Source: Pseudomonadota bacterium
GTDB taxonomy: Bacteria; Pseudomonadota; Gammaproteobacteria; Steroidobacterales; Steroidobacteraceae
Direction of reading: 5' to 3'
Assembly: GCA_021798335.1 (NCBI GenBank)
Contig: JAJZMI010000169.1
Coordinates: forward strand, 1 to 51,437
DNA length: 51,437 nt
Under the pieces are notes generated by a model. The model had not been told where the DNA came from, made no database searches, and was given only the letters and a program-made list of their open reading frames with translations. Below, in pieces: positions 1-51,437 of this stretch. The position numbers and the translations under genes are program-made. Every line of letters begins with the position of its first letter. The stretch's first letter is position 1.

Positions 1-2
1 GT

Positions 3-968
3 CATTCCCTGAGCGAAGCCAATCGTGTCATCCGCGGCGCGCTGCCCAGGCTGTTGCGCGCTGCCGCCGGCGCGTTCTATGTGTCTCGCGGACCGGAGAG
101 TGCCTTGGAGCTGCAGGTCAGCTGGGGCGACCTGACGCCGGCGCAGAGCTTCTCCTCGGAGGACTGCTGGGCGCTGCGCAGAAGCCGGCCGCACTCGTAT
201 GAGCCAGAGCGTTCGAGTGTCGCATGTCAGCATTTCGGCAGCGTCACTCGGGCATGTCTGTGCGCTCCGCTGGTCGCGGACGGACTCGCGTTCGCGGTCT
301 TGCACGTGCAGAGCGCCTCCGCCGAGCCGGTCTCGGCGGACGTGCAGCGCGTCGTCGCGGCTCTGGCGGACCAGCTGTCGCTCGTGGTCGGCAATCTGCG
401 CCTGCAAGAGACGCTGCGCAGCGGCTCGGAGCGCGATCCCCTGACGGATCTCTACAATCGCCGGCATCTGGAGATCTCCCTGCACCGCGAGCTCGCCCGG
501 GCGCAGCGCCATGGGCACCCGGTGAGCCTGGTCATGCTGGACGTCGATCACTTCAAGGAATTCAACGACACTCACGGACACGATGCGGGCGACGCAGTCT
601 TGTGCGAAGTCGCGCAGGTACTGAAGCGTCATTCGCGTGCCGAAGACATCGCCTGCCGCTACGGCGGCGAGGAATTCCTGCTGGTGCTGCCGAGCTGCTC
701 CCTCGACGATGCCTATGCCAAGGCCGAAGCGATCCGGGAAGCGATCGCGCAGCGCCGCGTGGTCATGCACGGCAGCGCGCTGCCGCGCATCACCGCCTCA
801 CTCGGCATCGCCAGCTACCCGCTCCATGGCGAGCGCATGGAGGAACTGATCAGCTGCGCCGACGCGGCGCTCTATCAGGCCAAGGCGAGCGGTCGCAACC
901 GGATCATTGCCAGCTCCCCGCCCGGCGACGTCGTGCTGTTCGAACAGAAAGGCCGCGGCACGGGTTGA
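3..968 (+). CDS. GAF-GGDEF diguanylate cyclase, 5' end outside the window
   Basis: The frame is open to the left edge, so the N-terminus is missing. About 130 residues of a GAF-like sensory domain come first, followed by a full GGDEF domain beginning at RDPLTDLYNRR. The active-site loop reads GGEEF (near base 665), which is catalytically competent, and an RAED sequence five residues upstream fits the inhibitory I-site (RxxD) that binds c-di-GMP. The predicted role is synthesis of c-di-GMP from two GTP in response to a ligand or redox signal. The signal itself cannot be read from the sequence. A TTG codon at 54 could serve as an internal start, but the upstream residues look like continuous domain sequence. 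Confidence 0.85.
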   Translation, partial: HSLSEANRVIRGALPRLLRAAAGAFYVSRGPESALELQVSWGDLTPAQSFSSEDCWALRRSRPHSYEPERSSVACQHFGSVTRACLCAPLVADGLAFAVLHVQSASAEPVSADVQRVVAALADQLSLVVGNLRLQETLRSGSERDPLTDLYNRRHLEISLHRELARAQRHGHPVSLVMLDVDHFKEFNDTHGHDAGDAVLCEVAQVLKRHSRAEDIACRYGGEEFLLVLPSCSLDDAYAKAEAIREAIAQRRVVMHGSALPRITASLGIASYPLHGERMEELISCADAALYQAKASGRNRIIASSPPGDVVLFEQKGRGTG

Positions 969-1147
969 ACGGGTCCAACGCCGTGCCGCATCGTGGCGAA
1001 GGCGAGCCGGGGAATTACGCACACGCATTGACATGAGTCACACGGGCGGCCGAACCGCGGTTTTGCCGGCCGAGTATTTTCCGGCGCGCATGCGTGGCTC
1101 GCGCGATCCGGGCTATCGTCCCGGGCGAACGACGTTTTCCTCGGCGC

Positions 1148-2551
1148 TCAGCCCGTGGCCGAGATTACCTTGCCGGGGTTGAGGATGTTGTACGGATCGA
1201 GCGCGTTCTTCAGCGTACGCATCAGGGCAATCTCCGCGGGCGTGCGTGAGTACGACAGGTAGTCGCGCTTCTGCAGGCCGATGCCGTGCTCGCCGGAGAT
1301 GGACGAGCCCGGCCGGGTGCGCAGCGGCCCGTACACCAGTTCCTCGATCTCATGGTGGCTCTGCGGCGTGCTGTTCTTGATGCCGACCATCACGTGCAGG
1401 TTGCCATCGCCCAGATGACCCCACACCACGAAGCGGCACTCGCTCCCCCAGCGGGCCACGAGTGCCCGATGCACCTCGTCGAGGTAGCCCGGCATGTCGT
1501 CGATCTTGAGGCTGATATCGAAGGCCGATACCGGGCCGTCGCGGGTGACCTGCGCAACGTCGTCGCGCAGGCTCCACATCGCCTGGCGCTCGGTGTCGGA
1601 TTTGGCGATCACCGCGTCGCGGACCTCGCCGGCCTCGAGCGCCCCGGCGAGCACACTCTCGAACCGCTCGGCGTCGGCCTGCACGCTGACGCCGCGCGTT
1701 TCGACCAGCACGTAGAATCGATGACCGTGCGGCAGAATCGGCCGGCCGGGGGCCGGCGCGGTGGTGACCAACCGGTAGAATTCCGCCCACATCACCTCGA
1801 AGGACGAGAGTGACCCACCGAGCTCGCGCTCCAGACGGCGCAATGCGCACGGCAGGTGCGCGAATTCCTCCACCGCCAGCAAGGCGACGTTCTCGCTGAG
1901 CGGCCTGGAGCGCAGCCGCAGTACGGCGCGCGTGACGACCCCGAGAGTGCCTTCCGAGCCGATGAACAGCTGCTTCAGGTCGTATCCGGCGTTGTTCTTG
2001 ATCAATGTGTTCAAACTGTCGACGATCGTGCCGTCGGCCAGGACGGCCTCGAGCCCGAGCACCATGTCGCGCGTCATGCCCCAGCGCAACACCCGGTTGC
2101 CGCCGGCATTGGTGGCGATGACGCCCCCGAGGGTAGCGGAGCCGCGCGCGCCGAGGTCCAGCGGCAGCAGCAGCCCGTGGGCCTCGGCCGCCTCGCAGGC
2201 GTTCTGCAGGATGCAACCGGCCTGCGCGCGCATCACCCGATTGGTCGCGTCGATTGCCTCGATCGCGCTCATTCTCTCCAGAGACAGAGCGAGCGCGCCC
2301 CCGGCCGCCGCGCCGTCGACCAGGCCGGTGCACCCGCCCCAGGGCACCACGGGGTGACGCGCGGCATGGGCCTGTCTGAGAATGAACGAGACCTCGGCGG
2401 TCGAGCGCGGCCGCAATACCGCCAGCGGAACGCCCAGATCGACGCCCAAGCCGTGCATCTGGGCGGTGTCCCGGACCTCCAGGGCCGCCGCGCCGCGCAG
2501 CACGGCCTGCGGGCCCAGTGCGCCTTCGAGCTGTTCGATCAGTGACGACAT
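1148..2551 (-). CDS. FAD-linked 2-hydroxyacid oxidase (GlcD/D-lactate dehydrogenase type)
   Basis: This 467-residue protein has an N-terminal FAD-binding PCMH/FAD_binding_4 domain (PWGGCTGLVDGA, then GSATLGGVIATNAGG and GSEGTLGVVT) and a C-terminal FAD-oxidase C domain with WGHLGDGNLHVM and SGEHGIGLQKRDYL. The family oxidises D-lactate, glycolate or other D-2-hydroxyacids at the membrane or in the cytosol. The start at MSSLIEQ was chosen because AAAGAGG lies upstream and the domain begins there; the longer open frame crosses the divergent promoter region. It sits head to head with an FCD-type regulator gene and beside sugar-acid genes, so oxidation of a glycolate- or lactate-like by-product of sugar breakdown is plausible. 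The exact substrate is unknown. Confidence 0.85.
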   Translation of the reverse strand: MSSLIEQLEGALGPQAVLRGAAALEVRDTAQMHGLGVDLGVPLAVLRPRSTAEVSFILRQAHAARHPVVPWGGCTGLVDGAAAGGALALSLERMSAIEAIDATNRVMRAQAGCILQNACEAAEAHGLLLPLDLGARGSATLGGVIATNAGGNRVLRWGMTRDMVLGLEAVLADGTIVDSLNTLIKNNAGYDLKQLFIGSEGTLGVVTRAVLRLRSRPLSENVALLAVEEFAHLPCALRRLERELGGSLSSFEVMWAEFYRLVTTAPAPGRPILPHGHRFYVLVETRGVSVQADAERFESVLAGALEAGEVRDAVIAKSDTERQAMWSLRDDVAQVTRDGPVSAFDISLKIDDMPGYLDEVHRALVARWGSECRFVVWGHLGDGNLHVMVGIKNSTPQSHHEIEELVYGPLRTRPGSSISGEHGIGLQKRDYLSYSRTPAEIALMRTLKNALDPYNILNPGKVISATG

Positions 2552-2572
2552 GGTCGGCCTCTTTGCCTCGAT

Positions 2573-2592
2573 ATAAATATGATAAATATCAT
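2573..2592. promoter_or_regulatory. candidate operator between the FAD oxidase and GntR genes
   Basis: ATAAATAT occurs twice with a 9-bp period (2573-2580 and 2582-2589). The second copy lies in a perfect inverted repeat, ATGATA-AA-TATCAT (2579-2592). It is an AT-rich patch inside the GC-rich divergent intergenic region, about 30 bases upstream of the oxidase start. A symmetrical AT-rich site beside a GntR-family gene is typical of an autoregulatory operator. This is inference; no consensus for this regulator is known to me. Confidence 0.4.
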
Positions 2593-2667
2593 GAGTGGCG
2601 GCGCCCGCCGGCGTCAAGTTGCCGGCGCTATACTTGCGCGATCGACCGCTGCGAGAGTACCGCTTCG

Positions 2668-3444
2668 ATGCGCCCGAGGACGCTCCGCTCTGCCAACAGC
2701 GCCCCGCGCGCGAAGGCGCTGCGCCTGCATGGCACCATAGCTCGCGACATCGGTGTGCGCATCGTCTCGGGAAAACTTGCGCCGGGCCGAGTGTTGGAAG
2801 GTGAGATCGCCGCCAGCGAGCAGCTGCGGGTGTCGCGCACCGCGTATCGGGAGGCACTGCGCATTCTCGCCGCCAAGGGCCTGGTCGAGTCCCGCCCGAA
2901 GCTCGGCACGCGGGTGAGCGAGCCGCGCGCATGGCATCTGCTCGATCCGGACGTGGTGTCGTGGATCTTCAGCGCTCAGCCCGATCCGCGCCTGCTCGCC
3001 GGGCTGTTCGAGCTACGCACCATCGTGGAGCCGGCCGCCGCGGCGCTGGCCGCCGCGCGTCGCAGCAGAGGGCAGCTGCGCACCCTGCGCCTCGCCCTCG
3101 AGGACATGGCCAGCGAATCCCTGGCCGTCGAAGCGGGCCGGGAGGCCGACCGGCAGTTCCATTCGGCGCTGCTCGAGGCCTCGGGCAATCCGTTCCTGGC
3201 CTCGCTGACCAGCGGGATCGCCGCCGCCGTCACGTGGACCACCATCTTCAAGCAGCGCGGCGCGCCTCTGGAGCGCAATCCGCTACCCGATCATCGCCGC
3301 GTGTACGAGGCGGTGGACCGGCGCGATCCGGCGGCCGCGCGCGCCGCCATGACCGATCTGGTGCGCCTGGCGCTGCTCGACACGACGCGCGCCCGCGCGC
3401 CGGTCAGGAAGCGAGCAGCTGCTCGCTCTGCACGGCGCCGGTAG
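2668..3444 (+). CDS. FCD-domain GntR-family transcriptional regulator
   Basis: The 258-residue protein carries an N-terminal GntR winged helix (IVSGKLAPGRVLEGEIAASE, then SRTAYREALRILAAKGLVESR, with the GTRVSEP wing) and an all-helical FCD effector domain from about residue 105 (LFELRTIVEPAAAALAA ... ADRQFHSALLEASGNPFL ... DHRRVYEAV). FCD domains usually bind sugar acids or other carboxylates through a metal held by Asp/His residues. It lies between divergent FAD oxidase and convergent permease genes, so local control of the sugar-acid cluster is likely. The ATG at 2668 was chosen because the winged helix begins soon after it; the open frame extends upstream into the promoter. The last 41 bases overlap the 3' end of the permease gene on the other strand. 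Confidence 0.85.
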   Translation: MRPRTLRSANSAPRAKALRLHGTIARDIGVRIVSGKLAPGRVLEGEIAASEQLRVSRTAYREALRILAAKGLVESRPKLGTRVSEPRAWHLLDPDVVSWIFSAQPDPRLLAGLFELRTIVEPAAAALAAARRSRGQLRTLRLALEDMASESLAVEAGREADRQFHSALLEASGNPFLASLTSGIAAAVTWTTIFKQRGAPLERNPLPDHRRVYEAVDRRDPAAARAAMTDLVRLALLDTTRARAPVRKRAAARSARRR

Positions 3445-4717
3445 GGCGATAGCCCCACAGCGCATAGAACAACACGTAGCCATAGCAGATCCACGGCAGA
3501 ATGTACGACAGATGCAGGCCGATGTGGTCCGCCAGAACTCCCTGCAGCTCCGCGAGCGCGCCACCGGCGATCGCCATGATCAGCAGCCCCGAGCCTTCCT
3601 CGGTCAGCGGCCCGAGACCGCTGATGCCGAGCGTGAAGATCGTCGGGAACATGATCGAATTGCACAGGCCGACCGCGAGCAGGCAATACATCGCGACGTG
3701 ACCGGATGTGGCGAGCACCGTGGCCACCAGCGCGAGCGCGCCGAGCGTCACCATGCTCAAGAGCCGCTGCGGCTTCATCCGGCGCAGGAGCCACGCGCCG
3801 ATGAAGCGCCCGGCCATGGCTCCGCCCCAATACAAGGTGAGGTAGTCGGCGGCCCGCTGATGCGACAGTCCGCCGATCGAGGGTAGGGACATGAAATTGA
3901 TCAGCGTCGAGCCGATGCCGACCTCGCAGATCAGGTACAGCGCGATCGCCGGTACGCCGAACACCAGGTTGCGGTGCTGCCAGAGACTGTGGCGTGCTCG
4001 CTCGGTCCGGGCCATGCGCCGCGTCTCCTTGCCCAGATCCGGCAGCCGCACCCGCCACACGAGTATCGCGAGCGCCAGCAGCACCACCGCGATCATCGCG
4101 TAGGGCAGCTCCACCGTGTGTACGCTCGCGGTCCGCTGCGCGGCCGTCAGATAAGCGGCGCCGTGCGCAGTGTCCGCGGCGCCATGCCCGAGGATCAACA
4201 GCCCGCCGAACAGCGGTGCCAGCATCGTGCCGGCGGAATTGAGTGCCTGCACGAGGTTCAGGCGGCTCGAGGCCGTGTCGGGCGGGCCGATCACCGCCAC
4301 ATAGGGGTTGGCCGCCACCTGCAGGAGCGTGATGGAGGCGGCCAGCAGAAACAGCGCTACCAGGAACAGCCCGTAGGACTCCAGCATGGCCGCCGGGATG
4401 AACCCGGCGGCGCTCACGGCCATGCCCAACAGGCCGAGCACCACCGAAAGCTTGTAGCCCGTGCGCTCTAGGATCTTGGCCGACGGGATGGCCATGATCA
4501 GATAGGCGAGGAAGAACACGAGCTGAATCAGCAGGACTTGCGCGTAATCCAGCTGGAAGGCCGTCTTGAAATGCGGGATGAGGGTATCGTTCAGGACGGT
4601 CACGAAACCCCACATGAAGAACACGGTGGCGAGCACCACCAGCGCCGCCGTGTATGCCTGGGCCGTGCCGCCGTGCGGGCGCGCCACGCTCGAGTCGCCG
4701 CCGATCATGCCTGCCAT
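3404..4717 (-). CDS. FucP-like MFS sugar permease
   Basis: This 437-residue polytopic membrane protein is of the L-fucose:H+ symporter family. Typical features are FFMWGFVTVLNDTLIPHFK in helix 1, QVAANPYVAVIGPPDTASSRLN and FGGLLIL in the N-terminal half, and ADYLTLYWGGAMAGRFIGA plus FPTIFTLGISGLG in the C-terminal half. The family imports L-fucose and related sugars with protons. The start ATG at 4717 follows GGAG at suitable spacing; a second Met lies three codons on. It is separated from the divergent AraD1-type gene by about 190 bases carrying candidate operators, so it probably supplies the substrate of this catabolic cluster. The sugar is not determined. Confidence 0.85.
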   Translation of the reverse strand: MAGMIGGDSSVARPHGGTAQAYTAALVVLATVFFMWGFVTVLNDTLIPHFKTAFQLDYAQVLLIQLVFFLAYLIMAIPSAKILERTGYKLSVVLGLLGMAVSAAGFIPAAMLESYGLFLVALFLLAASITLLQVAANPYVAVIGPPDTASSRLNLVQALNSAGTMLAPLFGGLLILGHGAADTAHGAAYLTAAQRTASVHTVELPYAMIAVVLLALAILVWRVRLPDLGKETRRMARTERARHSLWQHRNLVFGVPAIALYLICEVGIGSTLINFMSLPSIGGLSHQRAADYLTLYWGGAMAGRFIGAWLLRRMKPQRLLSMVTLGALALVATVLATSGHVAMYCLLAVGLCNSIMFPTIFTLGISGLGPLTEEGSGLLIMAIAGGALAELQGVLADHIGLHLSYILPWICYGYVLFYALWGYRPTGAVQSEQLLAS

Positions 4718-4780
4718 GCTGAGGGCTCCGGATCCCGAGGCCCCGCCCCGCATGCGCGGGCCGGCGCCAAGGGTCGCCGT

Positions 4781-4808
4781 TTAATCAGACAAATGGAGTC
4801 CGGACAAT
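4781..4808. promoter_or_regulatory. candidate operators between permease and AraD1-type genes
   Basis: Two GACAA half-sites, in TCAGACAAA (4785-4793) and CCGGACAAT (4800-4808), are spaced 15 bp apart. The second contains the 8-bp palindrome GTCCGGAC (4798-4805). On the other strand these read as TTGTC half-sites, similar to the TTGTC-N-GACAA type sites bound by FCD GntR regulators. Control by the regulator at 2668-3444 is inferred from proximity. Confidence 0.35.
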
Positions 4809-4911
4809 ACGAAGCGGCCGGACCGGCTGTCAAGCGCTGCTTATTAATCGGATAATTAGGCTTCCCTTGCATTATGATTCTGCTCCGAATTCGTGCTGGC
4901 CGGGGGTGTTC

Positions 4912-5892
4912 ATGGCATTGCGTCTGGTGCAGATCGAAATCGCCGCCGAACGTTGCGTGGCGGCGCTTGCGGACGAAGGGCACGCGCACAGGCTGGACGG
5001 AGTCGCCAGCGTTTACGAGCTTGCGACGCAGACCATTGCCGCGGGCCTCACCCTGCAGGAGGCGGTGCGCCGCCGCCGCACGGATCAGCGCATCGCGCTC
5101 GCCAGCGCGCGGTTGCTGCCGCCGATCGATCATCCGGATCCGGCGCATTTGTACCTGACCGGCACGGGGCTGACCCATCTCGGCTCGGCCGAGAGCCGCG
5201 ACAAGATGCATGCGCTTGCCGCCGGCGAGGCGGGTCAGACCGACTCCATGCGCATCTTCCGCGAGGGGCTCGAGGGCGGCAAGCCGGCTCCGGGCGGTGC
5301 CGGGGCCCAGCCGGAGTGGTTCTACAAGGGGGATGGCTCGAGCGTCGTGGCGAGCGGCGCGCCGCTCGAATCGCCCGCCTTCGCCCTCGATGCGGGCGAG
5401 GAGCCGGAAATCGCCGGCATCTACCTGATCGACCCCGAGGGTGTGCCGCGGCGGCTCGGTTTCTGTCTGGCCAACGAGTTCTCCGATCACGTGACCGAGC
5501 GGCACAACTACTTGTGGCTCGCGCATTCGAAGCTGCGCCCGGTGGCGCTCGGGGCGGAACTGCTCACTGGCGAGCTGCCCGCCGACGTGCGCGGCACCAG
5601 CCGCATCTACCGCGGCGGGCGGCTGCTGTGGGAGAAGCCGTTTCTCACCGGCGAGGCGAACATGTCGCACTCGATCGCCAACCTCGAGCATCATCACTTC
5701 AAATATGCGGCCTTCCGCCGCCCCGGTGACGTACACGTGCATTTTTTTGGCACGGCGACCCTGTCGTTCTCCGATCAGGTGCGTACCGAGCCCGGCGATG
5801 TCTTCGACATCCGTGCCGACGCTTTCCTGCTGCCGCTGTGCAATCCTCTCAGGCGCGCCGTGGCGCTGGGCTCCGCGCCGCGCCCGCTCTGA
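4912..5892 (+). CDS. AraD1/GguC family 2-keto-3-deoxy-sugar-acid dehydratase
   Basis: This 326-residue protein belongs to the fumarylacetoacetate-hydrolase fold group. It shows the AraD1/GguC-type sequences LYLTGTGLTHLGSAESRDKM, EPEWFYKGDG-like segment, GFCLANEFSDHVTERHNYL and DVHVHFFGTATLSFSD. Known relatives convert 2-keto-3-deoxy-L-arabonate (pentonate) to 2-oxoglutarate semialdehyde, or act on related acids. The ATG at 4912 with GGGGGTG upstream was preferred to a TTG 15 codons earlier. It converges on the semialdehyde dehydrogenase gene, which would take its product, so the two fit as the last two steps of a Weimberg-type pentose pathway. The sugar and stereochemistry are inferred only. 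Confidence 0.75.
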   Translation: MALRLVQIEIAAERCVAALADEGHAHRLDGVASVYELATQTIAAGLTLQEAVRRRRTDQRIALASARLLPPIDHPDPAHLYLTGTGLTHLGSAESRDKMHALAAGEAGQTDSMRIFREGLEGGKPAPGGAGAQPEWFYKGDGSSVVASGAPLESPAFALDAGEEPEIAGIYLIDPEGVPRRLGFCLANEFSDHVTERHNYLWLAHSKLRPVALGAELLTGELPADVRGTSRIYRGGRLLWEKPFLTGEANMSHSIANLEHHHFKYAAFRRPGDVHVHFFGTATLSFSDQVRTEPGDVFDIRADAFLLPLCNPLRRAVALGSAPRPL

Positions 5893-5926
5893 GCGAGCAC
5901 GGATGCGCTGCGCGGCGCCGATGCGG

Positions 5927-7510
5927 TCAGCCTCGTTTGGCGAGGCGTCGCTCACCCTCCAGCCGATGCGGCCAGCGGGGCAGCTCAGCGGCACGCAGCT
6001 CGAGCGGAAGCAGTGCGTCGGGGAAGTCCTGATAGCACACCGGCCGCAGAAACCGCTCGATCGCCAGGGTGCCCACCGAGGTACTGCGGCCGTCGGAGGT
6101 CGCCGGGAAGGGGCCGCCATGAACCATGGCATGACATACCTCGACGCCGGTCGGCCAACCGTTGACGATGATCCGTCCGGCCTTGCGCTCGAGTGCCGGC
6201 AGCAATCCGTGCGCGAGCGGCTGATCGGCCTCGTCCATGTGCAATGCCAGGGTCAGCTGACCCTCCAGCCGCTCGATGATCCGGCGAATCTCCGTGACCG
6301 TTGCGCACCGCACCACGAGCGAGGCGGGACCGAAGGTCTCCTCGGAGAGTTCAGGATGCTCCAGAAACGTGGTGGCGGGAACGCTGAACAGGGCCGCGCG
6401 GCCGCAGTTCGCCGCCTCACCTGCGGCGCCGCGCGCGATCAGCTCGGCGCCGTGGGCCAGCATGTGCTCGACGCCCTGCGTGTAATTCCGATGAATGGCC
6501 GCGGTGAGCATCACACCGGGGGTGATGTTCGCGAGTGCCGTGCCCGCGGCATCGAGGAACGTCTGCAGACCCGGACTGTGCAACGCCAGGATGATCCCGG
6601 GATTGGTGCACATCTGGCCGACGGACTGCGTCAGCGAAGCGGCGAACTCGCGCGCCAGGCGCTCGGCGCTCGAGCCGAGCACCCCGGGCATCAATATGAC
6701 CGGATTGACGCTGCTCATCTCGGCGAACACCGGGATGGGCTCTGGGCGTTTCGCCGCCACGCTCATCAGCGCCAGACCTGCGGTTCGAGAGCCGGTGAAC
6801 GCCACGGCCCGAATGCGCGGATCGGCGGTCAATGTCGCGCCCAGCTCGGTGTCCGGGCCGTTGAGCAGCGAGAACACGCCTTCGGGCATGCCCGTCTCGG
6901 CCGCCGCGGCCGTGATGGCCTGTGCGACCCACTCGCTGGTACCGGGATGCGCGGGGTGGCCCTTGACCACGATCGGACAGCCCGCCGCGAGCGCCGCCGC
7001 GCTGTCGCCGCCGGCGACCGAGAAGGCGAGCGGAAAATTGCTCGCGCCGAACACCGCCACCGGCCCGATGGCGATCTTGCGCTGGCGCAGGTCCGCGCGC
7101 GGCGCCGGCTGGCGCTGCGGCATCGCCGGATCGACGCGCAGGCCCAGCCACTCGCCCGAGCGCAGCTCGGCGGCAAACAGGCGCAGCTGATTGGCGGTGC
7201 GGGCGCGCTCGCCTTCCAGGCGTGGCTGCGGCAGCGCAGTCTCGCGCTGCGCGCGCTGCAGCAGCGGCTCGCCTTGCGCCAGGATGTGCTTGGCGATCGC
7301 CTCGAGAAACAGGGCGCGCCGCTGCGGCGGCAGTGCGCGATAGGCATCGAACGCGGCGTCCGCAAGCGCGCAGGCGGCCGCGACTTCGGCGGCGCCCGCG
7401 GCGCTGAAGGCGGGCTCCAGGGGCTGGCCCGATGCCGGATCGAGCGCTGGAAATTTCCGCGGCATGTCCCGTCGCTCGCGGCCGATGAACAACTCTCCAG
7501 TCAGTGCCAT
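5927..7510 (-). CDS. 2-oxoglutarate semialdehyde dehydrogenase (2,5-dioxovalerate dehydrogenase)
   Basis: This 527-residue aldehyde dehydrogenase is of the NADP-dependent KGSADH type. The catalytic cysteine is C301 in SVGQMCTNPG and the general base is E264 in VFAEMSSVNP. The cofactor region contains FGASNFPLAFSVAGGDSA and FTGSRTAGLAL, and the C-terminal part has ETFGPASLVV. These are typical of 2,5-dioxopentanoate dehydrogenases, which oxidise 2-oxoglutarate semialdehyde to 2-oxoglutarate. The start at 7510 (MALTGELFIG) matches the family N-terminus; upstream codons fall in the divergent promoter region. Adjacent to an AraD1-type dehydratase and divergent from an aldose dehydrogenase, it fits the final step of oxidative pentose or hexaric acid breakdown. 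Confidence 0.85.
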   Translation of the reverse strand: MALTGELFIGRERRDMPRKFPALDPASGQPLEPAFSAAGAAEVAAACALADAAFDAYRALPPQRRALFLEAIAKHILAQGEPLLQRAQRETALPQPRLEGERARTANQLRLFAAELRSGEWLGLRVDPAMPQRQPAPRADLRQRKIAIGPVAVFGASNFPLAFSVAGGDSAAALAAGCPIVVKGHPAHPGTSEWVAQAITAAAAETGMPEGVFSLLNGPDTELGATLTADPRIRAVAFTGSRTAGLALMSVAAKRPEPIPVFAEMSSVNPVILMPGVLGSSAERLAREFAASLTQSVGQMCTNPGIILALHSPGLQTFLDAAGTALANITPGVMLTAAIHRNYTQGVEHMLAHGAELIARGAAGEAANCGRAALFSVPATTFLEHPELSEETFGPASLVVRCATVTEIRRIIERLEGQLTLALHMDEADQPLAHGLLPALERKAGRIIVNGWPTGVEVCHAMVHGGPFPATSDGRSTSVGTLAIERFLRPVCYQDFPDALLPLELRAAELPRWPHRLEGERRLAKRG

Positions 7511-7620
7511 GTGAACGCTATGCTCCTGATGACGGGTCCGGTGTAAGCGTGATGGTACGCCCCCGCGCATAATGATGCGCCCCCTCCCCGGTCGTTGATT
7601 TCTACGGAGTGCACTGCACG

Positions 7621-8379
7621 ATGACAGCTCTCTATTCTGACCTCAAAGATCGAGTCGTTCTGATCACCGGCGGCGGTTCCGGGATCGGCGAGGCCACCGT
7701 GCGGGCGTTCGTGGCGCAGCACGCCAAGGTTGCCTTCATCGATGTGGCCCGGGAGCCCTCGCAGGCGCTGGCGGCCGAGCTGGCCGGCGCCGGCGCGACC
7801 GTGCATTTCGAGCCTTGCGATCTGACCGACATCGCGGCGCTGCGGCGTTCGATCGCGGCCATCGCCGCGCGGCTGGGACCGATCATGGTGCTGGTCAACA
7901 ACGCTGCGAACGACGAGCGGCACGCCACCGAGGAGGTGACCGAAGCGGTGTGGGACAGCCGCATCGCGGTCAATCTGAAGCAGCAGTTCTTCTGCGCACA
8001 GGCGGTGCTGCCGGGCATGAAGGCCGCCGGGCGCGGCGCGATCGTCAATCTCGGCTCGATCTCCTGGATCATCGGCCAGGGAGGCATGGTCGCCTACACC
8101 GCCTCGAAATCGGCGGTGCTGGGGCTGACACGCTCGCTGGCGCGCGATTACGGTCCGTATGGGATCCGGGTCAACGCGGTGGCGCCTGGCTGGATCATGA
8201 CGCAGCGCCAGCTCGAGAAGTGGGTGACGCCGCAGACCGAGACGGAGATCCGGGCCCGGCAATGCCTAAAGCGCGGACTGCAGCCCGCCGAGGTGGCCAG
8301 CGTCATCGTGTTTCTCGCCTCGGACGCCGCCAGCGCCTGCACCAGCCAGCAATACATCGTCGACGGCGGCTGGGTGTGA
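7621..8379 (+). CDS. SDR aldose 1-dehydrogenase (xylose/arabinose/galactose type)
   Basis: This 252-residue classical short-chain dehydrogenase has the nucleotide motif TGGGSGIG (16-23), D41 at the end of the second strand (favouring NAD), NNAAND, catalytic S146/S148, Y159 and K163, and the C-terminal IVDGGWV. From memory it resembles Caulobacter D-xylose dehydrogenase XylB, including DERH after NNA, ISW after the catalytic strand, and QEKW/QLEKW in the lid. It would oxidise an aldose to its lactone, the entry step to the AraD1/KGSADH branch. The ATG at 7621 is chosen; a GTG four codons upstream directly follows GGA and is possible. It is transcribed with the following aldehyde dehydrogenase, 28 bases apart. 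Confidence 0.8.
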
Positions 8380-8407
8380 GCGCCAAGAGGGCGCGCCCGG
8401 AGTTACG

Positions 8408-9898
8408 ATGGGTTCAGCGCCGCGTCGCGGCAATCGGATGAGCCCCATGAACACCACCGCCCTCGCCCCGCCCGAAACACGCCTGCTCATCGCCGGCCGA
8501 CGTGCGGTGGGCGAGGGGCCGCCCGAGACCATCGTGGATCCGGCCACCGGGCGGTGCATCGCATCTGTCCCCGAGGCCACCGGCGAGCAACTCGAGGCCG
8601 CGGTTGCGGCCGCCGTGGACGCCTTCGAGCGCTGGTCCCGCACGACGCCGGCGCAGCGGGCCGGGCTGTTGCTCCAGATCGCCGCACACCTCGATGCCGA
8701 GGCCGATGCCTACGCGCAGCTCGAATCGCTCAACACCGGCAAACCCCTCGAGGCGATGCGTACGGACGAGATGCCCGCCATCGCGGATGTCTTCCGCTTC
8801 TTCGCCGGCGCGGCGCGGCTCCAGAGCGCCCCGGCCGCCGGCGAGTACGTGCGCGGTTACACCAGCCTGATCCGTCGAGATCCCGTGGGCGTGGTCGGTT
8901 CGATCGCGCCCTGGAATTATCCGCTCATGATGGCAGCGTGGAAACTGGCGCCGGCGCTCGCGGCAGGCAACACGGTCGTGTTGAAGCCCTCGGAGCAGAC
9001 ACCGCTCACCGCCTTGAAGTTGGCCGGGGCACTGGCCGAGCTGCTGCCCAACGGTGTCGCCAACATCGTGTGCGGACGCGGCGAGACGGTGGGAGCGCCG
9101 CTGGTTGCCCACCCGAGCGTACGCATGGTCTCGCTGACCGGCGACGTATCGACCGGACAGAAGGTCCTCGCGGCCGCCGCCGGCAATCTGAAGCGAACGC
9201 ACTTGGAACTCGGCGGCAAGGCGCCGGTCATCATCTGCGCCGACGCCGATCTGGCGGCCGTAGCCTCGGCCATACGCGTCCTCGGCTTCTACAACGCCGG
9301 ACAGGATTGCACCGCAGCGTGCCGCCTGTACGTCGCGGCGCCAATCTACGACCGTGTCGTGGCGGACGTGACCCAGGCCGCAAGCAGCCTGAACGTGGGC
9401 AGTCCGAGGAGTCCCGGTGTGGATATGGGACCGGTCATCTCGGCCGAACAGCGCCGCCGCGTCGCCGGGTTCATCGAGCGCGCCGCCGCCGCCCGGCATC
9501 TGAGCATCACGACCGGCGGCCGAGTGCGCGCCGGCGAGGGTTTTTTTTACGAGCCCACCGTGATCGCGGGCGCCCGTCAGGACGATGAGATCGTCCGGCG
9601 CGAAATCTTCGGGCCGGTGGTGACGCTCACGCCGTTCACCGGCATCGAGCAGGCGATCCGCTGGGCCAATGATTCGGAATACGGTCTTGCCTCCTCGGTG
9701 TGGACGCGGGACATCGGCACGGCGATGCAGGTGGCCGCCCGCCTGCAGTACGGCTGCACCTGGATCAACGCGCACGGCATCCTGGCCCGGGAAATGCCGC
9801 ACGGCGGCTGCAAGCGCTCCGGCTACGGCAAGGATCTGTCCGTGTACGCCCTGGAGGACTACACGGTGCCGCGGCACGTGATGTTCAAGCTCGACTGA
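8408..9898 (+). CDS. gamma-aminobutyraldehyde dehydrogenase-like aldehyde dehydrogenase
   Basis: This roughly 496-residue ALDH has catalytic C301 in [16 protein letters not shown] and E267 in LELGGKAPV. The [11 protein letters not shown] context is characteristic of gamma-aminobutyraldehyde dehydrogenases (YdcW/PatD). [24 protein letters not shown] and REIFGPVV are also present. The ATG at 8408 has GGAG six bases upstream; internal ATGs at 8438 and 8447 are alternatives and give a more usual N-terminus. It is co-directional with the aldose dehydrogenase 28 bases upstream. Either it serves putrescine/GABA metabolism, as its family suggests, or it has been drawn into the sugar pathway to oxidise an aldehyde by-product. 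The sequence favours the former. Confidence 0.75.
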
Positions 9899-10005
9899 GT
9901 CTGCTGCCGAACAAATCGGCACGCAGCCGCCGGGAGATGCGGCCGAAGCGCACATGAAACTCAGCTGCGGCCGTCATCCTGCTCCGCTGTTGCCGCGCCG
10001 AACGC

Positions 10006-11586
10006 CTAGTGTGGCGCTGCGACCGCGCGCTCGAGCTCGCGCAGGTCGCGGCCGCGGGTCTCGCGGCCGTACCAACCGATCAGCGCAAGACTCATCACGA
10101 CCGGAACCGCAATCACCGCCGCCGACACATTCAGCGCCGGCACCAGTGCGAGGACGCCGAGCCCCTGGCACAGCAGCCCACCGGCCTTGCTGCAACCGGC
10201 CACCCATCCGGTGGCGCGCCCGCGGATGCGCAGCGGATAGTTCTCGGCGGAATACGGCAAGAGAATGGAGATGACTCCGGTCGAGCCGACCAGCAGCAGC
10301 ACTGGCGCCAGCAGAGGGTTCTGCGCCAAGGGCAGTCCGTTTTGCTGCAGGATCAGCGCGAGCACGCCGGCCGCGGTGGTCGCCGTCATGACCAGAAGTG
10401 CGCCCTTGGTGCTCCAGCGCGAATAGAGGACCGCCGCGACGGCGACCACCGGAGCGGCGAGCAGCGAGGAACGGGCGATGAGGGCGGCGGCAAGTCCAAT
10501 GTTCCGACCCTCTGCCATCAACTCCCCGGGCAGCCACAACAGCAGCCCGAAGTTGACGAAACCCCAGGATAGGCCGGCCACGGTCAGCGCCACGGTGGTG
10601 CCGAGGAAGCGCCGGTCTGTCGGCGGCAGGCGCGAATGGTCGAGCCTCGCCTCCTCGTCCCATTCCTCGCTGCGGCTGACCACCACCGAACCGAAGCGCT
10701 CGAGCGTTGCCCGTGCCTCTTCGGGTCGCCCGATATGGATCAGGAAACGTGCCGACTCCGGGATCAGCGGCGAGAGACCGATCAGGAGCAGGCCGGACGG
10801 CAGATTGAGAAACCACATGATCCGCCAGCCGAAATGCGGCTGCAGCAGCGCCGAGAATCCCGACGCTGCCAGGTATCCACCCAACGTGCCGAGGCCGCCG
10901 ACGAGCACCAGGCTCCAACCGCGGTGGCGCGTCGGCATGATCTCGGCGAGCAGTGCGTAGGCCACGGGCAGCAGACCGCCGGCGGAGGCGCCCATGAGAA
11001 AGCACATGAACACGTTCCAGCCGAATGACGGCATCGCCCCGCAGATCGAGGTGCCGATGAACATCACGGCGGCGAGCAGGATGGTGGCGCGCCGGCCGTA
11101 GCGGTCCGCGAGCGAGCCCCAGATGAATGATCCGAGCGTTGCGCCGGTCAGCGCGGCGAACGGCAGCACCGAGACCCCCGCGGTGCTTAGGCCGTACTCG
11201 GCGCGCATGCCGGGTATCACGAAGCCGAGCGTGCTCACCTTCATGATATCGACCGCGAGTGCGACTGCGAGGGCCGCCCCGGCCGCCCAGTGCCATACGG
11301 TGAGCGGCGCATCCTCGGGCGCCACGATGCGCTCGTGAATCGTCGCGGGGTCGCTCGCGGCCCGCTTGGGCAGCAGTCCATAGGCGGCCGCGGTCGCGCC
11401 CGCGAGAATGCACCCCATGCCGAACAGCATCGGTGTTCCCATCGGCATTCCGGCCATACGGTAGTGTGTGGCGCGCGCCATGAGGAATGCCGGAATATGC
11501 AGCAGCACGCCGATCACGACGCCGAGACTGCCGAGCCAGAAGGCGAGCGGACTGCGCCGGTCTTCGAACACGAACCATCGGATCAA
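10006..11586 (-). CDS. MFS transporter, sugar/aromatic acid porter type
   Basis: This 526-residue membrane protein begins with two extra hydrophobic segments (FWLGSLGVVIGVLLHIPAFL and MLFGMGCILAGATAAAYGLL). A standard 12-helix MFS fold follows from about residue 95. The family signature GSLADRYGRRATI lies in the loop after helix 2, and PESARFLIHIGRPEEA marks the central loop, as in sugar and aromatic-acid transporters. The TTG start is supported by AGGAG seven bases upstream. It lies 37 bases downstream of pyruvate carboxylase on the same strand, so cotranscription and import of a related carboxylate are possible. The substrate cannot be assigned. Confidence 0.75.
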   Translation of the reverse strand: MIRWFVFEDRRSPLAFWLGSLGVVIGVLLHIPAFLMARATHYRMAGMPMGTPMLFGMGCILAGATAAAYGLLPKRAASDPATIHERIVAPEDAPLTVWHWAAGAALAVALAVDIMKVSTLGFVIPGMRAEYGLSTAGVSVLPFAALTGATLGSFIWGSLADRYGRRATILLAAVMFIGTSICGAMPSFGWNVFMCFLMGASAGGLLPVAYALLAEIMPTRHRGWSLVLVGGLGTLGGYLAASGFSALLQPHFGWRIMWFLNLPSGLLLIGLSPLIPESARFLIHIGRPEEARATLERFGSVVVSRSEEWDEEARLDHSRLPPTDRRFLGTTVALTVAGLSWGFVNFGLLLWLPGELMAEGRNIGLAAALIARSSLLAAPVVAVAAVLYSRWSTKGALLVMTATTAAGVLALILQQNGLPLAQNPLLAPVLLLVGSTGVISILLPYSAENYPLRIRGRATGWVAGCSKAGGLLCQGLGVLALVPALNVSAAVIAVPVVMSLALIGWYGRETRGRDLRELERAVAAPH

Positions 11587-11623
11587 CGGGTTCTCCTGCA
11601 GGCGGCTGCCCGCGCCCCGGTCC

Positions 11624-14600
11624 TCAGCGCAATACGACGAGCAGATCCTTCGGGTCGACCTGCTGGCCCGGCGTGACCAGAACCTCCGCGACCTCCCCGT
11701 CGATCTCCGCGCGCACCTGAGTCTCCATCTTCATCGCCTCCAGGCTCACCAGGACATCGCCGCGCGCCACTTTGCGACCGACGCTCACCGCAATCGTCGC
11801 GATCGTGCCGGGCATCGGCGCGCCGACCTGCTTCGGATCATCGGGTTGGGCCTTGCGTGGCGCCGGACGCTTCGCGACCTGACTGCGGTCCGCGACCCGC
11901 AGTGAGCGGGGCTGTCCGTTGAGCTCCATGAACACCGTCCGCGTGCCGTCCTCGTGCACGTCGCTGCAGGCTATGTAGCGCACGAACAGGCGCTTGCCCC
12001 GCTCCAGATCGATGCTGATCTCCTCGCCGGGCTCCATGCCGTAGAAGTACACCGGAGTCGGCAGCATCCCCACGTCGCCGTAGCGGGTCCGTTCGGCGGC
12101 ATAATCGATCCATACCTTCGGATACATCAGGTAGGAGGCCAGATCATCGTCGGTGACCGGCCGCGTCGAGTACTGTTGGATCCTGGTCCGCTCGGCCTGC
12201 AGATCGACCGGCTGCATCGAGGCGCCTGGCCGGCCCGTGAGCGGGGCGGCGCCCTTGAGGACCTTGCGCTGCAGCGCCGGCGGAAACCCGCCGTACGGCT
12301 GGCCGAGCTCGCCGTGAAAGAACTTCACCACCGAATCGGGGAACGGCACGTCCACCTGCGGGTCGAGCACCTGCTCGGCGGTGAGGTCGCTGGTGACCAT
12401 CAGCAGCGCCATGTCGCCGACCACCTTGGAGCTTGGTGTGACTTTGACGATGTCGCCGAACAGTTGATTGACTTCGGCGTAGGCTCGGGCCACACGCGGC
12501 CAGTGCGCGCTGTCGATTCCCAGGGCGCGCGCCTGCTCGCGCAGATTGGTGTACTGTCCGCCCGGCATGCCGTGCACGTACACCTCGGAGGCCCCGGAGC
12601 GGATGTCGCTTTCGAACGCCGCGTAGAGCCGCCGCACCTGCTCCCAGTAGCCCGACAGCAGGCGCAGTTTGTCCGGATCGATGCCCGAGTCACGCGGACC
12701 GTGGCGCAGCGCCTCGACGATCGAGCCGAGATTCGGCTGGGATGTCAGACCGCTCATCGCATCGATGGCGCCATCCACCGCGTCTGCGCCCGCCTCGACC
12801 GCCGCCAGCACGCTGGCCGCGGCAATGCCGCTGGTGTCGTGCGTGTGGAAATGAATGGGCAGGTTGATTTCCGCCTTCAACGCCTTGATCAAGGCATACG
12901 CCGCGCGTGGCCGGCACAAGCCGGCCATGTCCTTGATGGCGAGGATGTGCGCGCCCGCGGCCTGCAGCTGCCGCGCCATCTCGAGGTAATAGTCGAGTGT
13001 GTATTTCTTCTCGCGCGGATCGCTGAGATTGCCGGTATAGCAGATCGCCGTTTCGCACAGCCGGCCGGTCTCGAGCACCGCATCGATCGCCACGCGCATG
13101 TTCTCGACCCAGTTGAGCGAGTCGAAAATGCGGAACAGGTCGATACCGCCGAGCGCCGCCCGCTTGACGAAGAAGCGCACCGCATTGTCCGGATAGTTGG
13201 TGTAGCCGACCGCGTTGGACGCGCGCAGCAGCATCTGCAGCAGCAGATTGGGCATGCGCTCGCGCAGGGTCGCGAGGCGCTCCCAGGGATCCTCGCGCAG
13301 GAAGCGCATCGCCACGTCGAACGTCGCGCCGCCCCAGCATTCCACCGAGAACAGGTCCGGGACGAGGCAGGCGTAGTACGGCGCTATGGCTGCCATGTCG
13401 ATGGTGCGCATGCGCGTGGCGAGCAGCGACTGGTGCGCGTCGCGCATCGTGGTGTCGGTGAGCAGCACGCGCTGCTCGGCCTGCATCCAGCGGGCGAAGC
13501 CCACCGGTCCGAGCGCGTTCAGCCGTTGCCGGGTGCCCTCGGGCGGCTCGCCCAGGGCCACCGGCGGCAGCTTTGCGCTCTCGATCCGCTCCGGGCGTGG
13601 GCGGGCGCGCGTTTCCGGGTTGCCGTTGACGATGGTCTCGGCGATGTAGGTCAGGATGCGGGTCGCGCGGTCGCGCTTGCGCGGCCACTGGAACAACTCC
13701 GGCGTCTCGTCGATGAAGCGCGTGGTGTAGGAGCCGTCGGCGAAGCGCGGATGCGTGATGACCTGATCGAGGAATCGCAGGTTGGTGACCACGCCGCGGA
13801 CGCGGAATTCCCACAGCGCGCGATGCATGCGCGCGATTGCCTCGCTCGGCGTCGACGCCCAGGCGGTCACCTTGACCAGCAGCGAGTCGTACGAGCGGGT
13901 GATGATGGCGCCGGTATATGCCGTGCCGGCATCGAGGCGAACGCCGAAGCCCGCCGGGCTGCGGTAGGCGCTGATCTTGCCGTAGTCCGGAATGAAATTG
14001 TTCTCCGGATCCTCGGTGGTTACCCGACACTGCAGCGCATGCGCCTGAATGCGGATGTCCTGCTGGGCCGGTACGCCGCTGTCGGGTGTGCCGATGCGCG
14101 CGCCCTCGGCGATGCGGATCTGCGCCTTGACCAGATCGATGCCGGTGGCGCATTCGGTGACGGTGTGCTCGACCTGGATGCGCGGGTTGACCTCGATGAA
14201 GTAGAAGCGGCCGCTGTCGGCATCCTGGAGGAACTCCACCGTCCCCGCGTTGATGTAGTCGGCCGCTCGCCCGATGGCGAGCGCGGCCTGACAGATCTCG
14301 GCGCGCTGCGCGTCGGTCAGGAACACCGCCGGCGCCCGCTCGACCACCTTCTGATTGCGCCGCTGTACCGTGCAGTCGCGCTCGAACAGGTGCACCAGCG
14401 TGCCGTGGGTATCGCCGATGATCTGGACTTCCACGTGCCGGGCGTGGCGCACGAGTTTTTCCAGATACACCTCGTCGTTGCCGAACGCGCTCTTGGCCTC
14501 CCGCCGAGCCACCGGCAGCAGCTCCGCGAGCTGCGCGTCGCTGTCGATCGCGCGCATGCCGCGCCCACCGCCGCCCCAGCTCGCCTTGAGCATGACCGGA

Positions 14601-15082
14601 TAGCCGATCTGCCCGGCCAGGCGCTGGCACTCGGCGAGATCGCCGGGCAGCGGGCCGGTGGCCGGCATCACGGCCACGCCAGCGCGCTCGGCCAGATTGC
14701 GCGCCGAGACCTTGTTGCCCAGCAGGCGCATGGTCTGCGGCCGCGGACCGATGAAAATGATGCCGGCCCGCTCGCAGCCCGCGGCGAATTCGGGGTTCTC
14801 GGAGAGAAAGCCGTAGCCCGGATGCACCGCATCCACGCGCGCCTCGCGCGCGATCCGCAGAATGTCCTCGATGTCGAGGTAGGCGTCGATCGGACCCTTG
14901 CCCTGCCCGACCAGATAGGCCTCGTCAGCCTTGGTGCGATGCAGCGAAAAGCGGTCCTCCCGCGAGTAGATCGCCACGGTCCGCAGGCCGAGCTCGGTTG
15001 CGGCCCGCATCACGCGGATGGCGATCTCGCCCCGATTGGCGACCAGAATGCTTCGAATCCCGTGTGACATACGCTCGTTCAC
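11624..15082 (-). CDS. pyc: pyruvate carboxylase
   Basis: This 1152-residue single-chain biotin enzyme has the full domain set. Biotin carboxylase occupies about residues 8-460 (VANRGEIAIRVMRAATELG, KASWGGGGRGMR, FIEVNPRIQVEHTVTE). The carboxyltransferase domain starts near 540 (LTDTTMRDAHQSLLATRMR, then IKDMAGLCRP and FHTHDTSG). A PYC/OADA allosteric or tetramerisation domain follows, and the biotinyl domain ends the chain with EAMKMET, where K1118 is the biotinylated lysine. It converts pyruvate, bicarbonate and ATP to oxaloacetate, refilling the TCA cycle. The start is a GTG, with a Met four codons later as alternative. Many gammaproteobacteria rely on PEP carboxylase or two-subunit enzymes, so the single-chain form is notable. 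Confidence 0.95.
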   Translation of the reverse strand: MNERMSHGIRSILVANRGEIAIRVMRAATELGLRTVAIYSREDRFSLHRTKADEAYLVGQGKGPIDAYLDIEDILRIAREARVDAVHPGYGFLSENPEFAAGCERAGIIFIGPRPQTMRLLGNKVSARNLAERAGVAVMPATGPLPGDLAECQRLAGQIGYPVMLKASWGGGGRGMRAIDSDAQLAELLPVARREAKSAFGNDEVYLEKLVRHARHVEVQIIGDTHGTLVHLFERDCTVQRRNQKVVERAPAVFLTDAQRAEICQAALAIGRAADYINAGTVEFLQDADSGRFYFIEVNPRIQVEHTVTECATGIDLVKAQIRIAEGARIGTPDSGVPAQQDIRIQAHALQCRVTTEDPENNFIPDYGKISAYRSPAGFGVRLDAGTAYTGAIITRSYDSLLVKVTAWASTPSEAIARMHRALWEFRVRGVVTNLRFLDQVITHPRFADGSYTTRFIDETPELFQWPRKRDRATRILTYIAETIVNGNPETRARPRPERIESAKLPPVALGEPPEGTRQRLNALGPVGFARWMQAEQRVLLTDTTMRDAHQSLLATRMRTIDMAAIAPYYACLVPDLFSVECWGGATFDVAMRFLREDPWERLATLRERMPNLLLQMLLRASNAVGYTNYPDNAVRFFVKRAALGGIDLFRIFDSLNWVENMRVAIDAVLETGRLCETAICYTGNLSDPREKKYTLDYYLEMARQLQAAGAHILAIKDMAGLCRPRAAYALIKALKAEINLPIHFHTHDTSGIAAASVLAAVEAGADAVDGAIDAMSGLTSQPNLGSIVEALRHGPRDSGIDPDKLRLLSGYWEQVRRLYAAFESDIRSGASEVYVHGMPGGQYTNLREQARALGIDSAHWPRVARAYAEVNQLFGDIVKVTPSSKVVGDMALLMVTSDLTAEQVLDPQVDVPFPDSVVKFFHGELGQPYGGFPPALQRKVLKGAAPLTGRPGASMQPVDLQAERTRIQQYSTRPVTDDDLASYLMYPKVWIDYAAERTRYGDVGMLPTPVYFYGMEPGEEISIDLERGKRLFVRYIACSDVHEDGTRTVFMELNGQPRSLRVADRSQVAKRPAPRKAQPDDPKQVGAPMPGTIATIAVSVGRKVARGDVLVSLEAMKMETQVRAEIDGEVAEVLVTPGQQVDPKDLLVVLR

Positions 15083-15143
15083 CGTTAAAATTCACCTTCG
15101 ATCATAGCGGCTGCGCGCCGGGCGCGCGCGGGACTGATTCTGA

Positions 15144-16049
15144 GTGTATGCCATCGCGATTCATGGCGGCGCCGGCGGGTTGCCGCGAGAGCACCTGCCG
15201 AGCGAGCAGCAACAGCGCTACCACGATGCCTTGGCCGCCGCGCTCGATTGCGGCTACGCGCTGCTCGAGGCCGGCGGCTCGAGTCTCGATGCGGTCATCG
15301 CGGCGGTCCGTCTCCTCGAGGACGATCCGCTGTTCAACGCGGGCCGGGGTGCAGCGCTTACGCGGGAAGGGATTGCGGAGCTCGACGCGGCCGTGATGGA
15401 CGGCAGCACGCTGCGCGCCGGCGGCGTGGCGGCGGTGCGACACGTGAAGCATCCGATCGAGCTTGCCCGCCGCGTGATGGAAAAATCCCGGCACGTCCTG
15501 CTGGTCGGGGCGGGCGCCGAGGAATTCGCGCTCGAGGAGGGTTTCGAGCTGCTGCCCAATGCATACTTCCGGACCGCCGAGCGCCGGACCGAGTTGGATC
15601 TGTTGCGCAGCGGGCAGCACGTTTCGGAGCTGGTGCCGGCGCCGCACGGCACGGTCGGAGCAGTGGCGCGGGATGCGCACGGCAATCTGGCCGCGGCAAC
15701 CTCCACCGGGGGCATGAGCAACAAACGGCCGGGCCGGGTGGGTGATTCCCCGGTCATCGGCGCAGGGACCTACGCCCGAAACGGCGCATGCGCGGTCTCG
15801 GCCACCGGACACGGCGAGTACTTCATGCGCCTCGTGGCCGCCTATCACGTCTGCGCCGCGGTGGAGTACCGGGGGCTAGGCGTTCAGGAGGCGGTGCGCG
15901 AGACGATACACGAGCGCCTCGCCGGGCTCGGTGGCCGCGGCGGCATCATCGCCGTCGACGCCGGCGGGCGGATCGCCCTCGACTTCAACACCGAGGGCAT
16001 GTTCCGTGGTGCCCGCGACTCCAGCGGCCGGCGCGAGATTGGCCTTTAG
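15144..16049 (+). CDS. isoaspartyl peptidase / plant-type L-asparaginase
   Basis: This 301-residue N-terminal-nucleophile hydrolase matches the type III asparaginase family, as in E. coli IaaA. It starts with IAIHGGAGG, has NAGRGAALTREG and DAAVMDG, and carries the autoproteolytic site PHGT-VGAVARD. Cleavage before T170 would expose the catalytic threonine and give alpha and beta subunits. GGMSNKRPGRVGDSP and SATGHGEYFMR complete the substrate and glycine-loop region. It hydrolyses isoaspartyl dipeptides and asparagine. The start codon is GTG at 15144, divergent from pyruvate carboxylase by 61 bases. Its 3' end overlaps the convergent unknown gene by four bases. Confidence 0.9.
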   Translation: MYAIAIHGGAGGLPREHLPSEQQQRYHDALAAALDCGYALLEAGGSSLDAVIAAVRLLEDDPLFNAGRGAALTREGIAELDAAVMDGSTLRAGGVAAVRHVKHPIELARRVMEKSRHVLLVGAGAEEFALEEGFELLPNAYFRTAERRTELDLLRSGQHVSELVPAPHGTVGAVARDAHGNLAAATSTGGMSNKRPGRVGDSPVIGAGTYARNGACAVSATGHGEYFMRLVAAYHVCAAVEYRGLGVQEAVRETIHERLAGLGGRGGIIAVDAGGRIALDFNTEGMFRGARDSSGRREIGL

Positions 16050-16708
16050 CCGGAATCCCTGTGACCGCCGCGATGCACGGCGGTGGCCAGCTCGGCGACC
16101 ACCAGTCGTATCCCCTGCAGTCCGGCGCGCGTGTGGGCAATGCCGCCCTCGGCGGCACCCTGCACGAGATCGTCCCAGACCTCCGGCGCATTCAGCCAGC
16201 GGGGCCGCAGCCACCCTGCGGCGCGGCGGGCGAGCAGCAGCATGCGCAGGATCGACTGCTTGGCGATCTGCTGCGCGCACTGCGGATGCATGCCGAGCGC
16301 CAAGGGCGCATGGTTCGCGTAGCGCCCGGCGATCGACCACGCATAGCAAAGCACGAACTGCGCGCCCGTGATCGCGCGTGGCGTCGCGGACTGCGCCTCG
16401 GACTCGGCCTGCGGTGCGTCGCAGACCTGTACGGACTCCAGATTCCGCCAGCGGCGCGGATCGGCAAATCCGGCGTCGAACAGCAGATACGGATGGCTGG
16501 CCAGGCGTCTGCGGGCCTCGGCGTCGAGTGCCAGCCATCGCTCGGCGATCCGGCATGCGGCCGGATTTACCGTTCCGGCGTGAGCCTGTTCCACGAGCAC
16601 CTCCAGGCAGTAGGCGTTCAAGTCGGGCAGCGGCTCGACCACCTCGCGAGGCGGCTGTGGAATCCAGGAACGGTACCCACTCACAGTATTCCAGTCATAA
16701 TCAACCAT
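16046..16708 (-). CDS. hypothetical protein, divergent from the FlhC-like gene
   Basis: I do not recognise this 220-residue protein. The start at 16708 (MVDYDWNTVSG) is chosen because GGAGGG lies seven bases upstream, one of the best ribosome-binding sites in the window; the open frame continues 27 codons further but looks noncoding. It has no signal peptide or membrane segment. It is Trp/Arg/Ala rich, with a central LCYAWSIAGRYANHAPLALGM stretch and a basic helix RMLLLARRAAGWLRPRW. It is transcribed away from the FlhC-like gene, with 179 bases between the two starts. A functional link with that regulator is possible but only positional. Confidence 0.6.
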   Translation of the reverse strand: MVDYDWNTVSGYRSWIPQPPREVVEPLPDLNAYCLEVLVEQAHAGTVNPAACRIAERWLALDAEARRRLASHPYLLFDAGFADPRRWRNLESVQVCDAPQAESEAQSATPRAITGAQFVLCYAWSIAGRYANHAPLALGMHPQCAQQIAKQSILRMLLLARRAAGWLRPRWLNAPEVWDDLVQGAAEGGIAHTRAGLQGIRLVVAELATAVHRGGHRDSG

Positions 16709-16887
16709 TGTAAGACCCTCCGTGCACCCCTCCCCACACGGATCATGGTAGCGCTCGGGCAGGGGTTCCCAGTGCTGCATTTCTGTCAATTTTCGCAGCT
16801 AAGTGAGATTGTTCTTTTCTGGAATTGGCCGAAAATGTGCCGCGTGGGCCGCAGTCGCGGCATAAAAACTATGGGAAGGGAACGGCT

Positions 16888-17451
16888 ATGCGTATCGTGG
16901 AAGATCGCTATGAGGGGGAACTGCAGAACTTTCATCTAGCTCTGCGGCTCGTTCTGCGCGAGGCTCGCACGCGGACCATCCGCCTGTACACGGGTCTCAC
17001 GGATCACCGGATCCGCCGGTTGTGGCAGCGCTACTGCGGCGGCTCGCGGGGTCTGGCGCGCCACCGCGGCAAATCGCCGCACCAGGCCAGCTACTTCGTC
17101 CGCTCGGTGCGTGTGCGCGAGGAAGCCTCGGTGCTTGCCGCGGCCTACTGCGCCTACGGGCTGACCCGCGAGGAGCAGGTGCCGGGACAGCCGGATGCCG
17201 TGCCGACTGTGGTCATGGGTATGCTGCTCACCGATATCTTTGACTACTACTCGGCCATGGCGCGCAAGCCGGCGGTGTCGTTCGAGCACGCGGTGTTTTT
17301 GTCCCAATGCCTGCGCGAGGGCAATGAGCTTGCCGTGCGCCGCTGCGCCAAGTGCCACGGGCACATGGTGGTGGAGCGCTTCCCGGTCCGGGACCGCTGG
17401 TGCGACCATTGTGTCGCCCACAGGGGCGCGCCGCATACCCCCGGAGGCTGA
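16888..17451 (+). CDS. orphan FlhC-like transcriptional activator
   Basis: This 187-residue protein resembles FlhC. The N-terminus has a helical section, LRLVLREARTRTIRLYTGL, followed by DHRIRRLWQRYCGGSRG, as in the DNA-binding part of FlhC. The C-terminus carries a CxxC-x15-CxxC zinc site (C153, C156, C172, C175), the arrangement that binds Zn in E. coli FlhC. FlhC works with FlhD as the master regulator of flagellar genes, but no flhD or motility gene is visible here, so the target is unknown. The ATG at 16888 was chosen for AAGGGA upstream and the conserved N-terminus, rather than a start 21 codons earlier. The nudC gene follows after 24 bases. Confidence 0.7.
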   Translation: MRIVEDRYEGELQNFHLALRLVLREARTRTIRLYTGLTDHRIRRLWQRYCGGSRGLARHRGKSPHQASYFVRSVRVREEASVLAAAYCAYGLTREEQVPGQPDAVPTVVMGMLLTDIFDYYSAMARKPAVSFEHAVFLSQCLREGNELAVRRCAKCHGHMVVERFPVRDRWCDHCVAHRGAPHTPGG

Positions 17452-17475
17452 CGCACGCGCGCTGCCCCGTCATCC

Positions 17476-18372
17476 ATGCTGGCTCGTCCGATGTTCTTTT
17501 CCGGTGCGTATCTCGACCGTCGCACCGAGGCTCGAGAGCAGACGGATTGGCTGGGCAGCGCGCTCGCCGACCCGCATACGCAGTTCCTGTTGGTCCGCGA
17601 CAGCACCCAGCTGCTGTTCGGCGGACCGGAGCCGCGCATCGCGTTCGTCAGCGGCCGGCATCCGGCGGTGGCGGCCGCCGAGGCACACCAGTTCGTGCTG
17701 CTCGGATGGTTCCGGCAGCGGCGCTGTGTGCTGCTGATGCTCGCGCCCGAATGGCAGGACATCGACCTGCCCGAGGGCGCGGGCTTCCAGGAGTTGCGCG
17801 CCCTGTCGCCACAGCTCGCGCCAGAGGAAGCGGGCTTGGCGGCGTGCGCCCGGGCGCTGTCGATCTGGCGCGCACGGCAGCGCTATTGCGGGGTCTGCGG
17901 GGCGCCCACCGCGCCGGCCCGGGCCGGCCACAGCGTGGTCTGCACCGACCAGCGATGTGGGCATGAGTTCTTCCCGCGTCTCGAGCCGGCCATCATCGTG
18001 CTCGTCACCGATGGCGAGCATGCGCTCCTCGGTCGCCAGCACGCTTGGGAGCCGGGGCGCTACTCGACGATCGCCGGTTTCGTCGAGCCGGGTGAGAGCC
18101 TCGAGGACACCGTGCGCCGCGAGGTGATGGAGGAAACGGGTATCCAGGTGCTCTCCACCTGCTACGACGGGTCCCAACCCTGGCCGTTTCCCGCCTCGCT
18201 CATGGTCGGCTTCCAGGCCGTGGCCGCGCCCGGAGTGGTGCGCCTCGGTGGCGAACTCCAGGACGCCCGCTGGTTCACACGCGCCGAACTCGGCGGCGGC
18301 GCCGTCCGGCTGCCGCCGGTCTATTCGATCTCCCGGCGGCTCATCGACGCGTGGGTGGGAGCGCATTCCTAG
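17476..18372 (+). CDS. nudC: NAD(+) diphosphatase / NAD-cap decapping Nudix hydrolase
   Basis: This 298-residue protein has the NudC architecture: an N-terminal variable domain, a zinc ribbon (C138, C141, C156, C161), and a Nudix domain with the box GFVEPGESLEDTVRREVMEE-TG (201-222). The NudC-specific SQPWPFPASLM (233-243) follows. The family cleaves NADH/NAD+ to NMN(H) and AMP and removes NAD caps from RNA. The ATG at 17476 gives the full N-terminal domain; M6 is an alternative. Its TAG stop shares one base with the GTG start of the next gene, so the two are translationally coupled. Confidence 0.92.
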   Translation: MLARPMFFSGAYLDRRTEAREQTDWLGSALADPHTQFLLVRDSTQLLFGGPEPRIAFVSGRHPAVAAAEAHQFVLLGWFRQRRCVLLMLAPEWQDIDLPEGAGFQELRALSPQLAPEEAGLAACARALSIWRARQRYCGVCGAPTAPARAGHSVVCTDQRCGHEFFPRLEPAIIVLVTDGEHALLGRQHAWEPGRYSTIAGFVEPGESLEDTVRREVMEETGIQVLSTCYDGSQPWPFPASLMVGFQAVAAPGVVRLGGELQDARWFTRAELGGGAVRLPPVYSISRRLIDAWVGAHS

Positions 18373-19157
18373 TGTGTCTGCTGGTGCTGGCCTGGTGTGT
18401 CCACCCCCGCTATCGGCTGATCGTGGCGGCGAACCGCGACGAGTATCACGATCGCCCGGCGGCGGCGCTCGCGCCATGGCCGGCGCCCGATGCGTTTCTG
18501 GCCGGCCGTGATCTGCGGGCGGGCGGTACCTGGCTTGGCATCGACCGCGGGCGCCGCTTCGGCGTCATCACCAACTACCGCGACCTGCACCAGGCTCCGC
18601 TCGGGGCGCCCTCGCGCGGCGGGCTGATCCCCGATTTCCTGCGTGGCACGAGCGGCGCGGGCGAGTATCTGCGCACGGTCGAGCCGCGCGCAGCCGATTA
18701 TGGCGGCTTCAATCTGCTGCTCGCTGACGGCGAGTCCCTGTGGTACGCCTCGAACCGAGCGCAACCTTTCGCGCGCCGGCTCGGGCCGGGCATTTACGGC
18801 CTGTCCAACGAGCAGCTCGATGCGCCCTGGCCGAAGGTCCTGCGGGTGCGCCGCAGCTTCGAGCAGTGGCTGAAGGCGTCCGCCGCGCAAGCCGAGCCGG
18901 CTGACCTGCTGGCGCTGCTCGATGATCGGCGCCCGGCCGAGGAGAGCGAGTCCGCGCTGACGCAGGCCGAACCGCTCGGCTGGGCGCGAGTGCTCTCCGC
19001 GCCGTTCGTCGAGCACCCCGAATTCGGCACGCGCTGCTCCACCGCCGTGCTGCTGGAGCACGACGGCGCTCTGCGGCTCAGCGAGCGACGCTTCGATCGC
19101 TCGGGTCGCTATGCCGGCGAGGCGCAATACCGCCTGCGCGCCGCCGAGTGGTGTTGA
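18372..19157 (+). CDS. NRDE (TANGO2-like) family protein
   Basis: This 261-residue protein belongs to the NRDE/TANGO2 family. It has the name-giving NRDEYHDRP motif after an N-terminal MCLLVLAW strand, GGTWLGIDRGRRFGVITNYRD and a C-terminal STAVLLEHDG strand. The GTG at 18372 is preferred to one seven codons earlier because family members begin with Met-Cys, where Cys2 could act as the Ntn-type nucleophile, and because it overlaps the nudC stop as TAGTG. The biochemical role of bacterial members is not established; the mammalian homologue is linked to lipid and haem handling. Confidence 0.85.
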   Translation: MCLLVLAWCVHPRYRLIVAANRDEYHDRPAAALAPWPAPDAFLAGRDLRAGGTWLGIDRGRRFGVITNYRDLHQAPLGAPSRGGLIPDFLRGTSGAGEYLRTVEPRAADYGGFNLLLADGESLWYASNRAQPFARRLGPGIYGLSNEQLDAPWPKVLRVRRSFEQWLKASAAQAEPADLLALLDDRRPAEESESALTQAEPLGWARVLSAPFVEHPEFGTRCSTAVLLEHDGALRLSERRFDRSGRYAGEAQYRLRAAEWC

Positions 19158-19243
19158 GGGAGCCCGAACCCGCCCTTCGCCGGTAGTCATAACAGATTAC
19201 AATGACTCGCTTAACGCCGAGCCGATTCGGGTCGGAAGGATAG

Positions 19244-21124
19244 ATGGCGAGTCGCAATCCGTTTCGCGGGGCTCTGCTGGCGCGGCTCTCAGGCGCGCTG
19301 GTATTGGTGCTCGCGAGCGTCGTGGCTCATGCCAACATCGCGCTGACCGTCCATGGCGTCGGCGGCGAGCTGCGGGCCAATGTACTCGCGTACCTCAGCT
19401 TCGAGGGTTACAGGAACAGCGCCCATCTGAGCGCCGCGACCATCGAGCGGCTGGAGAACCGGGTCCAGAGCGAGGTGCACTCGGCTCTCGAGCCTTATGG
19501 ATACTTCAGTCCAACCGTGCACCTTCAGGTCGCCAGAATCGGACCGAACGACTGGCGGGTGATCCTCACGATCGATCGAGGCCGACCGGTCCTCGTGCGC
19601 GGCATCCATGTACGCGTGCGCGGTGCCGGCGCGGATGATCCGCTGTTCACCCGCGTCACCACGCGTCTGCCGTTTCACCTCGGGGAGCGGTTGAACGAGA
19701 CAGCCTACGAAGGGCTCAAGAGCCGGCTGCTGCAGACCGCCGCGACGTACGGTTATCTCGACGGGCGCCTGACGCGCCACGAGCTGTTGGTGAACCCGGT
19801 CAGGCATAGCGCGCGCATTGCGTTGACTTTCGACACCGGAGTTCGCTACCGCTTCGGCGCGACGGAGTTTCATCAAGATGCCCTGACAAACTCGCTGGTC
19901 CACCGTTATCTGCGGTACCGGCAAGGCCAGCCGTTCAATCTGAGCCAGGTGCTCGGCACCCAGTTCGTACTCGACGACTCGGGATACTTCTCCAATGTCG
20001 AGGTCGTGCCCGGCAAACCCGACACGGCTGATCATACGGTGCCGGTGATCGTTCGCGCCAAGCGCAGCCGGCCCCAGGTGTATTCGATCGCGGCGGGCTA
20101 CGAGACCGACACTGGCGCACAGGGAATTTTCAGCTGGCAGGATCGGCGGCTCGATGCGCAGGGTCACCGGATGAGCATCAATCTGGAGTTCGCCCAGGTC
20201 ACCAAATACAGCCTGCAGAGCAGCTACGTCATTCCCATGGGCGATCCGGCCACCGAGAACCTGGCGCTCTCGGCGCGTATCGAGCAGCGCCAACTGGCCT
20301 CGGTCGATGCCCGTACCGTGACCATCGGCCCGCGATTCACCCGCGTCTCCGGCCGTTGGCAGACGGTATTCTTCGTCGAGGCCGTGCATGCCACCGACAC
20401 GGTGGAGGGAACCGCCTGCACGGCGTTCGTCGGTCCGCACTTCCACTGTGTCTTCCCGCAGTTTCCCAATGCCATCTCGAGCATCGGCAACGCCGATCTG
20501 GTGGTGCCGGGAGTGCAGATCAGCTCGGTGCCGGTTGGCTATTTCGGCGAACCGGTGCTCGAGCACGACGTGTCGATCCAGATACGCGGATCGCGCGGCG
20601 TGCTCGGCTCGCCCGCCAGCTTCCTGCAGATCCTCGTCCGGTTCGAGCGGGCATTTGCGCTCGCGCCGCGCTGGCATCTGCTGTTGCGCGAGGAATTGGG
20701 CGCGACCGCCGCGTCCCATTTCAACGAGATGTCGCCGGTGATGCGCTTCTTTGCCGGCGGCGCCGACAGCGTGCGGGGCTTCGAGTACAACGCGCTGAGC
20801 CCGATCTACACGGTCTATGCCCAGGAGAGGAAGTCGCAGTGCCCCGGCCGGGTATGCCCGCTGCGCGTGCAGGCCGGTGGCAAGGACGTGATCAGCGGTA
20901 CCGTCGAGATCGACCGTAGCCTGCCGCACAACCTGGGCGTTGCGGCTTTCTTCGACTACGGCAACGCGTTCAACAGCTTTCACACGCCGCACCTGCTGCA
21001 GTACGGGGCCGGCGTCGGCCTGCGCGTGCGTCTGCCGGTTCTGACTCTCGGTGTCGACGTCGGCCAGCCGCTCTCGGCGCCCGGCAGCCCGCGGCTATAC
21101 ATCAACTTCCTGCCGCGGTTGTAG
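19244..21124 (+). CDS. tamA: translocation and assembly module subunit TamA
   Basis: This 626-residue Omp85-family outer-membrane protein starts with a signal peptide (ALVLVLASVVAHA-N). POTRA domains follow to about residue 265, including the FDTGVRYRFGATEF strand and GYFSNVEVVP. The C-terminal 16-strand barrel carries the lid-lock motif FFAGGADSVRGFEY near residues 501-514. TamA works with TamB in moving proteins and phospholipids to the outer membrane. The tamB gene starts 12 bases downstream, as in other proteobacteria. A weak TACAAT -10-like hexamer lies at 19198-19203 upstream. Confidence 0.93.
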   Translation: MASRNPFRGALLARLSGALVLVLASVVAHANIALTVHGVGGELRANVLAYLSFEGYRNSAHLSAATIERLENRVQSEVHSALEPYGYFSPTVHLQVARIGPNDWRVILTIDRGRPVLVRGIHVRVRGAGADDPLFTRVTTRLPFHLGERLNETAYEGLKSRLLQTAATYGYLDGRLTRHELLVNPVRHSARIALTFDTGVRYRFGATEFHQDALTNSLVHRYLRYRQGQPFNLSQVLGTQFVLDDSGYFSNVEVVPGKPDTADHTVPVIVRAKRSRPQVYSIAAGYETDTGAQGIFSWQDRRLDAQGHRMSINLEFAQVTKYSLQSSYVIPMGDPATENLALSARIEQRQLASVDARTVTIGPRFTRVSGRWQTVFFVEAVHATDTVEGTACTAFVGPHFHCVFPQFPNAISSIGNADLVVPGVQISSVPVGYFGEPVLEHDVSIQIRGSRGVLGSPASFLQILVRFERAFALAPRWHLLLREELGATAASHFNEMSPVMRFFAGGADSVRGFEYNALSPIYTVYAQERKSQCPGRVCPLRVQAGGKDVISGTVEIDRSLPHNLGVAAFFDYGNAFNSFHTPHLLQYGAGVGLRVRLPVLTLGVDVGQPLSAPGSPRLYINFLPRL

Positions 21125-21136
21125 GCGCCCGCGACC

Positions 21137-24100
21137 GTGCGCAAATTCCTGACATTGAGCGGATTGCTGACCGGGCTGGCGGCAGCGCTCGGCGCCGCCG
21201 CATTGTGGTTTCTCATCTTCACGGCAAGCGGTGCGCGATTCATCGCCGCACGCCTTTCGCGGCGCTTCGGAACGGCGCGCGTACGGATCGAGCAGGTCAG
21301 CGGCACGCTTGCCACCGGTGTGCGCGCCGGACGCGTCGTGATCGATCAACGGCACGTGTACGTGCGGTTGCAGAACGTCTATATGCGCGTGCGGCCCTCG
21401 GCGCTGTCCTGGCGTACGCTGGTCAGCCCGGACACGACGATCGCGGCTGCGTACATCCGCATCAGGCCGGTTCCGCCGTTGCCCGCGGTCCATCCGCAGT
21501 TCCTGCCGTCGTGGCTCGGTGTCCGCGTCGAGCACGCCCATATCGATCGGCTCACGGTGGTGACGGCGAGCGGCAGTCACTTGAGCGCCGAGGGCATCGA
21601 TGCCACCGCGCGGCTGAGCGCCGGCATTCTGAGCGTCACGCGGCTGACATTGCGCGATTCGGCACTGTCACTGGAGCTGTCCGGCCGGCTGTATGCCGCG
21701 CAGCCGCTGCACATCTCGCTCGCAGGCACGTATCACTGGCGCGCGCCGCGCGCGCCGCAATGGTCGGGCGGAGTTGCACTGCACGGTGACTTGGCCAACC
21801 TCGACGTGGAGGCGGGTTTGCGCGCACCGTTCCGAGCGCAGCTGCACGGTCTGCTGAGCGAGCGCAACGGCTTGTGGCACGTGCGCAGCGCCCTGACCGT
21901 GCGCGGCCTGGATCTGCGCACGTGGTATCGCAGCGGCCGGCTCGGCCGCATCAGCGCACAGCTCGCCCTGACCGGCACCCCGGAGCATTTCACGGTCGGC
22001 GGTACTCTCGATCCGGCCGGACTGCACGCCGGGGTCTTTCATGTCGAGCTTCTCGGCGCGTATGTCCGCGACACGCTCACCGCGCGCCGGCTTGCCGTGA
22101 CCCAGCTCGCCACGGGTGCGTCGGCCACGGCCGCCGGAACGGTGCGCTGGCGGCAGGGTCGCCCGCAGCTGCATCTGCGGGGCGAATGGCATGCCCTGCA
22201 ATGGCCCCTGGCCGGCACCGCGCGATTCACCAGCGCGCAGGGCCGGTTCTCCTTGGCCGGTGACCTGCCCTATGCGGTCGACGCCCGCGGGGTTGCGCAG
22301 ATCGGGCACGGACCGCAAGTCCCGGTGCGTTTGACCGCCGAGGTGCGCCGCACCGGCCTGACGGTCGATCACGCCAGCCTCCATCTGCTCGGCGGCGACG
22401 TCCGTGCGAGCGGCGTCGTGTCGTGGCTGCCGACTACGCGCTGGTCCCTGCGGGCCCGGGCTTCGGGTCTGGATCCCGGGCAGGTACGCACCTTCATGGC
22501 CGGACGGATCGGCGTGAGCCTCAGCGCCTCGGGGGAAGGGTTCGGTCCCGCAGCGTCGCTGAGTGTGCGCATCAGTCGGCTCAGCGGTCTGGTGCGCGGC
22601 CAGCCGGCCAGCGGTGGCGGCGGCATTGAGCTCAGGGGCGGGGCCTGGACGTTCCGCGACGTTCACCTCGACCTCGGTCACACTCGGCTCGCGCTCGACG
22701 GCCGGGTGAGTCAGCAGCTCGATCTGCGGTTTACGGTGGCTGGTGACTTGGCCCTGATCGAGGCCAGCGACGGCGGGCGCTTCGATGCCACCGGCGTGAT
22801 CCGCGGAGCGCGGACTGCGCCGCGGGTGCGCGCCTCGCTGTCGGGGTCCCACCTGCGCTTCCGGAATGCGACGCTCCAGTCCCTGGTTGCACACGTCGAT
22901 TTCGACCCAACCTCCCAGCGCCGCTCGAGTGTTGCCGTGCATCTTCGCGAGCTGCGCTGGCGCCACCGGCGGCTGGCAGATTTCGATTTCACGATGAGCG
23001 GTTTCGCGTCGGATCTGCACGCGAATCTCACGGCGCGCGCGCCCGGATTGAGCGTGGCGGCGCACGCCTCCGGAAGCTTCTTCGGCGGGATCTTCACCGG
23101 TCAGATCTCGACCTTCAATGTGCTCGGACCGCAAGCGCTGCGGATGCATTTGTCCCGGCCGGCCATGCTGTCGCTCTCGCGCACACAGAGCCGTCTGTCC
23201 GCGCTGTGCCTCGAGAGCCGGCTGGGTGCGCTGTGCGCGGCGTGGACCTGGAGCCCGGCGCGCTGGTCGGCCTCCGTGACGACCCATGACCTGCCGCTGG
23301 CGACCTTGACCGCCGGCAGGACGCCGACGGTGCAATACGAAGGCCGGATCGGCGCGAAGATCGAGCTGCACGGCAGCGCGGGCCTGCCGGCGCAGGGTAC
23401 GCTGCACGCGACGCTGGCGGACGCCGTGTTGTCGCGGCGGCTGCTGAGCGGTCAGGTCGAGCAGACGGTGATCGGCTCGGGGGTGCTGAGTGCCGTGGCG
23501 CTGCCTGGCGTGATTCACGCGCAGGCCTCGTTGACTTCGGGCGCCATCGGCACGGTGGATGCGGCACTCGCGCTCGAGCGGGACACCCCGACGTGGCGGG
23601 CCATGCCTCTCGAGGGCACTCTGCGCCTGCGAACCACCCGTCTCGATCTGATCTCGCTCTATATGCCGGGCGTCGATCAGGTTTCCGGTGTGCTCCTCGC
23701 GCGAGCCGCGATCGGCGGGACCCTGGCCCATCCGCGCCTCACCGGCGATGTCCGGGTCGAGGGCGGCTCGGCGAACCTGTACCGGCCGAATCTGCAGATG
23801 CACCAGCTGGCGTTGCAGGCCAAGATCGTTCAGGGCGCGGTCACGGTCGAGGGTACGGCGCGGGTCGGTCAGGGGCTGATGCATGTCCAGGGCGAGATGC
23901 GCTGGCGTGACGATCTGCCATACGGCGCGCTGCACCTGTGGGGCAGCAACCTGCAGATCGTGAATCTCCCGGAAGCACAGATCGATGCCGCGCCGGACCT
24001 GCACTTCCGCATCGCCGGGCGGCGCATCGATGCCACGGGCACGGTGTTGGTGTCGCGAGCGCGGATCGCGCCGCGCAGCTTCGCCGGCGCCGTGAGCGTT

Positions 24101-24898
24101 TCGTCCGACCAGGTGATCGTCGGGGAGGAATCGTCCAGTGCCGCACATCGCTACCAGGTTGTCAGCACCATCACGCTCGAGCTCGGCAAGGACGTGAACA
24201 TCGATACCATGGGATTGACCGGCCGGCTCGCCGGGCACATCACCGTGCAGAGCGGATTGGGCAGGGGCCGGACTGCCACCGGCGAGCTGTCGGTCGTGAA
24301 GGGGCGGTATTCCGCGTACGCGCGCAACCTGACGATCGAATCCGGCCGGCTGTTCTTCCGGGGCGGGCCGATCGATGACCCGGGCATCGAGATCCGGGCC
24401 GTGCGCCGCTACCCGGACGTGACGGCCGGGATCAACGTGAGCGGCACCCTGAAGCAGCCGCAGGTGTCCTTCTTCTCCAATCCGTCGCTGCCGCAAGCGC
24501 AGATCATGTCCCTGCTGCTCTCCGGCGGCGGCTCGCTGCAGGCGCTGCAGACCAGCACGGTCGCACGGAGCCAGCGGAATTCGGCCGCGAACGAGCTGCT
24601 GACCCAGGGCGGAGCGCTGCTGGCGCAGCGGCTCGGCTCGCGCATCGGTCTGCCCGATGTGACTCTGCAGACCGATCTGAACAACGAGACTTCGCTGGTG
24701 CTCGGAAAGTACCTCTCGCCGCGGGTGTATGTCAGCTACGGCGTCGGGCTTACCGAGCAGCTCTCGGCCATCAACCTGCGTTACACCCTCGGCAATCACT
24801 GGACGCTGCGCCTGCAGGCCGGGCAGGGCAAGACTCTCGGGATGAGCAAGAGCGGGACGATCGGCGGGCTGGATCTGGTGTTCACCGTGACCAAATGA
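21137..24898 (+). CDS. tamB: translocation and assembly module subunit TamB
   Basis: This 1253-residue protein has a single N-terminal membrane anchor (LLTGLAAALGAAALWFLIFTA) and a very long stretch of short beta strands typical of AsmA-like, TamB bridge proteins that span the periplasm. The C-terminal TamB/DUF490 domain includes ITLELGKDVNID, RGRYSAY-type and GGPIDDPGIEIRAVR strands, and ends in GLTEQLSAINLRYTLG with a terminal GGLDLVFTVTK. It pairs with TamA, whose gene ends 12 bases upstream. The start is a GTG; family length is about 1250 residues, so the gene is complete. The ARG-box promoter of the next operon begins 15 bases after its stop. Confidence 0.93.
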   Translation: MRKFLTLSGLLTGLAAALGAAALWFLIFTASGARFIAARLSRRFGTARVRIEQVSGTLATGVRAGRVVIDQRHVYVRLQNVYMRVRPSALSWRTLVSPDTTIAAAYIRIRPVPPLPAVHPQFLPSWLGVRVEHAHIDRLTVVTASGSHLSAEGIDATARLSAGILSVTRLTLRDSALSLELSGRLYAAQPLHISLAGTYHWRAPRAPQWSGGVALHGDLANLDVEAGLRAPFRAQLHGLLSERNGLWHVRSALTVRGLDLRTWYRSGRLGRISAQLALTGTPEHFTVGGTLDPAGLHAGVFHVELLGAYVRDTLTARRLAVTQLATGASATAAGTVRWRQGRPQLHLRGEWHALQWPLAGTARFTSAQGRFSLAGDLPYAVDARGVAQIGHGPQVPVRLTAEVRRTGLTVDHASLHLLGGDVRASGVVSWLPTTRWSLRARASGLDPGQVRTFMAGRIGVSLSASGEGFGPAASLSVRISRLSGLVRGQPASGGGGIELRGGAWTFRDVHLDLGHTRLALDGRVSQQLDLRFTVAGDLALIEASDGGRFDATGVIRGARTAPRVRASLSGSHLRFRNATLQSLVAHVDFDPTSQRRSSVAVHLRELRWRHRRLADFDFTMSGFASDLHANLTARAPGLSVAAHASGSFFGGIFTGQISTFNVLGPQALRMHLSRPAMLSLSRTQSRLSALCLESRLGALCAAWTWSPARWSASVTTHDLPLATLTAGRTPTVQYEGRIGAKIELHGSAGLPAQGTLHATLADAVLSRRLLSGQVEQTVIGSGVLSAVALPGVIHAQASLTSGAIGTVDAALALERDTPTWRAMPLEGTLRLRTTRLDLISLYMPGVDQVSGVLLARAAIGGTLAHPRLTGDVRVEGGSANLYRPNLQMHQLALQAKIVQGAVTVEGTARVGQGLMHVQGEMRWRDDLPYGALHLWGSNLQIVNLPEAQIDAAPDLHFRIAGRRIDATGTVLVSRARIAPRSFAGAVSVSSDQVIVGEESSSAAHRYQVVSTITLELGKDVNIDTMGLTGRLAGHITVQSGLGRGRTATGELSVVKGRYSAYARNLTIESGRLFFRGGPIDDPGIEIRAVRRYPDVTAGINVSGTLKQPQVSFFSNPSLPQAQIMSLLLSGGGSLQALQTSTVARSQRNSAANELLTQGGALLAQRLGSRIGLPDVTLQTDLNNETSLVLGKYLSPRVYVSYGVGLTEQLSAINLRYTLGNHWTLRLQAGQGKTLGMSKSGTIGGLDLVFTVTK

Positions 24899-24913
24899 GG
24901 GCCGGACGAGGGC

Positions 24914-24941
24914 TTGACGTCTGTGAATTAATATGCACAAT
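24914..24941 (+). promoter_or_regulatory. candidate sigma-70 promoter of the arginine operon
   Basis: TTGACG (24914-24919) is followed after 16 bases by CACAAT (24936-24941); the matches to consensus are 5 of 6 and 4 of 6. It lies just downstream of the tamB stop and 42 bases upstream of the argR ATG. The two ARG boxes cover the spacer, the -10 and the expected start site. Confidence 0.55.
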
Positions 24942-24960
24942 ACGTGCACTTTTATGCAAA
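24922..24960 (+). promoter_or_regulatory. two tandem ARG boxes (ArgR operator)
   Basis: The core TGAATTAATATGCA (24924-24937) and the core TGCACTTTTATGCA (24945-24958) both resemble the ArgR half-operator TGAAT-N4-ATTCA. Their starts are exactly 21 bp apart, so two 18-bp boxes are separated by 3 bp. This is the spacing that an ArgR hexamer recognises in well-studied operators. They overlap the -10 and start region of the promoter ahead of argR, so arginine-dependent repression and autoregulation of the whole operon is expected. Confidence 0.7.
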
Positions 24961-24982
24961 CTACCACGGTTGCCTGACCCCC

Positions 24983-25429
24983 ATGGACGCCCAGCAGCTC
25001 GAGCGGCGCCGGACCATCCTGCGCATCCTGCGCAGCGGCGTGGTCCATCGCCAGGCGGACCTGACGCGACTGCTGCGTGAGCAGGGGTACGAGGTGACCC
25101 AGTCCTCCGTCAGCCGCGACCTGCGCGATCTCGGGGTGTTCAAGGCGAGCGGCCGCTATGTGCTGCCTCCGGAGGAACTCACGCGTGCCCAGGGCGATTT
25201 CGCGATGCTCGGTCAGTTCGTACGCGGCTTGCGGCGCGCGGGCGCTTCCCTTACCGTACTGCGCACCACCACGGGCGCGGCGCAGAGCGTTGCGGTCGCC
25301 ATCGACCGCGCCGATTGGCCGGAGGTCGCCGGTACCCTCTCCGGCGACGACACCATTTTCATAGCCACCGCCTCAGCGCGCGCGCAGGACGAGCTTGTCG
25401 CTCGGCTGCAGGCGCTTTTTCGGATTTAG
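24983..25429 (+). CDS. argR: arginine repressor ArgR
   Basis: This 148-residue protein has a winged-helix N-terminal domain with recognition helix SSVSRDLRDL (41-50). The C-terminal oligomerisation and arginine-binding domain carries TTTGAAQSVAVAID and GDDTIFIA, the usual hexamer-core motif. The ATG at 24983 (MDAQQLERRR) was chosen; an in-frame codon 13 positions upstream lies in the operator region. As first gene of the arg operon, four bases upstream of argG, it is likely autorepressed through the two upstream ARG boxes. Confidence 0.9.
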   Translation: MDAQQLERRRTILRILRSGVVHRQADLTRLLREQGYEVTQSSVSRDLRDLGVFKASGRYVLPPEELTRAQGDFAMLGQFVRGLRRAGASLTVLRTTTGAAQSVAVAIDRADWPEVAGTLSGDDTIFIATASARAQDELVARLQALFRI

Positions 25430-25432
25430 CCC

Positions 25433-26665
25433 ATGACCACAGCCTCCACCGCGGGCGAGCAGCCCATTGTTCTTGCGTATTCCGGCGGCCTTGACACCTC
25501 GTTCCTGGTGCCGTGGCTGACCGAGACCTACCGCCGGCCGGTCATCACCGTGACGGTGGATACCGGCGGGATCGACGCCGAGGCGGCGCGCACGCTCGCG
25601 GAGCGAGCCCGCGCGCTGGGGGCGATCGAACATCATCAGGTCGATGCGCGCGCCCAGTACTTCGAGCAGGTGCTGCGCTTCCTGATCATGGGCAATGTCC
25701 GGCGCGGGCAGGTGTATCCGCTGTGCGTGGGGGCCGAGCGGGTGATGCAAGCGCAGACCCTCGCCCACATGGCGCGCCAGCTCGGCACCTCCATGATCGC
25801 CCACGGCTGCACCGCGGCCGGCAACGACCAGGTGCGCTTCGAGGTCGCGCTGCGCACGCTCGCGCCGGAACTCGAGGTCCTTGCCCCGGTGCGCGACCAC
25901 GCCTTCAAGCGGCCGCAAGAGCTCGCGTTCCTGCAGGAGCGCGGTCTGCCGGTGCCACCGTTCGGCGCGGCGTACTCGATCAACCGTGGCCTGTGGGGCG
26001 TGACCATCGGCGGCCAGGAGACCCTGACCTCCTCGGGCGGCATTCCCGAACACGCCTGGGTTCTGACGCGCGAGGCATTCACCCGGCCGCGGCCGCCCGA
26101 GCATCATGTCATCGCCTTCGAGCGCGGCCGGCCGACGACCCTCGACGACCGCGCGCTCGAGCCGGTGGCGCTGATCGAGGCGCTGGAGTCGATCGCCGCG
26201 CCGTTCGGCATCGGCCGGGGCATCCACCTCGGCGATACCATCATCGGCACCAAGGGCCGGGTGGCTTTCGAGGCCCCGGCCGCCGAGGTGCTGCTCACCG
26301 CGCATCGCGAGCTCGAGAAGCTCGTCCTGACCGGCCGCCAGCAGCGCATCAAGGAGCTGCTCGCTCAACCGTATGGCGACCTGGTGCACGAGGGGCAGCT
26401 GCTCGACCCGGTCTGCCGCGACATCGAGGCGCTGCTCGAGTCCTCGCAGGCGCGCGTGACCGGCTCGGTACGGGTGGCGCTGCGCCCGGGCAATCTGTTC
26501 ATCGAGGGCGTCGAGTCGCCTTACTCGCTGATGAACGTCTCCAAGGGTGTCTACGGCGAATCGGCCGGCGAGTGGACGGCGCGCGACGCGCTCGGCTTTT
26601 CCAAGATCGTCGCGCTGAGCGGCGTGTTTCACCGGCGCGCCGGCGTGCCGGGCGAGAGTGCCTGA
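25433..26665 (+). CDS. argG: argininosuccinate synthase
   Basis: This 410-residue enzyme joins citrulline and aspartate using ATP. The PP-loop AYSGGLDTS (15-23) binds ATP. AHGCTAAGNDQVRFE and the region PFGAAYSINRGLWGV to SSGG correspond to substrate-binding loops, though the usual GKGNDQVRFE is here AAGNDQVRFE. The N-terminal domain and the ending are those of the shorter ArgG type that, from memory, is seen in Bacteroidetes arginine clusters. It starts four bases after argR. Its stop is followed one base later by the ATG of the P-loop gene, indicating translational coupling. Confidence 0.9.
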   Translation: MTTASTAGEQPIVLAYSGGLDTSFLVPWLTETYRRPVITVTVDTGGIDAEAARTLAERARALGAIEHHQVDARAQYFEQVLRFLIMGNVRRGQVYPLCVGAERVMQAQTLAHMARQLGTSMIAHGCTAAGNDQVRFEVALRTLAPELEVLAPVRDHAFKRPQELAFLQERGLPVPPFGAAYSINRGLWGVTIGGQETLTSSGGIPEHAWVLTREAFTRPRPPEHHVIAFERGRPTTLDDRALEPVALIEALESIAAPFGIGRGIHLGDTIIGTKGRVAFEAPAAEVLLTAHRELEKLVLTGRQQRIKELLAQPYGDLVHEGQLLDPVCRDIEALLESSQARVTGSVRVALRPGNLFIEGVESPYSLMNVSKGVYGESAGEWTARDALGFSKIVALSGVFHRRAGVPGESA

Positions 26666-26666
26666 G

Positions 26667-27743
26667 ATGGCCAACGGCATGCGCAGCGTCGTGGTCGACA
26701 AGATCGCCTCGGTGGCCCAAGCGTGCGGCCTCTCGCACGAGGTGCGCGTCGCGGCCGATATCCCGGCCGAGGAGGGCGTGGTGATCGTGGTCGAGGTGCT
26801 GACCAACAAGTCGACGTACAATCAACTGGAGCTCAGCAGCGGCCGCATGGCCAAGGTGCGCAAGGGCGATGTCGTGGTCGGCGCACTGGGACACCGCAAG
26901 GCCCTGTTCGGGTATTCCGGCCACATCCCGCCGGCGGTCAAGGTCGGCGACGTGATCCAGATGCTCAACATCGGCGGGGTCCTCGGGGTGTGCGATTCGA
27001 TCAACCCCGACAAGGGCCAGCCGTTCGACTGCCGGGTGCTCGGCGTCGTGCTGCGCTTTCCCTACCTCGGCGAGCGCATCGGTGTGCCGGCTCGCGTCGG
27101 CCACCGCAAGCTCGACCCGTCGGCGCGTTTGGAGACGCTCAACGTCCCGGTCGTGGCGCTCGCCGGAACGTGCATGGAGGCCGGCAAGACCGCGGCCGCC
27201 TGCGCCGTGATCAGCCGCATGCGCCATCGTGGCCTGACGGTCGATGCGTTCAAGGCCACGGGCGTCTCGCTGCGGCGCGACATTCTCGCCATGGAGGATG
27301 CTGGTGCGCGCCGCTCCGCGATCTTCACCGATTTCGGGGTCGTCACGACCACGCGCAGCAACGGTCCGGCTCTGACCCGGGCGATGCTGACCGAGCTCGC
27401 CGCCGGCAAGCCTGATGTGATCGTGTTCGAGCTCGGCGACGGAATTCTCGGCACCTACGGCGTGGATGCCATCCTGGAGTGTCCCGATATCCGCGCCGCC
27501 CTGACCGGCGTGGTGCTCTCGGCCAACGATCCGGTGGCGGCCTGGGGCGGGGTGAAGCTGCTGCGCGAGCGTTTCGAGATCGAGCCGTGCGTGGTGACCG
27601 GACCGGCCACCGACAATCAGGTTGGTGTCGATCTGATCACGGAGCAGCTGCGGGTGCCGGCGTTCAACGCCATCAGCAGCGGTGCGCAGCTGGGCGAGCA
27701 TGTCATGCAGGCCGTCGGCCTGGTGCGCCAAGGCGAGCCATGA
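26667..27743 (+). CDS. P-loop protein resembling DUF1611/DgcN, candidate N-acylglutamate synthase
   Basis: This 358-residue protein has no standard place in arginine synthesis. Residues 1-155 form an N-terminal domain of unknown fold with LTNKSTYNQLELSSGRMAKV and NIGGVLGVCDSINPDKGQPF. The C-terminal half is a P-loop domain: Walker A GTCMEAGKT (167-175), then DAFKATGVSLRRD (193-205), an acidic strand end VIVFELGDG (251-259), and VLSANDPVAAWGG. The GT-x4-GKT plus ATG arrangement resembles DUF1611 proteins, whose member DgcN is reported to N-acetylate D-glutamate. It sits between argG and argC, overlapping argC as ATGA, in an operon without argA or argJ. A role in acylating glutamate is inference; an ATP-dependent regulator or acyl-ligase is also possible. 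The ATG one base after the argG stop was chosen over a GTG three codons earlier. Confidence 0.6.
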   Translation: MANGMRSVVVDKIASVAQACGLSHEVRVAADIPAEEGVVIVVEVLTNKSTYNQLELSSGRMAKVRKGDVVVGALGHRKALFGYSGHIPPAVKVGDVIQMLNIGGVLGVCDSINPDKGQPFDCRVLGVVLRFPYLGERIGVPARVGHRKLDPSARLETLNVPVVALAGTCMEAGKTAAACAVISRMRHRGLTVDAFKATGVSLRRDILAMEDAGARRSAIFTDFGVVTTTRSNGPALTRAMLTELAAGKPDVIVFELGDGILGTYGVDAILECPDIRAALTGVVLSANDPVAAWGGVKLLRERFEIEPCVVTGPATDNQVGVDLITEQLRVPAFNAISSGAQLGEHVMQAVGLVRQGEP

Positions 27744-28801
27744 GCGAGCGCATTCCCGCCGTGGTGCTCGGCGGCACCGGCTACGTGGCCGGAGAGTTGC
27801 TGCGGCTGCTCGCCGGACATCCGCACTTCGAGGTGCGCGCGGTGATGTCGGACAGCCAGCCGGGCGAGCCGCTCGGGGTGGCCTTCCCCCACCTCGCGGC
27901 GTCCTATGGGGCGGCGTGCTTTCAGCCGCACAACGAGATCCAGTCACTCCTGACCCGCGTGCCGCACAGCGCGGTGTTCTGTGCCGCGCCGCACGGGGTC
28001 TCCGCCCAGCTCATCGATTCGCTGCTCACCGCTGCCGAGGCCGCCGGCACCCGACCGCGCGTGGTGGACATCTCCGCCGACTTCCGATTCCGGTCGGCCG
28101 ACGCCTATCAGCGGGTCTACAAACATCCGCACGGCGCGCCGCAGCGCCTCGCGCAGTTCACCTGCGCCATGCCGGAGCATCTGGCCGCAGCGAGTACGCC
28201 GCACGTGGCTCATCCGGGCTGCTTCGCCAGCGCGGTATTGCTGGCGAGCGTGCCGCTGCTCGCCCGGGGACTGACGCCGCCGCAGCTGTTCGTGTCGGGG
28301 GTGACCGGCAGCACCGGGTCGGGACGCAAGCCGGTGGCGGGCACGCATCATCCCGTGCGTCACAGCGATCTCTATGCCTACAGCGCGCTTGCGCACCGTC
28401 ACGCGCCTGAGATCGCAGCCTGTGCCCACGCTGCGGCGGGTGTGTGGGCGGATATCGCGTTCGTCCCCCATTCCGGACCGTTCGCGCGCGGCATTCACAT
28501 GACGGTGCAGGCGCCGCTGGTGCGGCCGCTCGAGACCGCCGAGGTGATCGGTGCGCTGCGCGAGTTCTATGCCGGATCGCGGTTCGTGCGCGTGCTCGAG
28601 ACGCCGCCGCGCGTGAAGGACGTCGTGGCGAGCAATTACGCGCACCTGAGCGCGGTGAGCGACGGCCGAACGGTGGCCGTGATGTGTACTCTGGACAATC
28701 TCACGAAGGGCGCCGCCGGCGGCGCGGTGCAGTGGATGAACCGGATGTTCGGCCTGGCCGAGACCGACGGTCTGACGGCACCGGCTCCCGGTTGGACCTG
28801 A
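27740..28801 (+). CDS. argC: N-acyl-gamma-glutamyl-phosphate reductase
   Basis: This 353-residue NADPH-dependent reductase makes N-acylglutamate semialdehyde. It has the Rossmann start LGGTGYVAGELLRLL, the catalytic cysteine C161 in HPGCFASA, and SGVTGSTGSGRKP and GIHMTVQAPL in the catalytic domain, with DNLTKGAAGGAVQWMN near the end. The ATG at 27740 overlaps the stop of the P-loop gene (ATGA), so the two are coupled. Whether the acyl group is acetyl or succinyl cannot be told from this enzyme. Confidence 0.93.
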   Translation: MSERIPAVVLGGTGYVAGELLRLLAGHPHFEVRAVMSDSQPGEPLGVAFPHLAASYGAACFQPHNEIQSLLTRVPHSAVFCAAPHGVSAQLIDSLLTAAEAAGTRPRVVDISADFRFRSADAYQRVYKHPHGAPQRLAQFTCAMPEHLAAASTPHVAHPGCFASAVLLASVPLLARGLTPPQLFVSGVTGSTGSGRKPVAGTHHPVRHSDLYAYSALAHRHAPEIAACAHAAAGVWADIAFVPHSGPFARGIHMTVQAPLVRPLETAEVIGALREFYAGSRFVRVLETPPRVKDVVASNYAHLSAVSDGRTVAVMCTLDNLTKGAAGGAVQWMNRMFGLAETDGLTAPAPGWT

Positions 28802-28817
28802 GGCGCAAGAGAACGAC

Positions 28818-29993
28818 ATGAACGCAACGACACCGGTTCATTCCGCGCCGCCCGAGGCGCCCCGCGACGCTCTGGCGCCGGTCTACGCCCAATACCCGTT
28901 CGAGGTCGATCACGCCGAAGGGGTCTGGCTGATCAACGCGCGCGGCGAGCGCCTGCTTGACCTGTACGGCGGGCACGCGGTGGCCGCCCTCGGTTACGGT
29001 CACCCCGGCTGGACCGAAGCGCTGGCCGCCCAGGCGCGCGCCTGCCAGTTCCAGACCAACGCGCTGCCGATGGCGATCCGTGCGCGTGCGGCGCAACGGC
29101 TGCTGGCGTTCTCCCAACTCGATCTCGCCAGCGTATTCCTGGTCAACAGCGGCGCGGAGGCCAATGAGAACGCGCTGCGCCTGGCTCTGCGGGTGACCGC
29201 GCGGCCGCACGTGGTGGCCCTCGAGGGCGCCTTCCACGGCCGCACCGCCGCGGCGGCGGCCGTGACCTGGGGTTCGGAGGCCTGGTACGGCTTTCCCCGC
29301 AAGCCCTTCGATGTCAGCTTCATGCCGCGGCACGAGCCCGGCGCCATCGCCGAGCACGTGACCGAGCGCACGGCCGCTGTCATCGTCGAGCCGGTGCAGG
29401 GCCTGGCCGGCGCCGTCGATCTCGGGGCGCCGTATCTTTCAGCGCTGCGCGAGCGCTGTGACCGGGTCGGCGCGCTGTTGATCTTCGATGAAGTGCAATG
29501 TGGGCTCGGGCGCGTGGGCGCCCCATTCGCCGCCACCCTGTACGGGGTGACGCCCGATCTGCTGACGACGGCGAAAGCGCTCGGCAATGGCTTCCCATGC
29601 GCGGCGCTGCTGACATCGGCGCGGGTATCGGCCGCTTTGAAGGTCGGTGAGCTCGGCACGACCTACGGCGGTGGGCCGATGGCCTGTGCGGCAATGCTCG
29701 CCTGCATCGAGGCGATCGAGTCGCAGCGGCTGTTGGAGAACGTCAGGCACATGTCCGAGATGATCCGGCGCACGTGTCACGTCGGGCCGGTGAGCGCCAT
29801 CCAGGGCGAGGGGCTGTTGCTCGGGCTGCGCATGCGCCGTCCCGCCAAGCAGATCCAGGCCGAACTGCTGCGCCGCGCCATCCTCGCCGGCACGGCGAGC
29901 GACCCGCAGGTCCTGCGGCTGCTGCCGCCGTTCATTCTCCAGGCCTCGCACGTCGAGCTGCTGCGCCGGGCGCTGGCGGACATCGGCGAATGA
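28818..29993 (+). CDS. argD: N-acylornithine aminotransferase
   Basis: This 391-residue class III PLP aminotransferase has LDLYGGHAVAALGYGHP near the N-terminus, NSGAEANENALRLA, FHGRTAAAAA, VEPVQGLAGAV, the aspartate of IFDEVQCGLGR that holds the pyridine nitrogen, and the PLP lysine in TTAKALGNGFP. It converts N-acylglutamate semialdehyde to N-acylornithine with glutamate as donor. The LDLYGGHAV start resembles, from memory, ArgD of Bacteroidetes clusters. A GGCGCAAGAGAACGAC stretch precedes the ATG, and the stop overlaps the transcarbamylase start as ATGA. Confidence 0.92.
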   Translation: MNATTPVHSAPPEAPRDALAPVYAQYPFEVDHAEGVWLINARGERLLDLYGGHAVAALGYGHPGWTEALAAQARACQFQTNALPMAIRARAAQRLLAFSQLDLASVFLVNSGAEANENALRLALRVTARPHVVALEGAFHGRTAAAAAVTWGSEAWYGFPRKPFDVSFMPRHEPGAIAEHVTERTAAVIVEPVQGLAGAVDLGAPYLSALRERCDRVGALLIFDEVQCGLGRVGAPFAATLYGVTPDLLTTAKALGNGFPCAALLTSARVSAALKVGELGTTYGGGPMACAAMLACIEAIESQRLLENVRHMSEMIRRTCHVGPVSAIQGEGLLLGLRMRRPAKQIQAELLRRAILAGTASDPQVLRLLPPFILQASHVELLRRALADIGE

Positions 29994-30991
29994 AGCGCTT
30001 CCTCGACCTGGCGGAGCTGGCCCGCGAGGAGGTGCTCGCGCTGCTGGAGCTGGCCGGACGGCTGGAGCGGCAGCCGGAGCCGCGCGCCCTCGAGGGCAAG
30101 ATCCTCGGCCTGCTGTTCATGAATCCCTCGCTGCGCACGCTCGCCTCGATGCAGGCGGGCATGGCGCGGCTCGGGGGCAGCTCCTTCGTGATCACGCCGG
30201 GACAGGGCACCTGGCAGCTCGAGACACGCCTCGGAGCGGTGATGAGCGGCGCGGCCGCCGAGCACGTGCGCGAGGGCATCCCGGTGCTGGCCTCGTACTG
30301 CGATGCGCTCGGGATCCGCGCCTTTGCCGATGGCCGCGACCTGGCCGCCGATCTGGCCGAGACCAACTTCAACGCGATGGCGGCGCTGACCGGCAAGCCC
30401 CTGATAAACCTCGAGTCCGCCGTAAATCATCCCTGTCAGGCGCTTGCCGACTGGAAGACGCTGGACGATCTGGGCGTGCCGCGACACGGCCGCTTCGTGC
30501 TCTCCTGGGTCTATCATCCGCGACCGCTGCCGTTGGCGGTCCCGGCCGCGGCGCTGCACATGGCGGCGTTGCGCGGGATGGAGGTGGTGGTGCTGCGGCC
30601 GGCAGGCTTTGCGCTGCCGCAGGCGATCATGGACAAGGCTCGCCGCGCCGCCTCGATGAGCGGCGGCTCGATTCGCGAGACCGACGTGCGGCGCGAGGCC
30701 CTGGCGGGCGCGGCCGTCATTTACGCCAAGGAATGGGGTGCGACCGAATGTTACGGCGATACGGCGGCGGATGCGCGTCTGCGCGGTGCGCATGCCGACT
30801 GGTGCGTGCGCGGCGACTGGTTCGAGCATGCGGCGCCGGAGTGTCGCCTGATGCATTGCCTGCCCGTGCGGCGCAACGTCGCCGTGGCCGACGAGGTTCT
30901 CGACGGCCCGCGCAGTGCCGTGCTGCACGAGGCGTACAATCGGCTGACGGCGCAAATGGCGGTGTTGTACCGCCTGCTGAAGGGACTGTGA
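29990..30991 (+). CDS. N-acylornithine transcarbamylase (acetyl- or succinyl-ornithine)
   Basis: This 333-residue transcarbamylase has the carbamoyl-phosphate motif SLRT (47-50, here NPSLRTLAS), HPCQ (147-150) and HCLPVRRN (289-296). It lacks the ornithine-binding motifs of ordinary ArgF and instead has W75-Q-LET, YHPRPLPLAVP and YAKEWG as in acylornithine enzymes. Compared from memory with Xanthomonas N-acetylornithine transcarbamylase, the acetyl marker Glu92 corresponds to A90 and the carboxylated Lys302 to A298. Bacteroides N-succinylornithine transcarbamylase has Pro and a hydrophobic residue there. The overall character is closer to the succinyl enzyme, but A90 matches neither, so acyl specificity is open. 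Product would be N-acylcitrulline. Confidence 0.85.
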   Translation: MKRFLDLAELAREEVLALLELAGRLERQPEPRALEGKILGLLFMNPSLRTLASMQAGMARLGGSSFVITPGQGTWQLETRLGAVMSGAAAEHVREGIPVLASYCDALGIRAFADGRDLAADLAETNFNAMAALTGKPLINLESAVNHPCQALADWKTLDDLGVPRHGRFVLSWVYHPRPLPLAVPAAALHMAALRGMEVVVLRPAGFALPQAIMDKARRAASMSGGSIRETDVRREALAGAAVIYAKEWGATECYGDTAADARLRGAHADWCVRGDWFEHAAPECRLMHCLPVRRNVAVADEVLDGPRSAVLHEAYNRLTAQMAVLYRLLKGL

Positions 30992-31035
30992 CCCGAACAT
31001 GGCTATCGATATTCCGACGAGGACTGCGCACTGAC

Positions 31036-31974
31036 ATGATCATGCAACCCGGCGACCAGGCACTGGCCATACGCGCGCTGAAAAGCGCGGCACCCTACAT
31101 CCGCATGTATCGCGGCAAGACGTTCGTGGTGAAGGTCGGCGGCGGGGTGTTTGTCGAGGAGGCTGCCACGCGCGCGCTCATCGAGCAGATCGCGCTGTTG
31201 CATTATTTCGGTGTCCGAGTGGTGTTTGTACACGGCGGCGGCCCGCAGGTCACGGAGCTGGCCAACGCGCTCGGCCTGGAATCGCGCATGGTGGAAGGCC
31301 GCCGCGTCACCGATCGCCGCTCGATGGACGTCACCACGATGGTGCTCAACGGCACGATCAATACCCGCATTCTGGGCGTGTGCCGCGAGCTGAACGTCGA
31401 GGCCGTCGGAGTCAGCGGGGTCGATGCGGGCCTGGTGCGTGCGCACAAACGCCCGCCGGTGCAGATGACCTCGACTGGCGAGTCGGTCGACTTTGGGTTC
31501 GTGGGCGATATCGACGTGGTCGATCCGGCGGTGCTGCGCACGCTCCTCGACAGCAATCTGATGCCGGTGGTGAGTCCCCTGTCGGCCGACGATACGGGGA
31601 CGCTGCTCAACATCAATGCCGATACGGTGGCCGCCGCCCTGGCCGCAGCGCTCGGCGCCGAGAAGCTCGTCCTGTGCACCGGCGTACCGGGGATCCTCGC
31701 CGATCGTGCCGATCCGGGCTCGCTCATTTCCTACACCGACCTTGCGGGCCTGCGCGAGCTGTGCCAGCAGGGGTGCATCGCCGAGGGCATGTTGCCGAAG
31801 ACCAAGGCCATCGAAGCGGCCATCCGCGGCGGGGTGCGCCGCGTGCACGTGGTGTCGTACCAGGCGCCCGAGGGCATTCTCGGCGAGGTATTCACCAACG
31901 AGGGGACCGGCACGCTGATCGTCGCGGACGTCAATGCGCTGACGCCGGCCGAGCAGCACGGCGCCGGGGGTTGA
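31036..31974 (+). CDS. argB: N-acylglutamate kinase lacking an acetyltransferase domain
   Basis: This 312-residue amino-acid kinase has VVKVGGGVF (phosphate-binding Lys), VHGGGPQVTELANALGL, GRRVTDRRSMDV, INADTVAAALAAALGAEK and the catalytic lysine in GMLPKTKAIEAAIRGG, so kinase activity is expected. The N-terminal extension (IRALKSAAPYIRMYRGKTF) and C-terminal VRRVHVVSYQ strand recall the kinase domain of ArgA/NAGS-K proteins. Unlike the bifunctional Xanthomonas protein of about 450 residues, it ends directly after the kinase domain, so no GNAT acetyltransferase is present. The ATG at 31036 is chosen, with a Met two codons on as alternative; 44 bases separate it from the transcarbamylase. Confidence 0.9.
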   Translation: MIMQPGDQALAIRALKSAAPYIRMYRGKTFVVKVGGGVFVEEAATRALIEQIALLHYFGVRVVFVHGGGPQVTELANALGLESRMVEGRRVTDRRSMDVTTMVLNGTINTRILGVCRELNVEAVGVSGVDAGLVRAHKRPPVQMTSTGESVDFGFVGDIDVVDPAVLRTLLDSNLMPVVSPLSADDTGTLLNINADTVAAALAAALGAEKLVLCTGVPGILADRADPGSLISYTDLAGLRELCQQGCIAEGMLPKTKAIEAAIRGGVRRVHVVSYQAPEGILGEVFTNEGTGTLIVADVNALTPAEQHGAGG

Positions 31975-31976
31975 GC

Positions 31977-33167
31977 GTGAGCCGGCTGTGGGACAAAGGC
32001 GCGCCGCTCGATGAGCGGGTGCTGCGCTTCACCGCCGGGGAGGACTTCAGCCTCGATGAGCGGCTCATCGCCTATGACGTCCGTGCCTCGATCGCGCATG
32101 CCGAGATGCTGCACGAGCAGGGACTGCTTGTGCGGACGGACCTCGAGGCCATTCGCGGCGGTCTGACTGCGCTCGGGCAAGCCCATGCCCAAGGGCAGTG
32201 GCACGTTGAGCTGGCCGACGAGGATGGGCACACCGCCCTGGAGCGCCGGTTGACCGAACGAATCGGTCCTGCGGGAGGTCGGGTTCATCTTGGGCGCTCG
32301 CGCAACGATCAGGTGCTCGCTGCCCTGCGGCTCTATCTGCGCGATGCGCTCGAGGACCTGAGCGCCGGCGCGGTAGCGGTCGCGCAGGCCCTGGAGCGGC
32401 TCGGCGCGCGCGAGCAGACCACGGCGCTGCCGGGCTACACGCACATGCAGCAGGCGATGCCGAGCTCCGTGCCGTTGTGGGCGGGTGGCTTCGCCGCCGA
32501 GATCCGCGACGATGCCGAAGCTCTGCGCCACGTCCATCGTCGCCTGGGCCGCAATCCGCTCGGATCGGCGGCCGGCTACGGCACGCCGGGTCTGCCGCTT
32601 GACCGCGAGGCGACGCGCGCGAAACTCGGCTTCGCGTCCGTGCAGGAACCGGTGACTGCCGTGCAGCTCTCCCGCGGCAAGGCTGAGGCGGAGTTGCTCT
32701 TCCACGTCACCATCCTGCTGCAGGACCTCGGACGGCTGGCCGCCGACGTGCTGCTCTTCTGTACGCAGGAATTCGGCTTCGTGCGGTTGCCGGAGGCGTT
32801 CACCACCGGCTCCTCGATCATGCCGCAGAAGCGCAATCCGGACCTCTTCGAGCTGATCCGCGGCCGCTCGGCCACCGCCCAGGCGTGCCTGCTGGAGGTC
32901 CTGGCCATCTGTGCCAAGCTGCCGTCGGGATATCAGCGCGATCTGCAGCTGTTGAAGTTTCCGCTGTTTCGCGCCATCGATCTGGCGTTGCAGACGCTCG
33001 GCATCCTGCCCGCCGCGCTCGATGCGCTCTCGTTCCGCACCGAGCGTATCCGCTTGGATCCGGCCATCCACGCTGCCGAGGAAGCCAACCGCCTGGTTGT
33101 GAGCGAAGGCATCCCCTTTCGCGAGGCTTACCGGCGCGTGGCGGCGAAGCTGAAGGGATCGGGATAG
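31977..33167 (+). CDS. argH: argininosuccinate lyase, C-terminally short
   Basis: This 396-residue fumarase/aspartase-family enzyme splits argininosuccinate into arginine and fumarate. It has HLGRSRNDQV, GYTHMQQAMPSS with the catalytic Thr-His, and the signature TGSSIMPQKRNPD with the catalytic serine. Family members are usually 440-470 residues. This one stops after EEANRLVVSEGIPFREAYRRVA, so the last 45-60 residues of the C-terminal helical domain are missing. The sequence between motifs (NPLGSAAGYG, LPSGYQRDLQ) resembles Bacteroidetes ArgH, from memory. The start is GTG, two bases after the argB stop. It is the last gene of the operon. Confidence 0.88.
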   Translation: MSRLWDKGAPLDERVLRFTAGEDFSLDERLIAYDVRASIAHAEMLHEQGLLVRTDLEAIRGGLTALGQAHAQGQWHVELADEDGHTALERRLTERIGPAGGRVHLGRSRNDQVLAALRLYLRDALEDLSAGAVAVAQALERLGAREQTTALPGYTHMQQAMPSSVPLWAGGFAAEIRDDAEALRHVHRRLGRNPLGSAAGYGTPGLPLDREATRAKLGFASVQEPVTAVQLSRGKAEAELLFHVTILLQDLGRLAADVLLFCTQEFGFVRLPEAFTTGSSIMPQKRNPDLFELIRGRSATAQACLLEVLAICAKLPSGYQRDLQLLKFPLFRAIDLALQTLGILPAALDALSFRTERIRLDPAIHAAEEANRLVVSEGIPFREAYRRVAAKLKGSG

Positions 33168-33444
33168 ACCGGGTGCGCCGCTGCGCGGCGGGCACGCCCC
33201 TGGCGTCCCCGCGGCGTTCATGACCGCCAATCCCGTCTCGGCCGCCAGATCAGCAAGATCACCGGGAGCTGGATGTGCAGGAAGTGCGCGCGTACGGCCG
33301 CAAAGAATTCCTCCGCCGGCCGCATCGCCACCCGGCGTGCCCCGGACTGTAGAGCCGGCGCACGCCCCAGAGCATGCCCATCCCCGAGCCGTTCGTCCGC
33401 GGTACCTCGCTGGCGCGAGACGCCCGCCCGGAAGGCAGATCGTT
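33168..33444. other. intergenic region between argH and the haemoglobin gene
   Basis: No gene is supported in these 277 bases. A GC-rich imperfect hairpin, GTGC-GCCGC-TGC-GCGGC-GG-GCAC (33173-33194), directly after argH could end the arg transcript, but it has no T-run. The rest resembles neither neighbour; base composition begins to fall toward the AT-richer island that follows. Confidence 0.4.
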
Positions 33445-33876
33445 CTACTTGGTGACGATCTCGGGTTCCATCGCTGCGAGCTTGGCGAGCAGATTGTTCT
33501 GAGCCGCCATCGGGATGTGATGTTGGTCCATGGTGCGCGTCAAGTCGCTGGCCAAGGCATTGAAGGCGGCCTGGGTCACACCGAGATTCGCGTGAATGGC
33601 GTGCATGTTCATATTGAACTTGCAGCCGCCGCCTTCGAGATTGCAAAACTGTATGGTCAGTGCCGCCTTCAGTGCCGGAATACTGGTATGCGCAAAATAG
33701 GCCGCGATCCGCGGATCTGCGCTGGCCCGGTTGACGAACTCGTTGACCATGGATCGCGTGCCGGCGATCCCACCGAACTGCTGGAAGTAGGACGTGGAGG
33801 CCGAGGACACCGGCGAGAAGGCCAAGCCTGCGGCAAGCACACCACTCAACAATGTTGTGGAGAAAATGCGTTTCAT
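33445..33876 (-). CDS. exported group 1 (N-type) truncated haemoglobin
   Basis: This 143-residue protein starts with a signal peptide (STTLLSGVLAAGLAFSPVSSA-S), followed by a truncated 2-on-2 globin: FGGIAGTRSMVNEFVNRASADPRIAAYF, a short central part and MHAIHANLGVTQAAFNAL. H95 aligns with the proximal haem ligand. The B10 position, usually Tyr, appears to be V48, so ligand binding would differ from classic trHbN. Two cysteines (C78, C85) flank an inserted Gly-rich turn and could form a disulfide in the periplasm. The ATG has AAGGTG upstream. It is adjacent to and co-directional with a broken DUF3034 outer-membrane gene, in an AT-richer patch. O2/NO binding or haem delivery is inferred from the family. 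Confidence 0.75.
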   Translation of the reverse strand: MKRIFSTTLLSGVLAAGLAFSPVSSASTSYFQQFGGIAGTRSMVNEFVNRASADPRIAAYFAHTSIPALKAALTIQFCNLEGGGCKFNMNMHAIHANLGVTQAAFNALASDLTRTMDQHHIPMAAQNNLLAKLAAMEPEIVTK

Positions 33877-33895
33877 GTCAAGTCACCTTGGTTGC

Positions 33896-34831
33896 TTAGA
33901 AGCCCGCAGTGAGCGAAACATAGGCGCCGTTCTGACCCGGCAGTGAGGCAATATGGCCCAGATGTGCATAGGCGGCGGTCATTGACAGGTGTCTGTTGAT
34001 GAACCAGGCGGCGAAAATGTCCTGCCACGGATCGGTGCGACTTACGGCGTCGCCGAGCGCGTTGTAGCCGACCAATTGATTCTGAGGCATGGCGCGGAAT
34101 TCATAGCCCACTGCGACGCGACGCGTGATGAATTGGGCAACCGAGATGCCGGGTTCCAGCCTATAATCGTGCGCGTAGCTGCCATTGCGGCCGATGCCGT
34201 CAAAACCGAGCAGGTCATCCTGGTCGGCGTCGGTTACATCGAGAGTCAGATTGACGAATGTGTACCGTCCAAACAGGCCGTCAATAAAAAGCTTGCTTGC
34301 CGCAACGTAATAGTCCATGCCATCCGGCCGGGCTCCAATCGCATCGATCGTGGCGCCATGTTCGTTATGGTGATAGCGCAATCCGGCGGAGATTTCGGGC
34401 ATGAGCGTGTTCTGATCGTAAACTATGTGGCCATGTAGACGCCGCTTTATCCCGATGATGGCCTGTCTGAACGCTTCGTCATTGACGAACTGTAACGGTG
34501 CGGGCAGCGCAGACACTGGCGCACCGAAGAAATTCCCGATGGCGGCATCGAGCGCCCCTCAGGTACGACCTAGAGTCAATTGCTGATGTGCAAATGACAG
34601 TTCAAGGCGGTCGTACAGACCGATCGCGGCACCGAAGTCGTGTAGGCCGTAATTGGGCAGATCGACGTAAGTATAGGCTGCCGTTCCGCCGATCTGATCG
34701 TTGGTTTCCTGGCCGGCAATCACCGCCCAGGGATTGATGCCACCCCCGGCCGATCCGTCTACCGAGGTAATGCCGCCGGTGCCGGCGAGGCGTCCGGCCG
34801 CCAACGATGCAGGTGTTACACAAAAAAATTG
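33896..34831 (-). pseudogene. DUF3034 family outer-membrane protein, nonsense-interrupted and without signal peptide
   Basis: The minus-strand frame encodes a recognisable DUF3034 beta-barrel protein: LAGTGGITSVDGSAGGGINPWAV, NDQIGG, GLYDRLELSFAHQQLTLG, then IGIKRRLHGHIVYDQ, YVAASKLFIDG, VGYEFRAMPQNQL, DIFAAWFINRHLSMTAAYAHLG and a C-terminal GAYVSLTAGF. Both halves are in the same frame but an in-frame TGA (34559-34561) separates them. The start is also abnormal: homology begins near 34820 and the residues upstream do not form a signal peptide, so the 5' end seems lost. The C-terminal 206 residues could start at a GTG near 34516 but would have no export signal. DUF3034 proteins are outer-membrane proteins of unknown function. 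Confidence 0.75.
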
Positions 34832-35352
34832 GCTATATCCGGGTTTCCCAAAAGAAAAAGATCGACTGGCTGGTATGTGGTGGATTTTAAAGTGTTTTTC
34901 CACACTCCCCAGGGTGAGCATGAAGTGCACGGAATATGCACCGTAATGAGGGAGCTCACCCGGGGTTACCTGTGCTGCCCTGAGTCCACAGCTGTCCGCT
35001 GCGTGCACCCAGCCGCTTGGCGTTTGCTGGACTGCGCCGTCTGCCGGCAGGGACTGTGGACTACGGGGGGTCATCCTGCCACTTCCCCTCGAAAACCAAC
35101 GCTCATCCCCTCGGCAAGGCATTGGTCGTCCCGGAGAGAGCCAATGGCGCTCCTCGAGGGGTGCAATGCAACCTGGCCGCAGCGGAGGCCATGTACCGGT
35201 GGTGGCAGAATGCTGCTCCGCGGATGTTTCGCTGTAGCGCACCCATCCTACCGGCGTCGCGTTCGGGCGGCGTGCCTTGGCGCCCGGTCCGGTGCGTTGC
35301 GCAAGGCGCATCCGGCGCCGCCTCGCGGCGGCGCTTGAGGCATAATACGGTC
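34832..35352. other. 521-base region without a recognisable gene
   Basis: Neither strand gives a credible protein. The left part is AT-rich, with homopolymer-like runs in TTTTTCTTTTGGG and ATTTTTTTG on the minus strand. The right part is GC-rich with no family resemblance. It lies exactly where the 5' end and promoter of the DUF3034 gene should be, so it may be sequence brought in by the event that truncated that gene. A CATAAT -10-like hexamer (35341-35346) ends the region just before the sensor kinase. Confidence 0.4.
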
Positions 35353-36480
35353 GTGATCGGCCAGGTGCGCTCTCAGATCCTGCCGCGGCCGGCGCCCCCG
35401 GACCGGGCCTTTCGCGGCGGCGACGGCTTCTATCTGCCGAATTTCTGCGCCTCGCGGGCAGCGTTCGCCATCGTCGTCGTGGCGGAGCTGACCGCCATCG
35501 TGGTGTCGATCGCCCGCAGCGCGGCGCAGGGTTTCTGGTCGGAGCTGGCGCTCAGCTCGCTGTTCCTCCTGTGGGTTGGACTGCTGTCCGCGGCGCTGCT
35601 GTGCGTGCTGCGCCCGCTGCTCGCGCGCCTCGGGGTGCAACGTGGCTCGAGCGTCGCATTGGCGCTGATGATCGCGGTGGTCGCGGCGGCGTCGGCCGGC
35701 GTGTTTCTGCTCGGCCAGACACATCTGGTGCGTGTCGCCGGCGCGGACTTGCTGTTCCCGCGGCGCTTTGGGCCGTTCGTGCTGCGCAATACGGCGATCG
35801 GTTTCGTCATTGCCGCGGTGACGCTGCGCTATTTCTACGTGACGCATCAATGGCGGTGCAACATCGAGCTGCGCGCCGCGGCGCGCGTGCATGCCCTGCA
35901 GGCGCGCATCCGTCCGCACTTCCTGTTCAACAGCATGAACACCATCGCCGCGTTGACCCGCAGCGAGCCGCGCGCGGCCGAGCAGGCCGTGCAGGATCTG
36001 GCCGACCTCTTTCGCGCCTCCCTCGCCGAGCCCCTCGCGACCATAACTCTTGCCGATGAACTCGAGATCGCCCGCACCTATCAACGCATCGAGCAGCTGC
36101 GCCTCGGCGAGCGGCTGCGCGTGGCCTGGCATGTCGAGGCTCTGCCGCTCGATGCGCGCGTGCCGGGGTTGCTGCTGCAGCCGCTGCTCGAGAACGCAAT
36201 CTATCACGGCATCGAGCCGCGCCCGGCCGGTGGCACGGTCGAGATCAACGGCGAGCGCACCGGCGAGCTGCTCTGGCTGGTGGTGCGCAATCCCGTCGGT
36301 GTGCCGGCGCGCGAGCACGAGGGCAATCAGCTCGCACTGCAGAACATCCGCGAGCGCCTGGCGCTGCACTACGGCGAGCGGGCGCTGCTGAAGGCCGGTC
36401 GCTTCGACGAGGAATACATCGTGACGCTGCGTTTCCCATATCTTCCGGCGCTGGCGCCTGCGGCCGGCACGCGCGACTGA
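35353..36480 (+). CDS. LytS/AlgZ-type sensor histidine kinase
   Basis: This 375-residue kinase has four to five N-terminal membrane helices (residues 35-160). A His_kinase domain follows, with the phosphorylated H189 in RIRPHFLFNSMNTIAAL, and a minimal HATPase with LQPLLENAIYHGIEP. It matches AlgZ/FimS, partner of AlgR, in gammaproteobacteria; the response-regulator gene follows after nine bases. The GTG at 35353 is chosen because the open frame upstream is noncoding in character. A CATAAT hexamer ends six bases before this GTG, which would make the transcript nearly leaderless if it is the real -10. Confidence 0.85.
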   Translation: MIGQVRSQILPRPAPPDRAFRGGDGFYLPNFCASRAAFAIVVVAELTAIVVSIARSAAQGFWSELALSSLFLLWVGLLSAALLCVLRPLLARLGVQRGSSVALALMIAVVAAASAGVFLLGQTHLVRVAGADLLFPRRFGPFVLRNTAIGFVIAAVTLRYFYVTHQWRCNIELRAAARVHALQARIRPHFLFNSMNTIAALTRSEPRAAEQAVQDLADLFRASLAEPLATITLADELEIARTYQRIEQLRLGERLRVAWHVEALPLDARVPGLLLQPLLENAIYHGIEPRPAGGTVEINGERTGELLWLVVRNPVGVPAREHEGNQLALQNIRERLALHYGERALLKAGRFDEEYIVTLRFPYLPALAPAAGTRD

Positions 36481-36489
36481 CGGCCGCCC

Positions 36490-37221
36490 ATGCTCAGGGT
36501 GCTCATCGTCGATGACGAGCCGCCGGCCCGCGAGCGGCTCGGTCAGCTGCTCGATGAAATCGGCGGCGTGCAGATCGCCGGGCAGGCCTCCACGGGGCTC
36601 GAGGCACTCGAGCAGGCGGCGCGTCTGGCGCCGGATGTCGTGCTGCTCGATGTGCGCATGCCTGGGTTGGACGGTATCGAGACGGCGCGTTACTTGAATG
36701 TTCTGCAGGAACCGCCCGCGATCATCTTCACCACCGCGTATGATCAATACGCGGTCCATGCCTTCGAGACGCACGCGGCGGGCTATCTCCTCAAGCCCAT
36801 CCGCAAGGACAAGCTCGCGGCGGCACTCGCGCATGCAGGACGGTTGACGCGGCCGCAACTGCGGCAGCTGGCCGCAACCACTGGCGCGCGCGGCCGCACA
36901 CACGTCGCGGCGCGACGCCGCGATCAGGTCAGCCTGATCGCCGTGGAGGAGATTCTGTATTTCCAGGCGGATCAGAAATACACCACGGTCCGGCACACCC
37001 AGGGCGAGGACCTGATCGAGGAGTCGCTGCGCACGCTCGAGGAGGATCTCGGGGAGAATTTCGTGCGCATTCATCGCAATACACTGGCCAATACCCGCTA
37101 CCTGCAGCGCATCGTGCGTGACGCGGACGGACACTACTGCGTCCTGCTGCGCGGGTGTTCCACCCCGTTGCCGGTCAGCCGCCGCCTGGCCGGGGAGCTG
37201 CGCGAGCGGTTCAGGGTCTGA
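36490..37221 (+). CDS. LytTR-family response regulator, AlgR-like
   Basis: This 243-residue protein has a receiver domain with the acidic pair DDEPPAR (D8-D9), phosphoacceptor D54 in VVLLDVRMPGLDG, and conserved Lys in LKPIRKDKL. A C-terminal LytTR DNA-binding domain follows (VSLIAVEEILYFQADQKYTTV ... FVRIHRNTLANTRYL). It is the partner of the upstream AlgZ-like kinase. In Pseudomonas AlgR controls alginate, type IV pili and other surface traits; here the targets are unknown. In Pseudomonas algZ-algR also lies beside argH, so the neighbourhood is partly conserved. Confidence 0.88.
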   Translation: MLRVLIVDDEPPARERLGQLLDEIGGVQIAGQASTGLEALEQAARLAPDVVLLDVRMPGLDGIETARYLNVLQEPPAIIFTTAYDQYAVHAFETHAAGYLLKPIRKDKLAAALAHAGRLTRPQLRQLAATTGARGRTHVAARRRDQVSLIAVEEILYFQADQKYTTVRHTQGEDLIEESLRTLEEDLGENFVRIHRNTLANTRYLQRIVRDADGHYCVLLRGCSTPLPVSRRLAGELRERFRV

Positions 37222-37254
37222 CCGCGGGCAGGCACTTACGGTATGCTCGCGCCG

Positions 37255-38085
37255 ATGCGCATCGGCTTCACCAAGATGCACGGCCTCGGCAACGACTTCG
37301 CGGTGTTCGATGCGCCGGCCGGGCCCGCACCCCTTGCGCAGGCGCAGCTGCGCCGGCTCGCCGACCGCCACACCGGCATCGGTTTCGATCAGGCGTTGCT
37401 GCTGCAACCGCCGCAGCGAGCCGGAACCGACGCGTTTTACCGCATCTTCAACGCCGATGGGCGCGAAGTGGAGCAGTGCGGCAACGGTGCGCGCTGCATT
37501 GCCGCACTGATTGCCGGGCGCGGCGCCGGGCGCGGCGGGGTCGTCACGCTCGACAGTCCGGCCGGGCTGGTGCACGCGCGTGTGCGGCCCGGTGGGCCGG
37601 TTTCGGTGGACATGGGGGCGGTGCGCTTCGAACCGGCCGCCCTGCCGTTCGATGCGCCACAGGAGGCCGAACGCTATCGGCTCGAGGTCGAGGGCGAGGT
37701 GCTCGAGATCGGCGCGGTCTCGATCGGCAATCCCCATGCCGTGCTGCTCGTCGACTCGGTCGACACCGCGCCGGTGGCACGCCTGGGTCCGGCGATCGAG
37801 CATCATCGGCGCTTCCCGAAACGGGTCAACGCCGGGTTCATGCAGGTGCTGGACCGCGCGCGCGTCCGCCTGCGCGTGTACGAGCGCGGCGCCGGCGAGA
37901 CGCTCGCCTGCGGCACGGGCGCATGCGCGGCGGTGGCGGTCGGACGCCGTTGGGGTCTGCTCGATCGCGACGTCAGCGTCGGCGCGCGCGGCGGCGAGCT
38001 GCTCGTCAGCTGGGGTGGTCCCGGCGAGTCCATCTGGTTGAGCGGACCGGCCCAAGTGGCCTTTGAAGGTCATATCGATCTATGA
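37255..38085 (+). CDS. dapF: diaminopimelate epimerase
   Basis: This 276-residue enzyme interconverts LL- and meso-diaminopimelate for lysine and peptidoglycan. The catalytic cysteine pair is C75 in EQCGNGARC and C219 in ACGTGACAAV. The N-terminal KMHGLGNDF is typical. The ATG at 37255 (MRIGFTKMHG) was chosen over one four codons earlier because it matches the family N-terminus. Downstream come the DUF484 and xerC genes, the conserved gammaproteobacterial order. Confidence 0.95.
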   Translation: MRIGFTKMHGLGNDFAVFDAPAGPAPLAQAQLRRLADRHTGIGFDQALLLQPPQRAGTDAFYRIFNADGREVEQCGNGARCIAALIAGRGAGRGGVVTLDSPAGLVHARVRPGGPVSVDMGAVRFEPAALPFDAPQEAERYRLEVEGEVLEIGAVSIGNPHAVLLVDSVDTAPVARLGPAIEHHRRFPKRVNAGFMQVLDRARVRLRVYERGAGETLACGTGACAAVAVGRRWGLLDRDVSVGARGGELLVSWGGPGESIWLSGPAQVAFEGHIDL

Positions 38086-38101
38086 GGAGCTGCCACTCAT
38101 C

Positions 38102-38812
38102 ATGACAACACGCGAAGCCCACGAAATCACCGCGAGCGAGGTGGACGAGGAGTCCATCGCCGCGTTCCTGCAACTCAACCCGGACTTCTTCGAGCGCCAC
38201 CAGGGGTTGCTGCTGCGACTACGGCTGCCGCATGCGCGCGGCGGCTCGACCATCTCGCTCGTGGAGCGTCAGATCGAGGTCATGCGCGAGAAGCACGCGC
38301 AGCTGGAGGGCAGGCTCGCCGAGCTGCTCGCCGTCGCCCGCGCCAACGACGTCGTCGCCGACAAGCTGCACCGCTTCACGCGCCGGCTCCTGCTGGCCGG
38401 CAGTCGCGCCGATGCGATCGGTCGGATCGAGACCAGCCTGCGCGAGGACCTCGACGCCTATCACAGTGTGCTGCTGCTGGTCGGGGAATACCCCGATCTG
38501 GCGCCGCAGCGCTTCGTGCATGCCGTCAGCCCGGAAAGCCCGGCGCTGAAGTCCTTCGAAACGCTCTTCGGCGGCGGCAAGCCACGCTGTGGTCAGGTGC
38601 GCGATTCGCAGCGCGAGCTGCTGTTCGGGCCGGACTCGGCGCAGATTGCCTCGGTGGCGCTCGTGCCGCTGATCGACAAGGGCGCGCCGCTCGGCCTGCT
38701 GAGCCTCGGCAGTCCCGATCGCGACCGATTCCATCCGGGCATGAGCACCGAATTCCTGGCCCGCATGGCGGACCTGATCGTCGATGCCCTGACGCTGCGC
38801 CGCGGTGCCTGA
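38102..38812 (+). CDS. DUF484 family protein
   Basis: This 236-residue protein corresponds to E. coli YigA. The N-terminal region has AAFLQLNPDFFERHQGLL and LRLPHARGGSTISLVERQIEVMREK. A GAF-like C-terminal domain includes VALVPLIDKGAPLGLLSLGSPDRDRFHPGMSTEFL. Its function is unknown, but it is nearly always found between dapF and xerC, as here. The ATG at 38102 has GAGGAG twelve bases upstream. Its last codons overlap the xerC start by eight bases. Confidence 0.9.
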   Translation: MTTREAHEITASEVDEESIAAFLQLNPDFFERHQGLLLRLRLPHARGGSTISLVERQIEVMREKHAQLEGRLAELLAVARANDVVADKLHRFTRRLLLAGSRADAIGRIETSLREDLDAYHSVLLLVGEYPDLAPQRFVHAVSPESPALKSFETLFGGGKPRCGQVRDSQRELLFGPDSAQIASVALVPLIDKGAPLGLLSLGSPDRDRFHPGMSTEFLARMADLIVDALTLRRGA

Positions 38813-39779
38813 GCGCCAAGCGGCCGCGGCGGTGGAGATGAGTCCGGAGGCAAGCGACTGGTTGGAGCGCTTCCGGTGCTACCTCGCGAACGAGCGGCGC
38901 GCATCATTGCACACCGTCTCGAGCTACCTGCGCGACCTGGGCGCGCTGAGCGCGTTCTGCGCTCGCGAGGGAATTCCGCGGTGGAGCGACCTCGATGCCG
39001 CGCGGGTGCGCATGTTCGCCGCGAAAGCGCATGCCGGCGGGCTGGCCCCGCGCAGCGTCCAGCGGCGCCTCTCGGCGGTGCGCAGCTTCTATGATTTCCT
39101 GTTGCGCGAGGCCCAGGTGCAGCGCGAGCGGGGCGCGGGCGGCGATCTGCGGGCGCTGCGGGGCAATCCGGCGATCGAGGTGCGCGCGCCCAAGGCCGCG
39201 CGCCGGCTTCCCGGTACGCTCGACGCGGACCAGATGGCGCGATTGCTGGCCATCACGGATACCACGCCCATTGCGGTTCGCGACTGCGCCATGATGGAGC
39301 TGCTGTACTCCTCGGGACTGCGGCTCGCCGAGCTCACCGGGCTCGACCTCGAGCATCTCGATCTGTGCGACCGCACCGTACGGGTGCTCGGCAAGGGCCG
39401 CAAGGAACGGATCGTGCCCGTCGGAGGCAAGGCCGTGCAGGCCCTCGAGCGCTGGCTGAAGCAGCGCGCCGCTTGGGCGGCCGAGGCCGAGCAGGCGCTG
39501 TTCCTCGGGCGCGGCGGCCGGCGGCTCGGCCGCCGGCAGATCGAGAAGCGCATCTTCTATTGGGCGCGCCGCCAGGGCTTGCCGCAGCACGTGTACCCGC
39601 ATTTGTTCCGCCATTCCTTCGCCTCGCACCTGCTCGAATCCGGCGCCGAGCTGCGTGGCGTGCAGGAGTTGCTCGGCCATGCCGATATCGCCACGACGCA
39701 GATATACACGCACCTTGATTTCCAGCATCTCGCCCGCATCTACGATGCGGCGCACCCGCGGGCGCGGCGCAAATCCTGA
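38805..39779 (+). CDS. xerC: tyrosine recombinase XerC
   Basis: This 324-residue recombinase has an N-terminal SAM-like core-binding domain (residues 17-110) and a catalytic domain with R173 (SSGLRLAEL), K197 (LGKGRKER), H266 and R269 (PHLFRHSF), H292 (LLGHADIATTQIYTH) and nucleophile Y301. With XerD it resolves chromosome dimers at dif. The start is GTG at 38805, overlapping the DUF484 gene; a later ATG at 38838 is possible and would be closer to the E. coli N-terminus. The position after DUF484 supports XerC rather than XerD or an integron/phage integrase. Confidence 0.93.
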   Translation: MPERQAAAAVEMSPEASDWLERFRCYLANERRASLHTVSSYLRDLGALSAFCAREGIPRWSDLDAARVRMFAAKAHAGGLAPRSVQRRLSAVRSFYDFLLREAQVQRERGAGGDLRALRGNPAIEVRAPKAARRLPGTLDADQMARLLAITDTTPIAVRDCAMMELLYSSGLRLAELTGLDLEHLDLCDRTVRVLGKGRKERIVPVGGKAVQALERWLKQRAAWAAEAEQALFLGRGGRRLGRRQIEKRIFYWARRQGLPQHVYPHLFRHSFASHLLESGAELRGVQELLGHADIATTQIYTHLDFQHLARIYDAAHPRARRKS

Positions 39780-39827
39780 TGCGCGGGATCTGGGCGATAC
39801 CCGCTGACTCGACCCGGCGAGCAAATC

Positions 39828-40391
39828 ATGACTGATCGCACATCCTGCTTCGATCCGCACGGCACGACCATCCTCGGCGTCCGCCGCAACGGCAGCGTCG
39901 CCCTCGGGGGCGACGGCCAGGTGACACTGGGCAACACAGTGATGAAGGGCAATGCCCGCAAGGTGCGCCGCCTGTACAACGACAAGGTGCTGGCCGGCTT
40001 CGCCGGCGGCACCGCCGATGCGTTCACGCTGTTCGAGCGCTTCGAGGGCAAGCTGGAGAAATACGGCAACCTGACCCGCGCGGCGATCGAGTTGGCCAAG
40101 GATTGGCGTGCCGACCGGTATCTGCGCCGTCTCGAGGCACTGCTGCTGGTCGGGGATCCGGACAAGCTTTTGGTGATCTCCGGGAACGGGGACGTCATCG
40201 AGCCGGAATTCGAGGCGGCCGCCATCGGTTCCGGCGGACAGTTCGCCCTGTCGGCCGCGCGGGCGCTGCTGGCGGCCTCGGAACTTCCCGCCCGCGACAT
40301 TGTCCAGCGTTCACTCGAGATCGCCGCCGACATCTGCATTTATACCAACCGCAATCTGACCATCGAGGAACTGCGGCACGACGCGTCCTGA
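39828..40391 (+). CDS. hslV: ATP-dependent protease proteolytic subunit HslV
   Basis: This 187-residue threonine protease is related to proteasome beta subunits. The segment [12 protein letters not shown] gives the mature N-terminus at T13 after removal of a 12-residue propeptide. [40 protein letters not shown] and [15 protein letters not shown] are typical. Its partner HslU is encoded 24 bases downstream. The complex degrades misfolded and regulatory proteins in the cytoplasm. Confidence 0.95.
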
Positions 40392-40415
40392 GGGACTCGG
40401 CGGACGCCTTACATC

Positions 40416-41753
40416 ATGTCCACGCTCACTCCCCGCGAGATCGTCCAGGAGCTCGACAAGCACATCATCGGCCAGAACGCCGCCAAGCGCGCCGTCGCGA
40501 TCGCGCTGCGCAACCGCTGGCGGCGAATGCAGGTGCTCGAGCCGTTGCGCCAGGAGATCACGCCGAAGAACATCCTGATGATCGGGCCGACCGGGGTCGG
40601 CAAGACCGAGATCGCGCGCCGCCTGGCGCGGCTGGCGAATGCGCCGTTCGTCAAGGTCGAGGCCACGAAATTCACCGAGGTCGGTTACGTCGGGCGCGAT
40701 GTCGACTCGATCGTCAAAGAGCTGGCCGACGTTGCCGTCAAGATCACGCGCGAACAGGAAATGGAGAAGGTGCGGCAACGCGCGGCGGCAGCCGCCGAGG
40801 AGCGTGTGCTCGATGCGCTGTTGCCCAAGCCGCGCGTGATGGGCTTCTCGACCGACGAGCCGCAGCAGCCGCGCGATGCCGAAACCCGCGAGAAATTCCG
40901 GCGCATGCTGCGTGCCGGGGAACTCGAGGATCGCGAGATCGAGATCGAGCTGCGCTCCCAGCCGATGGGCGTGGAGATCATGGCGCCGCCCGGCATGGAA
41001 GAGATGCAGCAGCAGCTGCAGTCGATGTTCCAGAATCTCGGCGGCAACCGCACGCGCAGCCGCAAGCTGAAGGTGCGCGAAGCGATGAAGCTGTTGGTCG
41101 AAGACGAGGCGGCCAATCTGATCAACGAGGAGGAGCTGAAGATCAAGGCCATCGAGAACGCGGAGCAGAACGGCATCGTGTTCATCGACGAGATCGACAA
41201 GGTCACGCGCCGGCAGGAGACCATGGGCGCGGACGTGTCGCGCGAAGGCGTGCAGCGCGACCTGCTGCCGCTCGTGGAAGGCTCGACGGTGACCACCAAG
41301 TACGGTCCGGTCAAGACCGACCACGTGCTGTTCATCGCCTCGGGGGCCTTCAGCCTCTCGAAGCCCTCGGATCTGATTCCCGAGCTGCAAGGACGCTTGC
41401 CCATTCGTGTGGAGCTCGAGTCGCTGAAGGTCGAGGACTTCGTGCGCATCCTGACCGAGCCGGATGCCTCGCTCACCGCCCAATACCAGGCGCTGATGAG
41501 CACCGAGGGCGTTACGGTGCGCTTCTCCACCGACGGCGTGCAGCGCATTGCGCAGATCGCCTATCAGGTCAACGAGCGGACCGAGAACATCGGCGCGCGC
41601 CGCCTGCACACCGTCATGGAGCGGCTGCTCGAGGCGGTCTCATACGATGCGTCGGAGCAATCAGGCTCCGAAATCAACATCGACGCGCGCTACGTAGACG
41701 AGCACCTCGGCAGTCTTGCCCAGGACGAGGATCTGACCCGCTACATCCTCTGA
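40416..41753 (+). CDS. hslU: ATP-dependent protease ATPase subunit HslU
   Basis: This 445-residue AAA+ unfoldase has Walker A GPTGVGKT (57-64), the pore loop GYVGRDVDS, an inserted I-domain (about 110-235), Walker [10 protein letters not shown], sensor and arginine residues in [12 protein letters not shown], and a C-terminal end DLTRYIL that docks into HslV. It follows hslV in an operon. A strong GC hairpin lies just after the stop, before the convergent DsbA-like genes. Confidence 0.96.
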
Positions 41754-41760
41754 CGCGAGC

Positions 41761-41795
41761 CGCCGCGCCGGGCACGGGCCGTGTCCGGCGCGGCG
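41761..41795. terminator. hairpin between convergent hslU and DsbA-like genes
   Basis: CGCCGCGCCGG (41761-41771) pairs perfectly with CCGGCGCGGCG (41785-41795), and the inner CACGG (41773-41777) pairs with CCGTG (41779-41783). The result is a nearly continuous stem. It has no T-run on either side. Its place between two convergent transcription units suggests a bidirectional stop or insulating structure. Confidence 0.55.
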
Positions 41796-41823
41796 CGCCC
41801 ACCCAATGCAATGTCCGCGCAAG

Positions 41824-42567
41824 TCACCCGGCGTGCGGGTGATCGTGGGCCCACCGGGTGAGGAAGTTGATGAGCTGGATCGTCCGCCGGTCGCCGCTGG
41901 CCAGCCGCGACTCGTTGCCGTGATAGGCGAAGAACGACGGTCCGGTCTTGAAGCGTCCGTCGACGATGATCGTCGGTGTGGCGGTGATCTGATACACCGT
42001 TTGCAGTTGTCGCGCCCTGTCCAGCTCGACGTGCACGTCGAACGAGTCGTAGGCGTTGACGAAGGCGCTGCCGGAAATGCCGTGCCGCTCGGCGAAGGCC
42101 TCCTGGAGTGCCAACGTCTTTGCTTTCGTCCTGCCGATCATGACGTTCTCGTTGCCGCCGGCGGCCAGCTCCAGCCGGTGGATGGTGTTGAACGCCGTCG
42201 GGACCAGATCATCCCGTCCCAGCGCGAGAAGCGTGTAGAACAGCCGCGCATCCGACACCTGCAAGGGCGCCCACATGACCGGCACCTGCACGAATTGCAC
42301 GTAGGCCGGTTTGGTCTTGCGCCAGGCGACGATGTGAGGCTCGAGCGCATGGCAGAACGGGCAGGCGAGATAGAAGAATTCCATGACCTGCACCTTGCCC
42401 GGGGGTGCGTTGGTGGGCTGGGCTGGGCTGAGTACCTTGTAGTTGATGCCGGCCTTCCACCGGCTGCTGACCGGCAGGTTGGCCCCCGCGGCGCGCGCGC
42501 CGCCGATGAGACACGCCAGCAGCGCAACCGAAACGGCCAGCACCCCGGAATTGCGTACGACTCGCAT
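41824..42567 (-). CDS. periplasmic DsbA-like thiol:disulfide oxidoreductase, CPFC active site
   Basis: This 247-residue protein has a cleavable signal peptide (VLAVSVALLACLIGGARA-A) and a DsbA fold. The thioredoxin motif is C69-P-F-C72 in LACPFCHALEP, and the cis-proline loop is TATPTIIVDG. Classic DsbA has CPHC; Phe in place of His would be expected to lower the oxidising power. It is the downstream member of a tandem pair, four bases after the CPHC paralogue, with which it shares long stretches (PAQPTNAPPGKVQVME, AYDSFDV). A role in disulfide formation in the envelope is inferred from the family. Confidence 0.85.
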   Translation of the reverse strand: MRVVRNSGVLAVSVALLACLIGGARAAGANLPVSSRWKAGINYKVLSPAQPTNAPPGKVQVMEFFYLACPFCHALEPHIVAWRKTKPAYVQFVQVPVMWAPLQVSDARLFYTLLALGRDDLVPTAFNTIHRLELAAGGNENVMIGRTKAKTLALQEAFAERHGISGSAFVNAYDSFDVHVELDRARQLQTVYQITATPTIIVDGRFKTGPSFFAYHGNESRLASGDRRTIQLINFLTRWAHDHPHAG

Positions 42568-42571
42568 CGCC

Positions 42572-43402
42572 TTAGCTCCTTTGCAGGTGTTCGTGGTCCC
42601 ACTTGGTCAGGAAGTCGATCAGCTCGATCAGCTGCTGCTCGCCGCCCGCCATGTCTGGGTTGGTCTTGTACCGCCCATCGACGATGATGGTCGGCGTGGA
42701 GTCCACCTGGTAGGTCTGCTGGATCTGCTCGGCCTGCTGCAGGTGCGTGTTGACGTCGAACGAGTCATAAGCGCTGGCGAACGCCGCGGCCGAGACGCCG
42801 TTCTTCGCCGCGAACGCCTCTTGCATCCTCAAGGTGTTGCCCGGGGTGCTGCCCACCAGGATGGACTCCGAACCGGTTCGCGTCTCCAGCGCATGGATGT
42901 ATTGGAACGCCTTGCCGACCAGATCGTTCCGTCCGAGGGCCTCGAGGGTATAGAAGAGGCGGGCATGCGCCTGCTGCACCGGGCCCCACATCACCGGCAC
43001 GCGCACGAACTGCACGTAGGATGGCATGGTCTTGCGCCAGGCGCGGATGTACGGCTCGAGCGTATAGCAGTGCGGGCAGGCGAGCCAGAACACCTCCATC
43101 ACCTGCACCTTCCCGGGCGGCGCGTTGGTCGGCTGCGCCGGGGAGACCACGTCGTAGTTGATGCCGGGTTGCCACTTGGGGCTGGCCGGAAGGGCCAGCG
43201 GACTGTCCGCGGCCGAGCGGATCGAGGCGGAACCGGCGCCGCTCGAGGTGACGGGCAGCGCGGCGGTGGCGCTGGGCGAAGCGCTCGTGCTCGCAGCGCT
43301 GGTGCCATGGGCCGCGGCATTGCTCGAGACCGGCGGCTGGCGGGAACTGCAGGCGCACAGCGCCAGGGCGGCCACGGCGGACAAAGCGAGCTGGCGGATC
43401 AT
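42572..43402 (-). CDS. DsbA-like thiol:disulfide oxidoreductase, predicted lipoprotein
   Basis: This 276-residue protein starts with a lipoprotein signal (LSAVAALALCAC, lipid Cys probably C18). A Ser/Ala/Thr-rich linker of about 55 residues follows, then a DsbA domain with C109-P-H-C112 (LACPHCYTLEP) and DSTPTIIVDG as cis-proline loop. CPHC is the standard oxidising DsbA motif. Membrane-anchored DsbA variants are known in some gammaproteobacteria. It is the upstream gene of the tandem pair and probably the main oxidase; the CPFC copy looks like a duplicate with altered chemistry. Confidence 0.87.
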   Translation of the reverse strand: MIRQLALSAVAALALCACSSRQPPVSSNAAAHGTSAASTSASPSATAALPVTSSGAGSASIRSAADSPLALPASPKWQPGINYDVVSPAQPTNAPPGKVQVMEVFWLACPHCYTLEPYIRAWRKTMPSYVQFVRVPVMWGPVQQAHARLFYTLEALGRNDLVGKAFQYIHALETRTGSESILVGSTPGNTLRMQEAFAAKNGVSAAAFASAYDSFDVNTHLQQAEQIQQTYQVDSTPTIIVDGRYKTNPDMAGGEQQLIELIDFLTKWDHEHLQRS

Positions 43403-43430
43403 GATCTCGGCTACTCCTTATCTGGACTGC

Positions 43431-43607
43431 CTAACGCAAGTCTTGCTCGGACGAGGCCGCCGCCTGCATTTGCGCGCAGGTCAGGCGTTCGGCGATCGCG
43501 GACATGATCGGATCGCGGCGCCCGCCGGGGGTGCTCGCGAGGGCCAGTCCGGCCGCAGACCCCGCGAGGGTGCCCGCAACGGCCGGGAGAACACGCTTTT
43601 TCGCCAT
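43431..43607 (-). CDS. small predicted exported protein, unknown
   Basis: This 58-codon frame encodes MAKKRVLPAVAGTLAGSAAG, then a short Pro/Gly/Arg segment and an Ala/Gln/Ser-rich tail with one Cys. The N-terminus looks like a signal peptide or one membrane helix. There is no strong ribosome-binding site (GAGCGAGCC precedes the ATG) and no family is recognised. It lies between the DsbA pair (28 bases downstream) and divergent engB, so it could head that operon. Confidence 0.35.
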   Translation of the reverse strand: MAKKRVLPAVAGTLAGSAAGLALASTPGGRRDPIMSAIAERLTCAQMQAAASSEQDLR

Positions 43608-43667
43608 GGCTCGCTCGATGTGATTCCGACCCGATGGTGCGAAAGCCGGGAATTGTACACTACGAGC

Positions 43668-44249
43668 ATGAGCACATTTCCCCATGCAAAGTTTCTGCTG
43701 AGCGCCGCCGCGGCCGCGCAATTTCCCGCCGATCATGGCGCGGAGGTGGCATTCGCCGGCCGCTCGAACGCCGGCAAGTCGAGCGCCATCAATGCGCTGG
43801 TGGGGCAGCGGGCGCTCGCGCGAGCCAGCAAGACCCCGGGACGAACCCGGCTGATCAATTTCTTCGCGCTCGCCGCCGAGGCGCGCCTGGTGGACTTGCC
43901 GGGTTACGGCTATGCCAGCGCGCCGGAGCGGGAGCGGCGCGCCTGGCCGGCGCTCACCGAAGCGCTGCGCCGGCGAAGCTCGCTCCGGGGCGTGTTTCTG
44001 ATCGTGGATGCGCGCCGTGGAATCGGCGAGGGGGATGTCGCGCTGCTGCAGTGGGCGGCGGGCCGGCCGGCCCACGTGCTGCTGGCGAAGTGCGACAAGC
44101 TGTCCCGCGCCGAGGGCCGCAAGGCGCTGGCCGATGCCCGCGATGCGCTCGGCGAAGGGGCGACGGTACAGCTGTTCTCGGCACACGGCGGCGAGGGCGT
44201 CGAGCAGGCTCGGCAGGTGCTGCTCGCCTGGCTCGCGATCCACCATTAA
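43668..44249 (+). CDS. engB: ribosome biogenesis GTPase EngB/YsxC (YihA)
   Basis: This 193-residue TrmE-Era-EngA-EngB-type GTPase has G1 GRSNAGKSS, G2/G3 TPGRTRLINFF and DLPGYGYA, and a G4 region AKCDKLSR (usual TKxD is here AKCD). It is needed for 50S subunit assembly in relatives. The ATG at 43668 matches the family start. In E. coli engB lies next to polA with the Spot 42 RNA between; here a structured region and gabD lie between the two. Confidence 0.93.
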   Translation: MSTFPHAKFLLSAAAAAQFPADHGAEVAFAGRSNAGKSSAINALVGQRALARASKTPGRTRLINFFALAAEARLVDLPGYGYASAPERERRAWPALTEALRRRSSLRGVFLIVDARRGIGEGDVALLQWAAGRPAHVLLAKCDKLSRAEGRKALADARDALGEGATVQLFSAHGGEGVEQARQVLLAWLAIHH

Positions 44250-44253
44250 AAGA

Positions 44254-44280
44254 CCCCGATGGCCGCGCAGGCCATCGGGG
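44254..44280. terminator. hairpin terminator after engB
   Basis: CCCCGATGGCC (44254-44264) and GGCCATCGGGG (44270-44280) form a perfect 11-bp stem with a GCGCA loop, four bases after the engB stop. On the minus strand it is followed by TCTTTT, the classic intrinsic-terminator arrangement. On the plus strand the A-run precedes the stem and no T-run follows. It probably ends engB transcription and may act in both directions. Confidence 0.65.
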
Positions 44281-44515
44281 CAGACCAACCCGGCACAGGT
44301 CTCGTGTGAACCGGGTTTCGACCCGCTCAGGGAGGGAAGCGGGGAGTGCCGTAGCACTCGCGAAATTCGACTGGGGCCGGGCAGGGAAGTTCCGCGGGAC
44401 CGAGACTCGTCATGGCTGATAATACATACAGTTTCACGGCGGGCAGCACTGTCTCCAGAATCATGCCTCGTGCCTCGGCCGGGAGGCCGGCGCCCCGCCT
44501 TGTATCGGAGATATC
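44281..44515 (+). other. structured intergenic region, possible small RNA
   Basis: No protein is supported in these 235 bases between engB and gabD. The plus strand shows CGGGT-TTCG-ACCCG (5-bp stem, UUCG loop) followed by GAGTGC-CGTA-GCACTC (6-bp stem). Both are enclosed by GGTCTCG near 44298 and CGAGACT near 44402, which can pair. E. coli carries Spot 42, and Pseudomonas ErsA, between polA and engB. The position and foldability suggest an RNA or a gabD leader, but no known family was recognised. Confidence 0.35.
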
Positions 44516-45970
44516 ATGCTGAAACTCCGTGATTCGAGTCTGTTGCGTACGCAAGCCTATGTCGGTGGCCGTTGGATCGATGCGGATTCCGGCGCGTCCG
44601 CCACGGTCCGCAATCCGGCCACCGGCGCCACGCTCGGCACCGTACCGCAGCTCGCTCGCGCCGAGACTCGCCGGGCGATCGCGGCTGCGCATGCGGCCTT
44701 CCCGGCCTGGGCGGCCAAGACCGCGTGCGAGCGCGCGGTGCTGCTCGAGCGCTGGTACGCGCTGTTGATGGAGCAGCAGGATGATCTGGCGATGCTGATG
44801 ACCGCCGAGCAGGGCAAGCCGCTGGCGGAGGCGCGCGCGGAGATCGCCTACGCTGCCTCGTTCATTCAATGGTTCGCCGAGGAGGCCAAGCGTCTCTACG
44901 GCGAGATCATTCCGGGGCATCAGAGCGACAAGCGCCTTCTGGTGCTGCGCCAGCCGGTCGGCGTGGTCGGCGCCATCACACCATGGAACTTTCCGGCCGC
45001 GATGATCACCCGCAAGGCGGGACCGGCGCTGGCCGCCGGCTGCACGCTCGTGTGCAAGCCGGCGATCCAGACGCCGCTCTGCGCGCTCGCGCTGGCCGCG
45101 CTCGCCGAGCGCGCCGGCATTCCACCCGGCGTATTCAACATCGTCACCGGCAGCGATGCGGCCGCGATCGGCGCGGAACTCACCGGCCATCCGCTGGTGC
45201 GCAAACTCACCTTCACCGGCTCGACCGCGGTGGGCAAGACCTTGATGGCGCAATGCGCCGGCACGGTGAAGAAGATCTCGCTCGAGCTCGGCGGGAATGC
45301 GCCATTCATCGTGTTCGACGATGCCGATCTCGACGCCGCGGTTGCCGGTGCGATCGACAGCAAGTATCGCAACTCCGGCCAGACCTGCGTGTGCGCCAAC
45401 CGTCTGCTGGTGCAAGGCGGCGTGTATGATGCCTTCGCGCACAAGCTCCGTGATGCGGTCGCCACGCTGCGGGTCGGCGATGGACTGTCGGGGCCCACCG
45501 ATCAGGGACCGCTGATCGATGCGCGCGCCCTCGCCAAGGTGGAGCGCCACCTCGCCGATGCCGTGCAGAAAGGGGCGCGCCTCCTGCTTGGCGGCCATCG
45601 CCATGCGCTCGGCGGTACGTTCTTCGAGCCGACCGTGGTCGCCGACGCGACCGCCGAGATGCTGCTCGCCCGCGAAGAAACCTTCGGGCCGGTCGCACCG
45701 CTGTTCCGCTTCGACACCGAGGCCGAGGCGATCCACATGGCCAATGATACCGAGTTCGGGCTGGCCGCCTATCTCTACACGCGGGATCTGGCGCGCAGCT
45801 GGCGTGTGGCCGAGGCGCTCGAGTACGGCATCGTGGGCGTGAACACCGGACTGATCTCGACCGCGGCCGCGCCCTTCGGCGGCGTCAAGGAGTCGGGCAT
45901 CGGCCGGGAAGGCTCGCGCCACGGCATCCTGGAGTACACGGAGATGAAGTATCTGTGCGTCGGGGTGTAG
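44516..45970 (+). CDS. gabD: NADP-dependent succinate-semialdehyde dehydrogenase
   Basis: This 484-residue ALDH has catalytic C291 in NSGQTCVCANRLLVQ and E257 in LELGGNAPFIV. The C-V-C arrangement and TPWNFPAAMITRKAGPALAAGC, LTFTGSTAVGK and PFGGVKESGIGREGS are characteristic of GabD. It oxidises succinate semialdehyde to succinate at the end of GABA breakdown, possibly downstream of the gamma-aminobutyraldehyde dehydrogenase at 8.4 kb. It converges on polA with eight bases between stops. GGAG lies ten bases before the ATG. Confidence 0.92.
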   Translation: MLKLRDSSLLRTQAYVGGRWIDADSGASATVRNPATGATLGTVPQLARAETRRAIAAAHAAFPAWAAKTACERAVLLERWYALLMEQQDDLAMLMTAEQGKPLAEARAEIAYAASFIQWFAEEAKRLYGEIIPGHQSDKRLLVLRQPVGVVGAITPWNFPAAMITRKAGPALAAGCTLVCKPAIQTPLCALALAALAERAGIPPGVFNIVTGSDAAAIGAELTGHPLVRKLTFTGSTAVGKTLMAQCAGTVKKISLELGGNAPFIVFDDADLDAAVAGAIDSKYRNSGQTCVCANRLLVQGGVYDAFAHKLRDAVATLRVGDGLSGPTDQGPLIDARALAKVERHLADAVQKGARLLLGGHRHALGGTFFEPTVVADATAEMLLAREETFGPVAPLFRFDTEAEAIHMANDTEFGLAAYLYTRDLARSWRVAEALEYGIVGVNTGLISTAAAPFGGVKESGIGREGSRHGILEYTEMKYLCVGV

Positions 45971-45978
45971 CACCCGCG

Positions 45979-48780
45979 TCAATGTGCCTCGTCCCAGTTC
46001 GATCCGGTGCCGATCTCGACCCGCAGTGGCACGCGCAGCGCGGCTGCCTCGGTCATGCGGCTGCGGACCGCGGCGGTGACGGCCGCGACATGCTCACGCG
46101 GGACCTCGAGCACCAACTCGTCGTGCACCTGCATGATCAGATGCGCCTGGTCCTCGTGCCCGGTGCACCAGGCGTCGACCGAGATCATGGCGCGCTTGAT
46201 GATGTCCGCGGCGCTGCCCTGCATGGGCGCATTGATGGCACTGCGCTCGGCGTACTGGCGGGTCTGCGGATTGCCGGAGCGGATGTCCGGTAGATAGAGC
46301 CGGCGGCCGAACACCGTCTCGACATAGCCCTGCTCCCGCGCCCGCCGGCGCGTCTCGTCCATGAAGCGCCGCACGTCCGGGTAGCGTTGAAAATAGCGCT
46401 CCACGTAGCTCTGCGCCGCCGCCCGATCGATGCCGAGCTGGCGCGCCAGACCGAATGCCGACATGCCGTAGATGAGTCCGAAGTTGATGGTTTTCGCGAG
46501 CCGCCGCTGCTCGGGTGTCACCGCGGACGGCGAGATCGCGAACACCTCGGCCGCGGTCGCCTGATGGACGTCGCGCTCCTCGGCGAAGGCGCGCAGCAGA
46601 CCCTCGTCGCCCGACAGGTGCGCCATGATGCGCAGCTCGATCTGCGAGTAATCCGCCGCGAGCAGCACCTGCCCGGGCGGCGCGATGAACGCCTGGCGGA
46701 TGCGCCGCCCCTCGGGCGTGCGGATCGGAATGTTCTGCAGGTTGGGGTCCGTGGACGACAGCCGGCCGGTCTGCGCCACCGCCTGATGATAGGAGGTGTG
46801 GACGCGCCCGGTGCGTGGGTTGATCTGCTCGGGGAGTTTCTCGGCATAGGTCGACTTCAGCTTGGCGAGCGCGCGATAGTCGAGCACCGTGCGCGGCAGC
46901 GGATACGCCGCCGAGAGCTCCTCCAGCACGTCTTCGGCCGTGGACGGCTGCCCGGTCGGGGTCTTGCGCAGCACCGGCAGGCCGAGCTTCTCGAACAGCA
47001 CCTCGCGGAGCTGTTTGGGCGAATCGATGTTGAACGCCGAGCCGGCCTCCTCGTGCGCTTGCCCGACGAGCTGCGCCATGCGCGCGGCCAGCTCACCGCT
47101 TTGGGCGCGCAACCGCTCACGGTCGATGAGCACGCCGCGGCGCTCCATGCGCAGCAGCACCGGTACCAGCGGCTGTTCGATGTCCGTGTAGAGGCGTTCC
47201 AGGGCCGGGATACTCGTGATCTTGGGCCACAGCGTCCGATGCAGCTGCAACGTGATGTCGGCGTCCTCGGCGGCGTATTCGGCGGCCCGGGCGATCGGTA
47301 CCTGGCTGAAGGGAATGGCCTTGGCGCCCTTGCCGGCGAGCGCCTCGTAGGCAATGGTGTGGACCCCGAGGTACCGGCGCGCGGCCGAGTCCATGTCATG
47401 GCGCGTAGCCACGCTGTCCCACACGTAGGACTCGAGCATGCTGTCGTAGCGCATCCCCGCGAGGGCGATGCCGTGATTGGCCAGTACGTGCGCGTCGTAT
47501 TTCAGATGATGGCCGAGCTTGCCGCGGCGCGGGTCCTCGAGCAGGGGCCGCAGAGCCTCGAGTGTCTCGGTGCGATCGAGCTGGGCCGGCGCGTCCGCGT
47601 AGTCGTGCGCGAGCGGCACGTAGGCAGCCTTGCCCGGCTCGACGCTGAACGACAGGCCGACGATCTGCGCCTGCATGTAATCGAGACTGGTGGTCTCGGT
47701 GTCGAAGGCAATCAGCTCGGCCCGTTCCAACTGGGTCAACCAGTGCTGGAGGTCCGCACGTGTCAGGACCGTCGCGTAATCCCGCGCCGCCGGCGCTGCG
47801 GCCGGCCGCTGGGGCATGGTGTCGGCGTGCTCGGCCGTACCGCCGTCCACCGCGGCGCCCGCGGCGGCTGGCGCGTCCGCCCGTTGCTCGGCATCGGCAT
47901 CGGCCCGACCCGCCGCGGCCGGGTGCTCCTGGTCGAGCTGATGCAGCAGCGCGCGCAGGTCGAAGCGCGAATACAGGGCGCGCAGGCGCGGCACGTCGGG
48001 TTCGCCGGGCGCCAGATCATTCGGACCCAACGGCAGATCAACATCGGTGCGAATGGTCGCGAGCTGGCGCGACAGCTCCAGCGTGGCGAGCCCGGCGCGC
48101 AGGTTCTCACCCACCTTGCCGCCGATCTCGCTCGCATGTGCGACGAGGTTGTCGAGCGAGCCGTACTGCGCGAGCAGCCTGGCCGCGGTCTTCGGTCCGA
48201 CCTGCCGGATTCCCGGGATGTTGTCCGAGCTGTCGCCTGCGAGCGCCAGATAATCGACGATCTGCTCGGGCATGACATCGAACTTCGACTTCACCCCCGC
48301 GCGGTCGAGCCGCATATTGTTCATCGTGTTGATCAGCGTGATCGAGCCGTCCACCAGCTGCGCCATGTCCTTGTCGCCGGTGCAGATCACCACCCGGCTC
48401 CCGGCGGCGGCCGCGCGCCGTGCCAGCGTGCCGATCACGTCGTCGGCTTCGACGCCCGCGACGCGCAGCAGCGGCAGGCCCTGCGCGGCGATGATCTCCA
48501 GCAGCGGGATCACCTGAGCGCGCAGTTCCTGCGGCATCGACGGGCGGTGCGCCTTGTAGGCGGTGAACAGCTCGTCGCGGAAGGTCTTGCCGGGCGCATC
48601 GAACACCACCGCGACGCGTGGTGCCGGGTATTCCCGCAGGAACTTCGCCAGCATGTTGAGCACCCCGAGCACAGCTCCGGTCGGCTCGCCCTGCGAGCTG
48701 GTCAGTGGCGGCAGGGCATGGAATGCGCGATAGAGATACGACGAGCCGTCGAAGAGCACCAGGTCCGGGATGTCGGGCAT
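45979..48780 (-). CDS. polA: DNA polymerase I
   Basis: This 933-residue enzyme has all three activities. The N-terminal 5'-3' exonuclease domain occupies about residues 1-290 (DGSSYLYRAFHALPPL, GVEADDVIGTLA). A Pro/Ala-rich linker follows. The 3'-5' exonuclease domain from about 335 has an intact DxE (FDTETTS). The polymerase domain has motif A DYSQIELRIMAHLSGDE, motif B RRLAKTINFGLIYGMS and motif C QVHDELVLEVP. It fills gaps in repair and replaces RNA primers. The start ATG at 48780 matches the family; the linker is more Ala-rich than in E. coli. Confidence 0.97.
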   Translation of the reverse strand: MPDIPDLVLFDGSSYLYRAFHALPPLTSSQGEPTGAVLGVLNMLAKFLREYPAPRVAVVFDAPGKTFRDELFTAYKAHRPSMPQELRAQVIPLLEIIAAQGLPLLRVAGVEADDVIGTLARRAAAAGSRVVICTGDKDMAQLVDGSITLINTMNNMRLDRAGVKSKFDVMPEQIVDYLALAGDSSDNIPGIRQVGPKTAARLLAQYGSLDNLVAHASEIGGKVGENLRAGLATLELSRQLATIRTDVDLPLGPNDLAPGEPDVPRLRALYSRFDLRALLHQLDQEHPAAAGRADADAEQRADAPAAAGAAVDGGTAEHADTMPQRPAAAPAARDYATVLTRADLQHWLTQLERAELIAFDTETTSLDYMQAQIVGLSFSVEPGKAAYVPLAHDYADAPAQLDRTETLEALRPLLEDPRRGKLGHHLKYDAHVLANHGIALAGMRYDSMLESYVWDSVATRHDMDSAARRYLGVHTIAYEALAGKGAKAIPFSQVPIARAAEYAAEDADITLQLHRTLWPKITSIPALERLYTDIEQPLVPVLLRMERRGVLIDRERLRAQSGELAARMAQLVGQAHEEAGSAFNIDSPKQLREVLFEKLGLPVLRKTPTGQPSTAEDVLEELSAAYPLPRTVLDYRALAKLKSTYAEKLPEQINPRTGRVHTSYHQAVAQTGRLSSTDPNLQNIPIRTPEGRRIRQAFIAPPGQVLLAADYSQIELRIMAHLSGDEGLLRAFAEERDVHQATAAEVFAISPSAVTPEQRRLAKTINFGLIYGMSAFGLARQLGIDRAAAQSYVERYFQRYPDVRRFMDETRRRAREQGYVETVFGRRLYLPDIRSGNPQTRQYAERSAINAPMQGSAADIIKRAMISVDAWCTGHEDQAHLIMQVHDELVLEVPREHVAAVTAAVRSRMTEAAALRVPLRVEIGTGSNWDEAH

Positions 48781-48812
48781 GCACCCAGTATAACGAACGC
48801 CTGCCGCAGCGC

Positions 48813-49031
48813 TTACGGTGCCGGCGGACTCGCGGTTCCCTCGTCGGAGCGTTTCCGGGCGGCCCGCCTCGGGTCGCGCAGCGGGGATTTTGCCGCGCTA
48901 GAGGGCGCCGGATGCGTGACCACGGCGGCTCTGCGCGCCGGCAGGTAGAGGGGGCCCCTGAACCCACAGGCCGCGCAGCTCAACAGCAAACAGATCCCGC
49001 CGGCGATGAGACGCGTGCTGCGCGCGATCAT
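48813..49031 (-). CDS. lptM: LptM-type small lipoprotein (YifL family)
   Basis: This 72-residue lipoprotein has an N-terminal signal ending LLLSCAA-C, with lipid anchor C22, directly followed by GFRGPLYLP, the motif shared by LptM/YifL proteins (CGxxGPLYxP). The rest is basic and disordered. LptM is reported to help LptD mature at the LPS translocon by mimicking LPS. In E. coli it precedes dapF; here it lies instead upstream of polA and far from dapF (37 kb). It is short but well supported by the motif. Confidence 0.8.
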   Translation of the reverse strand: MIARSTRLIAGGICLLLSCAACGFRGPLYLPARRAAVVTHPAPSSAAKSPLRDPRRAARKRSDEGTASPPAP

Positions 49032-49038
49032 GAGAGCC

Positions 49039-49476
49039 TCACGTTGCCGCCGCCCCGCGCGCTACGACCGCCAACGTCAGGCGCGAGACGCAGATCAGCC
49101 GCTCGCGCTCGTCACGGATCTCGATGCCCCAGACCTGGCTGCGATGGCCGATGTGAAAGGGTCGCGCCGTCGCGGTGACCCTGCCGCCGCTCACCGCGCG
49201 CAGGTGGTTGGCGTTGAGTTCCTGGCCGAGGCACATGAAGCGCTCCGGATCGATGCAGAGGTTCGCCGCTACGCTGCCGACGGTCTCGGCCAGAGCGGCC
49301 GATACGCCGCCGTGCAGGACGCCGTAGGGTTGGTGGAGATCGGGCGTAACCTCGAGCGTTGCCTGCAGATAGTCTGCCCCGATGTCCGACAGCCGAACGC
49401 CGATGCGATCGGCGAACCCGCCGCGCGCGACCTGGGCCAGGGATTGGCGCGAAATGTCGCCGAACCAGATGCTCAT
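49039..49476 (-). CDS. hotdog-fold acyl-CoA thioesterase (YdiI/PaaI type)
   Basis: This 145-residue protein matches the YdiI/MenI/PaaI-type hotdog thioesterases. It has HQPYGVLHGGVSAALAETVGSV, with the catalytic Glu on the central helix and the HGG oxyanion turn, ELNANHLRAVSGGRVTATA and SQVWGIEIRDERERLICVSRLT. E. coli relatives hydrolyse 1,4-dihydroxynaphthoyl-CoA and aryl-CoA; the substrate here is uncertain. The ATG at 49476 (MSIWFGD) was chosen to fit family length. It runs toward lptM with a seven-base gap. Confidence 0.85.
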   Translation of the reverse strand: MSIWFGDISRQSLAQVARGGFADRIGVRLSDIGADYLQATLEVTPDLHQPYGVLHGGVSAALAETVGSVAANLCIDPERFMCLGQELNANHLRAVSGGRVTATARPFHIGHRSQVWGIEIRDERERLICVSRLTLAVVARGAAAT

Positions 49477-49627
49477 GCGGCCGATTCTAGCCCGGAACGC
49501 GCGCGGCCCGCAGGGGTCTGGAGGGCTGAGACGCCGCACGCGGACGTTTCCTCGACATCGCGACTTCCCGCCGTTGCACCGGCGGTGGCACTCTTGGCGC
49601 CATCCTTCGTGCCTTGAAAGAGAGCGC

Positions 49628-50269
49628 GTGTCCGTGAAGCTCTACACATACTACCGCAGCTCCGCCGCCTACCGGGTCCGCATCGCCCTGAACCTCAAGG
49701 GCATTGCCTATGAGCAGGTGCCCGTGGACCTGCGCGCGGGTGCGCAGCGCGCGGCCGAGTACCTGGAACACAACCCGCAGGGTCTGGTGCCGAGCCTGCA
49801 GGACGGCGGCGCGACGCTCGGTCAGTCGCTCGCCATCATCGAGTACCTCGAGGAGAGGCACCCCGAGCCGCCGCTGCTGCCCGGCACGGCGCTCGATCGC
49901 GCACGCGTGCGCGCACTGGCGCTCGCCGTCGCCTGCGACCTGCATCCGCTGAACAACCAGCGTGTATTAAACTACCTGCGCGGGCCGCTGGTGCAGGATG
50001 AGAGCGCGGTCGAGGCATGGTATCGGCACTGGATCGCCGAAGGCTTCCGCGCCCTGGAGCAGATGGCGCGGCATACGAGCGACGGCCATCACCTGTATGG
50101 CGGGCATGTCACCCTGGCCGACGTCTGTCTCGCCCCGCAGGTCTTCAACGCCCGGCGCTTCAACTGTGACCTCGCGCCCTACCCGACTCTGTGCAGCGTC
50201 GACGCGTATCTCGCGACGCTTCCGGCCTTCGCCGCCGCCGCGCCCGCGGCGCAGCCGGATGCGCCCTGA
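49628..50269 (+). CDS. maiA: zeta-class glutathione transferase, maleylacetoacetate isomerase
   Basis: This 213-residue protein has the zeta GST signature SSAAYRVRIALNLKG (classically SSCxWRVRIAL; the Cys is Ala here), the glutathione-binding GQSLAIIEYLEE, and a C-terminal helical domain with LYGGHVTLADVCLAPQVFNARRF. It isomerises maleylacetoacetate to fumarylacetoacetate in tyrosine breakdown, although no other genes of that path are nearby. The start is GTG at 49628. The missing Cys in the signature may alter activity, but the serine pair used for glutathione activation is present. Confidence 0.85.
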   Translation: MSVKLYTYYRSSAAYRVRIALNLKGIAYEQVPVDLRAGAQRAAEYLEHNPQGLVPSLQDGGATLGQSLAIIEYLEERHPEPPLLPGTALDRARVRALALAVACDLHPLNNQRVLNYLRGPLVQDESAVEAWYRHWIAEGFRALEQMARHTSDGHHLYGGHVTLADVCLAPQVFNARRFNCDLAPYPTLCSVDAYLATLPAFAAAAPAAQPDAP

Positions 50270-50277
50270 CGTGCCGC

Positions 50278-51168
50278 TCAGGCGTGCGGATCGCCGTTCC
50301 TGGCGGGCTCGAACAGCTCGGTTTTCAGGCGGAAGATCGCCGAGATGTCCTCGTCACCGTGGCCACGGGCGATGAGCTCGGCGTATTCTTCCAACATGCG
50401 CTCGACCATCGGCAGTGAGACGCCGAACCGCGCCGCCATGTCGCGGCAGATGGTCAGATCCTTGGCGTGCAGCCGGACGCGGAAGCCCGCCGGATAGCTG
50501 CCGCGGAGCATGTTGGGCGCGCGATGCACGAAGTACCAGCTCGAGCCGGCGCCCTTGCTCAGCGTCTCGATGAGCTTCTCGAGCGGCAGGCCCTGCGCGT
50601 GTGCGAACGCCATCGCTTCGGCGACCGCCTCGATGATGCCGGCGCACATGATCTGATTGGTGGCTTTGGCGGCCTGGCCGCTGCCGACCGGTCCGAACAG
50701 CGTCACGGTGCGGCCCAGGGCTTGCAGCACGGGACGGGCCCGCTCGAAGGGCTCGGGGTCCCCGCCGCACATGATCGCGAGCGTGCCATCGCGCGCGCCC
50801 TCCACGCCGCCGCTCACCGGGCAGTCGAGAAAGCTCACATCCCGGGGGCGAAGCAGATCGGCGGCGCGGCGCGCGGTGTCCGCGGCCGTGGTGGAGCAGT
50901 CGATCAGCAGCGCGCCGGCGGAAAATCCCACGGTGAGCGCGCCCGCCATTTCCAACACATCGGCATCCGCCGAGACACAAGTCACCACCACCTCGACGCT
51001 CGCGGCCAGCTCGGCCGGCGATGCGCTGGGAGTGACGCCGAGCTCTTCCGCGAGCCTCTGGGCCTTGTGCGGCGTACGGTTCCAGATCGCGCTCAGCAGG
51101 CCCGCCTTGTGCAGATTGCGGGCCATGTGCATACCCATCGCGCCGAGTCCGACGAATCCCACACGCAT
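50278..51168 (-). CDS. NAD(P)-dependent beta-hydroxyacid dehydrogenase (HIBADH family)
   Basis: This 296-residue enzyme has the Rossmann motif VGFVGLGAMGMHMARNL, DCPVSGGVEGARDGTLAIMCGG (the family substrate-binding loop), GPVGSGQAAKATNQIM with the catalytic lysine, and a helical C-terminal domain with RLHAKDLTICRDMA. The family reduces or oxidises 3-hydroxyisobutyrate, tartronate semialdehyde, L-serine and related acids. The exact substrate is not shown. The ATG at 51168 gives the canonical N-terminus; GGAGGGG lies upstream. It converges on maiA with eight bases between stops. Confidence 0.85.
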   Translation of the reverse strand: MRVGFVGLGAMGMHMARNLHKAGLLSAIWNRTPHKAQRLAEELGVTPSASPAELAASVEVVVTCVSADADVLEMAGALTVGFSAGALLIDCSTTAADTARRAADLLRPRDVSFLDCPVSGGVEGARDGTLAIMCGGDPEPFERARPVLQALGRTVTLFGPVGSGQAAKATNQIMCAGIIEAVAEAMAFAHAQGLPLEKLIETLSKGAGSSWYFVHRAPNMLRGSYPAGFRVRLHAKDLTICRDMAARFGVSLPMVERMLEEYAELIARGHGDEDISAIFRLKTELFEPARNGDPHA

Positions 51169-51437
51169 CGCTGTCGCCGCCCCTCCGTCCGTTGCCCGTG
51201 ATCCTCGGCCGCGACCCATGCAGCGTTGGCGTGTCTTAGAGTCCTGCCCCGACACGTCTTCATGCCGTTCCAGACAGCACTTGCCGTATCTCGGTCCTTG
51301 CAAGCCCCAAGGCTTGCAAGGACCTTTGGGCCGGTTCGCGGTTCTTCGTGGGGCGGCGCTGAGGCGGGTGAACGGTCACCCGTTCGCTGCCTCCGCCGCG
51401 CAGGCCACTCCCCGCGCGTCACTTCCCGCCCTCTCGG
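51169..51437. other. right-end intergenic region with two hairpins
   Basis: No credible gene is seen in these 269 bases. Besides the strong inverted repeat at 51293-51324, CGGGTGA-ACGG-TCACCCG (51365-51382) forms a perfect 7-bp stem. The region probably includes the promoter of the dehydrogenase gene on the left and continues outside the window. Confidence 0.4.
51293..51324. repeat. perfect 14-bp inverted repeat with CCAA loop
   Basis: GGTCCTTGCAAGCC (51293-51306) is followed by CCAA and GGCTTGCAAGGACC (51311-51324). The arms are perfectly complementary. On the plus strand TTT follows the stem, which fits an intrinsic terminator for a plus-strand transcript, but no plus-strand gene lies directly upstream. 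It may be a terminator of a small RNA or a dispersed palindromic element. Confidence 0.5.

Follow-up and report, generated by a model that had tools for sequence, protein, structure and literature searches.

A P-loop protein encoded in the arginine operon of Steroidobacterales as a candidate N-acylglutamate synthase

We propose that arginine synthesis begins with a P-loop protein of an unnamed family, here called X, whose product is an N-acyl-L-glutamate, most likely N-succinyl-L-glutamate, a reading to which we give a probability of about two in three. X is encoded within an arginine operon on a contig of 51,437 nucleotides from a Steroidobacteraceae bacterium (the whole stretch analyzed, hereafter the window). 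Three results support X as the missing N-acylglutamate synthase: the mutual exclusion of X and the fused synthase–kinase among the genomes of the order, its linkage to arg genes, and the outcome of the searches for ArgA, ArgJ, and GNAT proteins. The residues of ArgF', the M20 proteins of two genomes, the ARG-box-like repeats ahead of argR, and the best fold match also count in favor of the proposal. The role of X at the first step is supported, succinyl as the acyl group is plausible, and the use of ATP rather than succinyl-CoA in its reaction would be speculative.

Annotations often lack the first enzyme of arginine synthesis; in one survey, 228 gut genomes are listed without ArgA (PMC9026213). 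If our proposal is true, X would fill this gap in most genomes of the order and in some genomes of three further families, and genomes encoding it would no longer be scored as arginine auxotrophs. The succinyl route of Bacteroidetes would then also reach Gammaproteobacteria, and a P-loop family with inconsistent names in plasmid records would gain its first function.

The arginine operon and the gene for X

Pfam and NCBIfam searches gave the operon order argR-argG-X-argC-argD-argF'-argB-argH (Table 1), the same that a first-pass annotation had read from the letters alone. They also bore out its statement that argA, argJ, and a GNAT gene are all absent among the eight operon genes. The junctions had been described as overlapping or one base long; this holds for argG and X (+1 nt) and for X–argC and argD–argF' (overlaps of 4 nt), with argB–argH at +2 and argR–argG at +3, but not for argC–argD (+16) and argF'–argB (+44 nt). 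As had been noted, ArgB stops after its kinase domain, where the NAGS profile TIGR01890 ends at position 280 of 429. The ArgB proteins of 78 X loci from the order end within −4 to +5 residues of the window's.

Table 1. Features of the arginine operon and of X in the window
Feature	Coordinates	Strand	Basis or remark
Promoter element TTGACG and ARG-box-like repeats, upstream of argR	24914..24958	+	by eye and 6-mer counts
ARG-box-like repeat TGAATTAATATGCA	24924-24937	+	upstream of argR, by eye
ARG-box-like repeat TGCACTTTTATGCA	24945-24958	+	upstream of argR, by eye
argR	24983..25429	+	Pfam Arg_repressor, Arg_repressor_C
argG	25433..26665	+	TIGR00032 above cut-off
X	26667..27743	+	ORF; P-loop protein, unnamed family; candidate N-acylglutamate (probably N-succinylglutamate) synthase
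Walker A GTCMEAGKT, residues 167-175 of X	27165..27191	+	sequence and conservation
K196-A-T-G ... L-R-R-D205, candidate catalytic lysine and Mg ligand of X	27252..27281	+	conservation
E255-L-G-D-G of X, candidate Mg ligand motif, likened to BioD VEGAGG	27429..27443	+	conservation
argC	27740..28801	+	TIGR01850 above cut-off
argD	28818..29993	+	TIGR00707 best match, 311 bits, under its cut-off of 410
argF', knotted-type transcarbamylase with A90 and P181 (succinylornithine type) and A298	29990..30991	+	NF003384 above cut-off; diagnostic positions
argB, kinase domain alone	31036..31974	+	TIGR00761 above cut-off; no GNAT extension
argH	31977..33167	+	TIGR00838 above cut-off

The repeats upstream of argR are called ARG-box-like against what we take to be the ARG-box consensus. 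Because GTG 24944, the start of the longest ORF, falls inside them, argR probably starts at ATG 24983. Among 117 upstream regions, the 6-mers TTATGC and CTTGAC occurred in 91 and 76, respectively, and TGCA-N5-9-TGCA was found in 46 versus 4 after one plain shuffle of each region. Further upstream, two ORFs (window 19244-24898) resemble, by eye, outer-membrane proteins of the TamA and TamB types.

The ORF of X runs from ATG 26667 to a stop codon at 27741-27743 and encodes 358 amino acids. The true start may be Met5 (ATG 26679), since most X orthologs from other genera start at the equivalent residue. The protein consists of a beta-rich N-terminal part (about residues 30–130) and a P-loop domain (about 160–350) that is probably BioD-like; at E 0.001, no Pfam family matched it. 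The first-pass annotation had placed the Walker A motif correctly, and the ATG motif that it reported at 198-200 is present but lies one residue earlier, at 197-199, directly preceded by K196, which is unchanged throughout both alignments. Residues that all 27 X proteins share and that at least 90% of 22 relatives retain include G167, M170, G173, K174, T175, K196, T198, G199, D205, D211, D222, and E255. Others, among them K48, Y51, N52, Y83, N101, F120, Y264, D316, N317, and N334, are invariant in X alone and may bind the substrate.

The conservation of the locus was followed in the best 80 of 314 relatives confirmed in named genomes. In this set argG was directly upstream of X in 78 loci and argC directly downstream in 78, and the remaining two loci had no further arg gene. 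A script found the gene order of the window, as far as each locus reaches, in 72 of the 80; four more keep it too (L021, L023, L025, and L082), argB having been removed there by an overlap filter. Three X operons lack argD between argC and argF' (L072, L073, and L086), and one locus (L100) has X and argC, with argG, argD, and argF' not in place. Widening to additional families and genera of Steroidobacterales gave 18 more X loci, all with this gene order. Outside the order, X occurs in four genomes of three families, at 42–48% identity; argG, X, and argC are together in all four loci, and argD-argF'-argB-argH precedes argG in all three that reach further, the fourth (L180) being a short contig. 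X is a real, conserved member of the operon, and its adjacency to argG and argC is far from chance.

No X relatives were confirmed on viral contigs. One contig titled "MAG: Klebsiella pneumoniae" (L074) carries X at 78% identity and is probably a mislabelled MAG.

X and the known first-step enzymes

We searched 218 genomes of the order; completeness was 90% or more in all but the genome of the window. X matched in 198, of which 193 were strong matches (E < 1e-100) and five were weak relatives or fragments (G039, G065, G132, G165, and G190). The fused N-acetylglutamate synthase–kinase was above cut-off in 12 genomes, and not one of the 218 had both this fusion and a strong X. The exclusion has a Fisher p of 3e-13 when kinship is ignored, and the genomes, being related members of one order, are not independent. 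In one genome without X (G054), the fused gene lies in two pieces on two contigs.

Neither strong X nor the fusion was present in 12 of the 218 genomes, nine of them also without a match to NF003387, the profile for the fused type, with which plain ArgB is detected as well in other genomes. Three genomes with strong X (G164, G200, and G232) likewise have no NF003387 match. The contigs of G136, G173, and G190 break off at argC or shortly inside it, on the side on which X would lie, and X is therefore not visible there. Seven genomes that are at least 91% complete lack both strong X and an NF003387 match (G132, G165, and G192 of genus g56, and G045, G058, G048, and G063); these are possible arginine auxotrophs or users of another route.

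Family f7 includes genomes of either type, belonging to different genera. As far as the 11 fetched fused loci reach, their order is argF'-argG-argB/GNAT-argC-argH; an M20 match adjoins argB in six of the 11, and their arg proteins are 27–45% identical to those of the window. The different order and this low identity indicate that the whole operon differs and not one gene.

As a second set, 323 genomes were sampled from the class; ArgA (TIGR01890) was above cut-off in 222 of them. X orthologs were found in nine of the 323, five of them from the order, the window's own included. None of the nine had ArgA above cut-off, and it was under cut-off in all four X genomes outside the order, whereas all 17 genomes having only weak X relatives (25–31% identity in the loci measured) had ArgA at E < 1e-120. 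The exclusion is therefore a property of X orthologs rather than of the family at large. A point against the proposal is that a genome of the same family as two X genomes (G812, 94% complete) had no X match and a kinase-strength ArgB match.

A search of 44 genomes, 30 of which carry strong X, found no ArgJ (PF01960); controls were positive in 10 of 14. A complete ArgA or ArgJ elsewhere in the genome, which the first-pass annotation had named as the result that would overturn its proposal, was thus looked for by profile and not found, and the survey of genomes with X revealed no fused NAGS, ArgA, or ArgJ by the same means. PF00583 matches (E up to 1) ranged from 1 to 24 per genome in 14 X genomes and exceeded one in 13, so that a GNAT synthase elsewhere is excluded, for two GNAT families, in G041 alone. 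The single PF00583 match of this genome (1.6 Mb, 98% complete) was RimI, above cut-off, and PF13302 had no match there; X is therefore the sole first-step candidate in G041 among the families searched. In the window's own genome, a 183-aa GNAT-like protein matched TIGR01890 at E 2.9e-6, which counts against the proposal. That X supplies the first N-acylating step, as had been suggested from the sequence, is supported as probable by the exclusion together with the absence of ArgA and ArgJ from the X genomes searched.

The acyl group and the proposed pathway

Three positions separate acetylornithine from succinylornithine transcarbamylases: E92, N185, and K302 in the former versus A, S, P, V, or Q, then P, then V, I, or E in the latter (PMC4581275). 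We fixed these columns by alignment to the solved N-acetylornithine enzyme and scored loci with at least 70% ArgF' coverage. All 85 X loci of the order had A at 92 and P at 185, the succinylornithine type; the third position was A in 69, V in 15, and a gap in one, A not being among the listed V, I, and E. In the three X loci outside the order, the residues were P (two) or V (one), P (three), and E (three), of the succinylornithine type at all three positions. The fused loci (n = 10) had E in ten, N in ten, and K in nine or Q in one; the eleventh had no ArgF' on its contig. Hence X goes with a succinyl-type ArgF' and the GNAT fusion with an acetyl-type one, and the window's ArgF' is acetyl-type at none of the three positions.

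The position of the succinyl-anchoring arginine was R in 74 of the 85 loci, otherwise K, N, S, L, or M; it was K in all three X loci outside the order and R in one fused locus. Since the third position and the anchoring residue deviate, another acyl group is possible. The first-pass annotation missed the succinyl group to which the transcarbamylase residues point, and from these residues we take the acyl group of the pathway to be probably succinyl rather than acetyl.

There is no deacylase within the X operon. M20 proteins were typed in three genomes (G041, G195, and G064), and DapE was present in all of them; it was the only one in G195, and G041 had a second, of about 480 aa. Besides DapE, no conserved deacylase of the ArgE' type was seen in the three. 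This pattern would suit a succinyl route with DapE as the desuccinylase.

In the proposed pathway, X would join the acyl group to L-glutamate. It would activate succinate with Mg-ATP, and the amine of glutamate would attack the activated group, much as BioD activates a carbamate; succinyl-CoA would be the alternative donor. The kinase-only ArgB, ArgC, and ArgD would convert the product to N-succinylornithine, which the SOTCase-type ArgF' would carbamoylate. A DapE-like desuccinylase encoded elsewhere would then free citrulline, and ArgG and ArgH would finish the synthesis.

Fold of X, alternative readings, and wider relatives

X had been described as DUF1611-like, a link that our searches did not support. 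PF07755 gave 18.5 bits against a cut-off of 25 (E 0.0014, residues 154–199), while a DgcN-type control scored 270.5 and one X relative (L126) scored 25.5, just above cut-off. DUF1611_N (PF17396) had no match in X up to E 10 and was found in a control (L141). hhalign gave X and DUF1611 a probability of 1.7% over 74 columns, with a shallow DUF1611 alignment of six sequences, and the relatives of X compared with DgcN-type DUF1611 proteins reached 2.1%. Membership of X in DUF1611/DgcN was rejected on the Pfam score, the hhalign value, and the lack of DUF1611_N.

Nor did other families claim X: no GNAT family was among its Pfam matches up to E 10, TIGR00347 (bioD) was not among its NCBIfam matches up to 0.1, and neither a single-sequence nor a profile search revealed relatives in the PDB. 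An AlphaFold2 model, built on a shallow alignment (79 sequences, 75–100% identical), had a pLDDT of 75.1 and a pTM of 0.66; confidence was high over most of the P-loop domain and low in parts of the beta-rich N-terminal region. Foldseek against the PDB placed dethiobiotin synthetase (1dts) first, at E 9.7e-6, with a TM-score of 0.37 on the query and 0.56 on the target and 16% identity, followed by FtsY and HypB. DgcN (7xrj), the fold comparison proposed in the first-pass annotation, was not among the listed best 50 of 113 matches (E up to 0.001). By profile, X matched three BioD-like proteins from these genomes, one of them under the bioD cut-off, at 49% over 37 columns; the relatives of X matched the BioD-like alignment at 86% over 106 columns, and X matched its relatives at 100%. 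In the model, the P-loop domain thus appears BioD-like in fold.

X shares with BioD, an ATP-dependent carboxylase, the GTxxxxGKT motif followed by K, D, and E motifs; it differs in its extra beta-rich N-terminal part, the absence of a bioD family score, and its arg-operon context. T175, K196, D205, and E255 would correspond, by motif and by the numbering that we assume for BioD, to its Mg-ATP residues, and two BioD proteins read VEGAGG or AEGAGG where X has E255-L-G-D-G. Our tentative suggestion, which we think has well under an even chance of being right, is that arginine synthesis in Steroidobacterales-like Gammaproteobacteria begins with X as an ATP-driven succinate:L-glutamate ligase of the BioD fold, not dependent on CoA, in a wider, unnamed P-loop superfamily that acylates amines and of which some members are paired with M20 deacylases.

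A rival model, in line with the DgcN comparison of the first-pass annotation, is that X is a DgcN-like acetyl-CoA:L-glutamate N-acetyltransferase whose P-loop binds CoA, in a pathway of acetyl intermediates. DgcN reportedly N-acetylates D-glutamate, and DUF1611/DgcN proteins (7xrj, 2obn, and 2g0t) resemble X in having a P-loop (GT...GK) followed by ATG and in the glutamate N-acylation proposed for X. Two distant plasmid relatives are labelled "DUF1611 domain-containing" by NCBI, and the genomic evidence for an acylating role would serve this reading equally. The profile and fold comparisons above speak against it, however, as do the ArgF' of the window and the Walker A motif, which in the DgcN-type proteins seen reads GTDCSxGKM, without the final S/T, whereas X retains the full GKT; we consider it unlikely. 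Still less probable is that X acts on the pathway as a regulator or as a maturation NTPase of the HypB or MeaB kind, the first step being left to an acyltransferase that has escaped recognition elsewhere in the genome. HypB and FtsY are indeed among the best fold matches, and 13 of the 14 X genomes examined have more than one PF00583 match. Against this stand the RimI-only result in G041, the replacement of X and the fused synthase by each other genome by genome, and the M20 hydrolases that adjoin some relatives of X (six type 1 loci and a Priestia plasmid, described below) and not others, an adjacency expected for enzymes handling acylated amines.

The least probable of these readings, and a very improbable one in our view, is that X is a transacylase moving the acyl group from N-acylcitrulline to glutamate, in the style of ArgJ (which acts from acetylornithine), and fills both the first and the deacylation step. 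X operons without a known synthase or deacylase would fit it, given the M20 match beside argB in six of the 11 fused loci. A P-loop with conserved Mg-ATP-type residues would be unneeded for transacylation, though, and DapE is present as a possible deacylase.

Our preferred reading, X as an N-acylglutamate synthase, would add to a step at which several enzymes are known. The GNAT-related synthases are ArgA, NAGS-K, S-, O-, and H-NAGS, and ArgA2; other first-step types are ArgJ, the Corynebacterium type, the LysW/ArgX route, and a proposed ArgA3 related to N-acetylcysteine deacetylase. A BioD-like P-loop synthase is not among the types described in the excerpts of these reports (PMC4490483, PMC9026213, and PMC7311316). 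We recognised no literature on a P-loop protein in arginine synthesis, subscription journals and preprints lying outside the scope of the search. The Xanthomonas-type bifunctional NAGS-kinase (NF003387) takes on this step in sister genomes within the order, also with a knotted-type transcarbamylase, but its GNAT is fused to ArgB, its ArgF' is acetyl-type, and its operon is different. ArgA2 (BT3761) of Bacteroidetes is a proposed N-succinylglutamate synthase from arg operons with SOTCase (PMC9026213 and PMC7311316); it is described as a GNAT protein (PMC9026213) and is set apart by that description from the P-loop protein X. The RimK-like ligase ArgX/LysX resembles X as a non-GNAT means of protecting the glutamate amine in arginine synthesis and differs in working with the carrier LysW (PMC4490483).

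More distant relatives of X have other neighbors. In six loci (type 1; L121–L124, L126, and L183; 26–33% identity), the P-loop protein forms a cassette with a flavin-reductase-like protein and an M20 peptidase; the latter was called by Pfam, and the NCBIfam matches of the one tested were all under cut-off. A relative on a Priestia megaterium plasmid (L217, 27.8% identity) lies in a cluster with an ornithine carbamoyltransferase, two ATP-grasp proteins, TPP enzymes, an M20 peptidase, an LLM oxidoreductase, and an isocitrate lyase/PEP mutase family protein, which looks like a phosphonate natural-product cluster. The M20-adjoining and Priestia contexts hint that some members of the family work on acylated amines and are no proof on X itself.

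Relatives of type 2 adjoin an ABC transporter of about 510–570 aa (Pfam) in three loci (L125, L187, and L194), with a Porin_O_P protein also present in L187 and L194; on plasmids, type 2 was recognized by annotation in L216, L218, and L219. NCBI plasmid records name the relatives of X variously as DUF1611, dethiobiotin synthase, or hypothetical protein. In five further loci (L184–L186, L188, and L189), a neighboring ORF is similar in size to the type 2 ABC transporter.
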